The notes beneath the pieces were generated by a model. That model was given only the letters and a program-made list of their open reading frames with translations, was not told the DNA's origin and ran no database searches. Below are positions 1 through 64,000 of a stretch of 64,000 bases of DNA, piece by piece. The DNA lies in contig WBMQ01000003.1 in the NCBI GenBank assembly GCA_016630905.1, positions 2,480,001-2,544,000 of the forward strand. The letters run 5' to 3'. Each line of letters starts with the position of its first letter. Positions within the stretch are counted from its first letter, which is position 1. Origin of the DNA: Capillidium heterosporum. Taxonomy: Eukaryota > Entomophthoromycota > Entomophthoromycetes > Entomophthorales > Capillidiaceae. A program made the translations under genes and the position numbers.

Positions 1-513
1 ACAAGGTAGTTTCCTTGATGATGTAAACCAAAGTAGAAGTACATAAAAGCTCAAGTTGCCCAACACATAGGTCGTTTGAACAACCTTTAGACGACTTCAT
101 TTAAGCTTACGACAGCTGGCAGTGACCATGTTCACTAACGATACTACTAACTATAATACATTAGATGGATATTCCAATTCTATAATCAACTTGGACTGGA
201 TCATTGATATAGTCTTTGCATTTGAAGGTTGAAGCTATACTAAAACTTTGAGTTAGGGGATGTACATTATCATATCTTCAAAAACAATAAGTAAATGGGA
301 AATATAATGGGTATATATAGTACATATGTTAAAGATTTTTCAGTCTAAGCCATTAATAATAAAGTATATATTTAACTTTACTTTTGAAAATAGGAAAAAA
401 ATATATATAGTATAGGTTTTTAATTTCAAATAAGCAAGCAACAGAATAAAATGCAATAAGATAGAAATGGAAATGAAATGAAAATGAAATGAAAATATGC
501 CTTGATAGGCGAC
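1..513. other. Intergenic, no gene seen
   Basis: AT-rich DNA downstream of the USP-family gene. The only long open frames run antisense to or overlap that gene's 3' end. Several short TATATA runs and an A-rich stretch near 390-500 fit a 3' UTR and terminator. I see no RNA gene or repeat. Confidence 0.5.
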
Positions 514-2471
514 TTAGACTTTGGTGTAGAAAAGCATAGTGGCACGTTCCTTGAGCTCCTGAAGCTCATAAGAGTTAGGGTGAAGAGGGGTAATCGCCTC
601 GTCCTCACAGAGGAACCAGGCGTTATCAATACGGGTGTTAAAACACTTGGTTGCAGCAACAAACTGACGACCTGGACCTTGAGAATCGACTTGATAGACA
701 ATACCGGTAAGTGTGTAGATGGTACCCATAGTAGAGGCGGTAGAACGATCCTGTTGCTCAATATAGTCGCTTACGTCCAGCCATTCGGGTGCTTGGACAG
801 GGCTAACCTTCTTGGGAGCATTTCCTTTGTTCATGCGATCAACCTGGATTGTGAGGGTGTTGGGGAGCGATTTTAGATACTCGGTGGGAAAATAACTTTC
901 TTTAGCACCACATTTTGGGCACTTGTTTCCTCGGAGGCCTATGTTACCAAATTTGGAGGCAAGCCTATCCTCCAATTTCGCTCCATTGCCAACAGTTACA
1001 GTAACATAATTCTTGGAACTGACTTTAAGTTCGCTGTGGCGGCATTCAAAGCAGATTGCAAAGGTAGCAGTGTTAATGTTGAACATGGATGCCATTGGGT
1101 TGTCAAATCGATAGCCGTCAGGGTATTTTGAAGCTTTATGGCTGTTAGACAAGGTGACAATATCGGTAAGACGAGTAGCTAGCGCATCAAAGAGCTTAAC
1201 TGGATCCTGTTTCTGGTAGAGATCAACAGCTTGAGAGAGGATAGGAAGGTTTTGAATCAGTGAGAAGAGACTAGTAATAAAAGTATCAAAGGGATTGAAG
1301 CAAAATAGGATGGAGCCTTCTTTGAAGCGAGCCAATAAGACTAACGTGCACAGGTAGCAGTAGTTACTCGTATTCTCTGTGCAGGCGCAGGCGGTTGAGT
1401 AATAGCCTTGTAAGTAGTAGCTGAAGTTTGGCTGGGCAAAGAGGCACTGCAGGACAGCGCTCAAGAAGCAGGTGTTCCCAAAATTGGGAATTTTCAAAGG
1501 TTCGTTGTGTTTCCGTTTATCGGTGTCACTCAAATTGACACTGTTCGTTTGGATCCCTAATGCTATTAGTACGTTGTTGACAATTAAAAGTACCAAATAG
1601 ATATGCCAAACCCCAACTGGTCAGCTCAGGTCCTGAAGATATGTAATGTTGATTGGTAGGACAGTCAGCCATTAGATCACAATCGTAGATGCACTCATTA
1701 AGCAGTTTGCTACTTTTATCTGGTTTAGAAATACCATCATCTATAAAAGTTCATTAATACTATATTATTATTAAAATATTACCTGAAGATTTAAGGGAGG
1801 CGGCAGCAGGTTTAATAGAGCTTGAAGAATAAGGCAAGATGTCCTTAGAATTATTTGAAAGATCACAAGTACGAATAGTCAAGTTGCTTGATCCAGTAGC
1901 TTCGTCAGACTTAGGTAAGTTTGAAACATTTGCCACTTTGTTAGCAGGTTTGGTAGCTAAAATTTGTTAAACTAGCAAATATGACAAATTTACTGGTTGT
2001 AGTGATTTTCTTTAACTCGATATCTTGGGAGGCACCAGAGGTTTGAATAATTTTATTCTCGTCATGTTGTACAGAAATGGCTACAAAACTTAACTAAAGT
2101 TGACTATAAAAGCTACCTGAAGGTTCAGTTTTGATTTGCTCACTGGAAGTCTGATGAGTTGCATTGGCCTTGTTGGTTTCATCGGATTGATTGACTTGTG
2201 TTTGGGCTTGCTTGAGTTTTTTGAGATCTGGATGGTTGAAACCGCCAATTCGGTTCCCAATTCTCGGCATTTCCTGTGGTATGACCTTTTTGTTGAAGAG
2301 GTAGTCGTACTTGTCAGCTGGGATACCATCAGTTTTAATGTTGAATAATTCGAAATCGTTGATGTTGAAATGGAAAGCTAGGTAGTAAAAGAGGTAGAAT
2401 AGGAAAAGATTGTATAAAACCAATGCTACTATTACTAGGAATTGTTGGATGTGAGCTGGTAATAAGCACAT
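514..2471 (-). CDS. Membrane-anchored ubiquitin-specific protease family protein, probably inactive
   Basis: Five exons: complement(514..1556, 1594..1740, 1783..1956, 1994..2080, 2117..2471). Introns are 36-42 nt with GTA donors and TAG acceptors, and the exons sum to 1806 nt (601 aa). The N-terminus carries one hydrophobic segment at about residues 10-34, so it is probably an anchored type like USP30 or yeast Ubp1/Ubp16. A low-complexity linker follows. The peptidase C19 domain starts near residue 276 with the Cys box NFGNTCFLSAVLQCL (Cys284). A finger-type zinc site of two CxxC pairs (CFEC, CPKCGAKE) lies in mid-domain. In the His box the usual G-H-Y is replaced by G-R-Q (Arg551), so the general-base His is not seen. 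Known: USPs hydrolyse ubiquitin isopeptide bonds using Cys/His/Asp. Inferred: this copy may bind ubiquitin without cleaving it. Family call is sure; activity and localisation are not. Confidence 0.82.
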
Positions 2472-3701
2472 CTTCCTTTCGTTCAGTTTCGTTTAGAAAA
2501 GCTCCCAAATTCAAAGTTTGGGCAATTTAAATAGTTTACGTAGCAAACCGGTTTTCAACTTGAAGTCTTCACCCCCTGAGCCAAAGTGTAACTGTAGAAT
2601 TGCAACAAATGTATCTTCAAGTATCTAGTTTCATTTGTTTATAGTTGCTTTCTCCACATCACTTTCATGCAAGATCCTACAAAATTTGTGGGTAAAGTAA
2701 TTTTAATGAAAAATCAACACCTATATATCCTTTTATTTGTCAATATTTGGACTTTAAAGCCACTGCGTAAATCCTGTTTCTAAGCTTTTTGCTAGCTAAA
2801 TACAAGATAGCAATTGAAACCTGCACACCAATATCTACTGATTCTTTTATAAAGTCAAACATAAATATGAAGTGTTTTTAAAGTAGCTATATACAGTATA
2901 TATATACTCAAAAGATTTAGCCTTTAGTGCTTGACTCTCTTGGTTGAACTAGAGGAAAACGACGTAGCCCATCAACTTGGCAACCAAAAACTGAAAAATC
3001 ATAACTCTCTCATTCAATTGACCACCCATAATCTCGATGTTTATACAGCCCATAGCTCACTCTTGCTCTTCACACTATTAATCCAGTTGAATGGTAGTGT
3101 AACGTTCTTGATGAAGAAAGGTTAATCTGGAATAAGCACCTCGAAACACAAACTATCTAATCTACAGGCCATTAGGACCTCCTTCAAAAGATCTGCTTAT
3201 CAAAATTTATAGCGTACCAGCAGTGTCCTTTATCGTGGATGGTATAACATACCTATTTAGGCTGAGCTTTCCACCTCGTAACATATTTGGATAGGACTTC
3301 TGTCATAGCTTTACAAAAGACTTGGCAAATCGGGTTCATTTAATTCGAAGAGTTGTAGTAAAGTTGGATCTACGATAAATAAATTTTCTCAAGTGGTACT
3401 ACGTCGTTGTAATCTACCATCCCTTCTGTTTATAGTAAGATGGTTCCATATGGTTCTGGTAGAGACGGATTGGAGTAAAAATTTATACAAACTGGGTCAA
3501 AATAGGAACTTGAAAGTAAGGCTATATAGGGCAACACAAAAACATATACATATACTAAAACCATATGTTGCCACAATACTCACAACAAAAGATATACACA
3601 AAACTAGCATTTTAAAAAAGAAACTTTATATAGAAGATTAGTTCAAGTAGAAAAAAGTTTTGATGGACATGCTACAACTTCAGCATAAATAACTTTAGCA
3701 C
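2472..3701. other. Intergenic between the USP gene promoter and the Ca2+-ATPase 3' end
   Basis: AT-rich sequence. Small open frames (for example 2931-3125 and 3393-3641 on +) have no initiation context, family motif or splice partners that I recognise. It holds the upstream region of the USP gene and the 3' side of the convergently placed Ca2+-ATPase gene. Confidence 0.4.
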
Positions 3702-6700
3702 TCAATTATTGTTGGCATTAGGCGTACCGTTGGAATTGGAGCCCGGCTTACTCAACCAGTTATCCACGGGTGCCGTATTGTGAGGTGTCAGCCCCACGCC
3801 TACCGAAGTAGCAACTAGGGAGGGTACCATGGTAGCGGTGAAGAAGGATCTACGGGGAGAATAAGCCTGGCCTAACGATTCGGGGATCTTACTTAGGGGA
3901 GTCTCTTCCACTAAAGCACCAGTACCATTGCCAGGAGTACGATGTCTACTCGACAAAGCCGTGAAAAGATCGTTGGGGATAAGTCTAATGATACAACCGA
4001 TAGGTAGCGACAAGAATCCAATACCCAAGCATACGCACCACTGCAAACCATCCAAATGCACTGTTTCAAACACCGCACCACCAAACTCGACCATCAAAAC
4101 CTGCAACAAGACGACAACAAAGAAAATAGTCAAAAAGTAGTAGTTCTTGTGGATACCAGCAAAGATGTTGAGGTGGGAGTCGATCCTTCTAGCGTTGAGC
4201 TGGTTGAAGATCTGCATGAAGACAAACGAATTGAAGACGATGGTAGCCAAGATAGAATCCTCGATGTTATCAACGACATCTGGCTTATAGAACAAGGGGC
4301 CTGAGTACAGTAGGGTAAAGCAGATGACGACTTGGAAGATAGCTTGACCTAAAATCATCTTCCACATGTCGAACGAAATAAGGCTGGCGTTTCGGCGGTC
4401 GGGTGGGCGGTTCAAGACGTCTTGAGAGGGAGGATCGGTAGCCAAAGCTAAAGCAGCCAACGTATCCATAATCAAGTTAACCCACAGAAGCTGTACGGCC
4501 TTGAGTACCGACTTTTCTTTATCTGAAATGACAGCACTTACGAAGGTAACTAAGACGGCGGTAACGTTGACAGTAAGCTGGAACTGCAGGAATTTCTTGA
4601 CAGCGTCGTTGACGGTACGGCCCCACATGATAGCTTTGACTATAGAAGCAAAGTTGTCGTCCATCAAAATAATGCTGGAAGCCTCTTTGGCGACTTCAGT
4701 ACCGGCTATACCCATCGAAAAACCCACGTCAGCAGCCTTCAAAGCGGGAGCGTCGTTGGTACCGTCTCCGGTAACTGCTACAACTTCACCGATGGCTCTC
4801 AGTTGTTTAACCAACTTCATCTTATCTTCGGGGGAGGATCTTGCGAGGACGCGCAATCGCGGTAAAACTACATTCATCTGATCTTGAGTCAGCTTGCGGA
4901 ACTCGGGGCCCTCCATGACGACCGAGGTGTCGGTGTAGATACCACATTTCTTGGCGATGGATTTGGCGGTTAAGACGTTATCACCGGTTACCATACGAAC
5001 GACGATACCGGCTCGAGAGCAGGCGGCTACTGCTTCAGGTACACCTTCTCGTAAAGGATCTTCGATACCGACGATACCTAGCAAAGTCAACTCATCAACG
5101 AAGCACAGTTCCTCCCAGAAGGTACGACTGCGGTCGCTGTCGTAGCTTTGTAGAGCAGTAAGTTGGTCTTGGGTAAGCTTGTAGTCCTTGTAAGCGAGAC
5201 CTATAGTACGTAACGATTCGGAGGCGTACTCGGAGATACGGTGCTGGACAGCCATGTTGATACGGTTGTCGATGGGCAGCGTACTGAAGTTGTTGGACTT
5301 CAAGTCGGCCGATTCGAAGCTGGCGATAGTATTACACTTGGCTAAAATTATTTCAGAGGCTCCTTTGATGTAAAAGCGGTAGCTGAACTCGTCATCATTC
5401 AGTTTAACCAAGGTGGACATCGATTTGCGTTCACTGGAGAAGGGCCACAGCTCAACCGTCTTGAACTTCTGGCGTAGGTCCTTGAGTTCGGTCGATTCTA
5501 GGACTGGGATCCACTCTAAGAGAGCGACTTCGGTTTTAGAACCTACCAAGGTCGTTTGACCTTTGTCGTCGGTTGACTGGAAGGCCGAGGAGTTGATGGC
5601 AATACCTTCAACTAGGACATCCTTAAGGTCTCTAGGTAGAGCGGAAGCTAGCTCGTCGCGTGAAAGGGGTGGTAAGGTCGATCGGACGTTGGGCAATGAG
5701 TTGGGGTTGCTGATGAACTGGGCTGAGGTACCGAACGTACCAGCTACCAAAGTCATTTTGTTCTGGGTTAAAGTACCCGTCTTATCGGAGCATACGGTGG
5801 TTGCACTACCCATAGTTTCACAGGAAGCTAAGACACGGACCAAGTTGTTATCCTTCAACATACGCACGGTAGCGTAAGATAGAGCCAAGGTAACAGCCAA
5901 GGGCAGACCTTCCGGTACAGCGACTACGACAACGGTGATGGTGGTGATGATAATACCGATGATACGGGACAGTACCTGATCGGCAGCGTGGTCCTGCGAG
6001 TTCCAAGCCGCAAAGTAACGGATCAACAGCACAATCAACATGAGGAGGGCAGCTGCTCCACCCAATTTGGAGATCCTATCGGCCAAATCGCCCAATTTCT
6101 GCTGCAGTGGGGTTTCCACATTCTCAGAACGTAAATTCATCATGATCTTGCCGTTGAAACTGGAGACACCTACGTTGATGACTAGGTAGGAGCCTACCCC
6201 CTCCAAAATTTTAGAGCCACTGATCAGGAAGGGATCGGCCTTGGAGACAGGCACTGGTTTCGTTATTTGACGGATGGAAGGTAATGCGGACAGGGTATCG
6301 GTGTGAGCTGAGCTACCATCCTCTACTGAGTTGATGATTTCTTCATAAGTACGTTTACGTATGGCATCCGATTCACCAGTAGCCGAACTCTCATCACAGG
6401 TTAAATTGGATCCAGTCAATAGGACACCATCAACCGGTACGATCTCACCAGGTTCCAACAGGACGATATCACCAACTACTAGATCAAAGATCGACAGTAA
6501 ATTGGTCTGGCCATCGCGAATAATTTTAACTTGGCGATCCTCCTTCTTGGAGTTCAACTTCTGGAACTGTTTCTCCTTCCTAAAGTCGTTGATACTGCCT
6601 ACCAGAACTACGATTAAAACAGCTATGATAATAGCTACTCCTTCGATCCAATGCGGTTTGTCAGCTGAAACGGTATCTCCATTTAAAGAGGTATACTCGG

Positions 6701-7115
6701 ACTTTTCTGAACCAGCTACGTCTTGGTAGATACCTATAGCTAGACTCACCAAGGCAGCTATAGAAAGTAGGATCATCACCTTGTCCTGTAAAGCTTCCCA
6801 CATCAGTTGGAAGAAAGATTTGGATTTGACGGGAGGCAGTCGGTTTTCACCATATATCTGACGTCGCGTCGATAGAGTTATGGCCGTCTTGGAGTCGGAG
6901 GGTACGGCTGTGTCGGAGCTTAAGCCGAACTGGGGGTCAGAATGTAAACCATCTACCAAGGCAGAAGTTCCCCCTATGTCCTGCAAAAGCTTGATAGATT
7001 TAGGGTCGACAAGGTCCTGTAACTGTTGGATACTGTATCGAAAAGGCCCGGTGTTCTGGTCGATTACCGGCTTGGCATCGGTATCGATGATCTGTATTGT
7101 TGGTTTCTCTTGCAT
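3702..7115 (-). CDS. PMC1: P-type Ca2+-transporting ATPase, PMC1/PMCA-like (type IIB)
   Basis: Single-exon ORF of 1137 aa from an ATG. It pumps Ca2+ out of the cytosol using ATP; fungal members act at the vacuolar or plasma membrane. Landmarks: N-terminal cytosolic tail (1-105), TM1-2 (about 110-175), actuator motif ATGES (245-249), TM3-4 with PEGLP (401-405, ion-binding helix), phosphorylated Asp444 in CSDKTGTLTQ, nucleotide-binding region with KGASE (about 584-588), hinge TGDGTNDAP (782-790), and a C-terminal six-helix bundle (about 845-1045). A short hydrophilic Asn/Ser/Pro-rich tail follows. The KGASE and MGIAGTEVAKEAS signatures are typical of PMCA/PMC1 pumps. I see no long C-terminal calmodulin-binding domain, as expected for fungal members. 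Lacking introns among intron-rich neighbours is notable but not unusual. Choosing between vacuolar and plasma-membrane location is not possible from sequence alone. Confidence 0.95.
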   Translation of the reverse strand: MQEKPTIQIIDTDAKPVIDQNTGPFRYSIQQLQDLVDPKSIKLLQDIGGTSALVDGLHSDPQFGLSSDTAVPSDSKTAITLSTRRQIYGENRLPPVKSKSFFQLMWEALQDKVMILLSIAALVSLAIGIYQDVAGSEKSEYTSLNGDTVSADKPHWIEGVAIIIAVLIVVLVGSINDFRKEKQFQKLNSKKEDRQVKIIRDGQTNLLSIFDLVVGDIVLLEPGEIVPVDGVLLTGSNLTCDESSATGESDAIRKRTYEEIINSVEDGSSAHTDTLSALPSIRQITKPVPVSKADPFLISGSKILEGVGSYLVINVGVSSFNGKIMMNLRSENVETPLQQKLGDLADRISKLGGAAALLMLIVLLIRYFAAWNSQDHAADQVLSRIIGIIITTITVVVVAVPEGLPLAVTLALSYATVRMLKDNNLVRVLASCETMGSATTVCSDKTGTLTQNKMTLVAGTFGTSAQFISNPNSLPNVRSTLPPLSRDELASALPRDLKDVLVEGIAINSSAFQSTDDKGQTTLVGSKTEVALLEWIPVLESTELKDLRQKFKTVELWPFSSERKSMSTLVKLNDDEFSYRFYIKGASEIILAKCNTIASFESADLKSNNFSTLPIDNRINMAVQHRISEYASESLRTIGLAYKDYKLTQDQLTALQSYDSDRSRTFWEELCFVDELTLLGIVGIEDPLREGVPEAVAACSRAGIVVRMVTGDNVLTAKSIAKKCGIYTDTSVVMEGPEFRKLTQDQMNVVLPRLRVLARSSPEDKMKLVKQLRAIGEVVAVTGDGTNDAPALKAADVGFSMGIAGTEVAKEASSIILMDDNFASIVKAIMWGRTVNDAVKKFLQFQLTVNVTAVLVTFVSAVISDKEKSVLKAVQLLWVNLIMDTLAALALATDPPSQDVLNRPPDRRNASLISFDMWKMILGQAIFQVVICFTLLYSGPLFYKPDVVDNIEDSILATIVFNSFVFMQIFNQLNARRIDSHLNIFAGIHKNYYFLTIFFVVVLLQVLMVEFGGAVFETVHLDGLQWCVCLGIGFLSLPIGCIIRLIPNDLFTALSSRHRTPGNGTGALVEETPLSKIPESLGQAYSPRRSFFTATMVPSLVATSVGVGLTPHNTAPVDNWLSKPGSNSNGTPNANNN

Positions 7116-9289
7116 ATGGCTGGCGTCGTGGAAATATAAACAGGAAACTCAACTCTACTGATATTTACAAAAGAAAAGAAAGCTAAATTGGTAAGTTTGT
7201 TGATCAGTGGGTCGCCGTTATATACTTTCTGCCTTGAAAAATAATTTCAGTTCAGTTCAATTTATATCATCTCATGGAAGCTTCTATTTAGAAGCCGAGT
7301 AACCTATACTAATTGAACCAGGCTTAAAATGGTTTGTTGGACCGGAATAATTTTAGTTTATGGCAAGACAAGTCAAGCCTCGCCAATAAAACTGAGTTTA
7401 AGATAGAGGTTTGACGTAGTAGGCAATCAAGCCGCTCCTCATTCTTCCCTAATTAATTTTGAACATGCAGCTTAGAGAACCTTGTGTTCAAAGTCCTCAT
7501 AATTTCAACTTTGGACTTGAACAAACTTTTATCTTTTGTTTATCCAAAGGAAAAAAGAATTCTTACAAGTTTTGAAAGAAAGGTTTGGCTTTCTTTTTCA
7601 GATCCACCAAACCTAGCACGATAACCTCCTGAAAGCGTCTGCAAGGAATCCAAGGAAAGGAAAGGAAAGGAGCAGGTTTAAGCACCTATTCCGGCTTGAA
7701 AATTGCTTTACATGGAACCTAGTATCTCGATATCGAGTATCCTTGGAGATTAGGAATTCATAATTCAATTCTAGAGAGTTTAGGTATTGTCAAGGCTATA
7801 ATTAGCTAATTTGGCCGCTCGCTATAATATTTGCTCAATGCGGTATAAAAGTACCCAAAAGCTCAGATGGACAAACATCCATTCATCTTTCCCTGTTTTC
7901 TGTATGGATTGGGGAATAGATATTGTAAAAGTGACGACGATGACGACTAATGAAAGGGGTTAGTAAATTGAACCTGGTTTTGTTTGAAACAAGTTGGAAA
8001 TGTACACCCATTCCAAGGTTTAGTAGTAGTTTCGAACAGTCGATCTATTGAATCTGCTGGCTAAACCTATTACAACACCTGAATGTTGTCTTTATGAAAG
8101 GTGTATTGTAGACGATGTTAGCATTTTATAAACAAGGGCTAACTATAAACAAACAAGTATTTTTTTATTCAAGGAAATCTTGTAAATGTTTTCTTTGGCA
8201 CGTCTACTTTAATCATAGATCTGTAGTTTTTAAGAACGGTATTATTTACCAAGTACATATCAACACATCCCTATATATAGACACTGGAGTTCAAAAATAA
8301 AGTGCAATGATATATATTTGAAAACTCACTAAAACATTGGAAACTTCAGATGGGCTCTACTTTTAGATTGAAGGCCATACGCTAAATGTATACCAAAATG
8401 TATACTTCAAAAAGGATAAAAGGAGCTTATACCTTGGAAAGTTCTTGGAAATTCTTTGGAAGGCGGTATAAGGTACTAAATCTTTTGAAACTTTTGTATG
8501 AAGATCTATTCAGTAGACTTAGGTATAGCTATAAAGAGTTTGTAGAACAATACTTGAAGAGCCTTCTGTATAGAAGCCTTATCAATAAAATAGAAAGTTC
8601 TAAATAGAATGGTTTGATTAAAAATAAGTATCTATAAACTGGTCTAAATTCGAGGTATAAGCATTCTCATGTCGCCATATATCGGCTTTAACTCTATACA
8701 GGAACCTTATAAAACTATCGATAAATTAAACTTTCGACTTTAAGCCTTAATTACTAAGAGCTAGAGACATCTCTACAGCCTACTAAAATCAGCATCATTA
8801 GAAGATAAGCTTCTTTACACTTATATCTCACTTATTAAAAGTAGATTATCCGTAGATTCAACACTACAGTTTTACTAGAGGTATCAGTATTAGAAAAATA
8901 ATCGATAATTTCAAAGTGAATGAGATGGAGCCGAGATGCTCATATTTAAATGTTAAATGCGGATGGAGGTGCTTATATTAGCTTCAAGCCTATTTCAAAT
9001 CCAAATTCAACATTGATATTAAATCTACAAATATAATTAAACAAAATCTATTACCTACCATTTAAAACCCTTATTAAAGCAACTTTACTACTTCACTTGA
9101 AAAGTTAAAGTAATCTATTCAAAATGAGCCACCATCTACTCTAACTTTAACCGAATCCATTCTATTACCTCTTTTGCCTTAACTAAAACTAAATCTTCAA
9201 ACTATAACCTTCGTTTAAAGGTAGGCACGATAGGCCTAATAAGAAATAAATCCAAATCAAAAAGGATGAATATCGGCTTCAACCTTTAT
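7116..9289. other. Intergenic (promoter of the Ca2+-ATPase, 3' side of the dynein light chain gene)
   Basis: About 2.2 kb of AT-rich DNA. It includes a short purine run near 7655-7675 (tandem GGAAA units). Small + strand frames at 8115-8300 and 8386-8607 show no family signal. I see no tRNA or repeat pair. Confidence 0.4.
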
Positions 9290-10011
9290 TTAAACGGCAA
9301 CCGCAAACACATTTACAATAGCAACGAAATCGTCATCTTCGTGAGTATAGGTAACTAACCCTACAGTATAAAAAGTAAAAAATCAAAAGTTAATCCAACT
9401 AAAAGTCAGCAATTAAATATTACTATCCAACTCGGTATCCCAAAAGCACGAAGTTCCACTATGGAACCCTGTTAAAGATTTTTGCATTATAGTTGAAGTC
9501 ACTAATTAAAAATCCAGTCAACATCTCCATAACAAATAAACAGCTATTTTAAATATTTACCTATATATTTTACCAGGTTGGAAGGGAAAGGCGGCTTCAA
9601 TATAGTTAACTTCTTCAAACAATGTTCACTGATTTGCTGCTGCCACTGATTAATTTTGCTGTGGTTGTATTTGGCGCCTTTCATATACGTCAAAATAACC
9701 TACGTTCAAAAACAAAACAAATTAGTCTTTCAAATAAAAAACCAATTTACTTGTCGTACTATCTTTCGAATTTCATTGTACTGGTATATAGGCTACATTT
9801 TAAAGAAACAAATTAAATAAATAGATTGAAAGAGAAAATGTATAAATATGTAAAAGTAGACTACCTGATTCTCATTTAATTTGGATTCCTTTTCTTCCAA
9901 AGCAGCCAATTTCAGCTTCTCCGATTTAGCCAGTTCTTCATTTTCAAGTTTGGGAGTGTGAGGTGCCACTTGGTCCAGCTGGCCTAGTAAATTGTCCCAG
10001 TCGGTTTCCAT
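9290..10011 (-). CDS. Dynein light chain, Tctex type (DYNLT)
   Basis: Five exons worked out by homology: complement(9290..9360, 9424..9501, 9561..9699, 9751..9792, 9865..10011). Introns are 51-72 nt and the exons sum to 477 nt (158 aa). The C-terminal ~95 residues match the Tctex1 fold: KYNHSKINQW, then CLKKLTILKPPFP, a TSTIMQKS strand, a GTSCFWD strand, and the final FVAIVNVFAVAV. This follows the family pattern (HSKVNQW...CVIMQK...SSCFWD...CIVSVFGL) in order and spacing. The first ~49 residues (METDWDNLLGQLDQV..., charged and helical) are a lineage-specific extension. DYNLT dimers bind the dynein intermediate chain and help load cargo onto cytoplasmic dynein. The gene starts 849 bp from the divergently transcribed urease. 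No exon is long enough to stand out alone. Confidence 0.85.
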
Positions 10012-10859
10012 AGTTTATTAAATTCTTGAGTTCTTGTAAAGAAGCGGAAATGGGAGTTGGAGATTTAACTTGTAATTTTGGATTTGATTTCAAGCATCTT
10101 TTTAGGGAGTTTGAAGACGAATGAGATGGAGATAAATAGAACAAATTTAGAATTGGATTAGGAATGGTTTTCAAGCTACATTTGAATACTTAATCGGCAA
10201 AATAAATAGGTTCAATAGACTTATTTGTGAGTTGGATGTTGCACTAAATGACAAATGGAAGTTTGACTATATTTAATAGACTCTGCTTTATCACCAAGGT
10301 GCCATTTGTTAATTCAAATCAAAGTTGTAGTGGGGTATTGTAGTCTTAATTACATTTATATTCCAGTATAAAGCAAACGATAAGGCTACAGCCATTTACG
10401 AACGAATCGATGTTGAAAATAAAAGCTTTGTGTCAATCTTTCATAAAAGGAATATTTTATATATTGTACTTTTAAAACCTGCTGTTGTAGCAGCATCACT
10501 TCTGCATTGTATTCTTGAATAGTAGTAGATTTAATTTGTAACAAAATAAAGATTGTCGTACAAGAGCTGCCATATGGTAATGTTTAGCCAAGTTCATTTA
10601 AAAGCTGATCTGCCAATATATAGCTGTCTCTTTAAGAGGATACAAAGATAAGCAATAAAGTACCAACATATCCATCTTCCAATTTACATTTGCCATATCT
10701 TTATCTCTAAATTACATCTTTGCCTTATGAAGTTGCACTCCAATCTAATAAACGATCATATGAAACTAAACCTGCTGACGTATAAAGCCCCTTGCAAACT
10801 AAAATTAAAGTTTACATCTCTATCATCTTCAACAACTCTACACTATTTCAAATTGCAAG
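10012..10859. promoter_or_regulatory. Divergent promoter region, dynein light chain / urease
   Basis: The 848-bp gap between two divergent start codons. A TATA-like TATAAAG sits near 10782, about 80 bp upstream of the urease ATG, with a pyrimidine/CAA-rich leader after it. No conserved operator could be recognised. GATA-type sites would be expected for nitrogen control but were not counted. Confidence 0.4.
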
Positions 10860-13487
10860 ATGCACCTAACCCCTAAAGAACTCGACAAGCTTATAATCAC
10901 CCAAACTGGTTTATTGGCCCAACGAAGGCTGTGTCGCGGTCTACGGTTGAATCAAGTGGAAGCTATAGCCTTGATCACCAACGTCCTTTTGGAACTAGTT
11001 CGTGACGGTAACCATTCGGTAGCCGATTTGATGTCTTTAGGCAAACGCATCTTAGGCCAACGTCATGTCCTGCCCCAAGTTCCCCAGCTTTTAGATGAAA
11101 TTCAACTGGAAGGTACCTTCCCTGACGGGTCCTTTTTAATCACAGTACACCAACCTATAAGTAGCATAGATGGAGATCTAGATCTAGCGTTGTATGGAAG
11201 CTTTTTACCTAAACCAGATCAAGACAAACACTTTCCAATACGTAAAGATGAGGTCGCAGAACCTACCTTTATCTTAGCTGAAGGTAGTATTGTATGCTGC
11301 GCAGGTAGGGACCGTATCAAATTACTAGTTACCAATCTAGGAGATAGGCCTATCCAAGTAGGTTCACATTACCACTTCATCGAGACCAACCCCAATTTGA
11401 AGTTCGATAGATTGAAGAGTTATGGGTTTCGATTAGATATTGCAGCTGGGACTTCGGTTCGATTTGAACCAGGTGATCGACGTCAAGTACAACTGGTGCG
11501 TATAGGTGGAAATCAAGTCATCTCAGGAGGTAACAACTTGGCTACTGGGAAAATCGACCTCAGCAATCTCAACCAGATTTTTACTCGAATTCAGGAGCGC
11601 GGATTCCATCATGAAAATGAAGATATTCAAGCCGAAGTTATGAACCCGTTTACTATAGATAGGAAAACCTACCTTTCCATGTTCGGGCCTACAACTGGAG
11701 ACAAAGTAAGGTTGGGGGATACTGCTCTCTACATCCAAATAGAAAAAGATCTGACGCATTATGGCGATGAATCCAAATTCGGTGGTGGCAAAGTATTACG
11801 TGAAGGGATGGGTCAATCCACCTACTTACTTACCGACGTTGCTGTAGATACGGTAATCACCAATTGTCTGATAGTTGACTACACTGGGATCTACAAGGCC
11901 GACATCGGTATAAAATCCGGCGTAATAGTCGGTATAGGTAAGTCAGGGAATCCTGATGTGCAATCGGACGTAGACATTGTAGTCGGCGTATCTACTGAAG
12001 CTATAGCTGGAGAAGGTCTAATAATTACAGCTGGAGGTATTGACAGCCATATCCACTACATCTGCCCCCAGCTTGCCGACGAAGCCCTAGCTTCTGGAGT
12101 AACAACTTTCATTGGGGGAGGTACGGGGCCAGCAACTGGTACTAATGCCACCACCTGTACACCAGGACCCAACCACCTGCACAACATGTTTTTAGCTACC
12201 GACTTAATCCCATTGAACTTAGGCTTCACCGGTAAAGGAAATTCAGCCGATGTCCATGGGCTGCAGGAGCAGATCGTAGCTGGTGCTATAGGATTAAAGC
12301 TGCACGAGGATTGGGGTACCACGCCAGCTGCCATCGATGCCTGTTTACAAGTCTGTGATCAACTAGACGTACAAACGACTATACACACTGACACTCTCAA
12401 TGAGAGCGGATATGTCGAAACTACGTTAGGCGCCATAGCAGGCCGTACCATCCACACCTACCACTCGGAAGGTGCCGGTGGAGGCCACGCTCCCGATATT
12501 ATGAAAGTATGCTCTCATCCTAACGTCATACCTTCTTCGACCAATCCAACTCGACCCTTTGCCACTAATACTCTAGATGAGCACGTAGATATGCTGATGG
12601 TATGTCACCACCTCGACAAGAACATCCCCGAAGATGTAGCTTTCGCCGAGTCGCGTATTCGAGGCGAGACTATAGCTGCTGAGGATGTATTGCATGACGT
12701 TGGAGCCATTTCGATAATTAGTTCTGATTCACAAGCTATGGGTAGGGTAGGTGAAGTCATCAGCCGCACTTGGAAGACCTGCCATAAGATGAAGTTGCAA
12801 AGGGGTAAGTTGGAGGAGGATGTAGATTTGGAAGGTATCGACACCGACGATTTGAAGGCTAAAAGATTAAGAGGGGAGCTGATGGAAGGAATAGAGAATG
12901 CCGGTAACGATAATCTCAGGGTCAAGCGTTACGTTGCCAAGTATACTATCAATCCGTAGGTGTATTTTAACATATATATACTAACATTTACTTTTTTAAA
13001 ATTATAAAGAGCGATAGCTCACGGTATAAGTCATAAATTTGGTAGCATCGAAATTGGTAAAATAGCCGATCTTGTATTATTCCAACCTTACCACTTTGGT
13101 ACCAAACCGGAGTTAGTACTCAAATCAGGACAAATCGTCTATGCTATCATGGGTGATGCCAATGCTTCCATCCCCACCTGCCAACCATTGATTGGTCGTA
13201 AAATGTTCATCAATCCGGAAACTTCCTACCTTTTCGTCTCCAAAATCGCCTTGACCAACCCTGCTTTCTTAGAAGTACACAAAAAGTTGAGAAAGAAGAT
13301 CATGCCAGTGGAAAACTGTAGAAACATAGGGAAGAAGGATATGAAATTGAACGATAGGATGCCCAAGTTGGAGATCGATCCAGAGACTTATGAAGTTAAG
13401 ATGGATGGTCAGGTTTGCTCGTGCTTACCAGCTGGTAAGGATGTAGGCATGACCTTACCTTTGAATCAGAACCATTACCTGTATTAA
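10860..13487 (+). CDS. Urease, single-chain eukaryotic (gamma-beta-alpha fusion)
   Basis: Two exons, join(10860..12955, 13010..13487), with a 54-nt intron; 857 aa. It hydrolyses urea to ammonia and carbamate in the cytosol. Domains: gamma-like (1-100, LTPKELDKL start), beta-like (about 130-240), alpha catalytic (about 265-857). All nickel-site residues are present with bacterial-urease spacing: His397 and His399 (SHIH), carbamylated Lys480 (GLKLHEDWG), His509 (TIHTD), His535 ([15 protein letters not shown]), Asp623 ([12 protein letters not shown]), plus flap Cys582-His583. The intron falls in the codon before AIAHGISH near the C-terminus. The gene looks intact and active. Urease accessory proteins are needed for nickel insertion and are not in this window. 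Confidence 0.97.
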
Positions 13488-13839
13488 TGAGATGGAATTT
13501 ACTGCTGGTCAAATATATTGGATGGTATAATCTGAAGTGGAACTGGAAAATGGTAGTATAAACCTATCATATCTGCATTTGTAATGAAAGTTCTATAGGC
13601 TTTCAAATGTGTTTGTCTAAAGTAAGCTCCATACATACTAAATCTATTTAATAAAGATAATTATATATCAAATTATATAATAATTATTAAACTTTTAAAC
13701 CTATCTATAGAATAATTTAAATAAACTTCAACTTATCAAAAAATATAACTTAAACATGGAACTTTACTATAGGAATAAACGCTACAAACTCAAAAACTAA
13801 TTAAACATTGGAATCAGCATCCCATTAAAAACTTTGCTA
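13488..13839. other. Convergent 3' ends (urease and arrestin)
   Basis: A 352-bp AT-rich spacer between two genes ending toward each other. ATAAA/AATAAA-like signals near 13650-13660 and AT runs suit bidirectional polyadenylation. No gene is seen. Confidence 0.45.
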
Positions 13840-16800
13840 TCATTGATTCGACTTCTGGCTAGCTATAGTCTGCATAAGTAACTGCATTTGCTGCTGTAGT
13901 TGGAGGAGTTGGGCTTGAACGTCGATCGGTTCTTCCATTTTGCTGCCTTCCACCTCCTTTATTTGATTAGCAGTTTCGGCCTTGTTAACTTCAACTTCCT
14001 TATTCTTATCAATCACATCTTCTTCCTCAACATTATCTTGAGGAGCCACTTCACTATTCCCTTTCAAGCTCGACCGGGTAGATAGGTTTCTTCTTCGACT
14101 GATAGAAGCAGCCTTGGTCTTCCTCCGACTCAATCGAATGGACCCTTTACCAACCTTGGTGATAGGTTGGTGTAAATTGGGCATGTTGTTTCCCTTCAAC
14201 TCCCACTGCCACTCTTGGTTACTATTTAAGTGATCTTCACCGTCGCCATTTACATCGTGATGGGTGTGGTTGGTATCAGCGGTAGTAGAGTTGTTGGGGG
14301 TAGTCGTTGTAGTTTGGTACCAGTAGGGGGACTGGAATATACTTCCCAACTCCTCTTCCAGCTTGGGGTTTGGTTGTATATGCGACTGAGTTTGAGTATC
14401 GGAATCCAGCCAGATGGGTTGGAAGCTGGAGTCGAAGTTGGAGTTGGAGTTGAAACTTAGGCTAGTATCATTGGGGCTAGTAATTGGTTCGGATAAGTCG
14501 ATAAGGTGTTCAGATGGGTCCTTAGCTTTGGATCGGGAGGAGGGGTTCCGTCGGATGGAGCTGGATCGAACTAGGTCGGTCGATCCCACAAAATTTCGAT
14601 CGTAGCTTGGACTGGTAAGCTGGGCTGATGTATCAGTTGGCTTCGGTACCTCTGCATCTTCAAGTTTGGTCGGACTTTTGATTGGAGATGATATGTCGGT
14701 GTCTTTAAATTGGGTCAATTTAAGTTCTTCTGATTCACTAATCCGTGACAGATTCTTTTCGATATCCAACCCTATATAAATTAAAATCAACAGACATTCC
14801 TACATAATAAGGTTACCTTGGTTCATATTGTCAGCTGTAACACTTTTACGTTGATCTAAAAAACTCAAGTTAGCTGTATAGCTCTATAAAAATGATAGAT
14901 AGGTACTTGGCTTAGGTAGACTGGAGCTTCGGCTGTATATCTGAAACTCTTTGACGTCATTTAGATCGACTTCCGTCTTGGGTCGTGTACTGGAGGCACC
15001 CTCACTCTTGACGCTGACATTCATAGGTTGGGGAGTCGGTCGGTAACTTCGAAAGAAGGTGGGTGGGTTTACTAGCTGTCCGCTATCTAAATATACATAT
15101 AAATAAAAAAGTATTGTCGACATTTACCGTTAGCTTTGGAGCTAGTAGCTGGAACTTCTTTTTGATTTCTTTGCTCAGGAATCTCATGAACCGTAGACCG
15201 ATATCCTCGGTTGAGGGAGTTGGAAGAGTTCAATTGTAAGCTGTCTGCCGATTTGGTAATTAACGGTTGGGTGTAGAAAGCTTGATCAGGTTGTTCGATA
15301 ACCTTTCTTTCGATTGCATTCAAACTCATCTGGGTCAATTGAGTGGTATCTCCGGTGGAGACCTCTAAGGCCTGTCGAGTATTCGGATAAGTGTCATTAA
15401 CATTACTGATCGAAGTTTCATTGTTGAATTGGTCGACGAACTCTATGTCTATAAAGTAAAAATTGTAAGTATCGCTGTAAGCAGTCAAATAAAGTTACTG
15501 GTATTGTACTTGGAATCCACGTTCATTGGACTAGGCAAGCTATCCAACCCATCTTCTTCAAGATCGATACCCTCGTTAACATCAGCCTCCTCATCGAGGT
15601 TTTCCAGGAAATTGGGCTGGTATAAGTTTGGTGGTGGATCATTCCAGGATGATGGGTGGCTAATGTAAATCGGTAAGGCCACCGTCAAATCCTTGCTACA
15701 AGAAATAAGGTTTAGCAAATGTAAATGAACAATAATACCTCATAGACGATAGCAAAGATATCTGCAAAGTAAAATCCACTTTCAGTAGTGAAGTATACCT
15801 TAAAGACAATAAGTTGGCCTATATGTAGCAGATTAGCTAAAGTTTCAATTAAAATAAATTTTACCGGAATATCCAATGCGACCAAAGTATGGCGGCAATC
15901 AAATGGTAGGAATTTAGCTTCTGGCTCCTTGTAGAACTTGGAGTAGATCTCTCTGCTAAAGGATTTTTCAACAAATTTATCCCCCTCATCGTCCTCAACA
16001 TTGTTGTTCATATCCTTACCCTCCTTGTCATCCAGATAACGCACCTTGACGTTCCTTATCAACGTCAACTTGATACCTGAAAATTTTTTGACACTCATGT
16101 TCTCGACATCTACTTTCAGGTAACAAATACTACCTGCCAGCACCAGGCTACTGAACAGCTCTACCTTGAGGAAAATTTCGTTCTTGGTATTGCGAGACCC
16201 GCCTACCAGGTTGAACTTGAACTCCTTTTTGAGTTCGCCTTTAATAGTGTTGTTGCGGTAAATGAGAATTTCTTTGGGGTACCAACTTTCAAAGACTAGG
16301 ATGGGTCGTTTCAGGCTCAAGGTCGATTTAAGGATATTGGACTTGATGTTGATGTTCAGGTCTAATATGTAACCGACCTTACCTATTTCAGTAGTTAGAG
16401 TATTGGGTAGGTTTTCGGCTAGCTTGAGGCTGAAGGGAAGTTTGGTTATACCAGTCAAGAGAGGTCGATACCCTTCCAAATCTATTTTAATAAAATTCGT
16501 TTTAATAGCAATTTTAGAATTGAACTTTTTTACCTTGGTTCTTTTGAATATCTACGGCGGCAGTTGGATGATGTGAATCCTGTAATAAAAGTCGAGTCCG
16601 GTAGAAAACTTTGGTGGTAAACTTCACCTCCTTGTTCTTACTGTTTAGACTGGTACCCAATACATTCTGCACCTCTATAGTATTTAAAAATAATAAGGAT
16701 ATAGATAAATATGTGAAAATGCTTACCTTCATATCCAGTCAATTCTAAACTAATCTCATTTACATAAATACTTCCCTCGCCTGATTTTAATAAGTTGTTC

Positions 16801-17114
16801 AAGTACACAAAGCCGGTTAACCAAGTTCCTCCATTGAAGAAAGGTTGGTTCAAAATTAACTTCAACTTCAACTTCTCCGAACTCTTGTTGGTCAAAATGG
16901 ACTTACTAATCTTGTTTACGGCAATATCCAAGTTTGTAGGTGTAGAATTGAAAGTCGTTGGAACGGTAGTCGAAATAATGGGCTCTGATATCGTACTCCT
17001 ATGCCTCCCTTTAGGCAAGTTCAAACTCAACTTGGAACTTGAATTGGCTATAGGTTTGTTTGTATTCAAGCTGTTGAATTTCACCTTACTGCTACCTTCA
17101 CTGCTGCCTTCCAT
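13840..17114 (-). CDS. Alpha-arrestin (arrestin-domain protein, ART-like)
   Basis: Nine exons: complement(13840..14771, 14817..14855, 14907..15086, 15128..15448, 15499..15695, 15739..15818, 15865..16481, 16534..16674, 16727..17114). Introns are 41-52 nt and the total is 2895 nt (964 aa). An Arrestin_N-like sandwich begins near residue 75 (KLKLILNQPFFNGGTWLTG). The Arrestin_C-like half ends with LLKVDFTLQISLLSSMS, then DLTVALPIYI. About 500 residues of Ser/Thr/Asn-rich, acidic, probably disordered tail follow, ending in a Gln/Leu-rich coiled coil. Known: fungal alpha-arrestins link transporters to Rsp5-type ubiquitin ligases through PPxY motifs. I find no PPxY here, only PPNLY, so ligase recruitment is uncertain. 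The first ATG of the open frame (17114) was chosen; an upstream in-frame TTG-only extension is unlikely to be used. Confidence 0.75.
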
Positions 17115-17834
17115 ACTATTTTCTAACTCTACTTCCTTAGGACCACAAAACAATAATCGTTGAATCTTGCCTATTTTTTCTTTAAGAATAAAGGTGACTA
17201 CAGACCTGATCTCTTTATAACGAAAACCATTGACTGAAAAGTTATTTATACACCTCACACTCAACTAGCTTAACTAAAAATATAGACAATTAGCTAATTT
17301 AGATTCCTTATAATATAATACTATCGACGTTAACTTGGATAATGCTAAAAATGACCTAATTTAGTTGCCTCAGGATTAAAAATAGAAGCTTGGTATCAAC
17401 CGCTTTTATATGAAATAAGCTAAAAGGCTATTAATTGCTTTGATGACGTGATTTAGCAATTGAAAATGGAATGTGATTGTTGGAAGTTCAAGGTCTGATT
17501 CTTGGCAAGTGGAGAAGGACCTACTTTTCATCTATAAGTTTTAGGAACATAGTAGATATAAGGTAGGTCCAGTATAGAGATCTCCAACTTAAGAGCCTAT
17601 ATTATTAAAATTTTAAATACAATACTTTATAATCTATAAGAATATTACTAATATATAAAGATTTTTTAAATCAGCCGTAGTTTCACTTAATAACTAAAAT
17701 TTAGATTTATAGATCACTAGTTTACTATCAATTCTATAAATTTCTTTTTTCTTTAGTATGAATTAAATATTTAATTTAGTATTGATCATCCTTAATTAAT
17801 TTCCGCATTATTTATAAGAATAACATAAATATTG
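17115..17834. other. Intergenic, arrestin upstream region
   Basis: AT-rich sequence upstream of the arrestin start. No coding signal or repeat is recognised. It contains the presumed arrestin promoter. Confidence 0.4.
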
Positions 17835-18538
17835 GTACTGTAAGGTCCAAGAGGGTGCCGTTGGATCCAGCTAATGATAGTGTCATAAGAGGAGTGTATG
17901 ACAGGATAGGTCGGGACAGTAGAATCAATACCGATTACTGCATTGGTAATATGAATCACCCAAAGGAGGCAAGTCCAAAGGGAAGCGAAGAAAGTTTAAA
18001 CAGAGTGAGCTAAGAGGGCATAAAAGTCGAACTACATATTTGCACGACCTAATAACTAAAAAACTGACCAGGAATAAGGTTTTATTCGTAGACAAAACAA
18101 AAGATCAGGCTGTTAGAAACAGCTATGGCAAGAGAAACAGAATCAGGCTGTCGCAACAGCTATAGCTAAGGATTGGGATCAAGAGGTGAGTAACAGCTAC
18201 AAACAGCGAGGTGGAACGTTGTCAAGATGCCAGCCTTCAGTGGCATCCCAAGGATTTAAATACCCTTTTGGTGTCTTGACAATATTGGTTGATTATCAGA
18301 ATTCCGATATCAATATGCTATGCTGATAAGGGTTGAAGTTCCCCTATTATAACCGAAACTAAGAGTATGATAATTATAGGAAATAATCAAGAATATCTGA
18401 TAGGTAGAACAAATTCCTAATCGAAAATAGCTATAAATGTGAAGTAGAAAAATCGAAAGTTAGTACGAGAAAATGGTGTGATGATAATACAAAGAAATTG
18501 GTCGATGACCTCATACTAGGAACTGTAACGACCAAGAT
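17835..18538. repeat. Non-coding repeat-like island bounded by a 20-bp imperfect direct repeat
   Basis: This ~0.7-kb stretch is visibly less AT-rich than its flanks and has no ORF. It begins and ends with related 20-mers (17835-17854 and 18519-18538, 17 of 20 identical), both of the form GGNACTGTAANGNCCAAGA. Inside are two degenerate tandem copies of a unit starting ATCAGGCTGT (about 18098-18165). There is also a nested hairpin at 18219-18282: outer TTGTCAAGA/TCTTGACAA, inner GATGCCA/TGGCATC. TG...CA-like ends suggest a decayed LTR or MITE. Classification is uncertain. Confidence 0.35.
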
Positions 18539-19162
18539 TGTTACGAAAACTATTAGTATTAGCTATATTACTAGCTAAGCTAGTAAAGCTATTAATAGAT
18601 AGATATCGAAAAAGTAAAGTTTTAGATTTAGTTTAACAATATTGTTTTCAAATTGCTTTGGATTTTAAAGAATTAGATCCTATACAAGATAGATTTTCTA
18701 AAACAATTTATCAGCTATTTAGAAATACCCCTTTGGAATGAAATTTCTTATACCTAACTAATAGTGTTTAGAACTAAGTTAATAAATAATCTTTCTTTGC
18801 CACATATGAAATAGAATATATTTTACTTGGTATAACTTAATACCAACTTTGAAATGGGATGGAGTTCTAAAACCAAGCCCATTACACAACCAGATAATTA
18901 GACTCATCTCATTTATTTTATAGTTAAGATCCAAGAAGGACACTATCCATAAGCCATATTGACTTATGAAATCTTTACAGTCATCTATCGTTCCAAAACT
19001 CTACTGTTGTAAGTGTCCTTCCTTCGCTTAAGATATTATTAAGCGTAAGCAATTAGAGTTCAGTCTAAAAATTATAGAAAAGACAATAAAGTATTAAACT
19101 AGTAGTAAAATATAGATATACAGATATATAAGGTATACTATTAGTTTAATTATAATTTTAGT
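18539..19162. other. Intergenic, 3' side of the Cys-rich gene
   Basis: AT-rich sequence with no recognisable gene. Confidence 0.4.
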
Positions 19163-19885
19163 TTAAATGTAGGTAAAAGTGTGTATGCAAATTGCAACCA
19201 TCATAGCCTTTAAACACAGCGATTTCAAAGAGTAAGCGTTGGATGTAGTCTGCATACTGGTTACCGGTTTCTCCTCGTTACTTGAATCACTAATTGTAAC
19301 GTTAGCATTAATATTCCCACTTGCACTTTCCGAAACTGGCACCTTAGGTTGTGGCAAGCTATCCAAAGCCTTGCTATAGCAAGTTGTCGTACATTTGACG
19401 TATTCCTTGTTAGTGTTAGCTTTGATGCACTCATTTATCTCACAGTAATTGGCATTTTCGATAGACTTTGGGTCGGTTTTGGTAGCGTTGGAATAGCATT
19501 CGTAGTAGGCTGATGAACCGATCTTATACTTTTCTCGGCAGCTAATGTTGATTTTAGATAACTGGGCCATCTTATAAACTGCGTCAACATTTACTTCATA
19601 GAATTTAGCCAGCATTTCAGTCCTACATCTTTCGTTTTTCTGACAGTCAGTAGGTAGGCTGTTGAGGTAGCGCGTGTCAGCAGCATTAAATGTTGATGTT
19701 TTAATACAATAGTCCACACAGTTCTTTTGAGTCGGAAAGTTCTGGCAAGTGGATTCACAGTTTTTCTTGACAACATCGTCAGCTGATTTTGTGTTGGAAT
19801 CGGCGACGTTACCAGCTAAATTGATAAAGCTGTTGGAACTTTGGATTTTGTTGAAGTTGAGGTTTTGGATCTGGTTTACGAGCAT
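19163..19885 (-). CDS. Cys-rich protein, possibly surface anchored
   Basis: Single-exon ORF; the ATG at 19885 gives 240 aa (only a TTG lies upstream in frame). A TATAAATTG box lies ~40 bp upstream. Twelve cysteines occur between residues 43 and 169. A first module is C-x3-C-x8-C-x3-C (43/47/56/60) and a similar last module is C-x4-C-x11-C-x3-C (148/153/165/169). This even number suggests disulfides. A Ser/Asn/Thr-rich stretch (180-215) precedes a hydrophobic C-terminus (about 222-240), like a GPI-attachment signal. The N-terminus is not a convincing signal peptide, so secretion is inferred from the rest. I do not recognise the family. Codon use resembles the neighbours. Confidence 0.55.
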   Translation of the reverse strand: MLVNQIQNLNFNKIQSSNSFINLAGNVADSNTKSADDVVKKNCESTCQNFPTQKNCVDYCIKTSTFNAADTRYLNSLPTDCQKNERCRTEMLAKFYEVNVDAVYKMAQLSKINISCREKYKIGSSAYYECYSNATKTDPKSIENANYCEINECIKANTNKEYVKCTTTCYSKALDSLPQPKVPVSESASGNINANVTISDSSNEEKPVTSMQTTSNAYSLKSLCLKAMMVAICIHTFTYI

Positions 19886-20512
19886 CGTTACCAAGCCTTT
19901 TGAGGTGGGAGACTCAATTTATAGGGGATTGCTGAACAGAATGGTTCCCATGTAAAATATTAGGTTTATTGAGAATGTATTGTATCAGCAAAATTTGCTA
20001 CAAGTTCCGAGCCAACATTTATCCATCCGAATCTCATGAGTTTTTACTTATTCCCATCAATTTGAGGAATAGGTTATTGAATTTGTCTACAAATAAACGC
20101 TTGAGGATTAACTCAAACTTTAATCATTATTGGATATGTTTGATGTTTTAGAGAGTATCAATCGAAATTGAGCGACTATTTCCCCTTTAAAAGTTTACAA
20201 AATCAAAATTGAAAGCAGAATTTTATCAAGCGTATCAAATTCTAATTGGTAGTTTAGCTGAAAAGAAAACTATGATAGCTTAATAGAGTTATCCAATCAA
20301 GTCGATCTCTATTGACTATAAACTCATAAGTGAACTGAGTTTCAGAAGTGAAAGCATTAGTAGAGCCAATTTTAAATAAATACACTCTTCAAAAATATAA
20401 AGGAGCTTTAACAGCCTAGTATAGCAGATTGCTATATTGGATAAATTATTATTAACATAATAAAAATTGATACCCTGACTTATATAGATATAGAAAATAC
20501 TTCAATAATATA
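19886..20512. other. Intergenic between the Cys-rich gene and the LTR-like arm
   Basis: AT-rich sequence. It includes the Cys-rich gene promoter (TATAAATTG near 19915-19923). No other gene is seen. Confidence 0.4.
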
Positions 20513-21401
20513 TATTATCAGCTTAGCTCTCTGGCTAAGTTGTGTGTTGAACATTCGGATATTTGTATTTTTCATAGGTAATCCACAACTCTGTTATCAT
20601 TCGATAATGTGTTTTGGATTACACATTTACTTATCCGTTTCCTGCGCTTTAAAATGCCTCCCATTCATTAGTCATTATTCTAATCAATGGCTAGTTCGCT
20701 TAACTTACCTAAGACCGACTCTCATTAAGGACATAGGCTTGGTTTAAATTCAATATCAGATTCTCCGATTGCTGTCCTGCAGAGAAAGTGAATCTTAAAT
20801 GTTGGGGTGGACAACTGCAACCGGGACACGGACTCTCCGTTTCATTGGGAAAAGAATTTACTTGCAAGCCTCCAAGTTATGCCTCGTTCCAGAGCTACAG
20901 TATATATAAGGAAAAGACAGAGGGAAAGGAGAGAGAAGAGGACAGAGAAAGAGAAGGAGGAAAGAGGAAGAGAAGAGGGCAAAAGCAGGGAACAGACCAC
21001 AAAAACGAGAAGAAACGAATAGGAGAACAAAAAGGACAGTGAAAGAACAAGAGAGAAGGAAAAATGGTTTCTGGATCGCTTTCATCAATGGAGGAAAGAG
21101 AGTTTCTGAGTCGGTTTATCAGAGTTGTTTGAGACCTTTCTTTTGAGTTCGCCCTAATCGTAGATTCAAGTTTAGGTTGGTTTGGTTAAATGTTTTTAAG
21201 GATTCCTAGCCGAAAGCGTTGCAGGAGCCAAGTTTTATATTATATTTGGTTGTAAGTTAGTCGTCATGTCTGTATTGGCCAGCCCACAATACGATACAAT
21301 GTCATGTTCCATGCTGAAGGACTCACCAAGTTTGGTCGATCCCACTCGACTAGAAGTTCAAGCCAATAGTCAACCGCTCAGCGAGAGCGACCAGCCAACA
21401 A
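20513..21401 (+). repeat. LTR-like repeat, arm A of an inverted pair
   Basis: 889 bp, nearly identical in reverse complement to 26192-27077. Inside, TGTTGAACATTC (20545) and CCAGCCAACA (21391-21400) form plausible LTR termini with a TGTTG/CAACA terminal inverted repeat. A TATATATAAG box near 20900 is followed by a ~100-bp almost pure purine tract (about 20910-21010). A TCAGCTTAGC...GGCTAAGT palindrome lies at the outer edge (20518-20540). Open frames inside it are mirrored in arm B and are not considered genes. Arms that match this closely suggest recent insertion or gene conversion. Confidence 0.8.
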
Positions 21402-21630
21402 CAGGGAATCGATTCAGGTAAATTAAGTGATCTAGCGACAGATTAGGATAATAGGAAATGTATGAATAACAATTTAAAACGTGGGAAAAGAATAGGCGAG
21501 AGATAAAGATACGTAGCCCAAGCACATTGCTGGGTAGTAGCACAAATGTGAGCTATCTATGAAAGTATAAAAATAATTCAATGTTCGATATACGACTTAG
21601 CTGGAAAGCTAAGTTGACATTAGTGATATA
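21402..21630 (-). repeat. Diverged, reverse-oriented partial copy of the same LTR
   Basis: Directly abuts arm A. Aligned by eye to the outer ~230 bp of arm B in + orientation, it shares many blocks, such as AGGTAAATTAAG, CTAGC, GATTAGGATAAT, CTATGAAA and CAATGTTCGA. It ends in an ACTTAGCT-GGAA-AGCTAAGT palindrome equivalent to the arm-edge palindrome. Divergence is clearly greater than between arms A and B, so it is an older copy. Confidence 0.6.
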
Positions 21631-22063
21631 TGTGAGCGCAAGATAAATATAGTTCTGCTTACAGGAGTACATCGTAATAAACATTATTGAGTCTTTTTAT
21701 CGTAAAACTATTTATTAAAGTAAACAACATGTAGATAAATTTTAAATAGAACTTGTAAGAAATCAATAATTCCCAAGAATATTTTACAAAAAGATGAATA
21801 AAATCAACTTTTAACAAAACACTGTCATTATAAAATCCAAGCCAGCTGTGCCATATAGGATTTAGATCCAGCTGTAAACGATTGCTGACAATCGTAAAAT
21901 TTCTTTAATAGTTTATTAATATTATTATACTATCAACCCCCATCCCAGCTGAAACTGATTCATAAGTAAATTACCAATCTATATCCTCATAAGGCAGCTT
22001 TTCAAAAAGTCAAACAAATAGTATGCAATTTATAAAAAAATAATATAATTCAAAGTTTATTAA
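21631..22063. other. Intergenic, 3' side of the aminopeptidase gene
   Basis: AT-rich sequence with no gene seen. Confidence 0.4.
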
Positions 22064-23173
22064 TCAGTGAATAGGTTTAGCCAGCTCTACGATGAACCCA
22101 GACGCCACTTTGGCAAAATCCAAAGTACTGTCGAAGCTTACGAACTCCATAGTGTCATTAATGGTATGCAGTCTCTTGTTATAACTACCTTCCCCAACAT
22201 GAGTAGTTCTAAACCCAGCCATGTGAAAGGAAGCATGGTCTGAACAAGCATAACCACACTTCCACTCCTTAAAATGCAAGCCTGTATAAGCTGGTACCAT
22301 CATCTTCATAAACTGAGTCAACTCAAAGTCAGTATAATCAGTAGCAAGTACAAACTCCCTGGTAGGTACCAAGTAGCCCGTCATATCCAACTGTAACATA
22401 GCAGCTACCTTTTTATTTTCATACATGTACTTTTCAGCGATCTGTTGGGAACCTTTTAGACCTACCTCTTCGGCCGAGTAGAAATGGAACTCGATGGAGC
22501 GTTGGAACAACAGTTTGGATTTAAGACAAGCTTTCATAACTTCGAGAATGGTAGTTACCCCTGAACCATCGTCGTCAGCACCTGGGGCTCGACCATTTAT
22601 TGGATTCGTTTTGTTGATGGAGTCGAGATGGGCACCAATTATGACTACTTCATCTTTCAAAGTGGTACCTTCGATACGGGCTATAATGCTGGACTGGTTC
22701 CAAGATGTATGGTCAAACTTCTGCACATTAAGCTTGGTTTTAGAGTTGTAGGCACAAGCTGACATGGCATCGTAATATATTAAATCGGAGGCTTCTTTAG
22801 ATGTCTCTGATTTGTAGAAGCGGGTGTGGATTTGAACCAGTTTCTTCAAAAAGTTTTTCATAGCATCTTTGTTGAGGTGATTCTGAACCTTCTTCACCTG
22901 GTTGGCGTAGGATAACTGGGTGGGAATTTCGACTTGGAAGGCCTTGCTTGCTCGAGTATTGCTGTGTAATGCTTCAATACCAGTGATGTCGAAGAAATGC
23001 TTGTCTTGACGTATAAGTTCGAAAACCTCCGACTCACTCATAGGAATCACTTCACTGTCAGCATTCAGCTTGATAAGATGGTCTTTGACTGGTGTAACTT
23101 TGTCAGAGTTGAGGTTGAGGCTTAAAGTGCTGATGCACAAACTGACTAGAACAAAGTATTTGATTAAAATCAT
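22064..23173 (-). CDS. Secreted leucine aminopeptidase, peptidase family M28 (LAP1-like)
   Basis: Single-exon ORF of 369 aa from an ATG. It removes N-terminal residues from peptides outside the cell. Signal peptide about 1-19 (ILIKYFVLVSLCISTLS), propeptide to about residue 80, then the M28 catalytic domain. The co-catalytic zinc site is complete: His182 (GAHLDS), bridging Asp201 (GADDDGSG), general base Glu235 and ligand Glu236 (SAEEVGLKG), Asp263 (QLDMTGY), His336 (RLHTIND). The CGYAC pair (306/310) matches the conserved disulfide of this family. A TATATAAG box and CAGCCGTAT motif lie 35-50 bp upstream. The gene sits between the two inverted LTR-like arms yet looks intact and ordinary in codon use. 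Confidence 0.95.
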   Translation of the reverse strand: MILIKYFVLVSLCISTLSLNLNSDKVTPVKDHLIKLNADSEVIPMSESEVFELIRQDKHFFDITGIEALHSNTRASKAFQVEIPTQLSYANQVKKVQNHLNKDAMKNFLKKLVQIHTRFYKSETSKEASDLIYYDAMSACAYNSKTKLNVQKFDHTSWNQSSIIARIEGTTLKDEVVIIGAHLDSINKTNPINGRAPGADDDGSGVTTILEVMKACLKSKLLFQRSIEFHFYSAEEVGLKGSQQIAEKYMYENKKVAAMLQLDMTGYLVPTREFVLATDYTDFELTQFMKMMVPAYTGLHFKEWKCGYACSDHASFHMAGFRTTHVGEGSYNKRLHTINDTMEFVSFDSTLDFAKVASGFIVELAKPIH

Positions 23174-23206
23174 AGTGTTTTAATGATGGGTTTAAAATTG
23201 GATGTA

Positions 23207-23223
23207 ATACGGCTGCTTATATA
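23207..23223 (-). promoter_or_regulatory. Core promoter of the aminopeptidase gene
   Basis: On the minus strand this reads TATATAAG followed by CAGCCGTAT, 34-50 nt upstream of the ATG. The CAGCCGTAT word recurs next to the TATA boxes of two secreted-protein genes in this window (45679-45687 and 48327-48335). Confidence 0.5.
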
Positions 23224-24610
23224 GGTCAATCTTACTGACTTTAGAATTGAGGTTTGAGGCATCACGTTATCCTTTAAGACTTTAGCCTAATAGATCAGCC
23301 GCCTATTGCGAAGATATTAAGGTAGTAAAGGCTGATATACCATCCAATATATATATGTATCTCAGTTGCATGTGATCCATCCTTTATATTTCTCTTACCA
23401 ATGGTTGGATACATCTGCCTACAAGGGTAGACTTTTATTGGATTCTAGTTTACCTTTGAGTTGAGGCTTAATTTGACCGATACAGGGATATAACCACATT
23501 ACATTTAAGTGGGTAGTTGCCTAATTTGGCTTTATTGTATTTTTGAAATTTATCTCCAAGTTGAGTTGGAATTTAACCTTATAGATATATATTTTGAAAC
23601 TATTTGGCCTTGTAATAGGGACAATTTTTTGGTATTTGCAGTGATCCACAGCTATTATTGTATACTACATTTCTTTTTAAAATTGGAAAGTCAGTATAGT
23701 TGACGGAAGCTATATTTATCAATAAGTTGAATGCAAGTTGAAGGATCTTGCCCAAGGCTTCTTTAACACCTTATTTGAAGAGCAGTTCAGCTGATAAGAC
23801 ATGCGGAACGATAGATCTTACTAATACCAAAGGCCCAACTTCCAAATCATCCAGGATACTATTTAGGTCCGTTTATATAAATATATAGCTTAATTACTTG
23901 TAGTATCGATTATATATGGCACATATAGCTGAAATCTGCATGTTCCATAAAATAGAAAGGTTTAAACAAACAGTAGATTCAAAATACACTATCCTCTAGG
24001 CAAAGTATCTCTACCTTTACTCCATCTGTATCAGTAGAAAGATGCCTTAAATATTCTTCGATCCTCAATAAAACTTAATGATTGTAAATAAAAATATTCT
24101 AAAGACATGGATAAAAACTTTGCAGCTTTGTACGATTACAATTTACTGTAAATCATAAAGGAACAAAGTAATTTTATCACTAATAGATACAAAATATATG
24201 ATGTAGGTTTATAAATAGTAGCGCTACAGTTAGTTGAGCCTTCCAAAATTCGCAATGATTCAATTTTAAGGCAAAGTAAAAGGAAATGTCAACACAGCAG
24301 TCAAAACTATAAATCAACAATAAAGTGATAGCAAACAAATTGGATTGAATTAAGCAAGTGAGATGTATAAGGCGATGGAATAACTTTTATATTAACTAGT
24401 TGAATAAAAGAAAGTGTATTGAAGTTTGAACCTTGTTTTAAATTTTGATTGGCTTTTATCTTGCAATTTAGCTTGCATAGTGGATGCGATGTACTACATC
24501 CTATGCTTATACTTTTAGTACTAGAGCAAATCTTTAAGCAAAGAGCAGATTCACAAGTAGTGATTTTTCTAAAATATATATATATATTTATCTCCTACTT
24601 AATAGTTGTC
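23224..24610. other. Intergenic, aminopeptidase upstream region
   Basis: About 1.4 kb of AT-rich DNA with no convincing gene. The frame at 24449-24634 overlaps the hairpin and shows no family signal. Confidence 0.4.
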
Positions 24611-24686
24611 TGGTCGCCCTCACTGAGTGTTTGAACACTGGTTTGAACTTCCAGTCGAGTGGTCAAACACTCAGTGGGAGCGACTA
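24611..24686. repeat. Long imperfect hairpin related to the LTR ends
   Basis: Arms 24611-24638 and 24659-24686 pair at 24 of 28 positions around a ~20-nt loop. The left arm plus loop resembles the inner end of arm B in + orientation (TGGTCGCTCTCGCTGAG..., CTTGAACTTC, AGTCGAGTGG). The right arm resembles the LTR 3' end in the opposite sense. It looks like two LTR ends joined head to head just before the gag remnant. Confidence 0.65.
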
Positions 24687-24693
24687 GCCCACA

Positions 24694-26191
24694 ATGGAGC
24701 CTTGTACAGGACAACAGGTCTATATAGATGCCAGGAAAAACCGCGATGTTTATAATCAAAAAGCTAGTAGCAAAGAGGAATATCAGTACTACCAACCTCA
24801 GGGCTTAAGAATGACCCGATTTAACAGTAGCAAAGTTGTTGCTGAAAGTATATTGAGATCTATGAGCAACAAGCCAATGATATAGGGTAGAACAATCACC
24901 AGAAGTCCGCCAATTTCTCCATGTACATCGACTCCGAACTATGGAACTGGCTACTATTTGTTCAAGATGAGATGTGGCTTCAGCTAAGAGCGAGGTTCCT
25001 GGATCGTTTCACAGCCACAGAATCTGCTGGAGAGGCAATTAGACATCTCAGCACAATGAGAAGGTATCACACTACTTCACTTGGTTCGGTCACCAAGTGA
25101 CTCGCATCTCTGAGACGATGTCCTAGTCCTTGCTCATTGTAATCTTTGCTGATTTTCTCAAACCGGTTCTAAGGGCCAAGACCTTAGACCATAGCCAAAG
25201 TTGCAAAACCTTAAAGGAAGTTATCCAAGTAGCTACAGAAGTCAATCGCAGATGGTCACTGATGATCCCTATCGTGAGGCAGACCAGCTGTGGCCAAATT
25301 TCCAAGCTATGGTGGCTGGTTCAAACTGGTTTCCAGTAGTTATACCAAAAGAGGTACCGATTGATTATCAAGCTCCCCAAGTCACAACCATAACGACTCA
25401 AAGCCTGTCAGAAGCCAGGCAAGATGTAATCTTTGAGATCCTAAAGAAACTCACAGAGGTCATGGAAGTTCTTTGCTCCCGTTGTTATAACTGCAATCAG
25501 GTAGGCCATATAAGCCGGCAGTGTAGGGCACCACCGAGATTAGAAAACGGGAGAGGGTCCCAATAGGCGGCATTAGAGGTCCTCAAAGTAATGGACCGCA
25601 AGAAGATCCACCAAATGTAGCTTCAGATGTGACTGACTAACTATGCTGTATTGACTCGATCCCAAGCTGAGGAATTGCGTAGACAATTAGCGAAGGCCGA
25701 AAGAAACCTAGCACTAGAAGAAATATTGAGAATTAGATTAACTGGAGAAAACATTAGTAATAGAGAACCCTACAGTGAAGTACAACCGTCAGACCATGTG
25801 CTCCCTCAAGGATCGGGACACTCAGCGCCAGTATACACAGTCGGAAATTGTAGAGATAACCAAGGAGCTCAGTATAGTAGCCAATTGACGGTTAAAGAAG
25901 GATTGGAAGAAGTGATAACCCAACTATTACCCTCAAGGTCGCAGTCAAGATTTGAAATATCTACCCTAGCGATGAATCCCCCTCCAAAGACAATGACCCA
26001 GCAATCAGTACCTACAGTAACACCAGTGTTAATATCACCAAGACGAATGGAAGAGACCCGGATGCAAGCAAAGGAAGCCATACAACCTGAACTTCATTAT
26101 TCCTCAACGAACCCCAGCATGTTCGTGAGAAACGATCTTCAGGATGGTGAAAGCAGCAGCAACCTATATTATAGCCCCGTACAAGGCTCCA
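24694..26191 (+). mobile_element. Gag-only LTR retroelement remnant
   Basis: Plus-strand gag-like coding sequence broken by stop codons. A first open stretch is 24694-24885. A stretch near 24950-25100 gives a capsid-like segment (FLDRFTATESAGEAIRHLST). A third open stretch is 25201-25566, with a CCHC zinc knuckle (CYNCNQVGHISRQC, about 25483-25524). A fourth is 25651-26223, beginning MTRSQAEELRRQLAKAERN. No reverse transcriptase, RNase H, integrase or protease motif is seen. The 13-mer TGGAGCCTTGTAC, placed like a primer-binding site after an LTR end, occurs at 24695-24707. Its inverted copy is at 26179-26191, against arm B. The element is therefore non-autonomous and structurally rearranged. 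Confidence 0.7.
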
Positions 26192-27077
26192 TTGTTGGCT
26201 GGTCGCTCTCGCTGAGCGGTTGACTATTGGCTTGAACTTCTAGTCGAGTGGGATCGACCAAACTTGGTGAGTCCTTCAGCATGGAACATGACATTGTATC
26301 GTATTGTGGGCTGGCCAATACAGACATGACGACTAACTTACAACCAAATATAATATAAAACTTGGCTCCTGCAACGCTTTCGGCTAGGAATCCTTAAAAA
26401 CATTTAACCAAACCAACCTAAACTTGAATCTACGATTAGGGCGAACTCAAAAGAAAGGTCTCAAACAACTCTGATAAACCGACTCAGAAACTCTCTTTCC
26501 TCTATTGATGAAAGCGATCCAGAAACCATTTTTCCTTCTCTCTTGTTCTTTCACTGTCCTTTTTGTTCTGTTCGTTTCTTCTCGTTTTTGTGGTCTGTTC
26601 CCTGCTTTTGCCCTCTTCTCTTCCTCTTTCCTCCTTCTCTTTCTCTGTCCTCTTCTCTCTCCTTTCCCTCTGTCTTCTCCTTATATATACTGTAGCTCTG
26701 GAACGAGGCATAACTTGGAGGCTTGCAAGTAAATTCTTTTCCCAATGAAACGGAGAGTCCGTGTCCCGGTTGCAGTTGTCCACCCCAACATTTAAGATTC
26801 ACTTTCTCTGCAGGACAGCAATCGGAGAATCTGATATTGAATTTAAACCAAGCCTATGTCCTTAATGAGAGTCGGTCTTAGGTAAGTTAAGCGAACTAGC
26901 CATTGATTAGAATAATGACTAATGAATGGGAGGCATTTTAAAGCGCAGGAAACGGATAAGTAAATGTGTAATCCAAAACACATTATCGAATGATAACAGA
27001 GTTGTGGATTACCTATGAAAAATACAAATATCCGAATGTTCAACACACAACTTAGCCAGAGAGCTAAGCTGATAATA
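26192..27077 (-). repeat. LTR-like repeat, arm B of an inverted pair
   Basis: 886 bp, reverse complement of arm A with about three bases of indel and few substitutions. The likely LTR proper is 26193-27045 (TGTTGGCTGG ... GTTCAACA on +). The outer 32 bp, including the CTTAGC/GCTAAG palindrome, are also shared with arm A, so the duplicated unit extends beyond the TG...CA termini. Confidence 0.8.
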
Positions 27078-29178
27078 GTTGCAAAAATAGATATATAACT
27101 TGATTAATTACTTTGATGTAATTTCCCAATTGTTTTGAAATAGAAGTTGAGAAATACAACTGTTTTAGTAATTAATACAGGAATTTTACAAGTGGGCGAA
27201 TTCTTGTAAAGATATTGGAGTAAAAATTGTTGGATTGCTTACTAAAGTATTTATAGTTTGATTTTTATACATTGCTTTCGAAAAAAACCTACCAACTTGG
27301 TTAAAAATTTACCATCAGCTTCGATCCTTAATTGTGGTCAAGGATATAGAGGCAAGCAGATTCTAAGCTTAAATCTATCAAACCGAATATGAAGGTTTCA
27401 AGTGCTTTACTACCTTCATGGCAGTTTTTAACTACATTCACCTCCACCTCTTCCAATCTAGTACTTACGATCTAGAGATATAATTCCTAAATTTAACCAC
27501 CAACTCAATTTCCAAAAAAAGCGATCCAAGTTAGGTATCAGATCCTTAATTTTCAACCTCCTTCAAGGTCCAACTCAGGCTACGGCATCCACCTCGAAAG
27601 AGATATGGCTATAAAAGGCTTTATAAGAAAAACAATGTACGTTACCTGTTCCGATCTGGTCTGCAAAAAGGCCATTTAGAAACACAAACTGAAATTCAGA
27701 TCCCATACATTTGCCCTCATTCATAACAACCAACGCTTCAACAAGTGCAAATAAGTACTTTGCAGAAACCCAATAGCTTCACAATACTAATCACACTATC
27801 ATTCCATCTCCAGAATTTAGCCAAAATATAGAAGCAATTCCAAGCCAAGGGCTCGATACCTCTTCGCTATTGGTAATCTCTCTAGCTCCTCAAACAAATC
27901 CTCCAGCTATAAGAGTCATTCCAGGCTGAAAGCATAGAGTACCTCTATTCTAAGGTATCATTAGAATTTTTCGAACTGTTCCAAGTCCAAGAGGTTGTAC
28001 ATTTCCAATTCCAATAGACGCTCCAAACTGAAGACAAAGTATACTTCCACTCTGAGAAACTCTTCCTATTTCTCACATTATTTCAAGCCAGAAGGATTGA
28101 CTTTTATATATACTAGCCTTACCAAATCCAACTTTTAAAAATTCTTATAATTGACAAAGGATATATTGACCTTGGGTGTAGAATAAGACCCAACTTGGTA
28201 GCAGTAGCAGTAGTTTAGAGGTAGTATTTGGATTTAAAGAGCTGCATGTAAATGCTGTAGATTAAGCCATTGTTTCGATTTCGTAGTTTTCTATGCCATC
28301 AAGTTGTGATAAATTCTATGAATTATATATATATAAGTATAGGTAACTAAACCTCGTTCAATTCCTATATAGTCAATCGAAATCTATATAAAATAGAACA
28401 TTTAGAGATGCCATACTACGTTGTCCAGAGATCTAAGCACGTTTAACTAGTTTAATGAAGATTAGTTTTACTAAAATGTATATTTAGCATTATCATTTCA
28501 TAGTATGAATCATAAACTTTTAAGGAAATGAATCTTCGTTCATCTTTGTATGATAGTAAAGGATACTCTTTTCCATCATTAACCTGAGTACTATGATGAG
28601 TACAGTTTGTACATGAAATATGGGTTGAAGATCTTATACCAAAAATAATTAGCAAATAAGAATGATAAGGTCCAAAGTAAAGATCTCAACATAGACTTTG
28701 TACATATACCGTAGGTTAGCTGACAAATTTATCACCCTAATACTAGAAGTAGCCGTAGTCCTCCACTTAAGTTTAATGTAGTTAGAGTTTCAGCCTATTA
28801 TACGGTGCTAAATAGGTTGAGGTTTAGGTTTCTTTGCTTTGAAGGTAAAAGCAGGCAAAATATATTTAAATTGGGTTGTATTTTTTGGACTACTTGCAAA
28901 TAACTTACAAAAAGTGTATAGTAAAGATAGTAAAATAAGCCACACTTTATCCCTTACAAAGTACTTGGTAAAATGATTCGGTCTAGCTCAACCAATTCTT
29001 TGGCAAAGGAAAGTTAAGATATAAAAAATTCAGTAGAACTAATCATTCAAAACTAAGTAAAAACAATTTTTAAATAGTCGGTACGCCAAATCAACTTTAA
29101 TTTTGAAAAATCCTCCCATATCAGACTTACTAGCCTACCACTATTCCCAAATCAAATCCAACATATTTCATAAATGCA
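27078..29178. other. Intergenic, possible decayed coding DNA
   Basis: About 2.1 kb. On the minus strand, 27640-28090 keeps long stretches of protein-like sequence interrupted by several stops (for example SGSILCLQFGASIGIGNVQ), ending at a GTAACG donor-like site. I could not assign a family, so no gene is called. Confidence 0.3.
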
Positions 29179-31723
29179 TTATACCAGCGACAACTTACTT
29201 CCAACTCCATCCTTCTTGGGCTGATAGACCCCAGCTGCTAATATCAAATTCCTCCTAGTAACCTTGAAGTTCAGTACGCTAGTCCTTTTAGTACCGAACT
29301 TGACGACTCTGCTTTGATTCCCCTCTCCTTTGACTAAAACCGGTTGACTGAGTGGGAGCTACCGTTTTCATACCGTCATCCTTAAAGCTGCTTGTCAAGG
29401 TCGTAGATCCGAACTTCGTAGTCGTCACCACCAGCAAGTAAGGATTTCCCATCAGCACTAAAAGTTAGAGCGTGGCATCGACCTTGGTTAGGGTCGATGG
29501 TGACGGTAGATACACGACGGCCGGTACCGATGTCGAAGAGAAGGATAGAGTGGTCATCAGACGCTGAAGCAAGATACTTACCATCGTCTGATAGGGCTAA
29601 GGCTGAGACAGGGGCGGCATGTCCTGTGAAGACACGGGAGGCTGAGCCCTTGTTAACATCAAACAAGCGAACAGTGCGATCGCTAGATCCAGTAGCTACG
29701 TATCGGCCACTGTTGTGGAATTTGACGATCTAGAAGAATCAGTACATGACTTTTGTGGAAAATTTACATCGACATCGGACAGGTGGCCGGTGAAGAGTCT
29801 AAGTGGGGTGATACGATCGGTGGCCCACATACGAGCGGTTCGATCGTTGGATCCGGTAGCAAAGTAGTGGCCCTGGGGATGGAAATTGACATCCCATACC
29901 GGTGCTAGATGACCTTTGAAGATGACTAAGCTGCTAAAGGTATCGCAGCTCCATAGTCGAACTAGATATAAAGGTTAGATGGCGAAGGAAATGATGTAGA
30001 TACCAGTAGAATCTTCGGAGCAGGTAGCTAGAAGTCGACCGTCTGGTGAGAAGTCGTTGCCAAACACCGGGCCTGAATGGCCTACCAGACGCTTGAAGGG
30101 AGTTCCCGTTGTCTCCTTGAGTCGGTCCAAATCGTGTACTGTTATTGAGGAATTAACTACTTGAAACTTTAAAAACAAATTTACCGAGTTCGACAGTAGT
30201 AGGGTTGAAGTTATTCTTAAAGCCCCGCAGCTTTTCTTTCTCCTTGAGGGGCCACACCTTGACCACTGAATCCTGGAATCCAGCTGACACCATGTGTAGG
30301 TTATCAGAAATGGTCAAACAGTTCAATCTAAAATTTAAAAGATTAACTTGTGGTTGAGGTGGTTAACTTACCCCTGGTTGGTGTTGTGGAAGGTGTAGAA
30401 ACAGATATTGGCATCCACCGTATCAGAAGTGACGATGGATGGGACATCAAAGGCATCTTTAACCTCGGCCACTGCTTTCTTTATGTCGTACACCTTCCTA
30501 TTGAATTAATAAAAATTAAGCTACAGTTTGGATTGTTCAACTTACTGTCGTGGCAGGTAGGCGTCGCGGGGTTGTCCCTGGGTGTACCTAGTCTGCATCA
30601 ACTTACGATACTTGTCCAGCAGCGAGACATAGTTTACTGATTCTTCCTTACTCAGCTTACGTTTCTTGAGATTGTCCTCCTGCTTTAGTAACTTTTCCAC
30701 CTGCTCACGAGCTTCTGGATTGTGTTGCGGTATAGTTAAAGTTAAGGATTGTTGGTTGAACAAGTTGATTTGGTTGTTGTCGTACCCAGTTAAGCCAACT
30801 ACCGGATCCACCAACTCGCCACAGCCAGGCACCGCGTTCACCTCTGTTATAATAGCTTTAATATGGCGTAAATTAAAAAAAGAACCTTCAACTGAGATGT
30901 GGTCGTTGATAATCTTCAAAACCAATTTCATCTTGCTATCCTGCAGGAATGCTATAAGTAGCTTGAAGCCCATATCGGAGACCTTCAAGTTGTACCGGTA
31001 GGTACGAAACTTTTGGGCAAACTCGGAATCGTCGACCAACTGGGGCGTACGTATGGAGGCTAAAGTTTGGATATCGCTGAGATGGTAAGTACTGTGGTCC
31101 TCCTTCAAGATATCCAAGAACTGCATCGCTAAATTTTCCTAAGTAAAAGCTCTCCTTTCTAAAAATACCTTTTTCTTGATGGTCCATATATATTAAGTCC
31201 AAATACATGTGGACGAATATAGGGAAAAGAAAACTACGCAACTCAGGCTACTCAACCCAAATTAATAACTTGAAAATAAATTAAAGAAAGAAATTACCCT
31301 GTATATCTCCAAAGAATCGTCGCAGAACTTACGTAGTTGACAGTAATTCAACAGGTAGACTCCAGGCTCCATACTTAGTTCGTTCAACAGATAGTTTAAA
31401 ACTAGGTTGTCTTGGTAGCTTGAAGAGTTGGTAGTTGCTGAAGGCTTCACCTCAGTTTGGAAGGAAGTAAGCGTTTGGTTGAATCCCTTCTTTTTGAAGT
31501 AGGTTAGTATGAGTTCGTACATCTTGGCATCTTCGATGGCTTTGGTGGGGCTGGGTTGAGGTTTTACCAAGGTAGATAAGTCAGGGCTGGGGTTGGAAAC
31601 TTGGCCTTGGCCTTGAGAAGCTTGAGCAATTTGAGAAGAGTCATTGGGGTCGGCATTTTCATTAGGTTGAGTTTCTTGCGTAGCTGGGTTGATTTCCAAC
31701 TCTTTAGGTTCGGTATCGGCCAT
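29179..31723 (-). CDS. TAF5: Transcription initiation factor TFIID subunit 5 (TAF5)
   Basis: Nine exons: complement(29179..29347, 29392..29729, 29768..29961, 30004..30138, 30185..30327, 30372..30497, 30546..31128, 31169..31247, 31298..31723); 2193 nt, 730 aa. Order: LisH-like motif (LILTYFKKKGFNQTLTSF), NTD2 domain (PELRSFLFPIFVHMYLDL, then AMQFLDILKEDHSTYH), and linker with ICFYTFHNTNQG. Six or seven WD40 repeats follow (LVGHSGPVFGNDFSPDG, FKGHLAPVWDVNFHPQG, FTGHLSDVD, FTGHAAPVSALALSDDG). The C-terminal signature is FKVTRRNLILAAGVY. TAF5 scaffolds TFIID (and, in yeast, SAGA). The last junction needs a GC-AG intron (29348..29391); otherwise the gene is frameshifted there. A 42-nt in-frame segment near 30846-30890 could be a further intron. 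Start could also be the ATG at 31816. Confidence 0.88.
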
Positions 31724-31873
31724 AGTCTTCGTGTCAGCTAGGTTGGATTTCTGTTTAACCTTGATTTCAAGTTGAGAATGCAATCCAGTTACCAAATCAA
31801 ATTTGATTGGCTTCATTTGGAATCCATAACTCAAGCTTCAATTTTGGAGTTTATCAAATTTGCGCTTTTCAAG
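31724..31873. promoter_or_regulatory. Bidirectional promoter, TAF5 / ATP23
   Basis: The two start codons (31723 on -, 31874 on +) are only 150 bp apart, or 57 bp apart if TAF5 starts at 31816. The two genes therefore share one control region. No TATA box is evident. Confidence 0.55.
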
Positions 31874-32646
31874 ATGGAATCCAAAGATCAAATCTACGAC
31901 CAACTTCGTGAGAACTTGCAAGACAAACAGAACTGCATCGAAAAACTCAACCAGGCTTTCAAAAGTAAATAGTAGAATCTCCAAGTTTTTTAAAGTGAAG
32001 ATTAGATGTTAAAATAAAAAAACTGTTCGAACTTACCCAACACTACTCCAATAACCAACTTAAATTCCAATGTTTACCTTGTGACGATTCAGCCTCCGGT
32101 TACTTCAACTTGGAGGACGGGGTAATGAAAATAGATGATAATTTTTAATTAGTTAATTTTATAGTTGGTTGTGTGTCAGAACCATGCAACTTCTCAGTCC
32201 GATGTCGAAAACAACATGTTACATGAACTTATCCATGCCTACGACTAGTATAGTATTTTATTTATATCCCAATTCTCATGCTTTTATTAGCTATAAAACT
32301 AAAATAGATTTCACTAAATGTAAAGATCATGCTTGTACTGAAGTATGCCTTTCAAAGCAATTTATTTTATAAATTTTTTAACTTAGATAAGGGCCGCTTC
32401 CTTATCGGATGACTGTTCGATGGTAACCGAATTCATGCGTGGAAACTTCAAGCTGAAGCATATGCATAAGGTACCGCTTTTAGTATTATCTTTAATAAGT
32501 TTGTAAAGAATTGCGTGAAGAGAAGGGCTGCTTTGTCTATCAGCTACAACCCCGATTGCTCAGGACCAGGAATCGCTGAGAAGATCGTTGAAGAAAACTT
32601 TGAAAGATGTTATAACGACTTTCAACCTTTTGAATCTAGATTTTAA
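31874..32646 (+). CDS. ATP23: Mitochondrial inner membrane protease ATP23 homologue
   Basis: Six exons: join(31874..31964, 32006..32121, 32165..32247, 32291..32342, 32387..32470, 32509..32646). Introns are 38-44 nt; 564 nt, 187 aa. The family pattern is followed throughout: CLPCDDSASGYF (CxxC pair), VVCQNH, the metalloprotease HELIH at 89-93 followed by AYD, CKDHACTEIRAASLSDDCS, NCVKRRAALSISYNP, and ERCYNDFQPFE at the end. Known role: it processes the Atp6 precursor and acts as a chaperone in F1Fo ATP synthase assembly in the intermembrane space. The length suits the family. No exon exceeds 46 codons, so an automated ORF scan would miss the gene. It is divergent from TAF5. Confidence 0.92.
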
Positions 32647-33898
32647 AATTTACAGATTAATAAAGTTGACCAATTCTATTCATACTATCTACGTTGCATG
32701 TTTAATACCAATTTGAAGGCTGTTGAAGTGCAATTTTAAAAGAGCTGTAAGGTTTTGATATTTGATACTTAGGTAACATCATTAAAATACAGCTATAGGT
32801 AGTCTATATTTAAATATTTTGCATGGCTATTGAATGGTAATGAATTTTACCAATCGTATATATGTTTATAAGTTTTAGTAATCCATCAAATCTACATGCA
32901 GTTCAAAAAGCAATCTGCATACTCGACTTCCGAATTACTAATTACTCTTCGAGTCCAATTATAAAGTTAGAATAGGAAGCTACAAACTAACTACAGTGCT
33001 ACTCTGTTCAGCTAAACTGGGTAATTATTACAGTTAAGCTGATAAGAAATACCCAAGCTTACAATGGATGTATACTACCATTTGATTACCACACACCTAT
33101 TTGTTGGTCTACCTTTACCTCCAAATTTAATCCGATTTAAATAGTATACATATAAATTCTAAGCTCCTATCCTATTCTAATAGGATGGTGATCTAATGAG
33201 GTTTTAACAAGAGACAATAAGGTTGGCGGTGTTAAGTAGATGAAATTGGAAGGTAGAATATCAGCTAAACTTTAAATTTTCTTAGGCTAATTGTCACTTC
33301 TGATACATGCTAGTATAGCTGTGTATCCCTATAGATTTTAGCAGAAATGTTCTTGTTTATAAACATAGGTATATGTGTTCCTTTTAGCAAAATACAGGTA
33401 TAGTAAAACCTTGCATCCAAATATCCAAGTCCATTTTACGATTCCAGAGCTCTGCAAAATCACTTCAATCCACAAAGCTATGCTTTCCACTTTGGTAATC
33501 TGGAACTTGAGTGAACAAAGGAGGTGAGGTTACTAGCCAATTACTACAGCTTTAGGAAATTCGGGGTGGAAGTCAAGTTAAACCCCCCTACAGCTTCCAG
33601 AAATTCATCAAATCAAGCCAATCATTTTTGCTGATAAGCTAAAAGTAGCTTAAATGGTCACGTATTTAGGCATAACCTAAACTAAAACCAATCTGCATGA
33701 GTACTCTAACTTGAAGAAGTTACGTGTTGGAAAGACTCTTCAACTCAATAAATACTCAACCAGTGGCTATTTCAAACCCTTTTAAAGTTGGAGTACATAC
33801 GCCGGGGTTAACAAAAAACGTATTGGATTATACGACCTAGAAGTACCTCAAAGAACCGCCGGAATTATTTGCAATTGAATCGTGGAACTGAGTGCATT
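32647..33898. other. Intergenic, Sec7-family gene promoter
   Basis: AT-rich 1.25-kb gap with no gene, RNA or repeat recognised. The start codon at 33899 is preceded by a short unstructured leader. Confidence 0.4.
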
Positions 33899-36800
33899 AT
33901 GCCCGATATAAGCTCAGCTTCCCCAGTCACTTCACCTCACCTCAACAAAGCCAAACTTATGGAACTCAACAACTCGCAGAATAATCCAAATGACACTGTA
34001 GACAATAGCACAGACGATACCAGCTTGTCGAGGCAGTCTTCCAAATACAGAACCAGCAACCCTATTTCGTCCCACGTCTTTTTGATTAGTGCTTATGAGC
34101 AGATCTTGGAAGCCAAATCGGTACGGAGGTATCCCGAGCTTAAATCGGAAACACTTAGAGCTTTAGGTAAGTTTATTTATTATCAATATATTGTGGTAAC
34201 ATTTACTTTTTTAACTGTGGGTAATAGACTTGGCAAAGTCGGAAGGTTTTAGTAAGGAGCGAGCGTAAGTACCAATCCAAATTCCTTTTCTAATTTATAT
34301 TCGGTGTATAGTGCACTACCCCACAACATTGATGTAATTTTGCAACCGTTACTCCTAGCTTGTAAGACCGACTCCCAAACTTTAACGTTAATTGGATTGG
34401 ATGGGTTGAGCAAGCTTATTTCCTACGACTATTTAGCCGATAGTAACTCCAACAAGGAGGATCAGTTCAAGTCCAGCCTAGGCCAATCTACTAACAAGGA
34501 TGGCGTCAAAGAACGAAGTACCACCGAGAAGGCAGTGCTTGCCATATGTGGTTGCTTTGTCTGTGAGACGACCGAAGATAAAGTGCAAACTCAGGTTATT
34601 AAAGTAAATCGCGAAATAATATCCTTTATTAATCTTATACGAAGGGCCTCTTAGCTGCTGTATCCTCAGCTACTACACCAATCCACCAAGAAGCCCTACT
34701 GAACGCAATTCGTACCTTGTACAACATATTCTTGTTGTCGCGAGATATCAACAACCAAATTATTGCCCAGGGAACTCTAGTCCAGATGGCAAGGACAGTC
34801 TTTGGTCGTATTGACCTGGAGAAGTTGAATGCCGACAGTATGAGCAGAAGCAATTCGACCCGCTCGCGTAAACCAAGGAGTAATGCTGAAGTCCTATCTC
34901 GCTTGGATGACGATGAGGACACAGATCCTAAAGGTATATATGTAACTTTCTAACTGAGACTAACATTCTACTTTTTGTAGAGGAGATAGTTCCAGATTTG
35001 GGTCAATTGAGCTTAGAGGCCATTGGAGGGTAATTATCATCATATAACAATACGGCTTATAACCTTAATATAGTAAAGCAGCCGAAGCAGCAGCAAATTC
35101 GCAAGTCCAAGGCAATATCTGTGATATCAACAGCGATTACAACGTATTGGATGCCTTCTTGCTCTTTCGTGCTCTTTGCAAGCTTTCGGTCAAGCCCTAC
35201 CAGGCCGATGGGTAAATTTTTAGCTTTTTACAGTTGCTTAGCTTTGATTTAGCTCTTCAGACGTACGCTGTATGTCGTTGCGATCCAAACTTTTATCATT
35301 GTACCTTATTCTTATCACAGTCACCGAGTTCCCTGCAGTGTTTACTAAATCCAAGGTCTTCTTCGTTACACCAGGTGATGCCAACGCCCCTCGAAAGATA
35401 AGAGAGGAGACCTTCCTCAACGCAGTCAAGCCCTACCTCTGCATAAGTTTGAGCCGTAACCTGGTGTCGACTCTGCCCAAAGTCTATGAGATGACTCTGG
35501 CTGTTTTTGAGCTCTTTATGACAACTATGCGCCACCACCTAAAGGTTTTTATCGCATGTTTTAATTCCTTATACTAAATGAATCTTCCAATAGCGCGAGA
35601 TCGAGGTAATCCTTAAGGAAATTATCATCCCTATTTTGGAGATGAAGCCTACCGGCAATCAACATCAGAAGCATTTGATGTTAGCAATGTTGGTTACCAA
35701 GATCTGTACTGACTCGCAGCTCCTTGTCGAGATCTACTTGAACTATGATTGCGGTCGAGGCAGTCTCAACAACAACATTTTCGAGAGGCTTACATCGGCT
35801 CTATCTAAACTTACCTTGCCCAGCCGAAATCCCAATGATGAAGAACAATCCGGTTACCTTTGGGACGAAATTGATACCTACTACGTAAGCTCAACCACCA
35901 TGACCCGTGAAGATCTCGTCACTTTACCACCTTTAACTTCAGACCGGTTCACTGGGTATTTCATGAACCACTCCTTCTTCTCACGTATGCAGTTCACCGA
36001 TGCTCACCTGCAGCAGCGTAGTTTAGAGTGTTTAGTTGGTATCCTCAAATCGTTGGTCCAGTGGTCTAACCGTGGTCTACGCATCGTCGAAGAAACCAAC
36101 GGGACCAACGGTCGGGCCAGCAGTCTAAATGGACGAGCTGGATCTGACGACGATGCCTCTGAGATCTCCCAAACCCAGACTGTGACTTCGGACTTCACAG
36201 CCATAGGTACTGACATCATATCGACGGCAGACGACCCGACTCAGTTTGAGATGATGAAGACTCGGAAGCAGACCTTACGTAAGGGTGTCGAACTTTTCAA
36301 CCGGAAGCCGAAAAAAGGCATCGAAAGCCTGATTGCTGACGGATTTATTAGTAGTAGCGACCCTCACGACGTAGCTGAGTTCCTCCACAGCTCCAACGAC
36401 CTCGATAAGGGTATGATTGGGGAGTACCTTGGGGACGCGTAATTTTTATTTATTTGAGTTTTGAGTAACGCCTTTTTAGGGACAAATATTGCGTGAGCAT
36501 CATGCACGAGTTCGTAGACCAACTTGACTTTAAGGACAAGGAGTTTGTAGCCGCCATGCGTCACTTTTTATCCCGCTTCCGACTACCTGGTGAAGCTCAG
36601 AAAATCGATAGATTCATGCTCAAGTTTGCCGAACGCTACGTCGAGCAGAACCCAACTTTGTTCACCAATGCCGGTAGTTGATTTTTTAATAATATCTAAT
36701 TTAGTTACTGTAGACTGTGTGTACGTGCTGGCTTACTCGGTCATTATGCTGAACACCGATCTACACAACCCTCAGGTCAAGCGACGCATGACTAAATCCG

Positions 36801-39800
36801 AGTTCATCAAGAACAACCGTGGTATTAATGACAGCGCCGACCTTCCCGACGAACTCCTCCAGGATATCTATGACCAGATCGCCTCCTCGGAAATCCAACT
36901 CAAGGAGGATGTGTCTCCCGTCGAAACTCCAACGACGACCCCAACCGGTGTAAGTGGAGTTTTAAATTCAGGCTTAGCAGCCCAGTTCGATATACTAGGA
37001 ACAAGATCTCGTAAGCAACAGGACATCGCAAATGCCAATTCCAAGCGGATGTCATCCAACGCTGAAGTATATTTTTTAGCTACAAAGTTTTGCTCATCAG
37101 TTATTTAGCGGTATTTAACCAAGATGTTGAGCCGAAAAAGCTACCTCAACGAAATGGGCGGCATGTCGATCTTCTACTCAGCTTCTCACTTTGAACATGT
37201 AAAACCGATGTTCGAGGTGTCTTGGATGGCAGTCTTAGCCGCCATCAGTGGCCCTTTAAAGGATTCTGAGTCCCCTTCGGTCATTGGTCAATGCTTAGAT
37301 GGGTTCCGGTACGCCATCCACATCGCTGGCTTCTTCGACCTTGATCTAGCTCGTTCTGCCTTCGTCACTACCCTCGGTAACTTCAGTTTCTTGAGTGATA
37401 TATCCGAAATGCGACCTAAGAACGTAGATGCCATAAAGGCCATACTAGACATCGCCGTAGCTGAAGGCAATTACCTGAAAGGGGCTTGGAACGATGTATT
37501 ACAAGTTGTTAACCACTTGGTGAGATTACAGCTTGTACCTAACTTCTCTGCTACTACCAACGGTAGAGATAGAAGCTTGGTAGCCCATAGAGATTCACAG
37601 GTTAGGCAAGTTGGGCATATCGCGATGCTGGAAGGCAACAGTCAGAATATGCTCATTGCCGTGGACAAAGTGTTTGCTTCCAGCGTCTACTTAAATGGTC
37701 CTGCTATAGTTGACTTTATTAAGGCATTAGCCGCCATCTCCTGGTCCGAGTTAGAAAACATGCCCAAAGCCTTCGATAGGACTAGGGCCCAATCTTCACC
37801 CCGTATGTTCTCGATCCAGAAGGTCGTCGAGGTAGCCTACTACAACATGAATCGTATCCGATTGGAGTGGAAAGAGATGTGGATGGTATTAGGGCCCCTC
37901 TTTAATCAGGTTGGCTGCCACCGCAACGAAGTGATCAGCTCCTTCGCCGTCGATTCCTTACGCCAACTGGCCATGAAGTTCCTAGAGAAACCGGAGCTTT
38001 CTCACTACAAGTTCCAAAAGATCTTTTTAATGCCGTTTGCCCACATCATCGTCCACAACCCCAATGACGGCATCAAGGATATGGTGCTGCAGTGTCTCAT
38101 CCAAATGATCCGGACATACCGAGCTAACATTAAATCGGGTTGGTTTACGATACTTGAGATATTGAGCCGAGCTGCCAATGACCGGTCGGATGAAATCGTA
38201 CGGCAGGCTTTACATACGGTGAAAGGATTGGCTGACGACAGCTTCGAGGAAGTTACCAACCCGGAGATCTTCCCCGTATACTTGAGCTGCCTTGCCCAAT
38301 TTACAAAGCACCCTGAGTTCCAGAAGCTTGGGTAAGTTGACAGTATGTTTTTGATATTGACTTTAATTTTTGCAAGGTTGCAGGCCGTTGATACGTTCAA
38401 ATCGACCTGTGATAGGGTCATTGCCCAGCATGAAGCCGTCGAAGATGCGGAAAACGAACTGGACGCAAACCGGGACGAAAGCTCCTACGACCTTACCTTC
38501 TACAACCCCATTTTCCAGAATCTGATGACAATGATCATGGAGGTCTTGGACCTCGAGATCCGCTCCAAGTAACTTTTGGTCATTAGACTGCATAGCTAAC
38601 TTCTTTAAAGGGCCATGGACCTCATGTTCACTTATCTACATCAGCACGGGCACCAGTTCCCACCTAGCTTCTGGCACCATATCCTGGACGACGTCTTGTT
38701 CCCCCTCTTCGCTGACCTAGGTAAATTGGATCACAAGATCCGAATTCGGTTCGCTTCCAGAGAGGACAGTATGGTGTGGTTATCTACAACCTTAGTCCAA
38801 GCGCTGACCAAGTTTGTCGATTTGTTCACCGTCTACTTTGACCGGGTGTTCCAGTTCCTCAACGGTCTACTCGACCTTTTGTCGGTATGCTTGTGCCAGG
38901 ATAACCCTACCTTGGTCAAAATTGGTAGCGACTGCCTGAGGTCTTTGGTCGAGAAGAATGTCGATCGACTGGCCAAGCCGGATTGGGAACGCATCCTGTC
39001 GATCGTTATTAGGCTATTCAAAGCTACTACCCGCATCTCACTGGTAGATAGCAGCTCAACAAACTTGACAATTTCAAGCCGGGCCAAGGATTCGACCTCG
39101 CAGAAGTGGTTGGAGACCTTTGAGACAACAGCGCCAGTCCCTTTAGTCCCTACAACCCCCAACCAGCAGCTCAATTTGTGCCTGACCATGGTAGGTTTGG
39201 TCGAGGATACCTTCCTCCAGCACGACAATATCTTTGCCAAATTGGATCCGGTGCACATCTTTGTCATCCTCGATGTCATTGAACGCAGCTACTTAGAGAC
39301 TCAGAGCATAAACTCGCAGTTCGACTTGAAGGGTTCTATTGAACGGCAAGGTAACCTTTTTATGCGATAAAAATTCTAATAATGTAAATGAATGTAGCTG
39401 TTACCAAGATGGAGAAGTTTGCTGCCACTTCGTTAGCTCTCGAGTTAAGTTCGTTAGTTTGCCTCATCAAAGTATTACTCAAGATGTACATTGACGAAGC
39501 CAATCAGTACAAGGAGTATCGTAGTGAGATCGAAGCTCGACTTATCCCGTAAGCCTTCATCTAAATAGAACTTTCAATTTATATTTTTAAAATTAGATTA
39601 TGCCAGGACTCTTTCCGTCAATTCAATTTGTTGAGTGCATACCCTATGGCTCCAGGACTTAAGAACATCTACGATCTGTGGCACCAAGTCATCTTGAGGA
39701 TTGGTAACTTCCTGTGTAAAGCTTCAGGGGATGAGGTATGCTTATTGCTTTTTAGTATCTGAGGCTAATATCATTTTCAAAATAGTTCCGGACTGTATTT

Positions 39801-40022
39801 GGACCTTCCAGCAAAGAAATCATCACTACCTTGAAGCATCAGCACCTCAGCCATGAAGTACAACAGATGCTATTCAACGTCATGACTCGAGTTGACGATC
39901 TCTATATCCACAATCGTAAGGTCGAATCAAATCAGGTGGATGTTATCGAAGTTCAAGATTCTACTGAATTGAAGAAATCTGAATCAGAAAGTTCCAAGTC
40001 CAGTTACCATGAGTCGAATTGA
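33899..40022 (+). CDS. SEC7: ARF guanine nucleotide exchange factor, BIG/Sec7 type
   Basis: Sixteen exons: join(33899..34166, 34228..34264, 34312..34603, 34645..34933, 34981..35029, 35074..35211, 35253..35544, 35594..36438, 36480..36673, 36705..37066, 37109..38331, 38377..38568, 38611..39350, 39398..39548, 39597..39735, 39786..40022); 5448 nt, 1815 aa. Introns are 31-65 nt. Domain order: DCB ([22 protein letters not shown]), HUS with the NYDC box, Sec7 domain about 677-870, then HDS repeats. The catalytic Glu775 lies in [20 protein letters not shown], and [18 protein letters not shown] matches the ARF-binding part. It activates ARF GTPases at the trans-Golgi for vesicle budding. Every splice junction preserves frame. 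It is the longest gene in the window and looks intact. Confidence 0.93.
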
Positions 40023-41149
40023 GACTGTAGATGGATCTATCAGCAACTTTAGTTTTTCAACTTTTCACCTCATATAATAAGTTCTGCATTCCTACACGAT
40101 CTATTTTAAACTACTTCTAGCTTGCTCTGTGAAATTAAAATTTATTTGTATTTAATCAAATTTGAATTATTTTTATAGTGATGGGCCAAGTAACTCAAAC
40201 ATACACATTTAATAGTAAAATGTACATTTTGGTCTATTACTTTAGAGCTACAGCCTCACGGCTACAGTCCCAAATTTCCTAACCTGGGTACTTTTATTCC
40301 CTAACCAAAACTCATTTGAACTACTTTTGCCGAAAATCCAGCCCTTTCTTAACCACTGATACATTTTAATTCCAATTCCAACTTGATCCCAGCTACCTCA
40401 ACTGGTTTCGAATTGTAGGTTGGTATAGTCAACTCCCTTCAATCCATAGATCGATAGCACTAATAGAAAGCTGGAAAGGCATCAATAGATCCAATTTAAG
40501 AAGATTCTCATCTTTGGTAACTTTAGTGGAATAGAAAAATATTTGAACTTCACTTTGGTTTACAACCGTTGCATATAGCTCAGTATTGAAATGTAGTGGA
40601 TAGCGATAACAAAATGTAAAAGTTTTGAAATTTTCAACTTGGCAGCTGTTAAACCCTTCATCAAGTGCTAGTGCTATATTATCAAAACTTGAATTTATCA
40701 TATACGTGCTGAGTAGACCTCAATACATTCCTACTTCCTTTCCCAAGACTTTAGCTCTGCCGATATTGGAAATCTCGTTTTAAATCATTCAAGTATATTT
40801 ATATATATTGTTTCACTTGGTGTTATAAATATGTGTCTTTAATAATCTGAATGCTTTCAAATTCAACGGTAGGTATAACCAACTGTCAAAAATAGAAGGC
40901 TAGATTGGACATAAAATACTTATCCCTGTTCTCTATAGGGTTAAAGCATCAGTTACGTTAACTTTTTAATCAATGTACCATATAGCATTAGCGTAAAAGA
41001 AGGATGTAGGCGAAAGGCAAGCTAAAAATCTATAACTATAGCTGTAAGAGGGTAAACTACTAAAACATGAAAAGAAGTAGCTTCAACTTTACAACCTTAT
41101 TATAAATTTGTAAAAATAGCGGGCCTAACTTGTAGCTGATAGTGTATTT
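40023..41149. other. Intergenic
   Basis: AT-rich gap between the Sec7-family gene and the first secreted-protein gene. A 90-codon minus-strand frame from an ATG at 40701 to 40429 (starting MINSSFDNIALALDEGFN) exists. It has no family signal, signal peptide or splice partner, so I do not call it a gene. Confidence 0.35.
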
Positions 41150-41656
41150 TTAGCCCGATTTTCGCCAACGTGTGTTCTTTTCTTCACCTTTTACCTGTTG
41201 AATAACTCTTCTGCGTTGCTCATCTCTCTGCCTAAAGAACTTTTCTCCTTCTAATATTTTTGACTCTGCTTCTGATTCAGCAATATCATTTTTTAAGCGT
41301 TCTTCAAGTTGTTTAAATTCATCGGCAAGCGATGTCTTAAGAGCTGGACTAGGTTGACCAGCTGATGATTTAATTGGCCTGGCACGAGCACTGGTTAGGA
41401 TCTTAGAGTTATTGGATTCTGGGTCGCTAGAAGTCGGAGCCTTCTTCAACTGGGCAAGTGCTCTTAAGACCAATTTCTTCACAGTACTGGCTGCATTTCC
41501 ATAGCTGGGAAGAGAACCTGATGGAATACTTGCTTGGGATGGAGAACGGACAACTAACAAATTAGCACTACGTTTAAGGTTTTGGACATATCCATTGGTG
41601 AAAACAATTAAAAGTTGGATGTAGGCCAATATACCAAAGATATAGAAACGCTTCAT
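41150..41656 (-). CDS. Small secreted protein, lineage-specific
   Basis: The open frame runs further upstream, but the ATG at 41656 starts a clear signal peptide (MKRFYIFGILAYIQLLIVF, cut near residue 22). This start gives 168 aa. A TATATAAAG box preceded by CAGCC lies ~40-50 bp upstream. Right after the signal come an LKR dibasic site and SANLLVVRSPSQ, the same position where the two neighbouring secreted proteins carry a KR/RR-bounded peptide. The C-terminal half is a charged helix or coiled coil (about 110-165, rich in E, K, R, Q). I do not recognise the family. The product is probably extracellular; function is unknown. Confidence 0.6.
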   Translation of the reverse strand: MKRFYIFGILAYIQLLIVFTNGYVQNLKRSANLLVVRSPSQASIPSGSLPSYGNAASTVKKLVLRALAQLKKAPTSSDPESNNSKILTSARARPIKSSAGQPSPALKTSLADEFKQLEERLKNDIAESEAESKILEGEKFFRQRDEQRRRVIQQVKGEEKNTRWRKSG

Positions 41657-44273
41657 TGCTTTTATAAAGACTTTGGCTAAGGAATCTTTGGCTTTATATA
41701 GGCTGGCGGCAAATTGTCTATTACTCGATAAGGAAATGACATATGGAATGCCAATACAATGCAATTTTACATTTACTGGAAACGGTGATGACGGTTCAGT
41801 AGCTTATATTGCTCTATATTCCTTCCAGTGCTATGTAACATTTGTGTTTACTATATAAGTTTTTAGCAGTTTTTTTCATCCTACTTCCATTTATAAAACT
41901 TTGGCTTTGGCAATCATTGAAATTACCTTAAATCGATCAGATATACTTATAAATTTTGTACTTTGCGTTATAAAGCTGTGCCTTAATTGAGCTGATCGCA
42001 TTTATTGAACAGAATTGTCTAGAGCTATGAATGCTTGGAAAGGTATTGGCACAATTCGTCTACCACTTTACCCTTACAGTATGTCTAGTAAAGACAAATC
42101 TATAATATAGGAGAGCAGTTGCAACGATAAGTATTATAAAATAATCTAGGTAAGCTACATCCCACCTACTTTTTCAAGTTTAAGTAATAGGATGGCTTTC
42201 AATTCATCTACATTTACCTAATTTTTGAGATGATCTGGCTCTATCAAGTTTTTTGAGCTGCTTTTCAAAACACATTTAGTAGCCCTTTGGGCTTTCCTGC
42301 CATCTATAGTGTTTGAGTGACATTTCAATCAAGCATGGTGGTTCTAACTCACTGTTGGGAAGCATCCACAAAGAACGCTTACCAGCAGGGATTAGCCAGG
42401 AAGCAACAGTAGCCAGTACTCTATAAAGTCTAAAAAAGTTGATGATAAAGCTATATAAAGAGGAAACTTGTGCTTGAAGTCTAGTTCAGAGGTGATAGGA
42501 GAGTAGGAGCACTCCAGTTGTAGCTAGAAGGCTAAGGAGCATAGTTGGATTCATTAGTTCAATAGAGTTCTAGGATTCGATTCAGTTTGGTTCTAAAGTT
42601 CAGGTCAGGCAACTCTCTGGCTTAGAGGGATGCTAATTCTCAGTTATAAACTATACCATCACAGTGAATCTATATTATGTCGATAGTAGAAGGAAGTATC
42701 AAATGACTCAAGACGTTTAGTTACTAGCTACCTAACCTACTACTAACTTCACTGTGGGCCTTATATAGATGACTTTTATTTAGCAGTTGGTACTTTGGAT
42801 ACTGGTAATTAACGTTTTACCTAATTCACCAGTACTAATATACACACTATTCTTCTGAACAGTTGTCAGTAACTTTAGGTAATACAGAGGTTGATTGGGG
42901 ACAGTCAATGCTAAATCAAACGCCTAATTCATGCTAAAGGGAAAGAGTTTCTAGTATTAATAGGGTAGATGCTGAACTAGTAATCTATGAACCTGTGATA
43001 TAGATCTGAATTCTAGTTATTAAGCGAAACTACAGCTGATTTAGAAAGATTTCCTTACACAAATACTACTTGTAACCTTGAGAAACAAAAGGTACATATA
43101 TCTTAGTTTTCCTTACTACTAGCAATACTACTATCTATATCAGCTTATTTGTTACTAAATTAAGGAACTTCAATCCTCTTATAACGATTGATCCCTCTCG
43201 TACCTTTTTGGAACTATCAAGCCCTTTGTCTGAGACTGAATCCCTAAAATTTTACACATTCGAATTTACAACGGCGCCTTCCATTTCGTTTATTTTACTC
43301 TTGAAGTTGGAAGGGGGTATTGTTGAAGCAACGTCTTTAGATGATGAATGCTCAATCGCGTTCAAATATAAGCTCAGCCATCTATCCAATATATCCCCAT
43401 TTCATCTAGCGTTGCTGACTACAAATTATTTAAAATCTCGTTTATCGATTAAACTACTCGTAGGTTGATTTGTAAGTAGAATATAAATATATATATTAAA
43501 TATGTAAATTTTTTCATAGTTTATTAGTTAAAAGTCGAGTACTAACAATTGGCTTTTTATATATTCTTGAGTATTTTTAATCTTGGCAGGGAAACTAACT
43601 ATTAATTAGTAATAGTCCAAAACTTTAATTGCATTTTACAATTACCAAGCTCGGCAGAAACACTTTCAAAGCCATCACAATTTCCAAAACTTGGATTATC
43701 AGGATATAAATGGTTTTAGTAGTTTGTGCTTTTAAACAAACTATATATTTTTCAATAATTTTAATAAATTGTAGTATCAATTTCTAGACTATAGGCCAAT
43801 TTGCGGTGTAAAGTGCTAGGACCTAAAACTATATCTACTTGAAGCATTAGATTTAACAGCCAAAGACATCTTAGGTAAAATAGTAGAATATGTAAATTTT
43901 TGGGCAAGTACTACTTTCGATAACGTGTTCTAATTTCCCAGTTTATACTACTTTTTACCTACTGTAAATGTATATAATCCATTGGTGATGACTTGATGTC
44001 AAAATTTTTGACAATTAGTAACCTAAAAAGCAAAAGTATACATAGCAGCTTCAATTTGATCAATTACCGCTTCGAAATAAAGCTATTTAAATATACTCCT
44101 TCATCAAATGTAAAATGATCACACTAGTTTGTTTATATAGAGTGATTTTAATTATGCAACTTTCTGATATAAAAGTAAACTGTATAAGCGCTGATGGATT
44201 TACCAGGTTTATGAAGTTTATTAAGTTATAAGCTTTAGTTGATGAAATGTAGCTAAACCAAAGTCAGATAGGT
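41657..44273. other. Intergenic, possible old repeat material
   Basis: About 2.6 kb. 42300-42680 differs in texture (less AT, a CTATATAAAG box near 42451) and may be an old solo LTR, but matching termini and a target duplication could not be established. A frame at 43208-43468 (+) shows no family signal. Confidence 0.3.
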
Positions 44274-45635
44274 CTATTTTTTACCTTTAGGATCAGCTTT
44301 GCTGGCTGAATTAGTTGATGTAGGAGGTGAAGCAGCTTTCTTTTGAGCTTGAGGAGTTTGTTGGTTGGCACCTTTTGGTAGGTTCTTTTTAACAGCATCG
44401 GCATAGGACATTTTGGGCTTAGCTGATGGCTGTACAGGTGGGTTTTTTGCGTTGATAGGTTGGGCTCCGCCTTTAGGCTTGGGGACGTAGGCGCAAGAAC
44501 CGCCCTTACTACGCGTACAGTTGGGTGCTTGGTTAGATCCATTTTCAGCAGCTTCGTTCCTTGCCAGTGATGCTGCCTGCTGTTCTTTATCGGCTACAGT
44601 CTTAGCCATTTGATTTAGTTTGACTGCGTCCTTTGCTCTCTTGGCATCCACACTGGCGTTTATTACACTACTGATGACAGCGGCCCCTTTAGCACAGGCA
44701 TCCAATACTGTATTCGAGTTACCGGTTATTTTAACAGCCTGGCTAGCAGTATTAAGCCCCGCTGAACCTAGCGCCACAAAACTTGCACACCCCTTCAAAA
44801 TCTCATTTTGAGCCTTTAATTTATCTTTGGTGGCTTGTAGGTGCTCCTTGGTGCCGGGAGTCAGAGATGCGGGATTGGGCATCGTGTTGTACCTTTGAAG
44901 AGCATGGTATCCCTTTCTAGCTTCCATATCCGCATTGTTGAGTGTCGCTCCCACTTTAAGTACCGAGGAAGCTAAGGAAGCTTTCGGGTCACCGGCTAAG
45001 TTTAAGGCGGAGCTTAATATGTTACTCGCAGCAGAACCGTACTTTCTGTTCCCTTCCGTCTTTATCTCATTCTTGGTATCGGGAGTGCTCTTGGCGAGCT
45101 TATTTTCAATTTTTCCCGCGGCATTAGCCGCTGCAGCCAATTCGTTAGTGAGACTGTACCCATTTTTCAAGCCATTGGCGAAATCCGATCCAGAGGCAGC
45201 AGCAACTGTGCCAACGACAGCAGACCCAGCATTTCTCGCCGCTCCAAAGTATTTGCCGTCAGTGTTACTCTTTAATCCTTTTTCCTTAAATGCATCAGTC
45301 GTACCTACTACAGCCTGATTGAAATAGCTTCCAATAGTACTTGATCTAACTGGCGGTTTATGATTCGGAACTTGGGCCTCTAATTGACCTGGGCTTGGTT
45401 GTTGTTGTCCTTGTTGTGCTGGAGCATTAGAGGATCCTTCGCCGTTATTTCCATTCGGTGATGAGCGTTTCGATAATGTCAAGTACAAGTCCAACGATTT
45501 ATCCACTAGGGGTCCACTACGTTTTAAGTTCTTTGTGAAAAATTGGCGTAAACCGCGCCTTTCATTCAGTCCATTAGCGGAGATGGTTGCAAGTAAGGCG
45601 TATGTTAGAATTACAAGTATGCTGAGGTTTTTCAT
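44274..45635 (-). CDS. Secreted protein with dibasic-bounded peptide, paralogue 1
   Basis: Single exon; the ATG at 45635 begins the signal peptide (MKNLSILVILTYALLATIS), giving 453 aa. After a short pro-segment come KR and a peptide SGPLVDKSLDLYLTLSKR, i.e. 16 residues between two KR sites of the Kex2 type. An Ala/Lys-rich helical region follows (about 90-330), resembling repeated amphipathic helices. The tail is Pro/Lys-rich with CTRSKGGSCAYV. The peptide and overall plan match the gene at 46778-48274. No known domain is recognised. Kex2 cleavage would release a short peptide plus a larger C-terminal chain; this is inference. The promoter has CAGCCGTATTTAAAGG ~45 bp upstream. Confidence 0.7.
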   Translation of the reverse strand: MKNLSILVILTYALLATISANGLNERRGLRQFFTKNLKRSGPLVDKSLDLYLTLSKRSSPNGNNGEGSSNAPAQQGQQQPSPGQLEAQVPNHKPPVRSSTIGSYFNQAVVGTTDAFKEKGLKSNTDGKYFGAARNAGSAVVGTVAAASGSDFANGLKNGYSLTNELAAAANAAGKIENKLAKSTPDTKNEIKTEGNRKYGSAASNILSSALNLAGDPKASLASSVLKVGATLNNADMEARKGYHALQRYNTMPNPASLTPGTKEHLQATKDKLKAQNEILKGCASFVALGSAGLNTASQAVKITGNSNTVLDACAKGAAVISSVINASVDAKRAKDAVKLNQMAKTVADKEQQAASLARNEAAENGSNQAPNCTRSKGGSCAYVPKPKGGAQPINAKNPPVQPSAKPKMSYADAVKKNLPKGANQQTPQAQKKAASPPTSTNSASKADPKGKK

Positions 45636-45670
45636 AGTTGTCTGTTGAAGTTTCAAGCTTTACATCTCTA

Positions 45671-45687
45671 TCCTTTAAATACGGCTG
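45671..45687 (-). promoter_or_regulatory. Core promoter, secreted paralogue 1
   Basis: Minus strand reads CAGCCGTATTTAAAGGA, a TATA-like element directly preceded by CAGCCG, 36-52 nt before the ATG. It matches the element of paralogue 2. Confidence 0.5.
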
Positions 45688-46777
45688 AGTTGGATTGTCC
45701 TCGGTCGGTAATATTAGACTGCATTAATGAGATACAGCTTCAGATTTTAATGCCCACCTTTACATTTACTGTACATAGTAAGAACATCGTTGTTAGTAGT
45801 GTTGTGTTTTTTTGCTTTCACTTTATATAGCTATGAAGAATGCTAAACCATTAAGTTTATTTTCTTACTGCTAAATGTAAAAGCCAATTTAATTTTTCTA
45901 GTTGAAACTTCGGCCTATCATCGATAATCATCAAATTTGAAATCATTCAGCTTGCTAACTTAATTTAGTACTCCATTTTAAATGCGTTATTGCATTTTTA
46001 TTCCATTCAAACAATTACTTGGAAAGGCAGCAGCAGATAAAGATTTGAAAATACCGACCTGGTTTTAACCTATAAATTGAAAGTATCCAGCATTGAAGAG
46101 CCAGACTATACTTTTACTGTTAAATGCAAACTTGCCTCCAATATATATTTACTATATTTATCAAAAGTACTAAATGTATGTAAGTTTTGGTAGGATAAAT
46201 GGAGTTAATCGTATTCGAATCTAAATATAAATCAGTAGAGGATAAAGATAAGATTCCTAATATTTTTATGAAGTAGGAGTACTATTCCTACTATGGATTC
46301 TATAAGTAAAAATACTCTCAACTACATCATGAAGCAACACATAATAGACTTGGTCTATTCTAAGCGCTATTATAGTCAGCCAAATTTACTTTTGACACCC
46401 TCCAACCAATGTTGATGAACTAGCTATAATGTAACTAACACCATTAATCCCAACCAACATGTACCAAAATAAAAGGTTTAAAGTAATTTTGGATCAATAT
46501 GGATAAACCCTGTAAATCTATTTTTTCTGCTATAGTAATTTCAGGTTGAAACCTTAATACTAATAGCAAAATTTTAGAAATGTATAGTATAAAACTAAAT
46601 AGAACATTGTAGAGAAATACATACTTTTAAAAATTAAATCTATTTCGATTAAAGTTGAACACTATGGCCCAATCCTTTATAGATATATCAGTCGTCTAAA
46701 ATAATTAGTCGAAAGTTTGAATATTTAAGTATTTGCATTAAAAATCAATTTTACCTCTACTAATCCCTTTTTAGAAG
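45688..46777. other. Intergenic between secreted paralogues
   Basis: AT-rich 1.1 kb with no gene recognised. Confidence 0.4.
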
Positions 46778-48274
46778 TTAGGTAGTCTTTTTGATAGGCG
46801 TCTTGAACGCCTGGACAGCAGAAGCAACCTTGACGACGTTACTTAATTTCTTTGGGGCTGGGGCCGGAGTTGCATTGTTAGGCTTAGTACTAGATTTAGC
46901 TGAAATTGGTTTTGGACTGTTATTAGCTGGAATCGCTTGTGGGGCTGGAGTTCCATTATTTTTAGTAGATGAAGCTTTAGGTTCTCCGTTACCGGGTTTA
47001 GATGCTGTGGGGCTGGAGTTCAAGCTATTTTTGCAAATACCTCTAGAGTCAGAACGGCCACAAAGCTGTGCTTGGTTGGAGTTGGATGAACTGCTTTCAC
47101 CGTTGTTAGATTTGGTAGCTGCCTGGTTTTGGGCGGCCTGCTGAGCTTTGGCATCCTTTAACCTGACCTCTTGGTGAAATTTCTCGGTTTTTTTGTTAAT
47201 ATCCGTCTGCAGCTCGGCTTCCTTACTCTTTTGGTTGATTCGGGCTCCTTCAATAGCTACATTTGCGACGGCGGCTGCTGTATTGCAAACTAAGGCAGCC
47301 GTCTTCAAACCGGGCACTGGGGTACCTAGCCCAGTAGTAGCTTTGTCAGCCAAAGTCAGCGTCTGGCCTGCCACTGAGAGGGCACTTGAAGCTCCTTTAG
47401 CTATAGTAATGGTGGATTTATGATCCTTCTTTGAGTTTTCTAGGTTCAGCTTGGCAGTCTCCATGGCTTTGCGAGCTTTTTCGTCCTCAGGTGTAGATGG
47501 TCGGTTGATTGGAGATACTGGAGTTGTAGGTGACCTTGGAGGTACTACGTTACTGCTGGATCCAAACCTTTTGGTCGCTTCCTCTAACCCTTTTCGCATG
47601 TCGACACCACCAGCAGTGATTGTGGAAACTGCCTTTACTAAGGTGCCAGCCAATTCTGTTTTGGGGCTGCCGATGGCACCACCTAGTAAATTGGTAGCAG
47701 AAGCAGCAAAATTTGTTAAGCTGGAACCGGTCTTTATTTTCATATCGGTCAATGCCTTCTTGTCATTGGGATTAGTAGTTGCTTCCTTCAAGGTATTCTT
47801 GTAAACAGTTATACCGGCATTGGTTCCATCGCTGGCAAGGGCGATGCTGTTCTTCATATGCTTGATACCTTCGCTTCCAATGGTAGCATCCAACACACCC
47901 ATCGTCCCAGTAGCAGCGGCCCTGATCTGAGCCACCCTTTTACCATCCTTTTCGGGCTCAGTTACCACTTTGTCTTTGATTGTGTCACCAGCGGCTAGAA
48001 TCCCACTTTTGACTCTATCGCCCAAGCTCGCAGAATTACCCTTTGAAATTTGAGCTTCCAGGTCCTGAGATGATGTGGAAGGAACACTTTCGGCTGGTGA
48101 TGAACGTTTAGATAAGGCCAGGTAGAGATCCAGTGATTTGTCCAACAGACTACTACTGCGTCTAACGTTGTTGACTAGTAGTTGCTTAAGGTCCCGGTTA
48201 TGAAGTAAGCCTTCAGTAGGTTGAGTTGCCAGTAGAATGGATACCAGTACCCCACAGATATGTAAGTTTTTCAT
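46778..48274 (-). CDS. Secreted protein with dibasic-bounded peptide, paralogue 2
   Basis: Single exon, 498 aa from an ATG. The signal peptide is at about 1-22 (ICGVLVSILLATQ). RR then precedes SSSLLDKSLDLYLALSKR and SSP, so the same short peptide as paralogue 1 (DKSLDLYL core) lies between dibasic sites at residues about 39-57. An Ala/Thr/Lys-rich helical domain (80-380) and a long Pro/Asn/Ser-rich basic tail follow. Paralogue 1 also has the Gly-Ser/Cys element before its tail (here CGRSDSRGICKN). Identity outside the peptide is low by eye, so the peptide is the best-conserved part. No known family. The promoter shares CAGCCGTATATAAG with paralogue 1. Confidence 0.7.
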   Translation of the reverse strand: MKNLHICGVLVSILLATQPTEGLLHNRDLKQLLVNNVRRSSSLLDKSLDLYLALSKRSSPAESVPSTSSQDLEAQISKGNSASLGDRVKSGILAAGDTIKDKVVTEPEKDGKRVAQIRAAATGTMGVLDATIGSEGIKHMKNSIALASDGTNAGITVYKNTLKEATTNPNDKKALTDMKIKTGSSLTNFAASATNLLGGAIGSPKTELAGTLVKAVSTITAGGVDMRKGLEEATKRFGSSSNVVPPRSPTTPVSPINRPSTPEDEKARKAMETAKLNLENSKKDHKSTITIAKGASSALSVAGQTLTLADKATTGLGTPVPGLKTAALVCNTAAAVANVAIEGARINQKSKEAELQTDINKKTEKFHQEVRLKDAKAQQAAQNQAATKSNNGESSSSNSNQAQLCGRSDSRGICKNSLNSSPTASKPGNGEPKASSTKNNGTPAPQAIPANNSPKPISAKSSTKPNNATPAPAPKKLSNVVKVASAVQAFKTPIKKTT

Positions 48275-48320
48275 TAGTTGATTAGTTGCTATTTATTATC
48301 AATTTACTAACCTCTTACTC

Positions 48321-48335
48321 TCTTATATACGGCTG
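48321..48335 (-). promoter_or_regulatory. Core promoter, secreted paralogue 2
   Basis: Minus strand reads CAGCCGTATATAAGA, 47-61 nt upstream of the ATG. Confidence 0.5.
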
Positions 48336-50559
48336 AAGGTCCATTTCCAGGCTTCGATAACGAGACCAACAATTTATTGGTACTAATCTACATTCCTTTG
48401 ACTACACTTTTGCATTTGCTAGAGTTGGTAAGATCAATCTCCTATGTACCGTGGGTTTTAAATAGTGATACTATAATGCTGGAACGGCAGTAGCGAGTTT
48501 AAGTTCGAGATTTGGAGTGGAAATTAGATTGCATCGGAGTTTTTAATTTTCAATTACCAAATCTAGTTCTATTTGATGGAAACTTCCAAATAAATTCCAA
48601 TCTTCATACTAAAAATCCGAGAGGAAGCGATTTTTTCTTAGCGACTTTGCCTTTAATGATAAGGCAAATATATACCGTTGAATGCCTTTACTATAAATGG
48701 TACTTTACGCAAAATCGCACGACAGCCAAACTTCCGGAATTCGTAAATAAGGTGGTGTAGATATTGAATATCCTCAGCTATGTTCTTTTAGGAAAGAGGT
48801 TAATTAAACTATTGATATTGGTGGTATATTAAAAGGTACATTATCTTATACGGTGGCATGTAAATATGCACGTTTACTTTGAATTTATTTATTCTTAGTA
48901 AGCAACGTAGCGATTTTGAAAATATGCTTTTATATTTTTACTAAACCTTCCTATATATGTATTGATAAGTTGTTATTTGGAAATAATAAAAGTCCAATAA
49001 GTTTTAAATGTAACCTGTTATTTGAAGATTAGTACTTACTCTACATCCTTAGAGCTTTCTAATAAAGATAGTGATATATGTTTATAGTATTTTAATAGGA
49101 ATGTTAGTAATGTTTAGAGATGTATACAGGTAATTTCAAGACCTTACATACTAATGCAGACTCAACAACAATATAAACCTACTCCCCATCCACTACGTTC
49201 AAAATTTAGATATTTTATTTAAATATACTCCTTTAATTTTAGAAAAATAAGGTTGATGAATATATACATCTAGCTTATGGAGATAGCAATTAAGTAGTAG
49301 CACCTTGAATATACAACTAACCGTATGCTCTTCATTTGACAAAGTTGGTACTGCATGTATACATAGAATCCACATCGAACTTTCACCACTTTTGACAAAA
49401 TAGTAAGTTTACGTCCTTTCCTCATCCTTGGATTAGTCATATGCAACAATTTCTCCAAATTTATACATATATGACAATTTCAAAATATAGTTTTGGATTG
49501 GAGTTGATTGCAGATTTCAATTTCCGCATTTCTAGCCTAAAAATTTCAAGCTAGGCCTAGAATAAATTGAGTCCAAGTTGTATTTCGAACTTGAATCATT
49601 GCTTCAGTCCTAGAATCTTTTTGTTTACTAGTTGCAGTTTCTATAAATACAAAAGGTCTCTGTCACTCTAAAATGCAGGTTAACCAAACTGCAGGTGACG
49701 ATGAATCTGTCTAGTTTCGAATTTGCAGCTATGCAAGGCTTTAGAAAGGAACAAAAGGTTTGCACAGCTATTTTGTAAAGATTGATATGATTTGTATTTA
49801 GATGTCAGTATACTTTATCAACTAATTTAACTTGCTTACTAACAAATATTGAAGACTTCACTTAACTTTCAAACTACTACCTTATTCAAACATTTAATAT
49901 AATTCATTTATATAACTTAGTTATTATCTATGTTTTTAGCTTGTGCAAAATGTGTAAATAATATACATTAAAACTTATAACTTATTGTAAGCTAATCCTA
50001 CAAAGGTACAGAAGTAGGAGAAAATGACTTTGCATTTATATAGGCATAGCTAGGAGCTGATCAGTATTTAATAAATATAGTTAAGCTTATATGTAACAAT
50101 GTTGGCCATTACAATCTTTCATGCCACTTTTTCTCTATCAACTATCAATCTTTCAATTCTCAACTTGTAACTATTTTAATTACAAATTTGCTTTATGTAT
50201 CAAATATTCTTGATTACTTCTATTACTTTTTAGCTTCAGCCATTACTTGAGAATTCTAACTAACTCTTTGGTTATACCAAAAGTCATCATCTTGATTACA
50301 TTCTATCTTGCTACTCCTAGCTATTATTAACTCCTTGATTTTATTCCTAACTATAGCTATTGCCTAGCAGCTTAATTCTATTCTTAGTCTCTAAATAAAA
50401 TTCATTCTTTCTAATAATTTTGTTTTTCAGCATAGTATTACTATATGATCTAGCCTCCTTGTTTTTCAGCCTTCTATTACTTTTTGATAATCCTTGCTAC
50501 TCTTGGATCTTGCTTTCTTTAGATGATTAGTATTATCAATAGGGTCAACTCTTTTGAGC
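48336..50559. other. Intergenic
   Basis: AT-rich 2.2 kb. Small frames (48512-48760 +, 49270-49458 -) have no family signal. No RNA gene is seen. Confidence 0.4.
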
Positions 50560-51060
50560 TAGCATTGGTCTACTAGCCAACCCTCACTTTTAACCCTAAT
50601 ATTATAGCACCAGCTGCTGCTTAACTACTATCTGGTAAGGCTCCCTCTATCCAGTCTCAATTTGTACTCAAGTCTCAATCCTCTCCTTTGCCTAGCTATC
50701 TGTCCTATAATTCAGAGAGTTCAGGCCTTTGTTACTAATGTAGTGGTAAACTTTAGTTTTGCCTTTCTGACCTACCATATCATTGGTTTGCAACATGATA
50801 CTACCATTAGTTGGATCTGATGACATCTCCCTAGATTTTAGAGCAACTTAAAGCTACTATAGCTTCATCAGCCCATCAGCTTATAACTCTACAACCGAAA
50901 CTATCAAAACTATTTGTATAGATCTGTAATACCAATACAGCCAATCTCTTTTCCTCCATTCAAGATTCCTTTATCATAATAGCTAGGCTCAAGGTAAAAC
51001 CTTTGCCAAGTCCATCATTTAAAGCAAAGTTCAAAGGTGAATCAATTGAGATGTTGGTTT
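50560..51060 (+). pseudogene. Possible decayed gag fragment
   Basis: Plus-strand translation with several stops keeps retroelement-gag texture: PTLTFNPNIIAPAAA, a Ser/Gln/Pro-rich linker, then SSGLCY and C-SGKL around 50725-50760. These resemble the start of a CCHC knuckle. The assignment is weak; no RT or integrase follows. Confidence 0.25.
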
Positions 51061-51461
51061 TGATGGAAGGTCCATGTCTTTGATGAATCCCAAGTTCCCA
51101 CTTGAAAATTTTTGGATAACAAATAATATACTTCCCTTCAATAAGAGTGCAAACCGTTTAAGTTGTTCGTATTAAAGGTTTGAGTTTAATATAAAGCAAT
51201 GTTCAGTATTATATACTAAGATTCTATAGCTCAACACTATGGTTATTTCCCCAATAATCCCAAACTAATTTTAGCAAACCTAAATTTCAAGTGGTGCTAA
51301 TCTAATTATAATCGTCTATTTATAAAAACTTTTACAACTCCAACAGTCGGAAGAATACGCCTCGACTAAAAATAAAACTATATTAATAAACGTCCACCTC
51401 GAAAACAAAAGGTTCAACAAACTTTCTACCTCAACTATATCCAACCTCTTTTTACTAGACG
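51061..51461. promoter_or_regulatory. Upstream region of the tyrosinase-like gene
   Basis: AT-rich sequence ending in a CAA/CTC-rich leader just before the ATG at 51462. No clear TATA box was pinned down. Confidence 0.35.
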
Positions 51462-52334
51462 ATGAAATTCAGTTTAATCTACATAACCTTGATCCTCAAC
51501 ACCATCTTCAGTGTTGAGCTGCCCATCTGCAGCGAAGCCAACTTGAAGATCCGTCCCAACGTCCACAAATTGTCCGATCAGAAGTTCGATGCCTACGTCC
51601 GAGCTATCAATCAGCTACGTACCTCCAACCATCCCAACCAGTACGACAATCTAGTAAAGCAGTTCAATGACCAGTACCCAACTTTAACTTCGACCCCTCA
51701 ATTCCTTATTTGGAATCGACTCTTCCTCTACAAGTTAGAGCAGCTAGTTGCCACTATCGATCCAAGTGTAACTTTGAACTACTGGGATTTTACCACCTAT
51801 TCCCAATCCCCTCAAAGTGATCCAGTATTCTCTTCCAATAAATTCAGTGGGTTAGGCAACAGTAATAACAATTACTGTATCAGCGACAGCAAATTTACTG
51901 CAAATGCAGCCTACTACTTCTCCGACGATAGATCCCCAAGAAGCCACTGTATCACGAGATCCAACTTAATCTTCAACCAAAAATTCCCTGATTTTAACTT
52001 AGTTGACAAAGAGCTTTTGGGCATTGAACAGATTAGTTGGTTCATCGATTATATTCAAGTCAACGTCTTTGCTAAAGCTACCCATATCATCGGTCAAGAA
52101 TTTGAAACTGGCTCAGCTTTAAACGACCCCCTCTTTATAAGTACGTTGGTGTTCGTTGACAAGCTATACTTTGACTGGCAGAATCTTCATGTTCAGTTGT
52201 CAACTGAGTACCCGTTGAGTTTAAGGTTCAAATTGCAGCCTTGGGATATCAACGTGTTGAATGTAATTGATCCGTTCGATAGGTTGTGTTACTACTACAA
52301 GGAGGATAGGTTCAAGTGGAACCGATCTTTATAA
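51462..52334 (+). CDS. Secreted tyrosinase-like protein lacking copper ligands
   Basis: Single exon, 290 aa, with a signal peptide (about 1-18). The fold signature of the tyrosinase central domain is clear: TSTPQFLIWNRLFLYKLEQL, NYWDF, a Cys pair (139, 163), then ATHIIGQEF and ALNDPLFISTLVFVDKLYFDWQ. The copper histidines are mostly replaced. In the CuA block the H of HGTPQF is Thr76 and the H of WHR is Asn85. In the CuB block the HH of DPLFxxHH is Thr228-Leu229. Only His208 of the HxxxH pair remains (Ala204 for the first). Known: tyrosinases oxidise phenols through six His. Inferred: this secreted paralogue cannot bind two coppers and is a pseudoenzyme with another role. The frame is intact with no stops, arguing against simple decay. 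Confidence 0.8.
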   Translation: MKFSLIYITLILNTIFSVELPICSEANLKIRPNVHKLSDQKFDAYVRAINQLRTSNHPNQYDNLVKQFNDQYPTLTSTPQFLIWNRLFLYKLEQLVATIDPSVTLNYWDFTTYSQSPQSDPVFSSNKFSGLGNSNNNYCISDSKFTANAAYYFSDDRSPRSHCITRSNLIFNQKFPDFNLVDKELLGIEQISWFIDYIQVNVFAKATHIIGQEFETGSALNDPLFISTLVFVDKLYFDWQNLHVQLSTEYPLSLRFKLQPWDINVLNVIDPFDRLCYYYKEDRFKWNRSL

Positions 52335-53743
52335 TAAAGATATAGTTTATTTCTAGTTGTATTTTTGTTAGTTTTTTCTTTGTCATAAAGAATCTTTTGG
52401 ATTGTAATGGCTTGAAAAGCTAATTTGAGTTGGCAATTGAGTAAACTTACATTGCCACTTAAATTTTCATTGATATATTTACTATGTAGTAGACTTCAAA
52501 TCACCCTATACAAAATTACATTATATAGTCAATTAAATACACTGTTAAATGATTCTTTTAGACTTTGAAGTTCTTTAAAGGCGGAAGCAAAATTGACAGC
52601 CTATGGATCGTATGCATGCCATTCTTACAAACATATCAGTAAATATTATAAATATTGACCTATTTTCTGTGTGGAGTTGAAGTTTCATTTTCAATCGATA
52701 GATGTATCAGAATTACAGCTTAGCATAGAAAACAGTCCACCTTTTTATTATAGACATCGGATTACTAAATTTTATAAATCAAATACTAGAAAACCCTCAT
52801 GTCTAGCAAAAAGTGCCATTTAATTATCAATATAGGTGCATATAACTTATTTATATATGTCAGTACCCTTAAATAAAGATATCACACGTGAAGCTGATCC
52901 TTGCTATACATCATTCAAGAAATCGACTTTCCCCCTATATCAGACGACAACTTCCATAGGAAAACTCCCAACAAATCTAGTATAGATGAAATTACATATT
53001 CTTATTGGTCAATATTAAATCCAAGCTTAGTATTACTTAGCTCTATACCTATATTCCGATGTATTAGCACTAGTACTAACTTTTAGTAAGGACAAGTTCA
53101 GGGCTTGTGGTGTGTTAACTTTGACATATGATAAATATTCAATCACTTGGCTATGTCTTGCGACATGTTGAACCACAAATCAGGGTTAAACGATGTATGG
53201 TTTATAAAGGATTCCTGCATACACACCAGTTTATCGGTAAGATGAGATATTGTTAGCCTTACATGTGACAAAAATATCAACTAGCTGATGTTTAGTGGTG
53301 CCTATAGGAAAAAGCATATTATAATAAAGCGATAAGGCACATATATAAGCTGACGATAGGTATAGCTACAGGTGATCAATTGAAAAACTATATAACCATA
53401 TTAGTACAACGTCAGATTCGAAAATGGAAACACTTGGGCCAAGGCAGGCTGACCAACTTTACAAAATTTTAGCAGACTTGTCAAGGACCATGACCTCGAA
53501 ACCCTGATCTGCCACGATCATTTGAATATTTTAGATCAGGTTGAACCACCAGATGATGTGAATTCTCATTTCACAAGCAAATTATATAGAGGCTTAGTTT
53601 TACGAACATTCATCGATACTCAATCAAAGGGAGAGTTAATACTTTTACATATAATGCATCTATCCATACTAAAAACAAGGGATTCCTACATAGCAGCAAA
53701 GTATAGTCCTTATCAACTCAGCTGGCTATAGCACCCCAACTAC
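52335..53743. other. Intergenic
   Basis: AT-rich 1.4 kb. A protein-like stretch on + around 53430-53600 (LVKDHDLETLICHDHLNIL) has an upstream stop and no family match. Confidence 0.35.
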
Positions 53744-53752
53744 TATATAAAC
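53744..53752 (+). promoter_or_regulatory. TATA box of the trypsin gene
   Basis: TATATAAAC lies ~40 nt upstream of the ATG at 53791, followed by a CAA-rich short leader. Confidence 0.55.
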
Positions 53753-53790
53753 TATCTTCCACCACTCAAATTCTCAACAAAAAAACCAAC

Positions 53791-54610
53791 ATGAAGCTTT
53801 TCTTACTCTCTTTACTCGCTTTAGTCAACAGCGAATCCTTACAAATTCAAGGTGCTGGAGACCGCATCGTAGGTGGAAGTCCAGCCCCTTTAACTCCCTG
53901 GATGGTCAGCTTACAACGTAGTGGACGTCACTTTTGCGGTGGTCAACTTTTGAACCCTACTACCGTCTTGACTGCTGGCCATTGCGCTCAAGGTGTCTCC
54001 CCCACTTCGGTAACTGCAAGGTTCGGTATCACCAACTTGGATGCTGCTGGTGGTGAATCCATCAGAGCTTCTCGCATCATCGTTCACCCTCAGTTCAGTG
54101 GTCAGACTTTGGCTAACGATGGTAGATTTTTAAAGATTTGGGATGTAAACTAACCATTGGTAATTATAGTCGCCATCATCAAGTTGGCTTCAGCTGCCCG
54201 AACTACCTGAGTTTGTCCAACTGGATTTGAACGGTGCCGGCACTCCTGGAGCGGCTGTCAAAGTTATTGGTTGGGGTAACATCCGTAATGGTGGACCCTC
54301 CTCCCGTACCTTATTGCAAGTCGACCTCAAAGTTGTAGCTGATGCCGAGTGCCAGCGTGCTTTGAACGGCTACAACGGTAGAGTTTCGGTTTGCTGCCAT
54401 GGTGCTACCGATCTCCAGAGTAAGAACTTTTTTATACCAGTCAATCTTTAACTTTGTAAAATAGCTCCTTGCAACGGTGATTCAGGAGGTCCTTTGGTTG
54501 CCAACGGTAATTTGTTGATCGGTACCGTAAGCTACGGTGACTCCTGTGTCGGTCACTCCGTCTTTGCTAGAGTCTCGGCCCTCAAGGCCTTTATCCAGCA
54601 GAACCTTTAG
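53791..54610 (+). pseudogene. Trypsin-like serine protease (S1) with a single-base frameshift
   Basis: Three exons: 53791..54121, 54170..54419, 54465..54610. They sum to 727 nt, one base more than a multiple of three. Signal peptide (1-15), activation site GDRIVGG, catalytic His in TAGHC, catalytic Asp across intron 1 (ND then VAIIKLAS), catalytic Ser in NGDSGGP, C-terminal VSALKAFIQQNL. The frame of VAIIKLASAA changes to that of LPEFVQLDLNGAG around 54196-54203, in a run of three C. Without the extra base the product would be a full-length secreted protease of 241 aa. No GT-AG intron explains the shift. Either a recent pseudogene or a sequence error. Confidence 0.8.
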
Positions 54611-55248
54611 GTTAGGGCTATGGAAATAAACTGATATTTAATTTGCTTAGCAAGTTTGTTGAACAATCATTTTTAATTATTATAGACTTGATATATATGT
54701 ATATTTGGCATTTAATATGTTAATATAATGTGCAGTTTAAATATAGTGGAGTTATGATTTGATTATAAGGGTTATATATGTAATAAATAGAGCGTTAGCT
54801 TGGATCAATAGATGGAAACGAATAAATGAAGTACTATAATGGATTTATGAGTAACAAAACAATACTACATTTCAAAAAATTCAATATTATGCCCAATTTA
54901 TCAGCCCTATTAATTATATCAACTTACGCCCCTTCCTATCAGTGCCTGATGAACTTTGAATAGACTGCTTTATTCGTGTTGAAGTATTGTAAAAGCTCTA
55001 TTGAAATCCTTGTATTATTTTAAAACAGATAGAAACTCAATATAAATTGACGAGATCTCTGTCAGGGTGCAAATCACAGTCCAATAAAATTTATACTAGA
55101 ATTCAGTTTATTGGTTACTTGTCGATCAAAGTTGGGGCTGATTCTTTCCCATCATCCAATCCAAGTTTAAATTGAAATCTAATTCCAAGCTGAGCCTTTT
55201 CAATCCAAATCCAACGAACGAAACACTCATACAAAGAAAATAAGCACA
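54611..55248. other. Intergenic, F-box gene promoter
   Basis: AT-rich 0.64 kb with a CCAA/AAC-rich leader before the ATG at 55249. No other feature is seen. Confidence 0.4.
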
Positions 55249-56556
55249 ATGTTTGACCAACTACCCCATGAACTTCTTCTAGAAATCGCCTTCAACCTCG
55301 AGCTTTACGACAGTGTCCAATTTTTACGCCTAAATAAAGATTTCAATAGGTCATTTTCAACTCGTACCTATCTCAACAACTGTTGGCAAAGCTTCCACTT
55401 TTTACAGCAATATAAAGTTGACTTAGGGGATGGGGATTTAGTTAAAAGTAAGTTGATCTTTTTTAAAGATTTTGAATTTATCCAAGATGAGATTTTGCTT
55501 TTAGTTGTTCCCAACGTTAAAAGAGTAAGGTATACTTTAAGCAGTTCTACAAACATTCTTCATTTTCAAAGACTTTTAAATTTGACCTTAACCATCCGAA
55601 GCCTGTACCTTTTCTTTCATGAAAGTTTTACTCATTTTCATTCCAATTTATTTTTATGTTTCTCCAATCTACACGAGTTAAAAGTGGAAAGCCAATCCCA
55701 TTTCTTAAACAATACATTTGGAACAATAGTCAATCCCCTACTTAAACGTTTAACATTCTTGACTCCAAACTCTACCTTCCTACAACTTTCTTCCATAGCT
55801 ACCAATTTCCCCAACTTGAAATACTTTACCTTAAATAGTTGTATCAATGTACATAATGGAGATACCCTACCTACCTTCTCCAGCCTCAAATTCTTTAAAT
55901 TAATCGCCATTGAAAGCCTCCTCACTTTAGTTTTATGTAGTCAACTCAAATTTCCCAAGTTGATTACTTTAGAGTTGGTGCAGAAGTTTGATATCAAGAA
56001 TTCCCATATCTACTCCAACTTATGTCAGTGGCCCCAGGTAAAGAAGGTGGAATTAGAGGTTGACTGCGACATCTTTACAAACAATTACTTTGAGTTTATT
56101 ACTCAGCTTACTTTACACAAAGTTTACAATGTCGATTTTAGATTTGAAACTTTAATACCTTTGATCAATCAACTTGTCCGGCTGAAATACGAACCGGAAG
56201 TATCGGGAAGAATGTTTTTAGATATGAGAAGTAAGACGCGTCTACGTAAGTTATCTTTATTTAACCTAGAGGATCTAGACCAGAACTTTGTCAACTGGCT
56301 TTCAACTTGTCTACCCGACCTACAAACTTTGAACCTCAAACTTCATTTTTCAGAAGCAAGTACTTTTACCAGAAACTTGGACTTTAATTTAGGTGAGGTT
56401 AGCCTACCTTCACTTTTAAATGTAAAGTTAGTGGGGAATAGCAATATTTTATTTGACTGGCTTAAAAGTAAAGTGGAGTCGTATGTTCGATTCGATGTCC
56501 CGTTATCAGGACGTAGGTGTCGAAATGTATTCTATACAGACTTTCGTTGCTTTTAA
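55249..56556 (+). CDS. F-box / leucine-rich-repeat-like protein
   Basis: Single exon, 435 aa. The N-terminus (FDQLPHELLLEIAFNLELYDSVQFLRLNKDF) is a typical F-box, which binds Skp1 of an SCF ubiquitin ligase. The rest is Leu/Phe-rich with irregular LRR-type spacing (LHELKVESQ, LKYFTLNSC, LRKLSLFNLEDLD, LQTLNLKLHF). This would form the substrate-recruiting part. Such F-box-LRR genes are often expanded in basal fungi. The target is unknown. The frame is intact and the ATG is the first in frame. Confidence 0.8.
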   Translation: MFDQLPHELLLEIAFNLELYDSVQFLRLNKDFNRSFSTRTYLNNCWQSFHFLQQYKVDLGDGDLVKSKLIFFKDFEFIQDEILLLVVPNVKRVRYTLSSSTNILHFQRLLNLTLTIRSLYLFFHESFTHFHSNLFLCFSNLHELKVESQSHFLNNTFGTIVNPLLKRLTFLTPNSTFLQLSSIATNFPNLKYFTLNSCINVHNGDTLPTFSSLKFFKLIAIESLLTLVLCSQLKFPKLITLELVQKFDIKNSHIYSNLCQWPQVKKVELEVDCDIFTNNYFEFITQLTLHKVYNVDFRFETLIPLINQLVRLKYEPEVSGRMFLDMRSKTRLRKLSLFNLEDLDQNFVNWLSTCLPDLQTLNLKLHFSEASTFTRNLDFNLGEVSLPSLLNVKLVGNSNILFDWLKSKVESYVRFDVPLSGRRCRNVFYTDFRCF

Positions 56557-56832
56557 TGGTTTGGATAGTAGATTAAACAAATCGTGGTAAGATATGCTTA
56601 CAAACCTAATCCATTTTAACATGTTTATTCTAATTCTTTTAGAGGTTTAAGGTAATCGTAGTTTATTAAACTACACATTTGTCAATTTTAATGAACACCA
56701 TGAAATATATATAAGTTGTGCTTTGGGCCAATTTAACTCGAGCATATTTAAAAGTCTTTGAAAACTTATATTCAATTGAATATACAACAAAAACCATTCA
56801 GCAAATTAAATTATATATAAAAATCAACACAT

Positions 56833-59478
56833 TTACTTTTTACTTTTACGCAACTCTTCCAATTTAACCCTGGCAAGATCGTGACCCAATTCTACCGATT
56901 TGGCTAATAACTGTTCTGCCCTTTTGAAGTCGGGATTGGCGACGCCGATCCTATTTAACAAGCAAATGGCCAAGTTGTAGGTAGCAGCCGGGTGTTCCAA
57001 CTTAGCAGCAACTTCAAACCAGCTTTTGGCTTTAGTCAACGAGGCGACTCCCGGATTATGCTTTTTATCCAAGTAGATCTGACCCAACTGGTAGGCGGCC
57101 TTGCCTTTATTCGTGCTTTTACCTTCCTCTTTCAAAATTGCTAAATCGGGATCCGAACAACCTACTAATTGCTGGAACAACTGAATGGATTTGTCGAGGT
57201 CCTTGGTAAACCCGTATTGCGACTTGGAGTAGAAAGTAGCTAAGCAGTATTTGGCGTCATCGTCGTAACGAGCTAGATCGGTCAGCATCTGTTTGTTTTG
57301 TAACTCACTTGGTCGACTTTTGAGCCTGGAGAGTACGCGGCTGAGGTTGCTGTTGGAAGCGACTGAGTGAACTTATGCTAGATTTCGATTTGAGTTGACC
57401 ATTCTGATACTCGGGTACCGAGTTGGATCGCAATCCAACTTTGGCTGTACTAGTTGGGTAAGAGGGATCGGACAATTTGGAGCGGAGTGTAGTCGAAGCA
57501 GGGCTGGACAACTTACGATCCAAGCTGTACCTCGGGGTAATGGTCGGTTCCTGAGATTGGAATTGGGTGGGACGGTCAGTGGTGGGGTAAGTACCCCAGT
57601 GCTGGCTGTAGAAGCTGGTCATGCCGGCTCCAATCAAGTGCTCGTCAGCTGCCCAAATCTTCGTTTCCTTGAAAGCTGATAAGTCCAAAGTCCTAAATAA
57701 ATTACATTTAGTCATAGATAATAAAAATAACCTACCGATCAACAGCTTCAACTTCATGGCTATTTTGATTTACATTAGTTAGATTTTGGTTATTGGTATT
57801 CTTTTCATATAGGTTAGGACTAGTTTCAAGGATATTAGGTGGAATAAATTGAGTTTTGGTACGTAGTGAATTGAGTAAGTCGGGGTTAAAGTGATCTAGA
57901 TCGTAGTCGAACATCTTTGTTTCATTGAAGCTACCTGTAAACTTATCAATGGGTGTTGGCTTTTCCGATAACTTTAGCTTGTCCAAGTCGATGGGTTCAT
58001 CAGCAGGTAGGTTAGTTTCACTGTCGTCCCTCTCAACTTCAAATTCGGGAAACTCGAACCCTGCCTCAGATATTATCTTGTTGACATTTTGGAACAGAGT
58101 GTTGGAGCTGGGACGGCTAGATGGGTTCACTTGCCAAGTATTTTGGATCAGCTCTTGCCAGTCCTCCTGCTCGATTACTTCGATCTTCTCAAGTTGGCCA
58201 GAGATAAGGTGGTTAGCTAGCTTGCTGGCTTCTTTAAACGTAGAGAAAGGTAGCTTGGTCGTCAAAATGGACCACAAAACTAAACCTAGACTGTAGATAT
58301 CTCCATGGATGGTTGAAGGACTACCAGTAAATTTCTCTGGTGCAGTCCACCGAAATAGATTGCAGCCTTGATCGGATTCGATGTCAGGAAGGATCGAGGT
58401 ATCTTCATCGTTACGCCTGCTGAATTTGAAACCACCTAATTTGGGATCCAGGTTGCCAGTGAGAAAGATGGAGTCAGTACTTAAACTTTTGTGGATTATC
58501 TTCAGTTGGTGTAGGAAGTGTACTGCATTGACGGTGCCCAAAATTATCTTGCATTTAGATCGTAATTCGACGTTAGGATTGCTGTTCAAGTACTGTCTTA
58601 AACTTAGGTTGGAGCAGTACTCCAAAATGATACCTAGGCTCTGGGAGTGGTCAATTATTCCAATGACTTTTAATATATGCTGGCAGTTGGAAAGCAGATT
58701 TAGAGTCGCTACTTCTTTAGCTATAGCTTGCCTGTATTCTTTATCGTCGGCCTTCACATCGATTAACTTCTCAATCACCACCTTACTTCCTAATATTCGT
58801 CTGTATAATTTAGATCTAAAGCCTAAAATAGGGGTTGAATTTATTCGATGGCTTCAGCGTGTTGGGTTCGAGTGCTATGGAATTCATTATGAAGGCATCA
58901 CTTTTGATCTTCTCAATGTCCTGTCTTAAAGTTAGTTTTGTCAGTTTTGGTGAAAAAAACTGGAAGTTCAGTTGGTTAATTAGCTCGGTTGTGGTTTGTA
59001 AAGCTTGGCTCAATTCAGCGTTAAGATGCTCAAAATCTTTAAATATGTTGGTGTAAGTCGGCAAAGGGGTAGTTTGGTCAAAGCTCAGCTTTTTAACTTT
59101 AAAAATATCGTCTGTTAAAAGCCTTTGATTCAGCTTCACGTTGCATACCCTCAAGTTGGAAGCCAACTGTTTCAAATTCCGGTAGTAGTTGGGACCGTTT
59201 ATCAACCTCAAGAAAGCGCCCTGGTCTTTTAGTTTCAAGATAAACTCCCTTATACTCGCCAAAAGCTGATTGTAACTTTTAAACAGAACCACCAGTTCAG
59301 CTTCATTGTCCTGAGAAGCTGTGCCTGGTAAGCTACTAATGATTTCAAAGATTACCTTTTCACTTTGGATAACTTCGAACTCTATAAGCTGGCTGTACTT
59401 GGCGTTCAATCCGCTTTCCAGCATCAGGTTGAGAATATCCTTGACTGTGAATTGGGCTTCAGAAAGTTGGTCATCCAT
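56833..59478 (-). CDS. Pseudokinase with helical N-terminus and Sel1-like repeats
   Basis: Four exons: complement(56833..57362, 57400..57692, 57736..58822, 58902..59478); 2487 nt, 828 aa. The 79-nt and 37-nt introns have less usual donors (GTGATG, GTCAAC) but are the ones that keep frame. Residues 1-190: all-helical. About 198-445: kinase-like domain of TKL type with Lys211 (VVIEK), alpha-C Glu229 and RWTAPE. HRD is HKS (Ser305), the catalytic-loop Asn is Ser310, and DFG reads GGF (Gly323). So the catalytic base and Mg-binding residues are gone. A Ser/Pro-rich linker follows, then three to four Sel1 (SLR) repeats (about 665-828; AKYCLATFYSKSQYG, AAYQLGQIYLDKK, ATYNLAICLLNRIG). Helical bundle plus pseudokinase is the order seen in MLKL. 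That comparison is inference. Possibly a signalling scaffold. Confidence 0.78.
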
Positions 59479-60439
59479 CTCTGTCGAAATTTATCGAGTT
59501 ACTCCTTTGTCTCCAATTTGAAAAGCTTATCTGTCTTGGTTCTCATACTCTTTATATTTTCAGAGCAATTTAGTGGATGATTACTAAAAACGCAATCGGA
59601 ATAATTCCACTTGGAATTTTTCCAAACCTTTCGCCAATTAACTTGCGTCCTTGTTAGTATTCGAAAATGATGCTTCTATAATTCAAGAGTTTATTAGGCT
59701 TTAAGAATATTTGAGGCTACGTGTATTCACTTGAAATATATGTTCCATTTAAATTATACCTTGATAACAGTTAGTTTGTAATACATTAGACCAATAAATC
59801 CGAATTTAAAGACGGTGGTCATATATGGGCAGTAAAGGAAGAGTACTTGGCTTTAAGTATGCTAACTTGAAGTTCTCGCTTGTATAGACACATATTTCAT
59901 ATATGAAGTACTATTTTAAATTTTGCAACAATGTCGTGCCTCCCTACTCTGATACTACATAAATACTGAGATAAGCAGAGTAATTCATATTCGTAAAAAG
60001 CTCTAACTATACCTTTGACCACACTATTTATAAGCCAAATATACCACCAATAATAAATCCATCTCTACTTGGTGATAAACTATTTATATAGGAAAAGTTA
60101 TAAGTGAAAGCTACTATAGTATTCTGAAAAACATAACTAAAAAATACTTCTTGAATAAGATATATAGATTCAAGTTTATTAAGTGAAAAAATCAATTTGC
60201 TATAAAGAATTACAGATGTTCAAATCCAAGGATATTTACAATGTAATAGGACTTATATCACAATACTCTTATTTAATTATCCATTGTGATTTAAATATAT
60301 TGAAAACCCAACATATAACCATCGATCCATATCGAGTACCCATGCTTAAGAGGCAGTCACAATCGCTTTAGTATCTAAAAGAGCCAACATCAAGCCTCTT
60401 CTAATGTAAGAAGTTTTGAAAATTTCAACAAATTTACTT
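59479..60439. other. Intergenic, pseudokinase gene promoter
   Basis: AT-rich 1 kb with no gene recognised. Confidence 0.4.
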
Positions 60440-61425
60440 TGAATACAGTATGCAAAGTCAGGGAATATAGTATTACTATTCAGCAAGATGCTATTATGAA
60501 ATAATTTTCACGACTAACCTCATTACGAACCATTAGAAAATCGTAGATAGTTGCATGGATACTATCACCTCTATAGCTGATAAACTCAGATTGAGAGATA
60601 TTTGGAGGCTCTATAGCATTCATTTTTAACGTGTATAATTTTCACATCTGGAAAGGTATATCGTCAAAGTCATTCTTGAAAAATCTCAATTCTGTGTTGA
60701 TTTAGCAAGAAACGTAGCACAGTTTCTCTTTTATATTCTGCACTAATTCAACTTCAACAGAGCTAATGAGAGAATAGCCTCACTCAGTAAGGAATTGGGC
60801 AAGGTATTTGGTAATATCTCTATCCGCAAATTCTACTCGCTATGTAGCGTTGGAAATGATAGAGCCTTCGTTTATGGAAGTAACTTGAATGGCATCATCC
60901 CTAAAGTCGAAAACTAAATCGATAGTATGACTAGTAGAGTATAGGTTGAGGGTTATTTGATTCTTGAGGCAAAGTTTTAGGATATTGAAGGATTCGAAGA
61001 GGATTTGAGTAATTTTCTCGTGGTATAGTTTGAAGTTCAGTGAGTGTTCAACCAAAAGGTCCAGAGCTATCCAGAGACAGATTTAGATTGCTGCTATAAT
61101 TGTTTTAATGGATCGAAGTTAAGTCTAAGGTTACAAAGGTGTGATGACAGATTTTCTTTGTATCATTCCAGTTGATGATAACTCTATGTTGGACGAAGTG
61201 CTTCCAAACGATTATACCACGTTTGATTTGAAAATAAGATCTGATGTAAGAGTCTTTTTATTCTGAGCCAATGTAAGCACTCTGGCTACAGAAATAGTTG
61301 ACTAAATTTGGAAAAATATAGGCTTGTTAGTAAAATTTTATACTCCATTTGTTTATGGTACTGAGGATTTTTTCCATTAAATCCAACTTTGATGTAGCTA
61401 AACCCATTGACAATTACAATTCACA
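60440..61425 (-). pseudogene. Decayed actin gene
   Basis: Minus-strand translation across frames follows actin in order. IVNGFSYIKVGFNGKNPQ matches the phosphate-1 loop region. KDSYIRSYFQIKRGIIVWKH, HRVIINWNDTKKICHHTF, EKITQILFESFN and TLNLYSTSHTIDLVFDF follow. Then come INEGSIISNAT (stop) RVEFADRDITKYLAQFLTE (stop) GYSLISSVE, QNIKEKLCYVS and finally SIHATIYDFLMVRNEV. These correspond to actin blocks such as KRGILTLKYPIEHG, NWDDMEKIWHHTF, EKMTQIMFETFN, RDLTDYLMKILTERGYS and DIKEKLCYV. Multiple stops and frame changes make it a clear pseudogene. I see no obvious introns, so a processed copy is possible. It explains the protein-like 71-codon frame at 60840-61055. Confidence 0.85.
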
Positions 61426-62441
61426 GTGCAAAGTATGAGAAGATATTTAAAAAACCTTGGATTTATGGATTTTTAGCACTCATATTGGCTTGCTATTCAA
61501 AATGCAGCTTCAATATTTAAGAAATAGGGTATATATGCCATCCATAAGGGTGGAGCTAGTTCTTCAACTTCTTATCAATATCGATTGAAAGCTTGTATTT
61601 TTAAGCTATTAGATATTTGAGGCATATTTAAATTGATTATATATATGGTATATGAATCGTAGCCTATTTAATAATAATGGGCATATTAATAGGTAACTTA
61701 TATTTACTGGTTTCAAATCTATGCGAATATACCTTATGCGAATAACAATACACCCATTTCAAATTGAGATAAAAGTTGGAATCCAATCTGATTGTATTTG
61801 CACGATATGGCAAGATCTTCAAACCGTTGATGGTTCAAGAATGAAGCCTCTGAAGATCTTCTTGCATTCAACTTTGATTGAATGAGAAGGCATGACATAC
61901 AAGTCGATAGTATACTAAATACTTTGCAAAGGTAATTTATCACATTATTGGATTCGTAGACAAGTAAATTACTCCTAAATATGTAATGCCGTTTCCTTTA
62001 TTCTGAAGTTAAATTTACAAATTTGAGTTCTTCAAGCTTGAGTCCATTTACCTTGGCTCTCTATAATTGTCTTTTAAACCAGTATTTGAAAATATAATAT
62101 TATAGGAAGTTATGGTATTAAGCTCATATAGCTTTTACTTCAGCAAAAACGCAGTTTTATTAGGCTCAAAGCTTTAAATTAGCTTTTTATAGCACTCTCA
62201 ACTATTTGGGTATAAGGTGATTGCATTTTTGGATAGGTATACTTGGTCATTGTTGGATTTTAAAATGCTAAGCCCTTAAGCATGACCGATTGAAAGCAAA
62301 CTTGAAATACTCTAACGCAGGACTAAATGCTTTATTTGTATTGATAATATCTTAAAGGTTTATCAACATTGAACTAAAAAGTAATAGTATCATATATAAA
62401 TCTAAAATCAATTTATTGCCTATCTATATATATGTCGAAAA
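61426..62441. other. Intergenic
   Basis: AT-rich 1 kb between the actin pseudogene and the BBE-family gene's 3' end. No gene is recognised. Confidence 0.4.
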
Positions 62442-63984
62442 TCAATCCTCCAAATCCATCTTGATATCAGCCATAGATACAGGGATGGACTGATTATTAG
62501 AAAAGTAGTTGTTGGGGTCGTAGGTAGTCTTGACATCAACAAGCTTCTGCAAGTTATTGCCATAAAATCTAACCAGACTGTTATCTAAATCCTCATCGAC
62601 ATAGTTGAAGTAAGCCTCTTTGTTGACGATCTTGTTCTGTCTAAGACCAACTTCAAAAGCATTAATCCAAGGTTTACCAGCATCACCTTTGGCCAAAGTA
62701 TCGGCCTCATTAACCAATTGAATGGAATAGAGGTTAGTATGGCGGTGTGAGAAGGCAGTCTCTGAGTTGCTCTTCTTGTCCAAGGCGCCACCTTGCAGAT
62801 CCATGAGGAGGTAACCCTTCTCAGGCATCTTTTCAAACAGTTTTTTATAAGCAGTGATCTGTTTGTCGTCAAGGCGCTTGGATATGTAAAAGGATTTGGC
62901 CTTGAAGTAAAAGGGAGTGTGAATGTGCGAATTGACACTGGGTATCTCGTCGATACTCTTGAGTTTGTCCAACTCACCGAGGTTGACAATCATCTCGATG
63001 AAGGTCATCGACTTCTTGAAACCCTCTTGTTTGAAGTTTGATGGGAAGTGGGTGAGCATCTCCTTGGCGAATTTCTCGTTAGCATCATCAGATCCGGCTT
63101 GGATGACCGAAGTGATGGTTAAACCACCCTCACCTTTTTCAGCGTCCTTCTTGTAGATGCGGAACACTGAAGTAACGGACGGTTGGGGATTGCTGATGGC
63201 CCAGTTTTGCCACGCGTCGTACACCTTATTGAAATCGTCAAAGTCGTACTTCATAGATAGGAGTATGACATTGGGACTGGCATCGAAGGCTTGCAGCTTG
63301 AACTTGGTGACGATGCCATAGTTGCCAGTACCAGCACCTCGCATGGCCCAGAACAAGTCCGAGTTCTCCTTCTCACTCAGCTTCTTGATCTCACCGTTGG
63401 CTGTTACTATCTCTAACTCGAGGACACGGTCGATCATAAAACCATGCTTGCGGGAGGAGAAGCCATATCCACCACCTAAGGTGTGGCCGGACATACCTAC
63501 GGTGGGGCAGGAACCGGCTGGGATACCGTACTTACCAGCCTTCCATAAGCGGTAATAGGCGTGACCCAGCAAAGTACCGGATCCGAAATCAGGCGACCAA
63601 AGTCTTGGGATCAATGGTAAACGAATTGACGTCGACTAGATCAATGACCACATGATTGTCTGAGTTCAAAGAGTATTTTTCGTAAGAGTGACCGCCGCAT
63701 CTAGGAACAACAGGGACCTTGTGTTCTACACCGCATAGGATGCTGGATTGGACGTCCTTGGTATCTTTGACTCGGATATAACCTCTGGGGTTGATCTTCT
63801 TCTTCAAGTTCCACTGGTGGTTATGCCATTTGTACTTCTCACTCAACTTGTCCAAGACTATGCGGTCCTGAGCTACTCCTTTGGCTTCGAGGCACTTTCC
63901 AAAATCTTCGTACTTGTCGCCAAGGACACCGGTCAGTAGGCAGGTGCAGAGGATGGTGATAACGTTTTTCAAGGTGAATACCAT
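62442..63984 (-). pseudogene. Secreted FAD-linked oxidase, berberine-bridge-enzyme family, with a single-base frameshift
   Basis: The ATG at 63984 begins a signal peptide (about 1-22). The FAD-binding (PCMH) domain has RCGGHSYEKYS with His99. A Cys in GSCPTVGMSGHTLGGGYG lies 60 residues later (Cys159 after correction). These are the two residues that link FAD bicovalently in BBE/GOOX-type oxidases. The BBE C-terminal module is present (YFNYVDEDLDN ... RFYGNNLQKLVDVK ... YDPNNYF). No intron is seen. The frame of NSFTIDPKTLVA stops at a TGA near 63589 and the protein continues one base over at DFGSGTLLGHAYY. The 1543-nt span is one base too long, so either the gene is recently dead or the assembly has an extra base. 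Family members oxidise sugars or alkaloid-like substrates; the substrate here is unknown. Confidence 0.82.
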
Positions 63985-64000
63985 TGTATGTGTTCTAAAA

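Follow-up and report, generated by a model that had tools for sequence, protein, structure and literature searches.

The locus described here raises the question of whether a short segment bounded by dibasic sites, near the N-terminus of two putative secreted proteins, is itself the secreted product, e.g., a pheromone or peptide hormone as the original prediction proposed, or belongs to a pro-segment that is removed during export. Within the window, i.e., the whole analyzed stretch of 64,000 nucleotides, gene A (498 aa; 48274-46778, minus strand) encodes a putative secreted cationic protein that consists of a putative signal peptide (residues 1 to 22), a pro-segment (23 to 57), an Ala/Lys-rich body, a C-x-R...C loop (405 to 414), and a basic tail. 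Gene B (453 aa counted from its ATG; 45635-44274, minus strand) is a paralogue of A with the same layout, identical to it at 127 of 432 aligned positions. The two 16-residue segments, SSSLLDKSLDLYLALS and SGPLVDKSLDLYLTLS, are located exactly where they had been predicted, between RR or KR and a second KR behind the putative signal peptide. In A, residues 37 to 57 (48104..48166, minus strand) comprise site 1 (RR, 38-39), the 16-mer (40 to 55), and site 2 (KR, 56-57); in B, the same residues (45465..45527, minus strand) comprise a KR as site 1, the 16-mer, and again KR as site 2. One more RR is present in B at 26-27.

The third gene, C (168 aa; 41656-41150, minus strand), carries the sequence LKR-SANLLVVR as originally stated, with a KR|S at residues 28-29 that resembles site 1 of A and B. 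Its first 60 residues align with A and B at scores that were reached by 0 of 2000 and 1 of 2000 shuffles, respectively, and residues 45 to 168 showed no likeness to A or B above shuffles; judging by these comparisons, C has only the N-terminus in common with them. The locus also contains the decayed remains of a fourth gene of the A/B type, with in-frame stops (about 43512-43216, minus strand), which had not been recorded previously, and a non-coding stretch upstream of C (41879..41995) with approximately 70% identity to positions 40729-40850.

Between A and B, the 16-mer is identical at 12 of 16 positions, compared with 147 of 425 aligned positions overall (Fisher p = 0.0009 relative to the remaining positions). 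The proposed comparison of substitution rates inside and outside the peptide yielded a pN of 0.18 in the 16-mer and 0.49 in the body. Since this low pN is accompanied by saturated synonymous sites (pS 0.90), the segment was kept by selection and not by recent copying. Between A and B, no other stretch of the protein is as well conserved as the end of the pro-segment; this would be expected of an active peptide but is unusual for a pro-segment that is discarded. It is possible, although unlikely, that the second site of the A/B branch releases such a peptide, acting as a signal, surface-active compound or effector, with the body serving as a carrier or second product. The retention of both sites in both proteins is in line with this idea, and the pattern SxxLxDKSLDLYLxLS, in which Leu alternates with other residues along SLDLYLxLS (by eye), would permit an amphipathic strand. 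However, the best-conserved window of 16 residues is not the 16-mer but residues 45 to 60 (DKSLDLYLxLS-KR-SSP, 15/16 identical), and A and B share only two of the five residues with which the 16-mer starts. Because the conservation peak spans the second KR and continues into SSP, what has been kept is the cut site together with its surroundings. The 16-mer moreover occurs once per precursor of 450-500 aa (16/498 in A and 16/453 in B, about 3% of the chain), and gene C lacks such a segment. The core 'DKSLDLYL' found no mention in the open-licence PubMed Central literature.

Searches of the genome revealed further members, namely, D (1025 aa), E (1009 aa), F, G (present in two copies), and decayed relics. 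A and B are part of a family dispersed in the genome, in which copies arise and decay. Two additional matches, of B at C12:2542422 (E 0.34) and of D at C32:450684 (E 0.08), were rejected; by eye, the first frame begins like a zinc-cluster transcription factor, and the frame of the second match appears to encode a repeat-helical protein. Site 1 is found at 38-39 and followed by Ser in A, B, and E, is represented by IR in D, and is located at 28-29 in C. Site 2 reads LSKR|SSP in A and B, VYKR|SPP in F, and AYKR|SPP in G. Accordingly distributed, E has site 1 without site 2, F and G have only site 2, and D, apart from its IR, has no dibasic pair near the N-terminus. A 16-mer bounded by two dibasic sites is hence present in 0 of the homologues D, E, F, and G, which is the outcome that the original prediction had named as speaking against it, and it also argues against the 16-mer as a product.

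The claim that conservation is concentrated in the Kex2-bounded peptide proved correct for the A/B pair and did not extend to six members, where 4 of 16 columns were conserved in the 16-mer vs 77 of 285 in the body, in an alignment that is uncertain around the 16-mer outside A/B (one alignment failed to line up even the second KR of B with that of A). All 10 invariant columns of the six-member alignment A5 are located in the body (A 112-345); another alignment placed 10 in the body, 4 in the tail, and 0/16 in the 16-mer. In F and G, 7 of 25 pro-segment positions are identical over the stretch in matching frame, the start of F being in a different frame from its body. The tree grouped A with B (99/98), F with G (99/99), and D with E (90/93), and dN of the body was lower than dS in all three pairs (A/B, 0.79 vs saturated; D/E, 0.46 vs 2.1; G/F, 0.33 vs 2.0). 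The long mature part is a conserved family domain in its own right, and purifying selection on the body is a further point against the 16-mer as the product. Because D to G lack the pair of sites and conservation of the 16-mer does not exceed that of the body over six members, a removed pro-segment fits better than the pheromone or hormone of the original prediction, a reading that could still apply to A and B.

With a probability of roughly 0.64, A and B are secreted, cationic Ala/Lys-rich and probably helical proteins whose N-terminal pro-segment is removed by kexin. The anticipated secretion and cutting at basic pairs gain support from the hydrophobic N-terminal stretches of A, B, C, D, E, and G (hydropathy; all signal peptides are putative, being called from hydropathy and by eye), from KR|S at corresponding positions in distant paralogues, and from kexin-type genes in the genome, i.e., two loci with a P_proprotein (kexin-type P-domain), in one of which the open frame also contains a Peptidase_S8 domain. 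According to PMC8528282, the preferred Kex2 motif has Leu or another aliphatic residue at P4, Lys at P2, and Arg at P1, to which site 2 conforms at all three positions, and Ile, as in the IR of D, ranks with the five best substitutes at P2. The lack of a dibasic pair near the N-terminus of D and of site 2 in E speaks against this reading.

It is distinctly unlikely that the N-termini stay uncut and that their basic pairs are kept for another reason, such as folding, assembly, or targeting. Basic pairs are not rare in Lys-rich proteins (the bodies of A and B have two and one more KR, respectively), the N-terminus of D does without a dibasic pair, and AlphaFold2 drew one helix through residues 27-55, although the confidence of this model was too low for it to be relied on. 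On the other hand, the N-terminal pairs recur across branches, each followed by Ser, whereas those in the bodies of A and B occupy different positions in the alignment. When each protein was shuffled 20000 times, two KR/RR spaced 10-25 residues from each other within the 45 residues that follow the signal peptide were obtained in only 163 (A) and 112 (B) cases.

Under the favored reading of a kexin-removed pro-segment, the members would be made as pre-pro-proteins that lose the signal peptide on entry into the ER. In the late secretory pathway, kexin would cut behind the basic pair at the end of the pro-segment, as motif and position suggest, at R39|S40 and R57|S58 in A and B and at one of the two places in other members. 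The 16-mer would then be the last part of the pro-segment and a by-product released when cleavage occurs at both sites. The most likely role of the pro-segment is to aid the folding of the amphipathic body or to hold it inactive until export. The mature parts of the six members have a pI of 9.8-10.6 (mature A, 9.85, with a charge of about +24; E, about +183), and the mature protein might act extracellularly through binding to polyanions or membranes, perhaps at the wall or mucilage of the fungus or on a neighbor or host. This role is suggested by charge and composition only: the AlphaFold2 model of A with B was uninformative (mean pLDDT 37.5), and the searches yielded no functionally characterized relative.

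Pfam yielded 0 families for A, B, and C at E up to 0.1 and no significant match for the six members with the tails of D and E and part of F left out (best E, 0.093). A profile search against the PDB gave no significant match (best E, 0.06); a ribosomal protein (E 0.06) and Tse5 (E 0.18) were taken as chance. In the protein database, where each search scored a capped list of the 7996 candidates with most shared words, none matched A or the three-member alignment A3 at E <= 10. As a check, a Sec7/BIG-type gene fragment retrieved 69 proteins, the best of which, a nameless one, was 64% identical over 66% of the query. Since this check admitted only proteins 0.55-1.75 times as long as the query and says little on the coverage of close relatives of this genome, the missing relatives of A and B are weak evidence of novelty. 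The terms Conidiobolus, 'signal peptide,' and Kex2 together returned nothing in the open-licence PubMed Central literature.

It is rather improbable that, in the A/B branch, an ancestral kexin-cut pro-segment became a second product through the gain or retention of two sites, so that one precursor would give rise to a conserved amphipathic peptide of 16 residues and a cationic polyanion- or membrane-binding protein. By far the least probable is an ustiloxin-like ribosomal peptide natural product, with a kexin-cut core modified by a neighboring tyrosinase: a tyrosinase-domain gene (51462-52334) is situated 3.2 kb from A and the segment contains one Tyr, but repeated cores are absent, and the genome gave 0 UstYa matches in a search whose control was likewise empty, so that absence is not proven.

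The analysis makes an orphan secreted family testable, with proposed cut positions, conserved parts, and members to compare. If the 16-mer is released and active, it would show a route from pro-segment to peptide signal, and if two products are made, a two-product secreted system would have been found in a lineage for which the searches returned no database relatives.

Among known systems, histone-H1-like or SPKK-rich lysine tails are one comparison. D and E carry similar motifs ([ST]PKK, 6 and 9; KKA, 22 and 31), which, unlike in such tails, are placed behind a putative signal peptide; A and B have no [ST]PKK, and no H1 domain was reported for the six scanned sequences (without the tails of D and E and part of F). 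KEX2-processed repeat proteins (KEPs), which include alpha-pheromone precursors and Ustilago Rep1 (PMC6339444, PMC8528282), resemble A and B in being secreted precursors, here putative, with a peptide between Kex2 sites. KEPs are defined in PMC6339444 by three or more similar fragments that lie between KEX2 sites and together make up at least 15% of the chain, whereas A and B have a single, unrepeated 16-residue segment between conserved N-terminal sites, and the remainder is a conserved domain. A further comparison is with the fungal secreted proteins that have a Kex2-processed pro-domain (K2PP), e.g., SnTox3, ToxA, and SIX1/4/6 (PMC8528282). As in K2PP proteins, whose site is a KR, RR, or LxxR in the first half of the chain after an N-terminal segment, A and B combine a putative signal peptide, an N-terminal segment with a canonical Kex2 motif at its end, and a larger mature protein behind it; KR/RR is present in A, B, C, E, F, and G, D has only IR, and the kexin expected in the genome is represented by the P_proprotein loci. 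The mature part differs in being a cationic Ala/Lys-rich chain, and the likeness is one of layout. Should the pro-segment reading prove correct, the Kex2 pro-domain layout, which has been reported in effectors of plant pathogens, would gain an unrelated family, the source of which may be an early-diverging fungus.

On the plain reading of the sequences, the A/B family consists of pre-pro-proteins with a putative signal peptide, cut and export: late in the secretory pathway a pro-segment (residues 23-57 in A) would be taken off, leaving the strongly basic mature chain for export. The original prediction of a processed secreted peptide agrees with this as far as presumed secretion and cutting at basic pairs are concerned, whereas the segment itself is more probably a removed pro-segment. 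The three genes of the window (C23:2480001-2544000) lie on the minus strand, as had been claimed, each as a single open frame: A at 48274-46778 (498 aa), B at 45635-44274 (453 aa) and C at 41656-41150 (168 aa). A decayed copy with in-frame stops is found between B and C (about 43512-43216), so that related N-termini form a small tandem array here. The two basic pairs proposed to bound 16 residues (the 16-mer) were recovered in A and B, which have an identical layout of putative signal peptide, basic pair at 38-39 (site 1), sixteen residues, basic pair at 56-57 (site 2) and SSP.

Within this pair, 147 of 425 positions of the global alignment are identical, with 12/16 in the 16-mer, 11/22 in the signal peptide, 5/15 in residues 23-37 and 72/244 in the long Ala/Lys-rich body (A 86-370); the 16-mer differs from the rest of the alignment at p = 0.0009 (Fisher's test). 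The comparison of substitution rates inside and outside the peptide came out as foreseen: the larger regions are saturated or nearly so for synonymous differences (pS 0.67-0.90), and the non-synonymous difference is 0.18 for the 16-mer as compared with 0.49 for the body, so that protein-level selection maintains the 16-mer. The best-conserved 16-residue window, however, is A 45-60 (15/16 identical), which straddles the second KR. What is conserved, judged from the two sequences, is the approach to the second cut site, the site itself and three residues behind it, and not a peptide from end to end.

Relatives were sought in the whole genome (29.5 Mb, 44 contigs), and the member counts are lower bounds drawn from the best candidates listed. 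With B as query, a locus on contig C41 was reached (E 1.3e-5), and others followed from that locus. The members counted in this way are D (C41:1161183, +, 1025 aa), E (C6:417321, +, 1009 aa, with 41-43% identity to D where the two match), F (C41 about 603.8k, +, whose body spans 643 open codons and whose signal-peptide start is in a different frame) and G (C41:633082, -, 453 aa). G also has a frame-broken second copy (C41:616644) that is 95-97% identical to it. Stop-bearing relics are found in the window and at two places on C41, 610.5k and 638-639k, which look like mirror images of each other, and a doubtful one lies at C32:1786k (E 0.014). Gene G and its broken copy are carried by an inverted duplication, C41 about 612.2-621.0 kb versus 628.7-637.5 kb (L031, L032, L034; 99.0-99.7% identical), which is either of recent origin or a product of the assembly. 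The body can be aligned across A, B, D, E, F and G, and its tree groups A+B (99/98), F+G (99/99) and D+E (90/93); B forms a long branch whose placement is less certain.

Homologues without the dibasic sites had been named as evidence against an excised peptide, and none of D, E, F and G has both bounding pairs. Site 1, followed by Ser, is RR in A, KR in B and E and IR in D, and is absent from F and G; site 2 is LSKR-SSP in A and B, VYKR-SPP in F and AYKR-SPP in G, and is absent from D and E, leaving the 16-mer bounded on both sides in two of the six aligned members. Across the six members, four or more residues agree in 4/16 columns of the 16-mer versus 77/285 of the body, and three or more in 9/16 versus 143/285, in an alignment that is uncertain around the 16-mer, where the second KRs of A and B do not line up and some F residues come from another frame than those of G. 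All 10 invariant columns of a second six-member alignment fall in the body. D and E share 17/39 positions in residues 1-39 and 127/284 in the body; G and F share 7/25 in the same-frame pro-segment stretch (G 42-66; dN 0.47) and 150/278 in the body (dN 0.33). The predicted concentration of conservation in a Kex2-bounded peptide thus holds for A/B, with a peak crossing the second KR, but not for the other two pairs. A small result to the contrary is that the six aligned positions directly after site 1 of D and E are 5/6 identical.

Gene C belongs to the cluster only in part. Its first 60 residues score against the first 62 of A and B at a level reached by 0 and 1 of 2000 shuffles (16 and 9 without the signal-peptide part) and against D, E and G by 82, 77 and 231, and KR followed by Ser stands at 28-29. 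The remaining 124 residues, however, show no similarity to the six members beyond that of shuffles (lowest count 41/500, versus D). The N-termini of the tyrosinase, M28 and trypsin-like genes of the window have no comparable similarity to A, B or C. Gene C thus has, by these comparisons, the leader in common with A/B and not the rest of the protein. Two non-coding stretches (window 41879-41995 and 40729-40850), the first upstream of C and the second just upstream of a 90-aa ORF (40701-40429), are about 70% identical.

The trypsin-like, tyrosinase and M28 genes of the window, together with an ORF on C41 that resembles a seven-helix receptor by eye, suggest a fungal and possibly entomophthoralean genome. 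Trypsins, M28 peptidases and receptors are reported to be expanded in Conidiobolus coronatus (PMC12387763). The window also holds a trypsin-like frame (53707-54153, +) that stops after about 94/220 profile positions (intron or truncated gene) and a Gag-like frame (25195-25566, +), in which a CCHC zinc knuckle is visible by eye and which is probably part of a retroelement. An Rfam match to 5_ureB_sRNA (11796-12082, -) is antisense to a urease ORF (10809-12959, +) and is probably due to similarity of that ORF's coding sequence rather than to a gene for an RNA.

Kexins cleave behind KR or RR; their preference at P4 is for aliphatic residues such as Leu, and Ile is one of the residues accepted at P2 (PMC8528282). 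Site 2 of A, B, F and G fits this motif well; site 1 has a poorer P4 fit (Asn or His). The genome contains two P_proprotein loci, both on C12; in one of them a Peptidase_S8 domain shares the frame, and in the other an acidic tail and a hydrophobic stretch can be seen by eye. The mature parts have a pI of 9.8-10.6 and net charges that range from about +24 in A and B up to about +183 in E; no Gly/Ala-rich 19-mer exceeds a mean hydropathy of 1.5, and a C-x-R...C loop is present in A, B, D and E and absent from F and G. The lysine-rich tails of D and E carry 6 and 9 [ST]PKK motifs. These tails of several hundred residues (L010:2684-5761, L029:1822-4848), built of KKA/[ST]PKK-like units, are odd for a secreted protein behind a putative signal peptide. 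As a guess from composition, the likeliest kind of activity would be extracellular binding to polyanions or membranes.

By the definition in PMC6339444, a KEX2-processed repeat protein has three or more similar fragments between sites, which jointly account for 15% of the chain or more; A and B fall short of this. Of the seven sequences examined, six (A, B, C, E, F and G) show the site feature of Kex2-processed pro-domain proteins, D having IR only. Searches of Pfam, PDB and protein databases, with close relatives of this genome outside their scope and a single protein-database check of limited worth, found no relative. The A/B family would therefore combine processing of a known kind with an orphan mature domain. 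Pro-domain proteins, as described in PMC8528282, are a better fit than repeat proteins, and their deciding trait, a segment absent from the secreted form, is putative for A/B.
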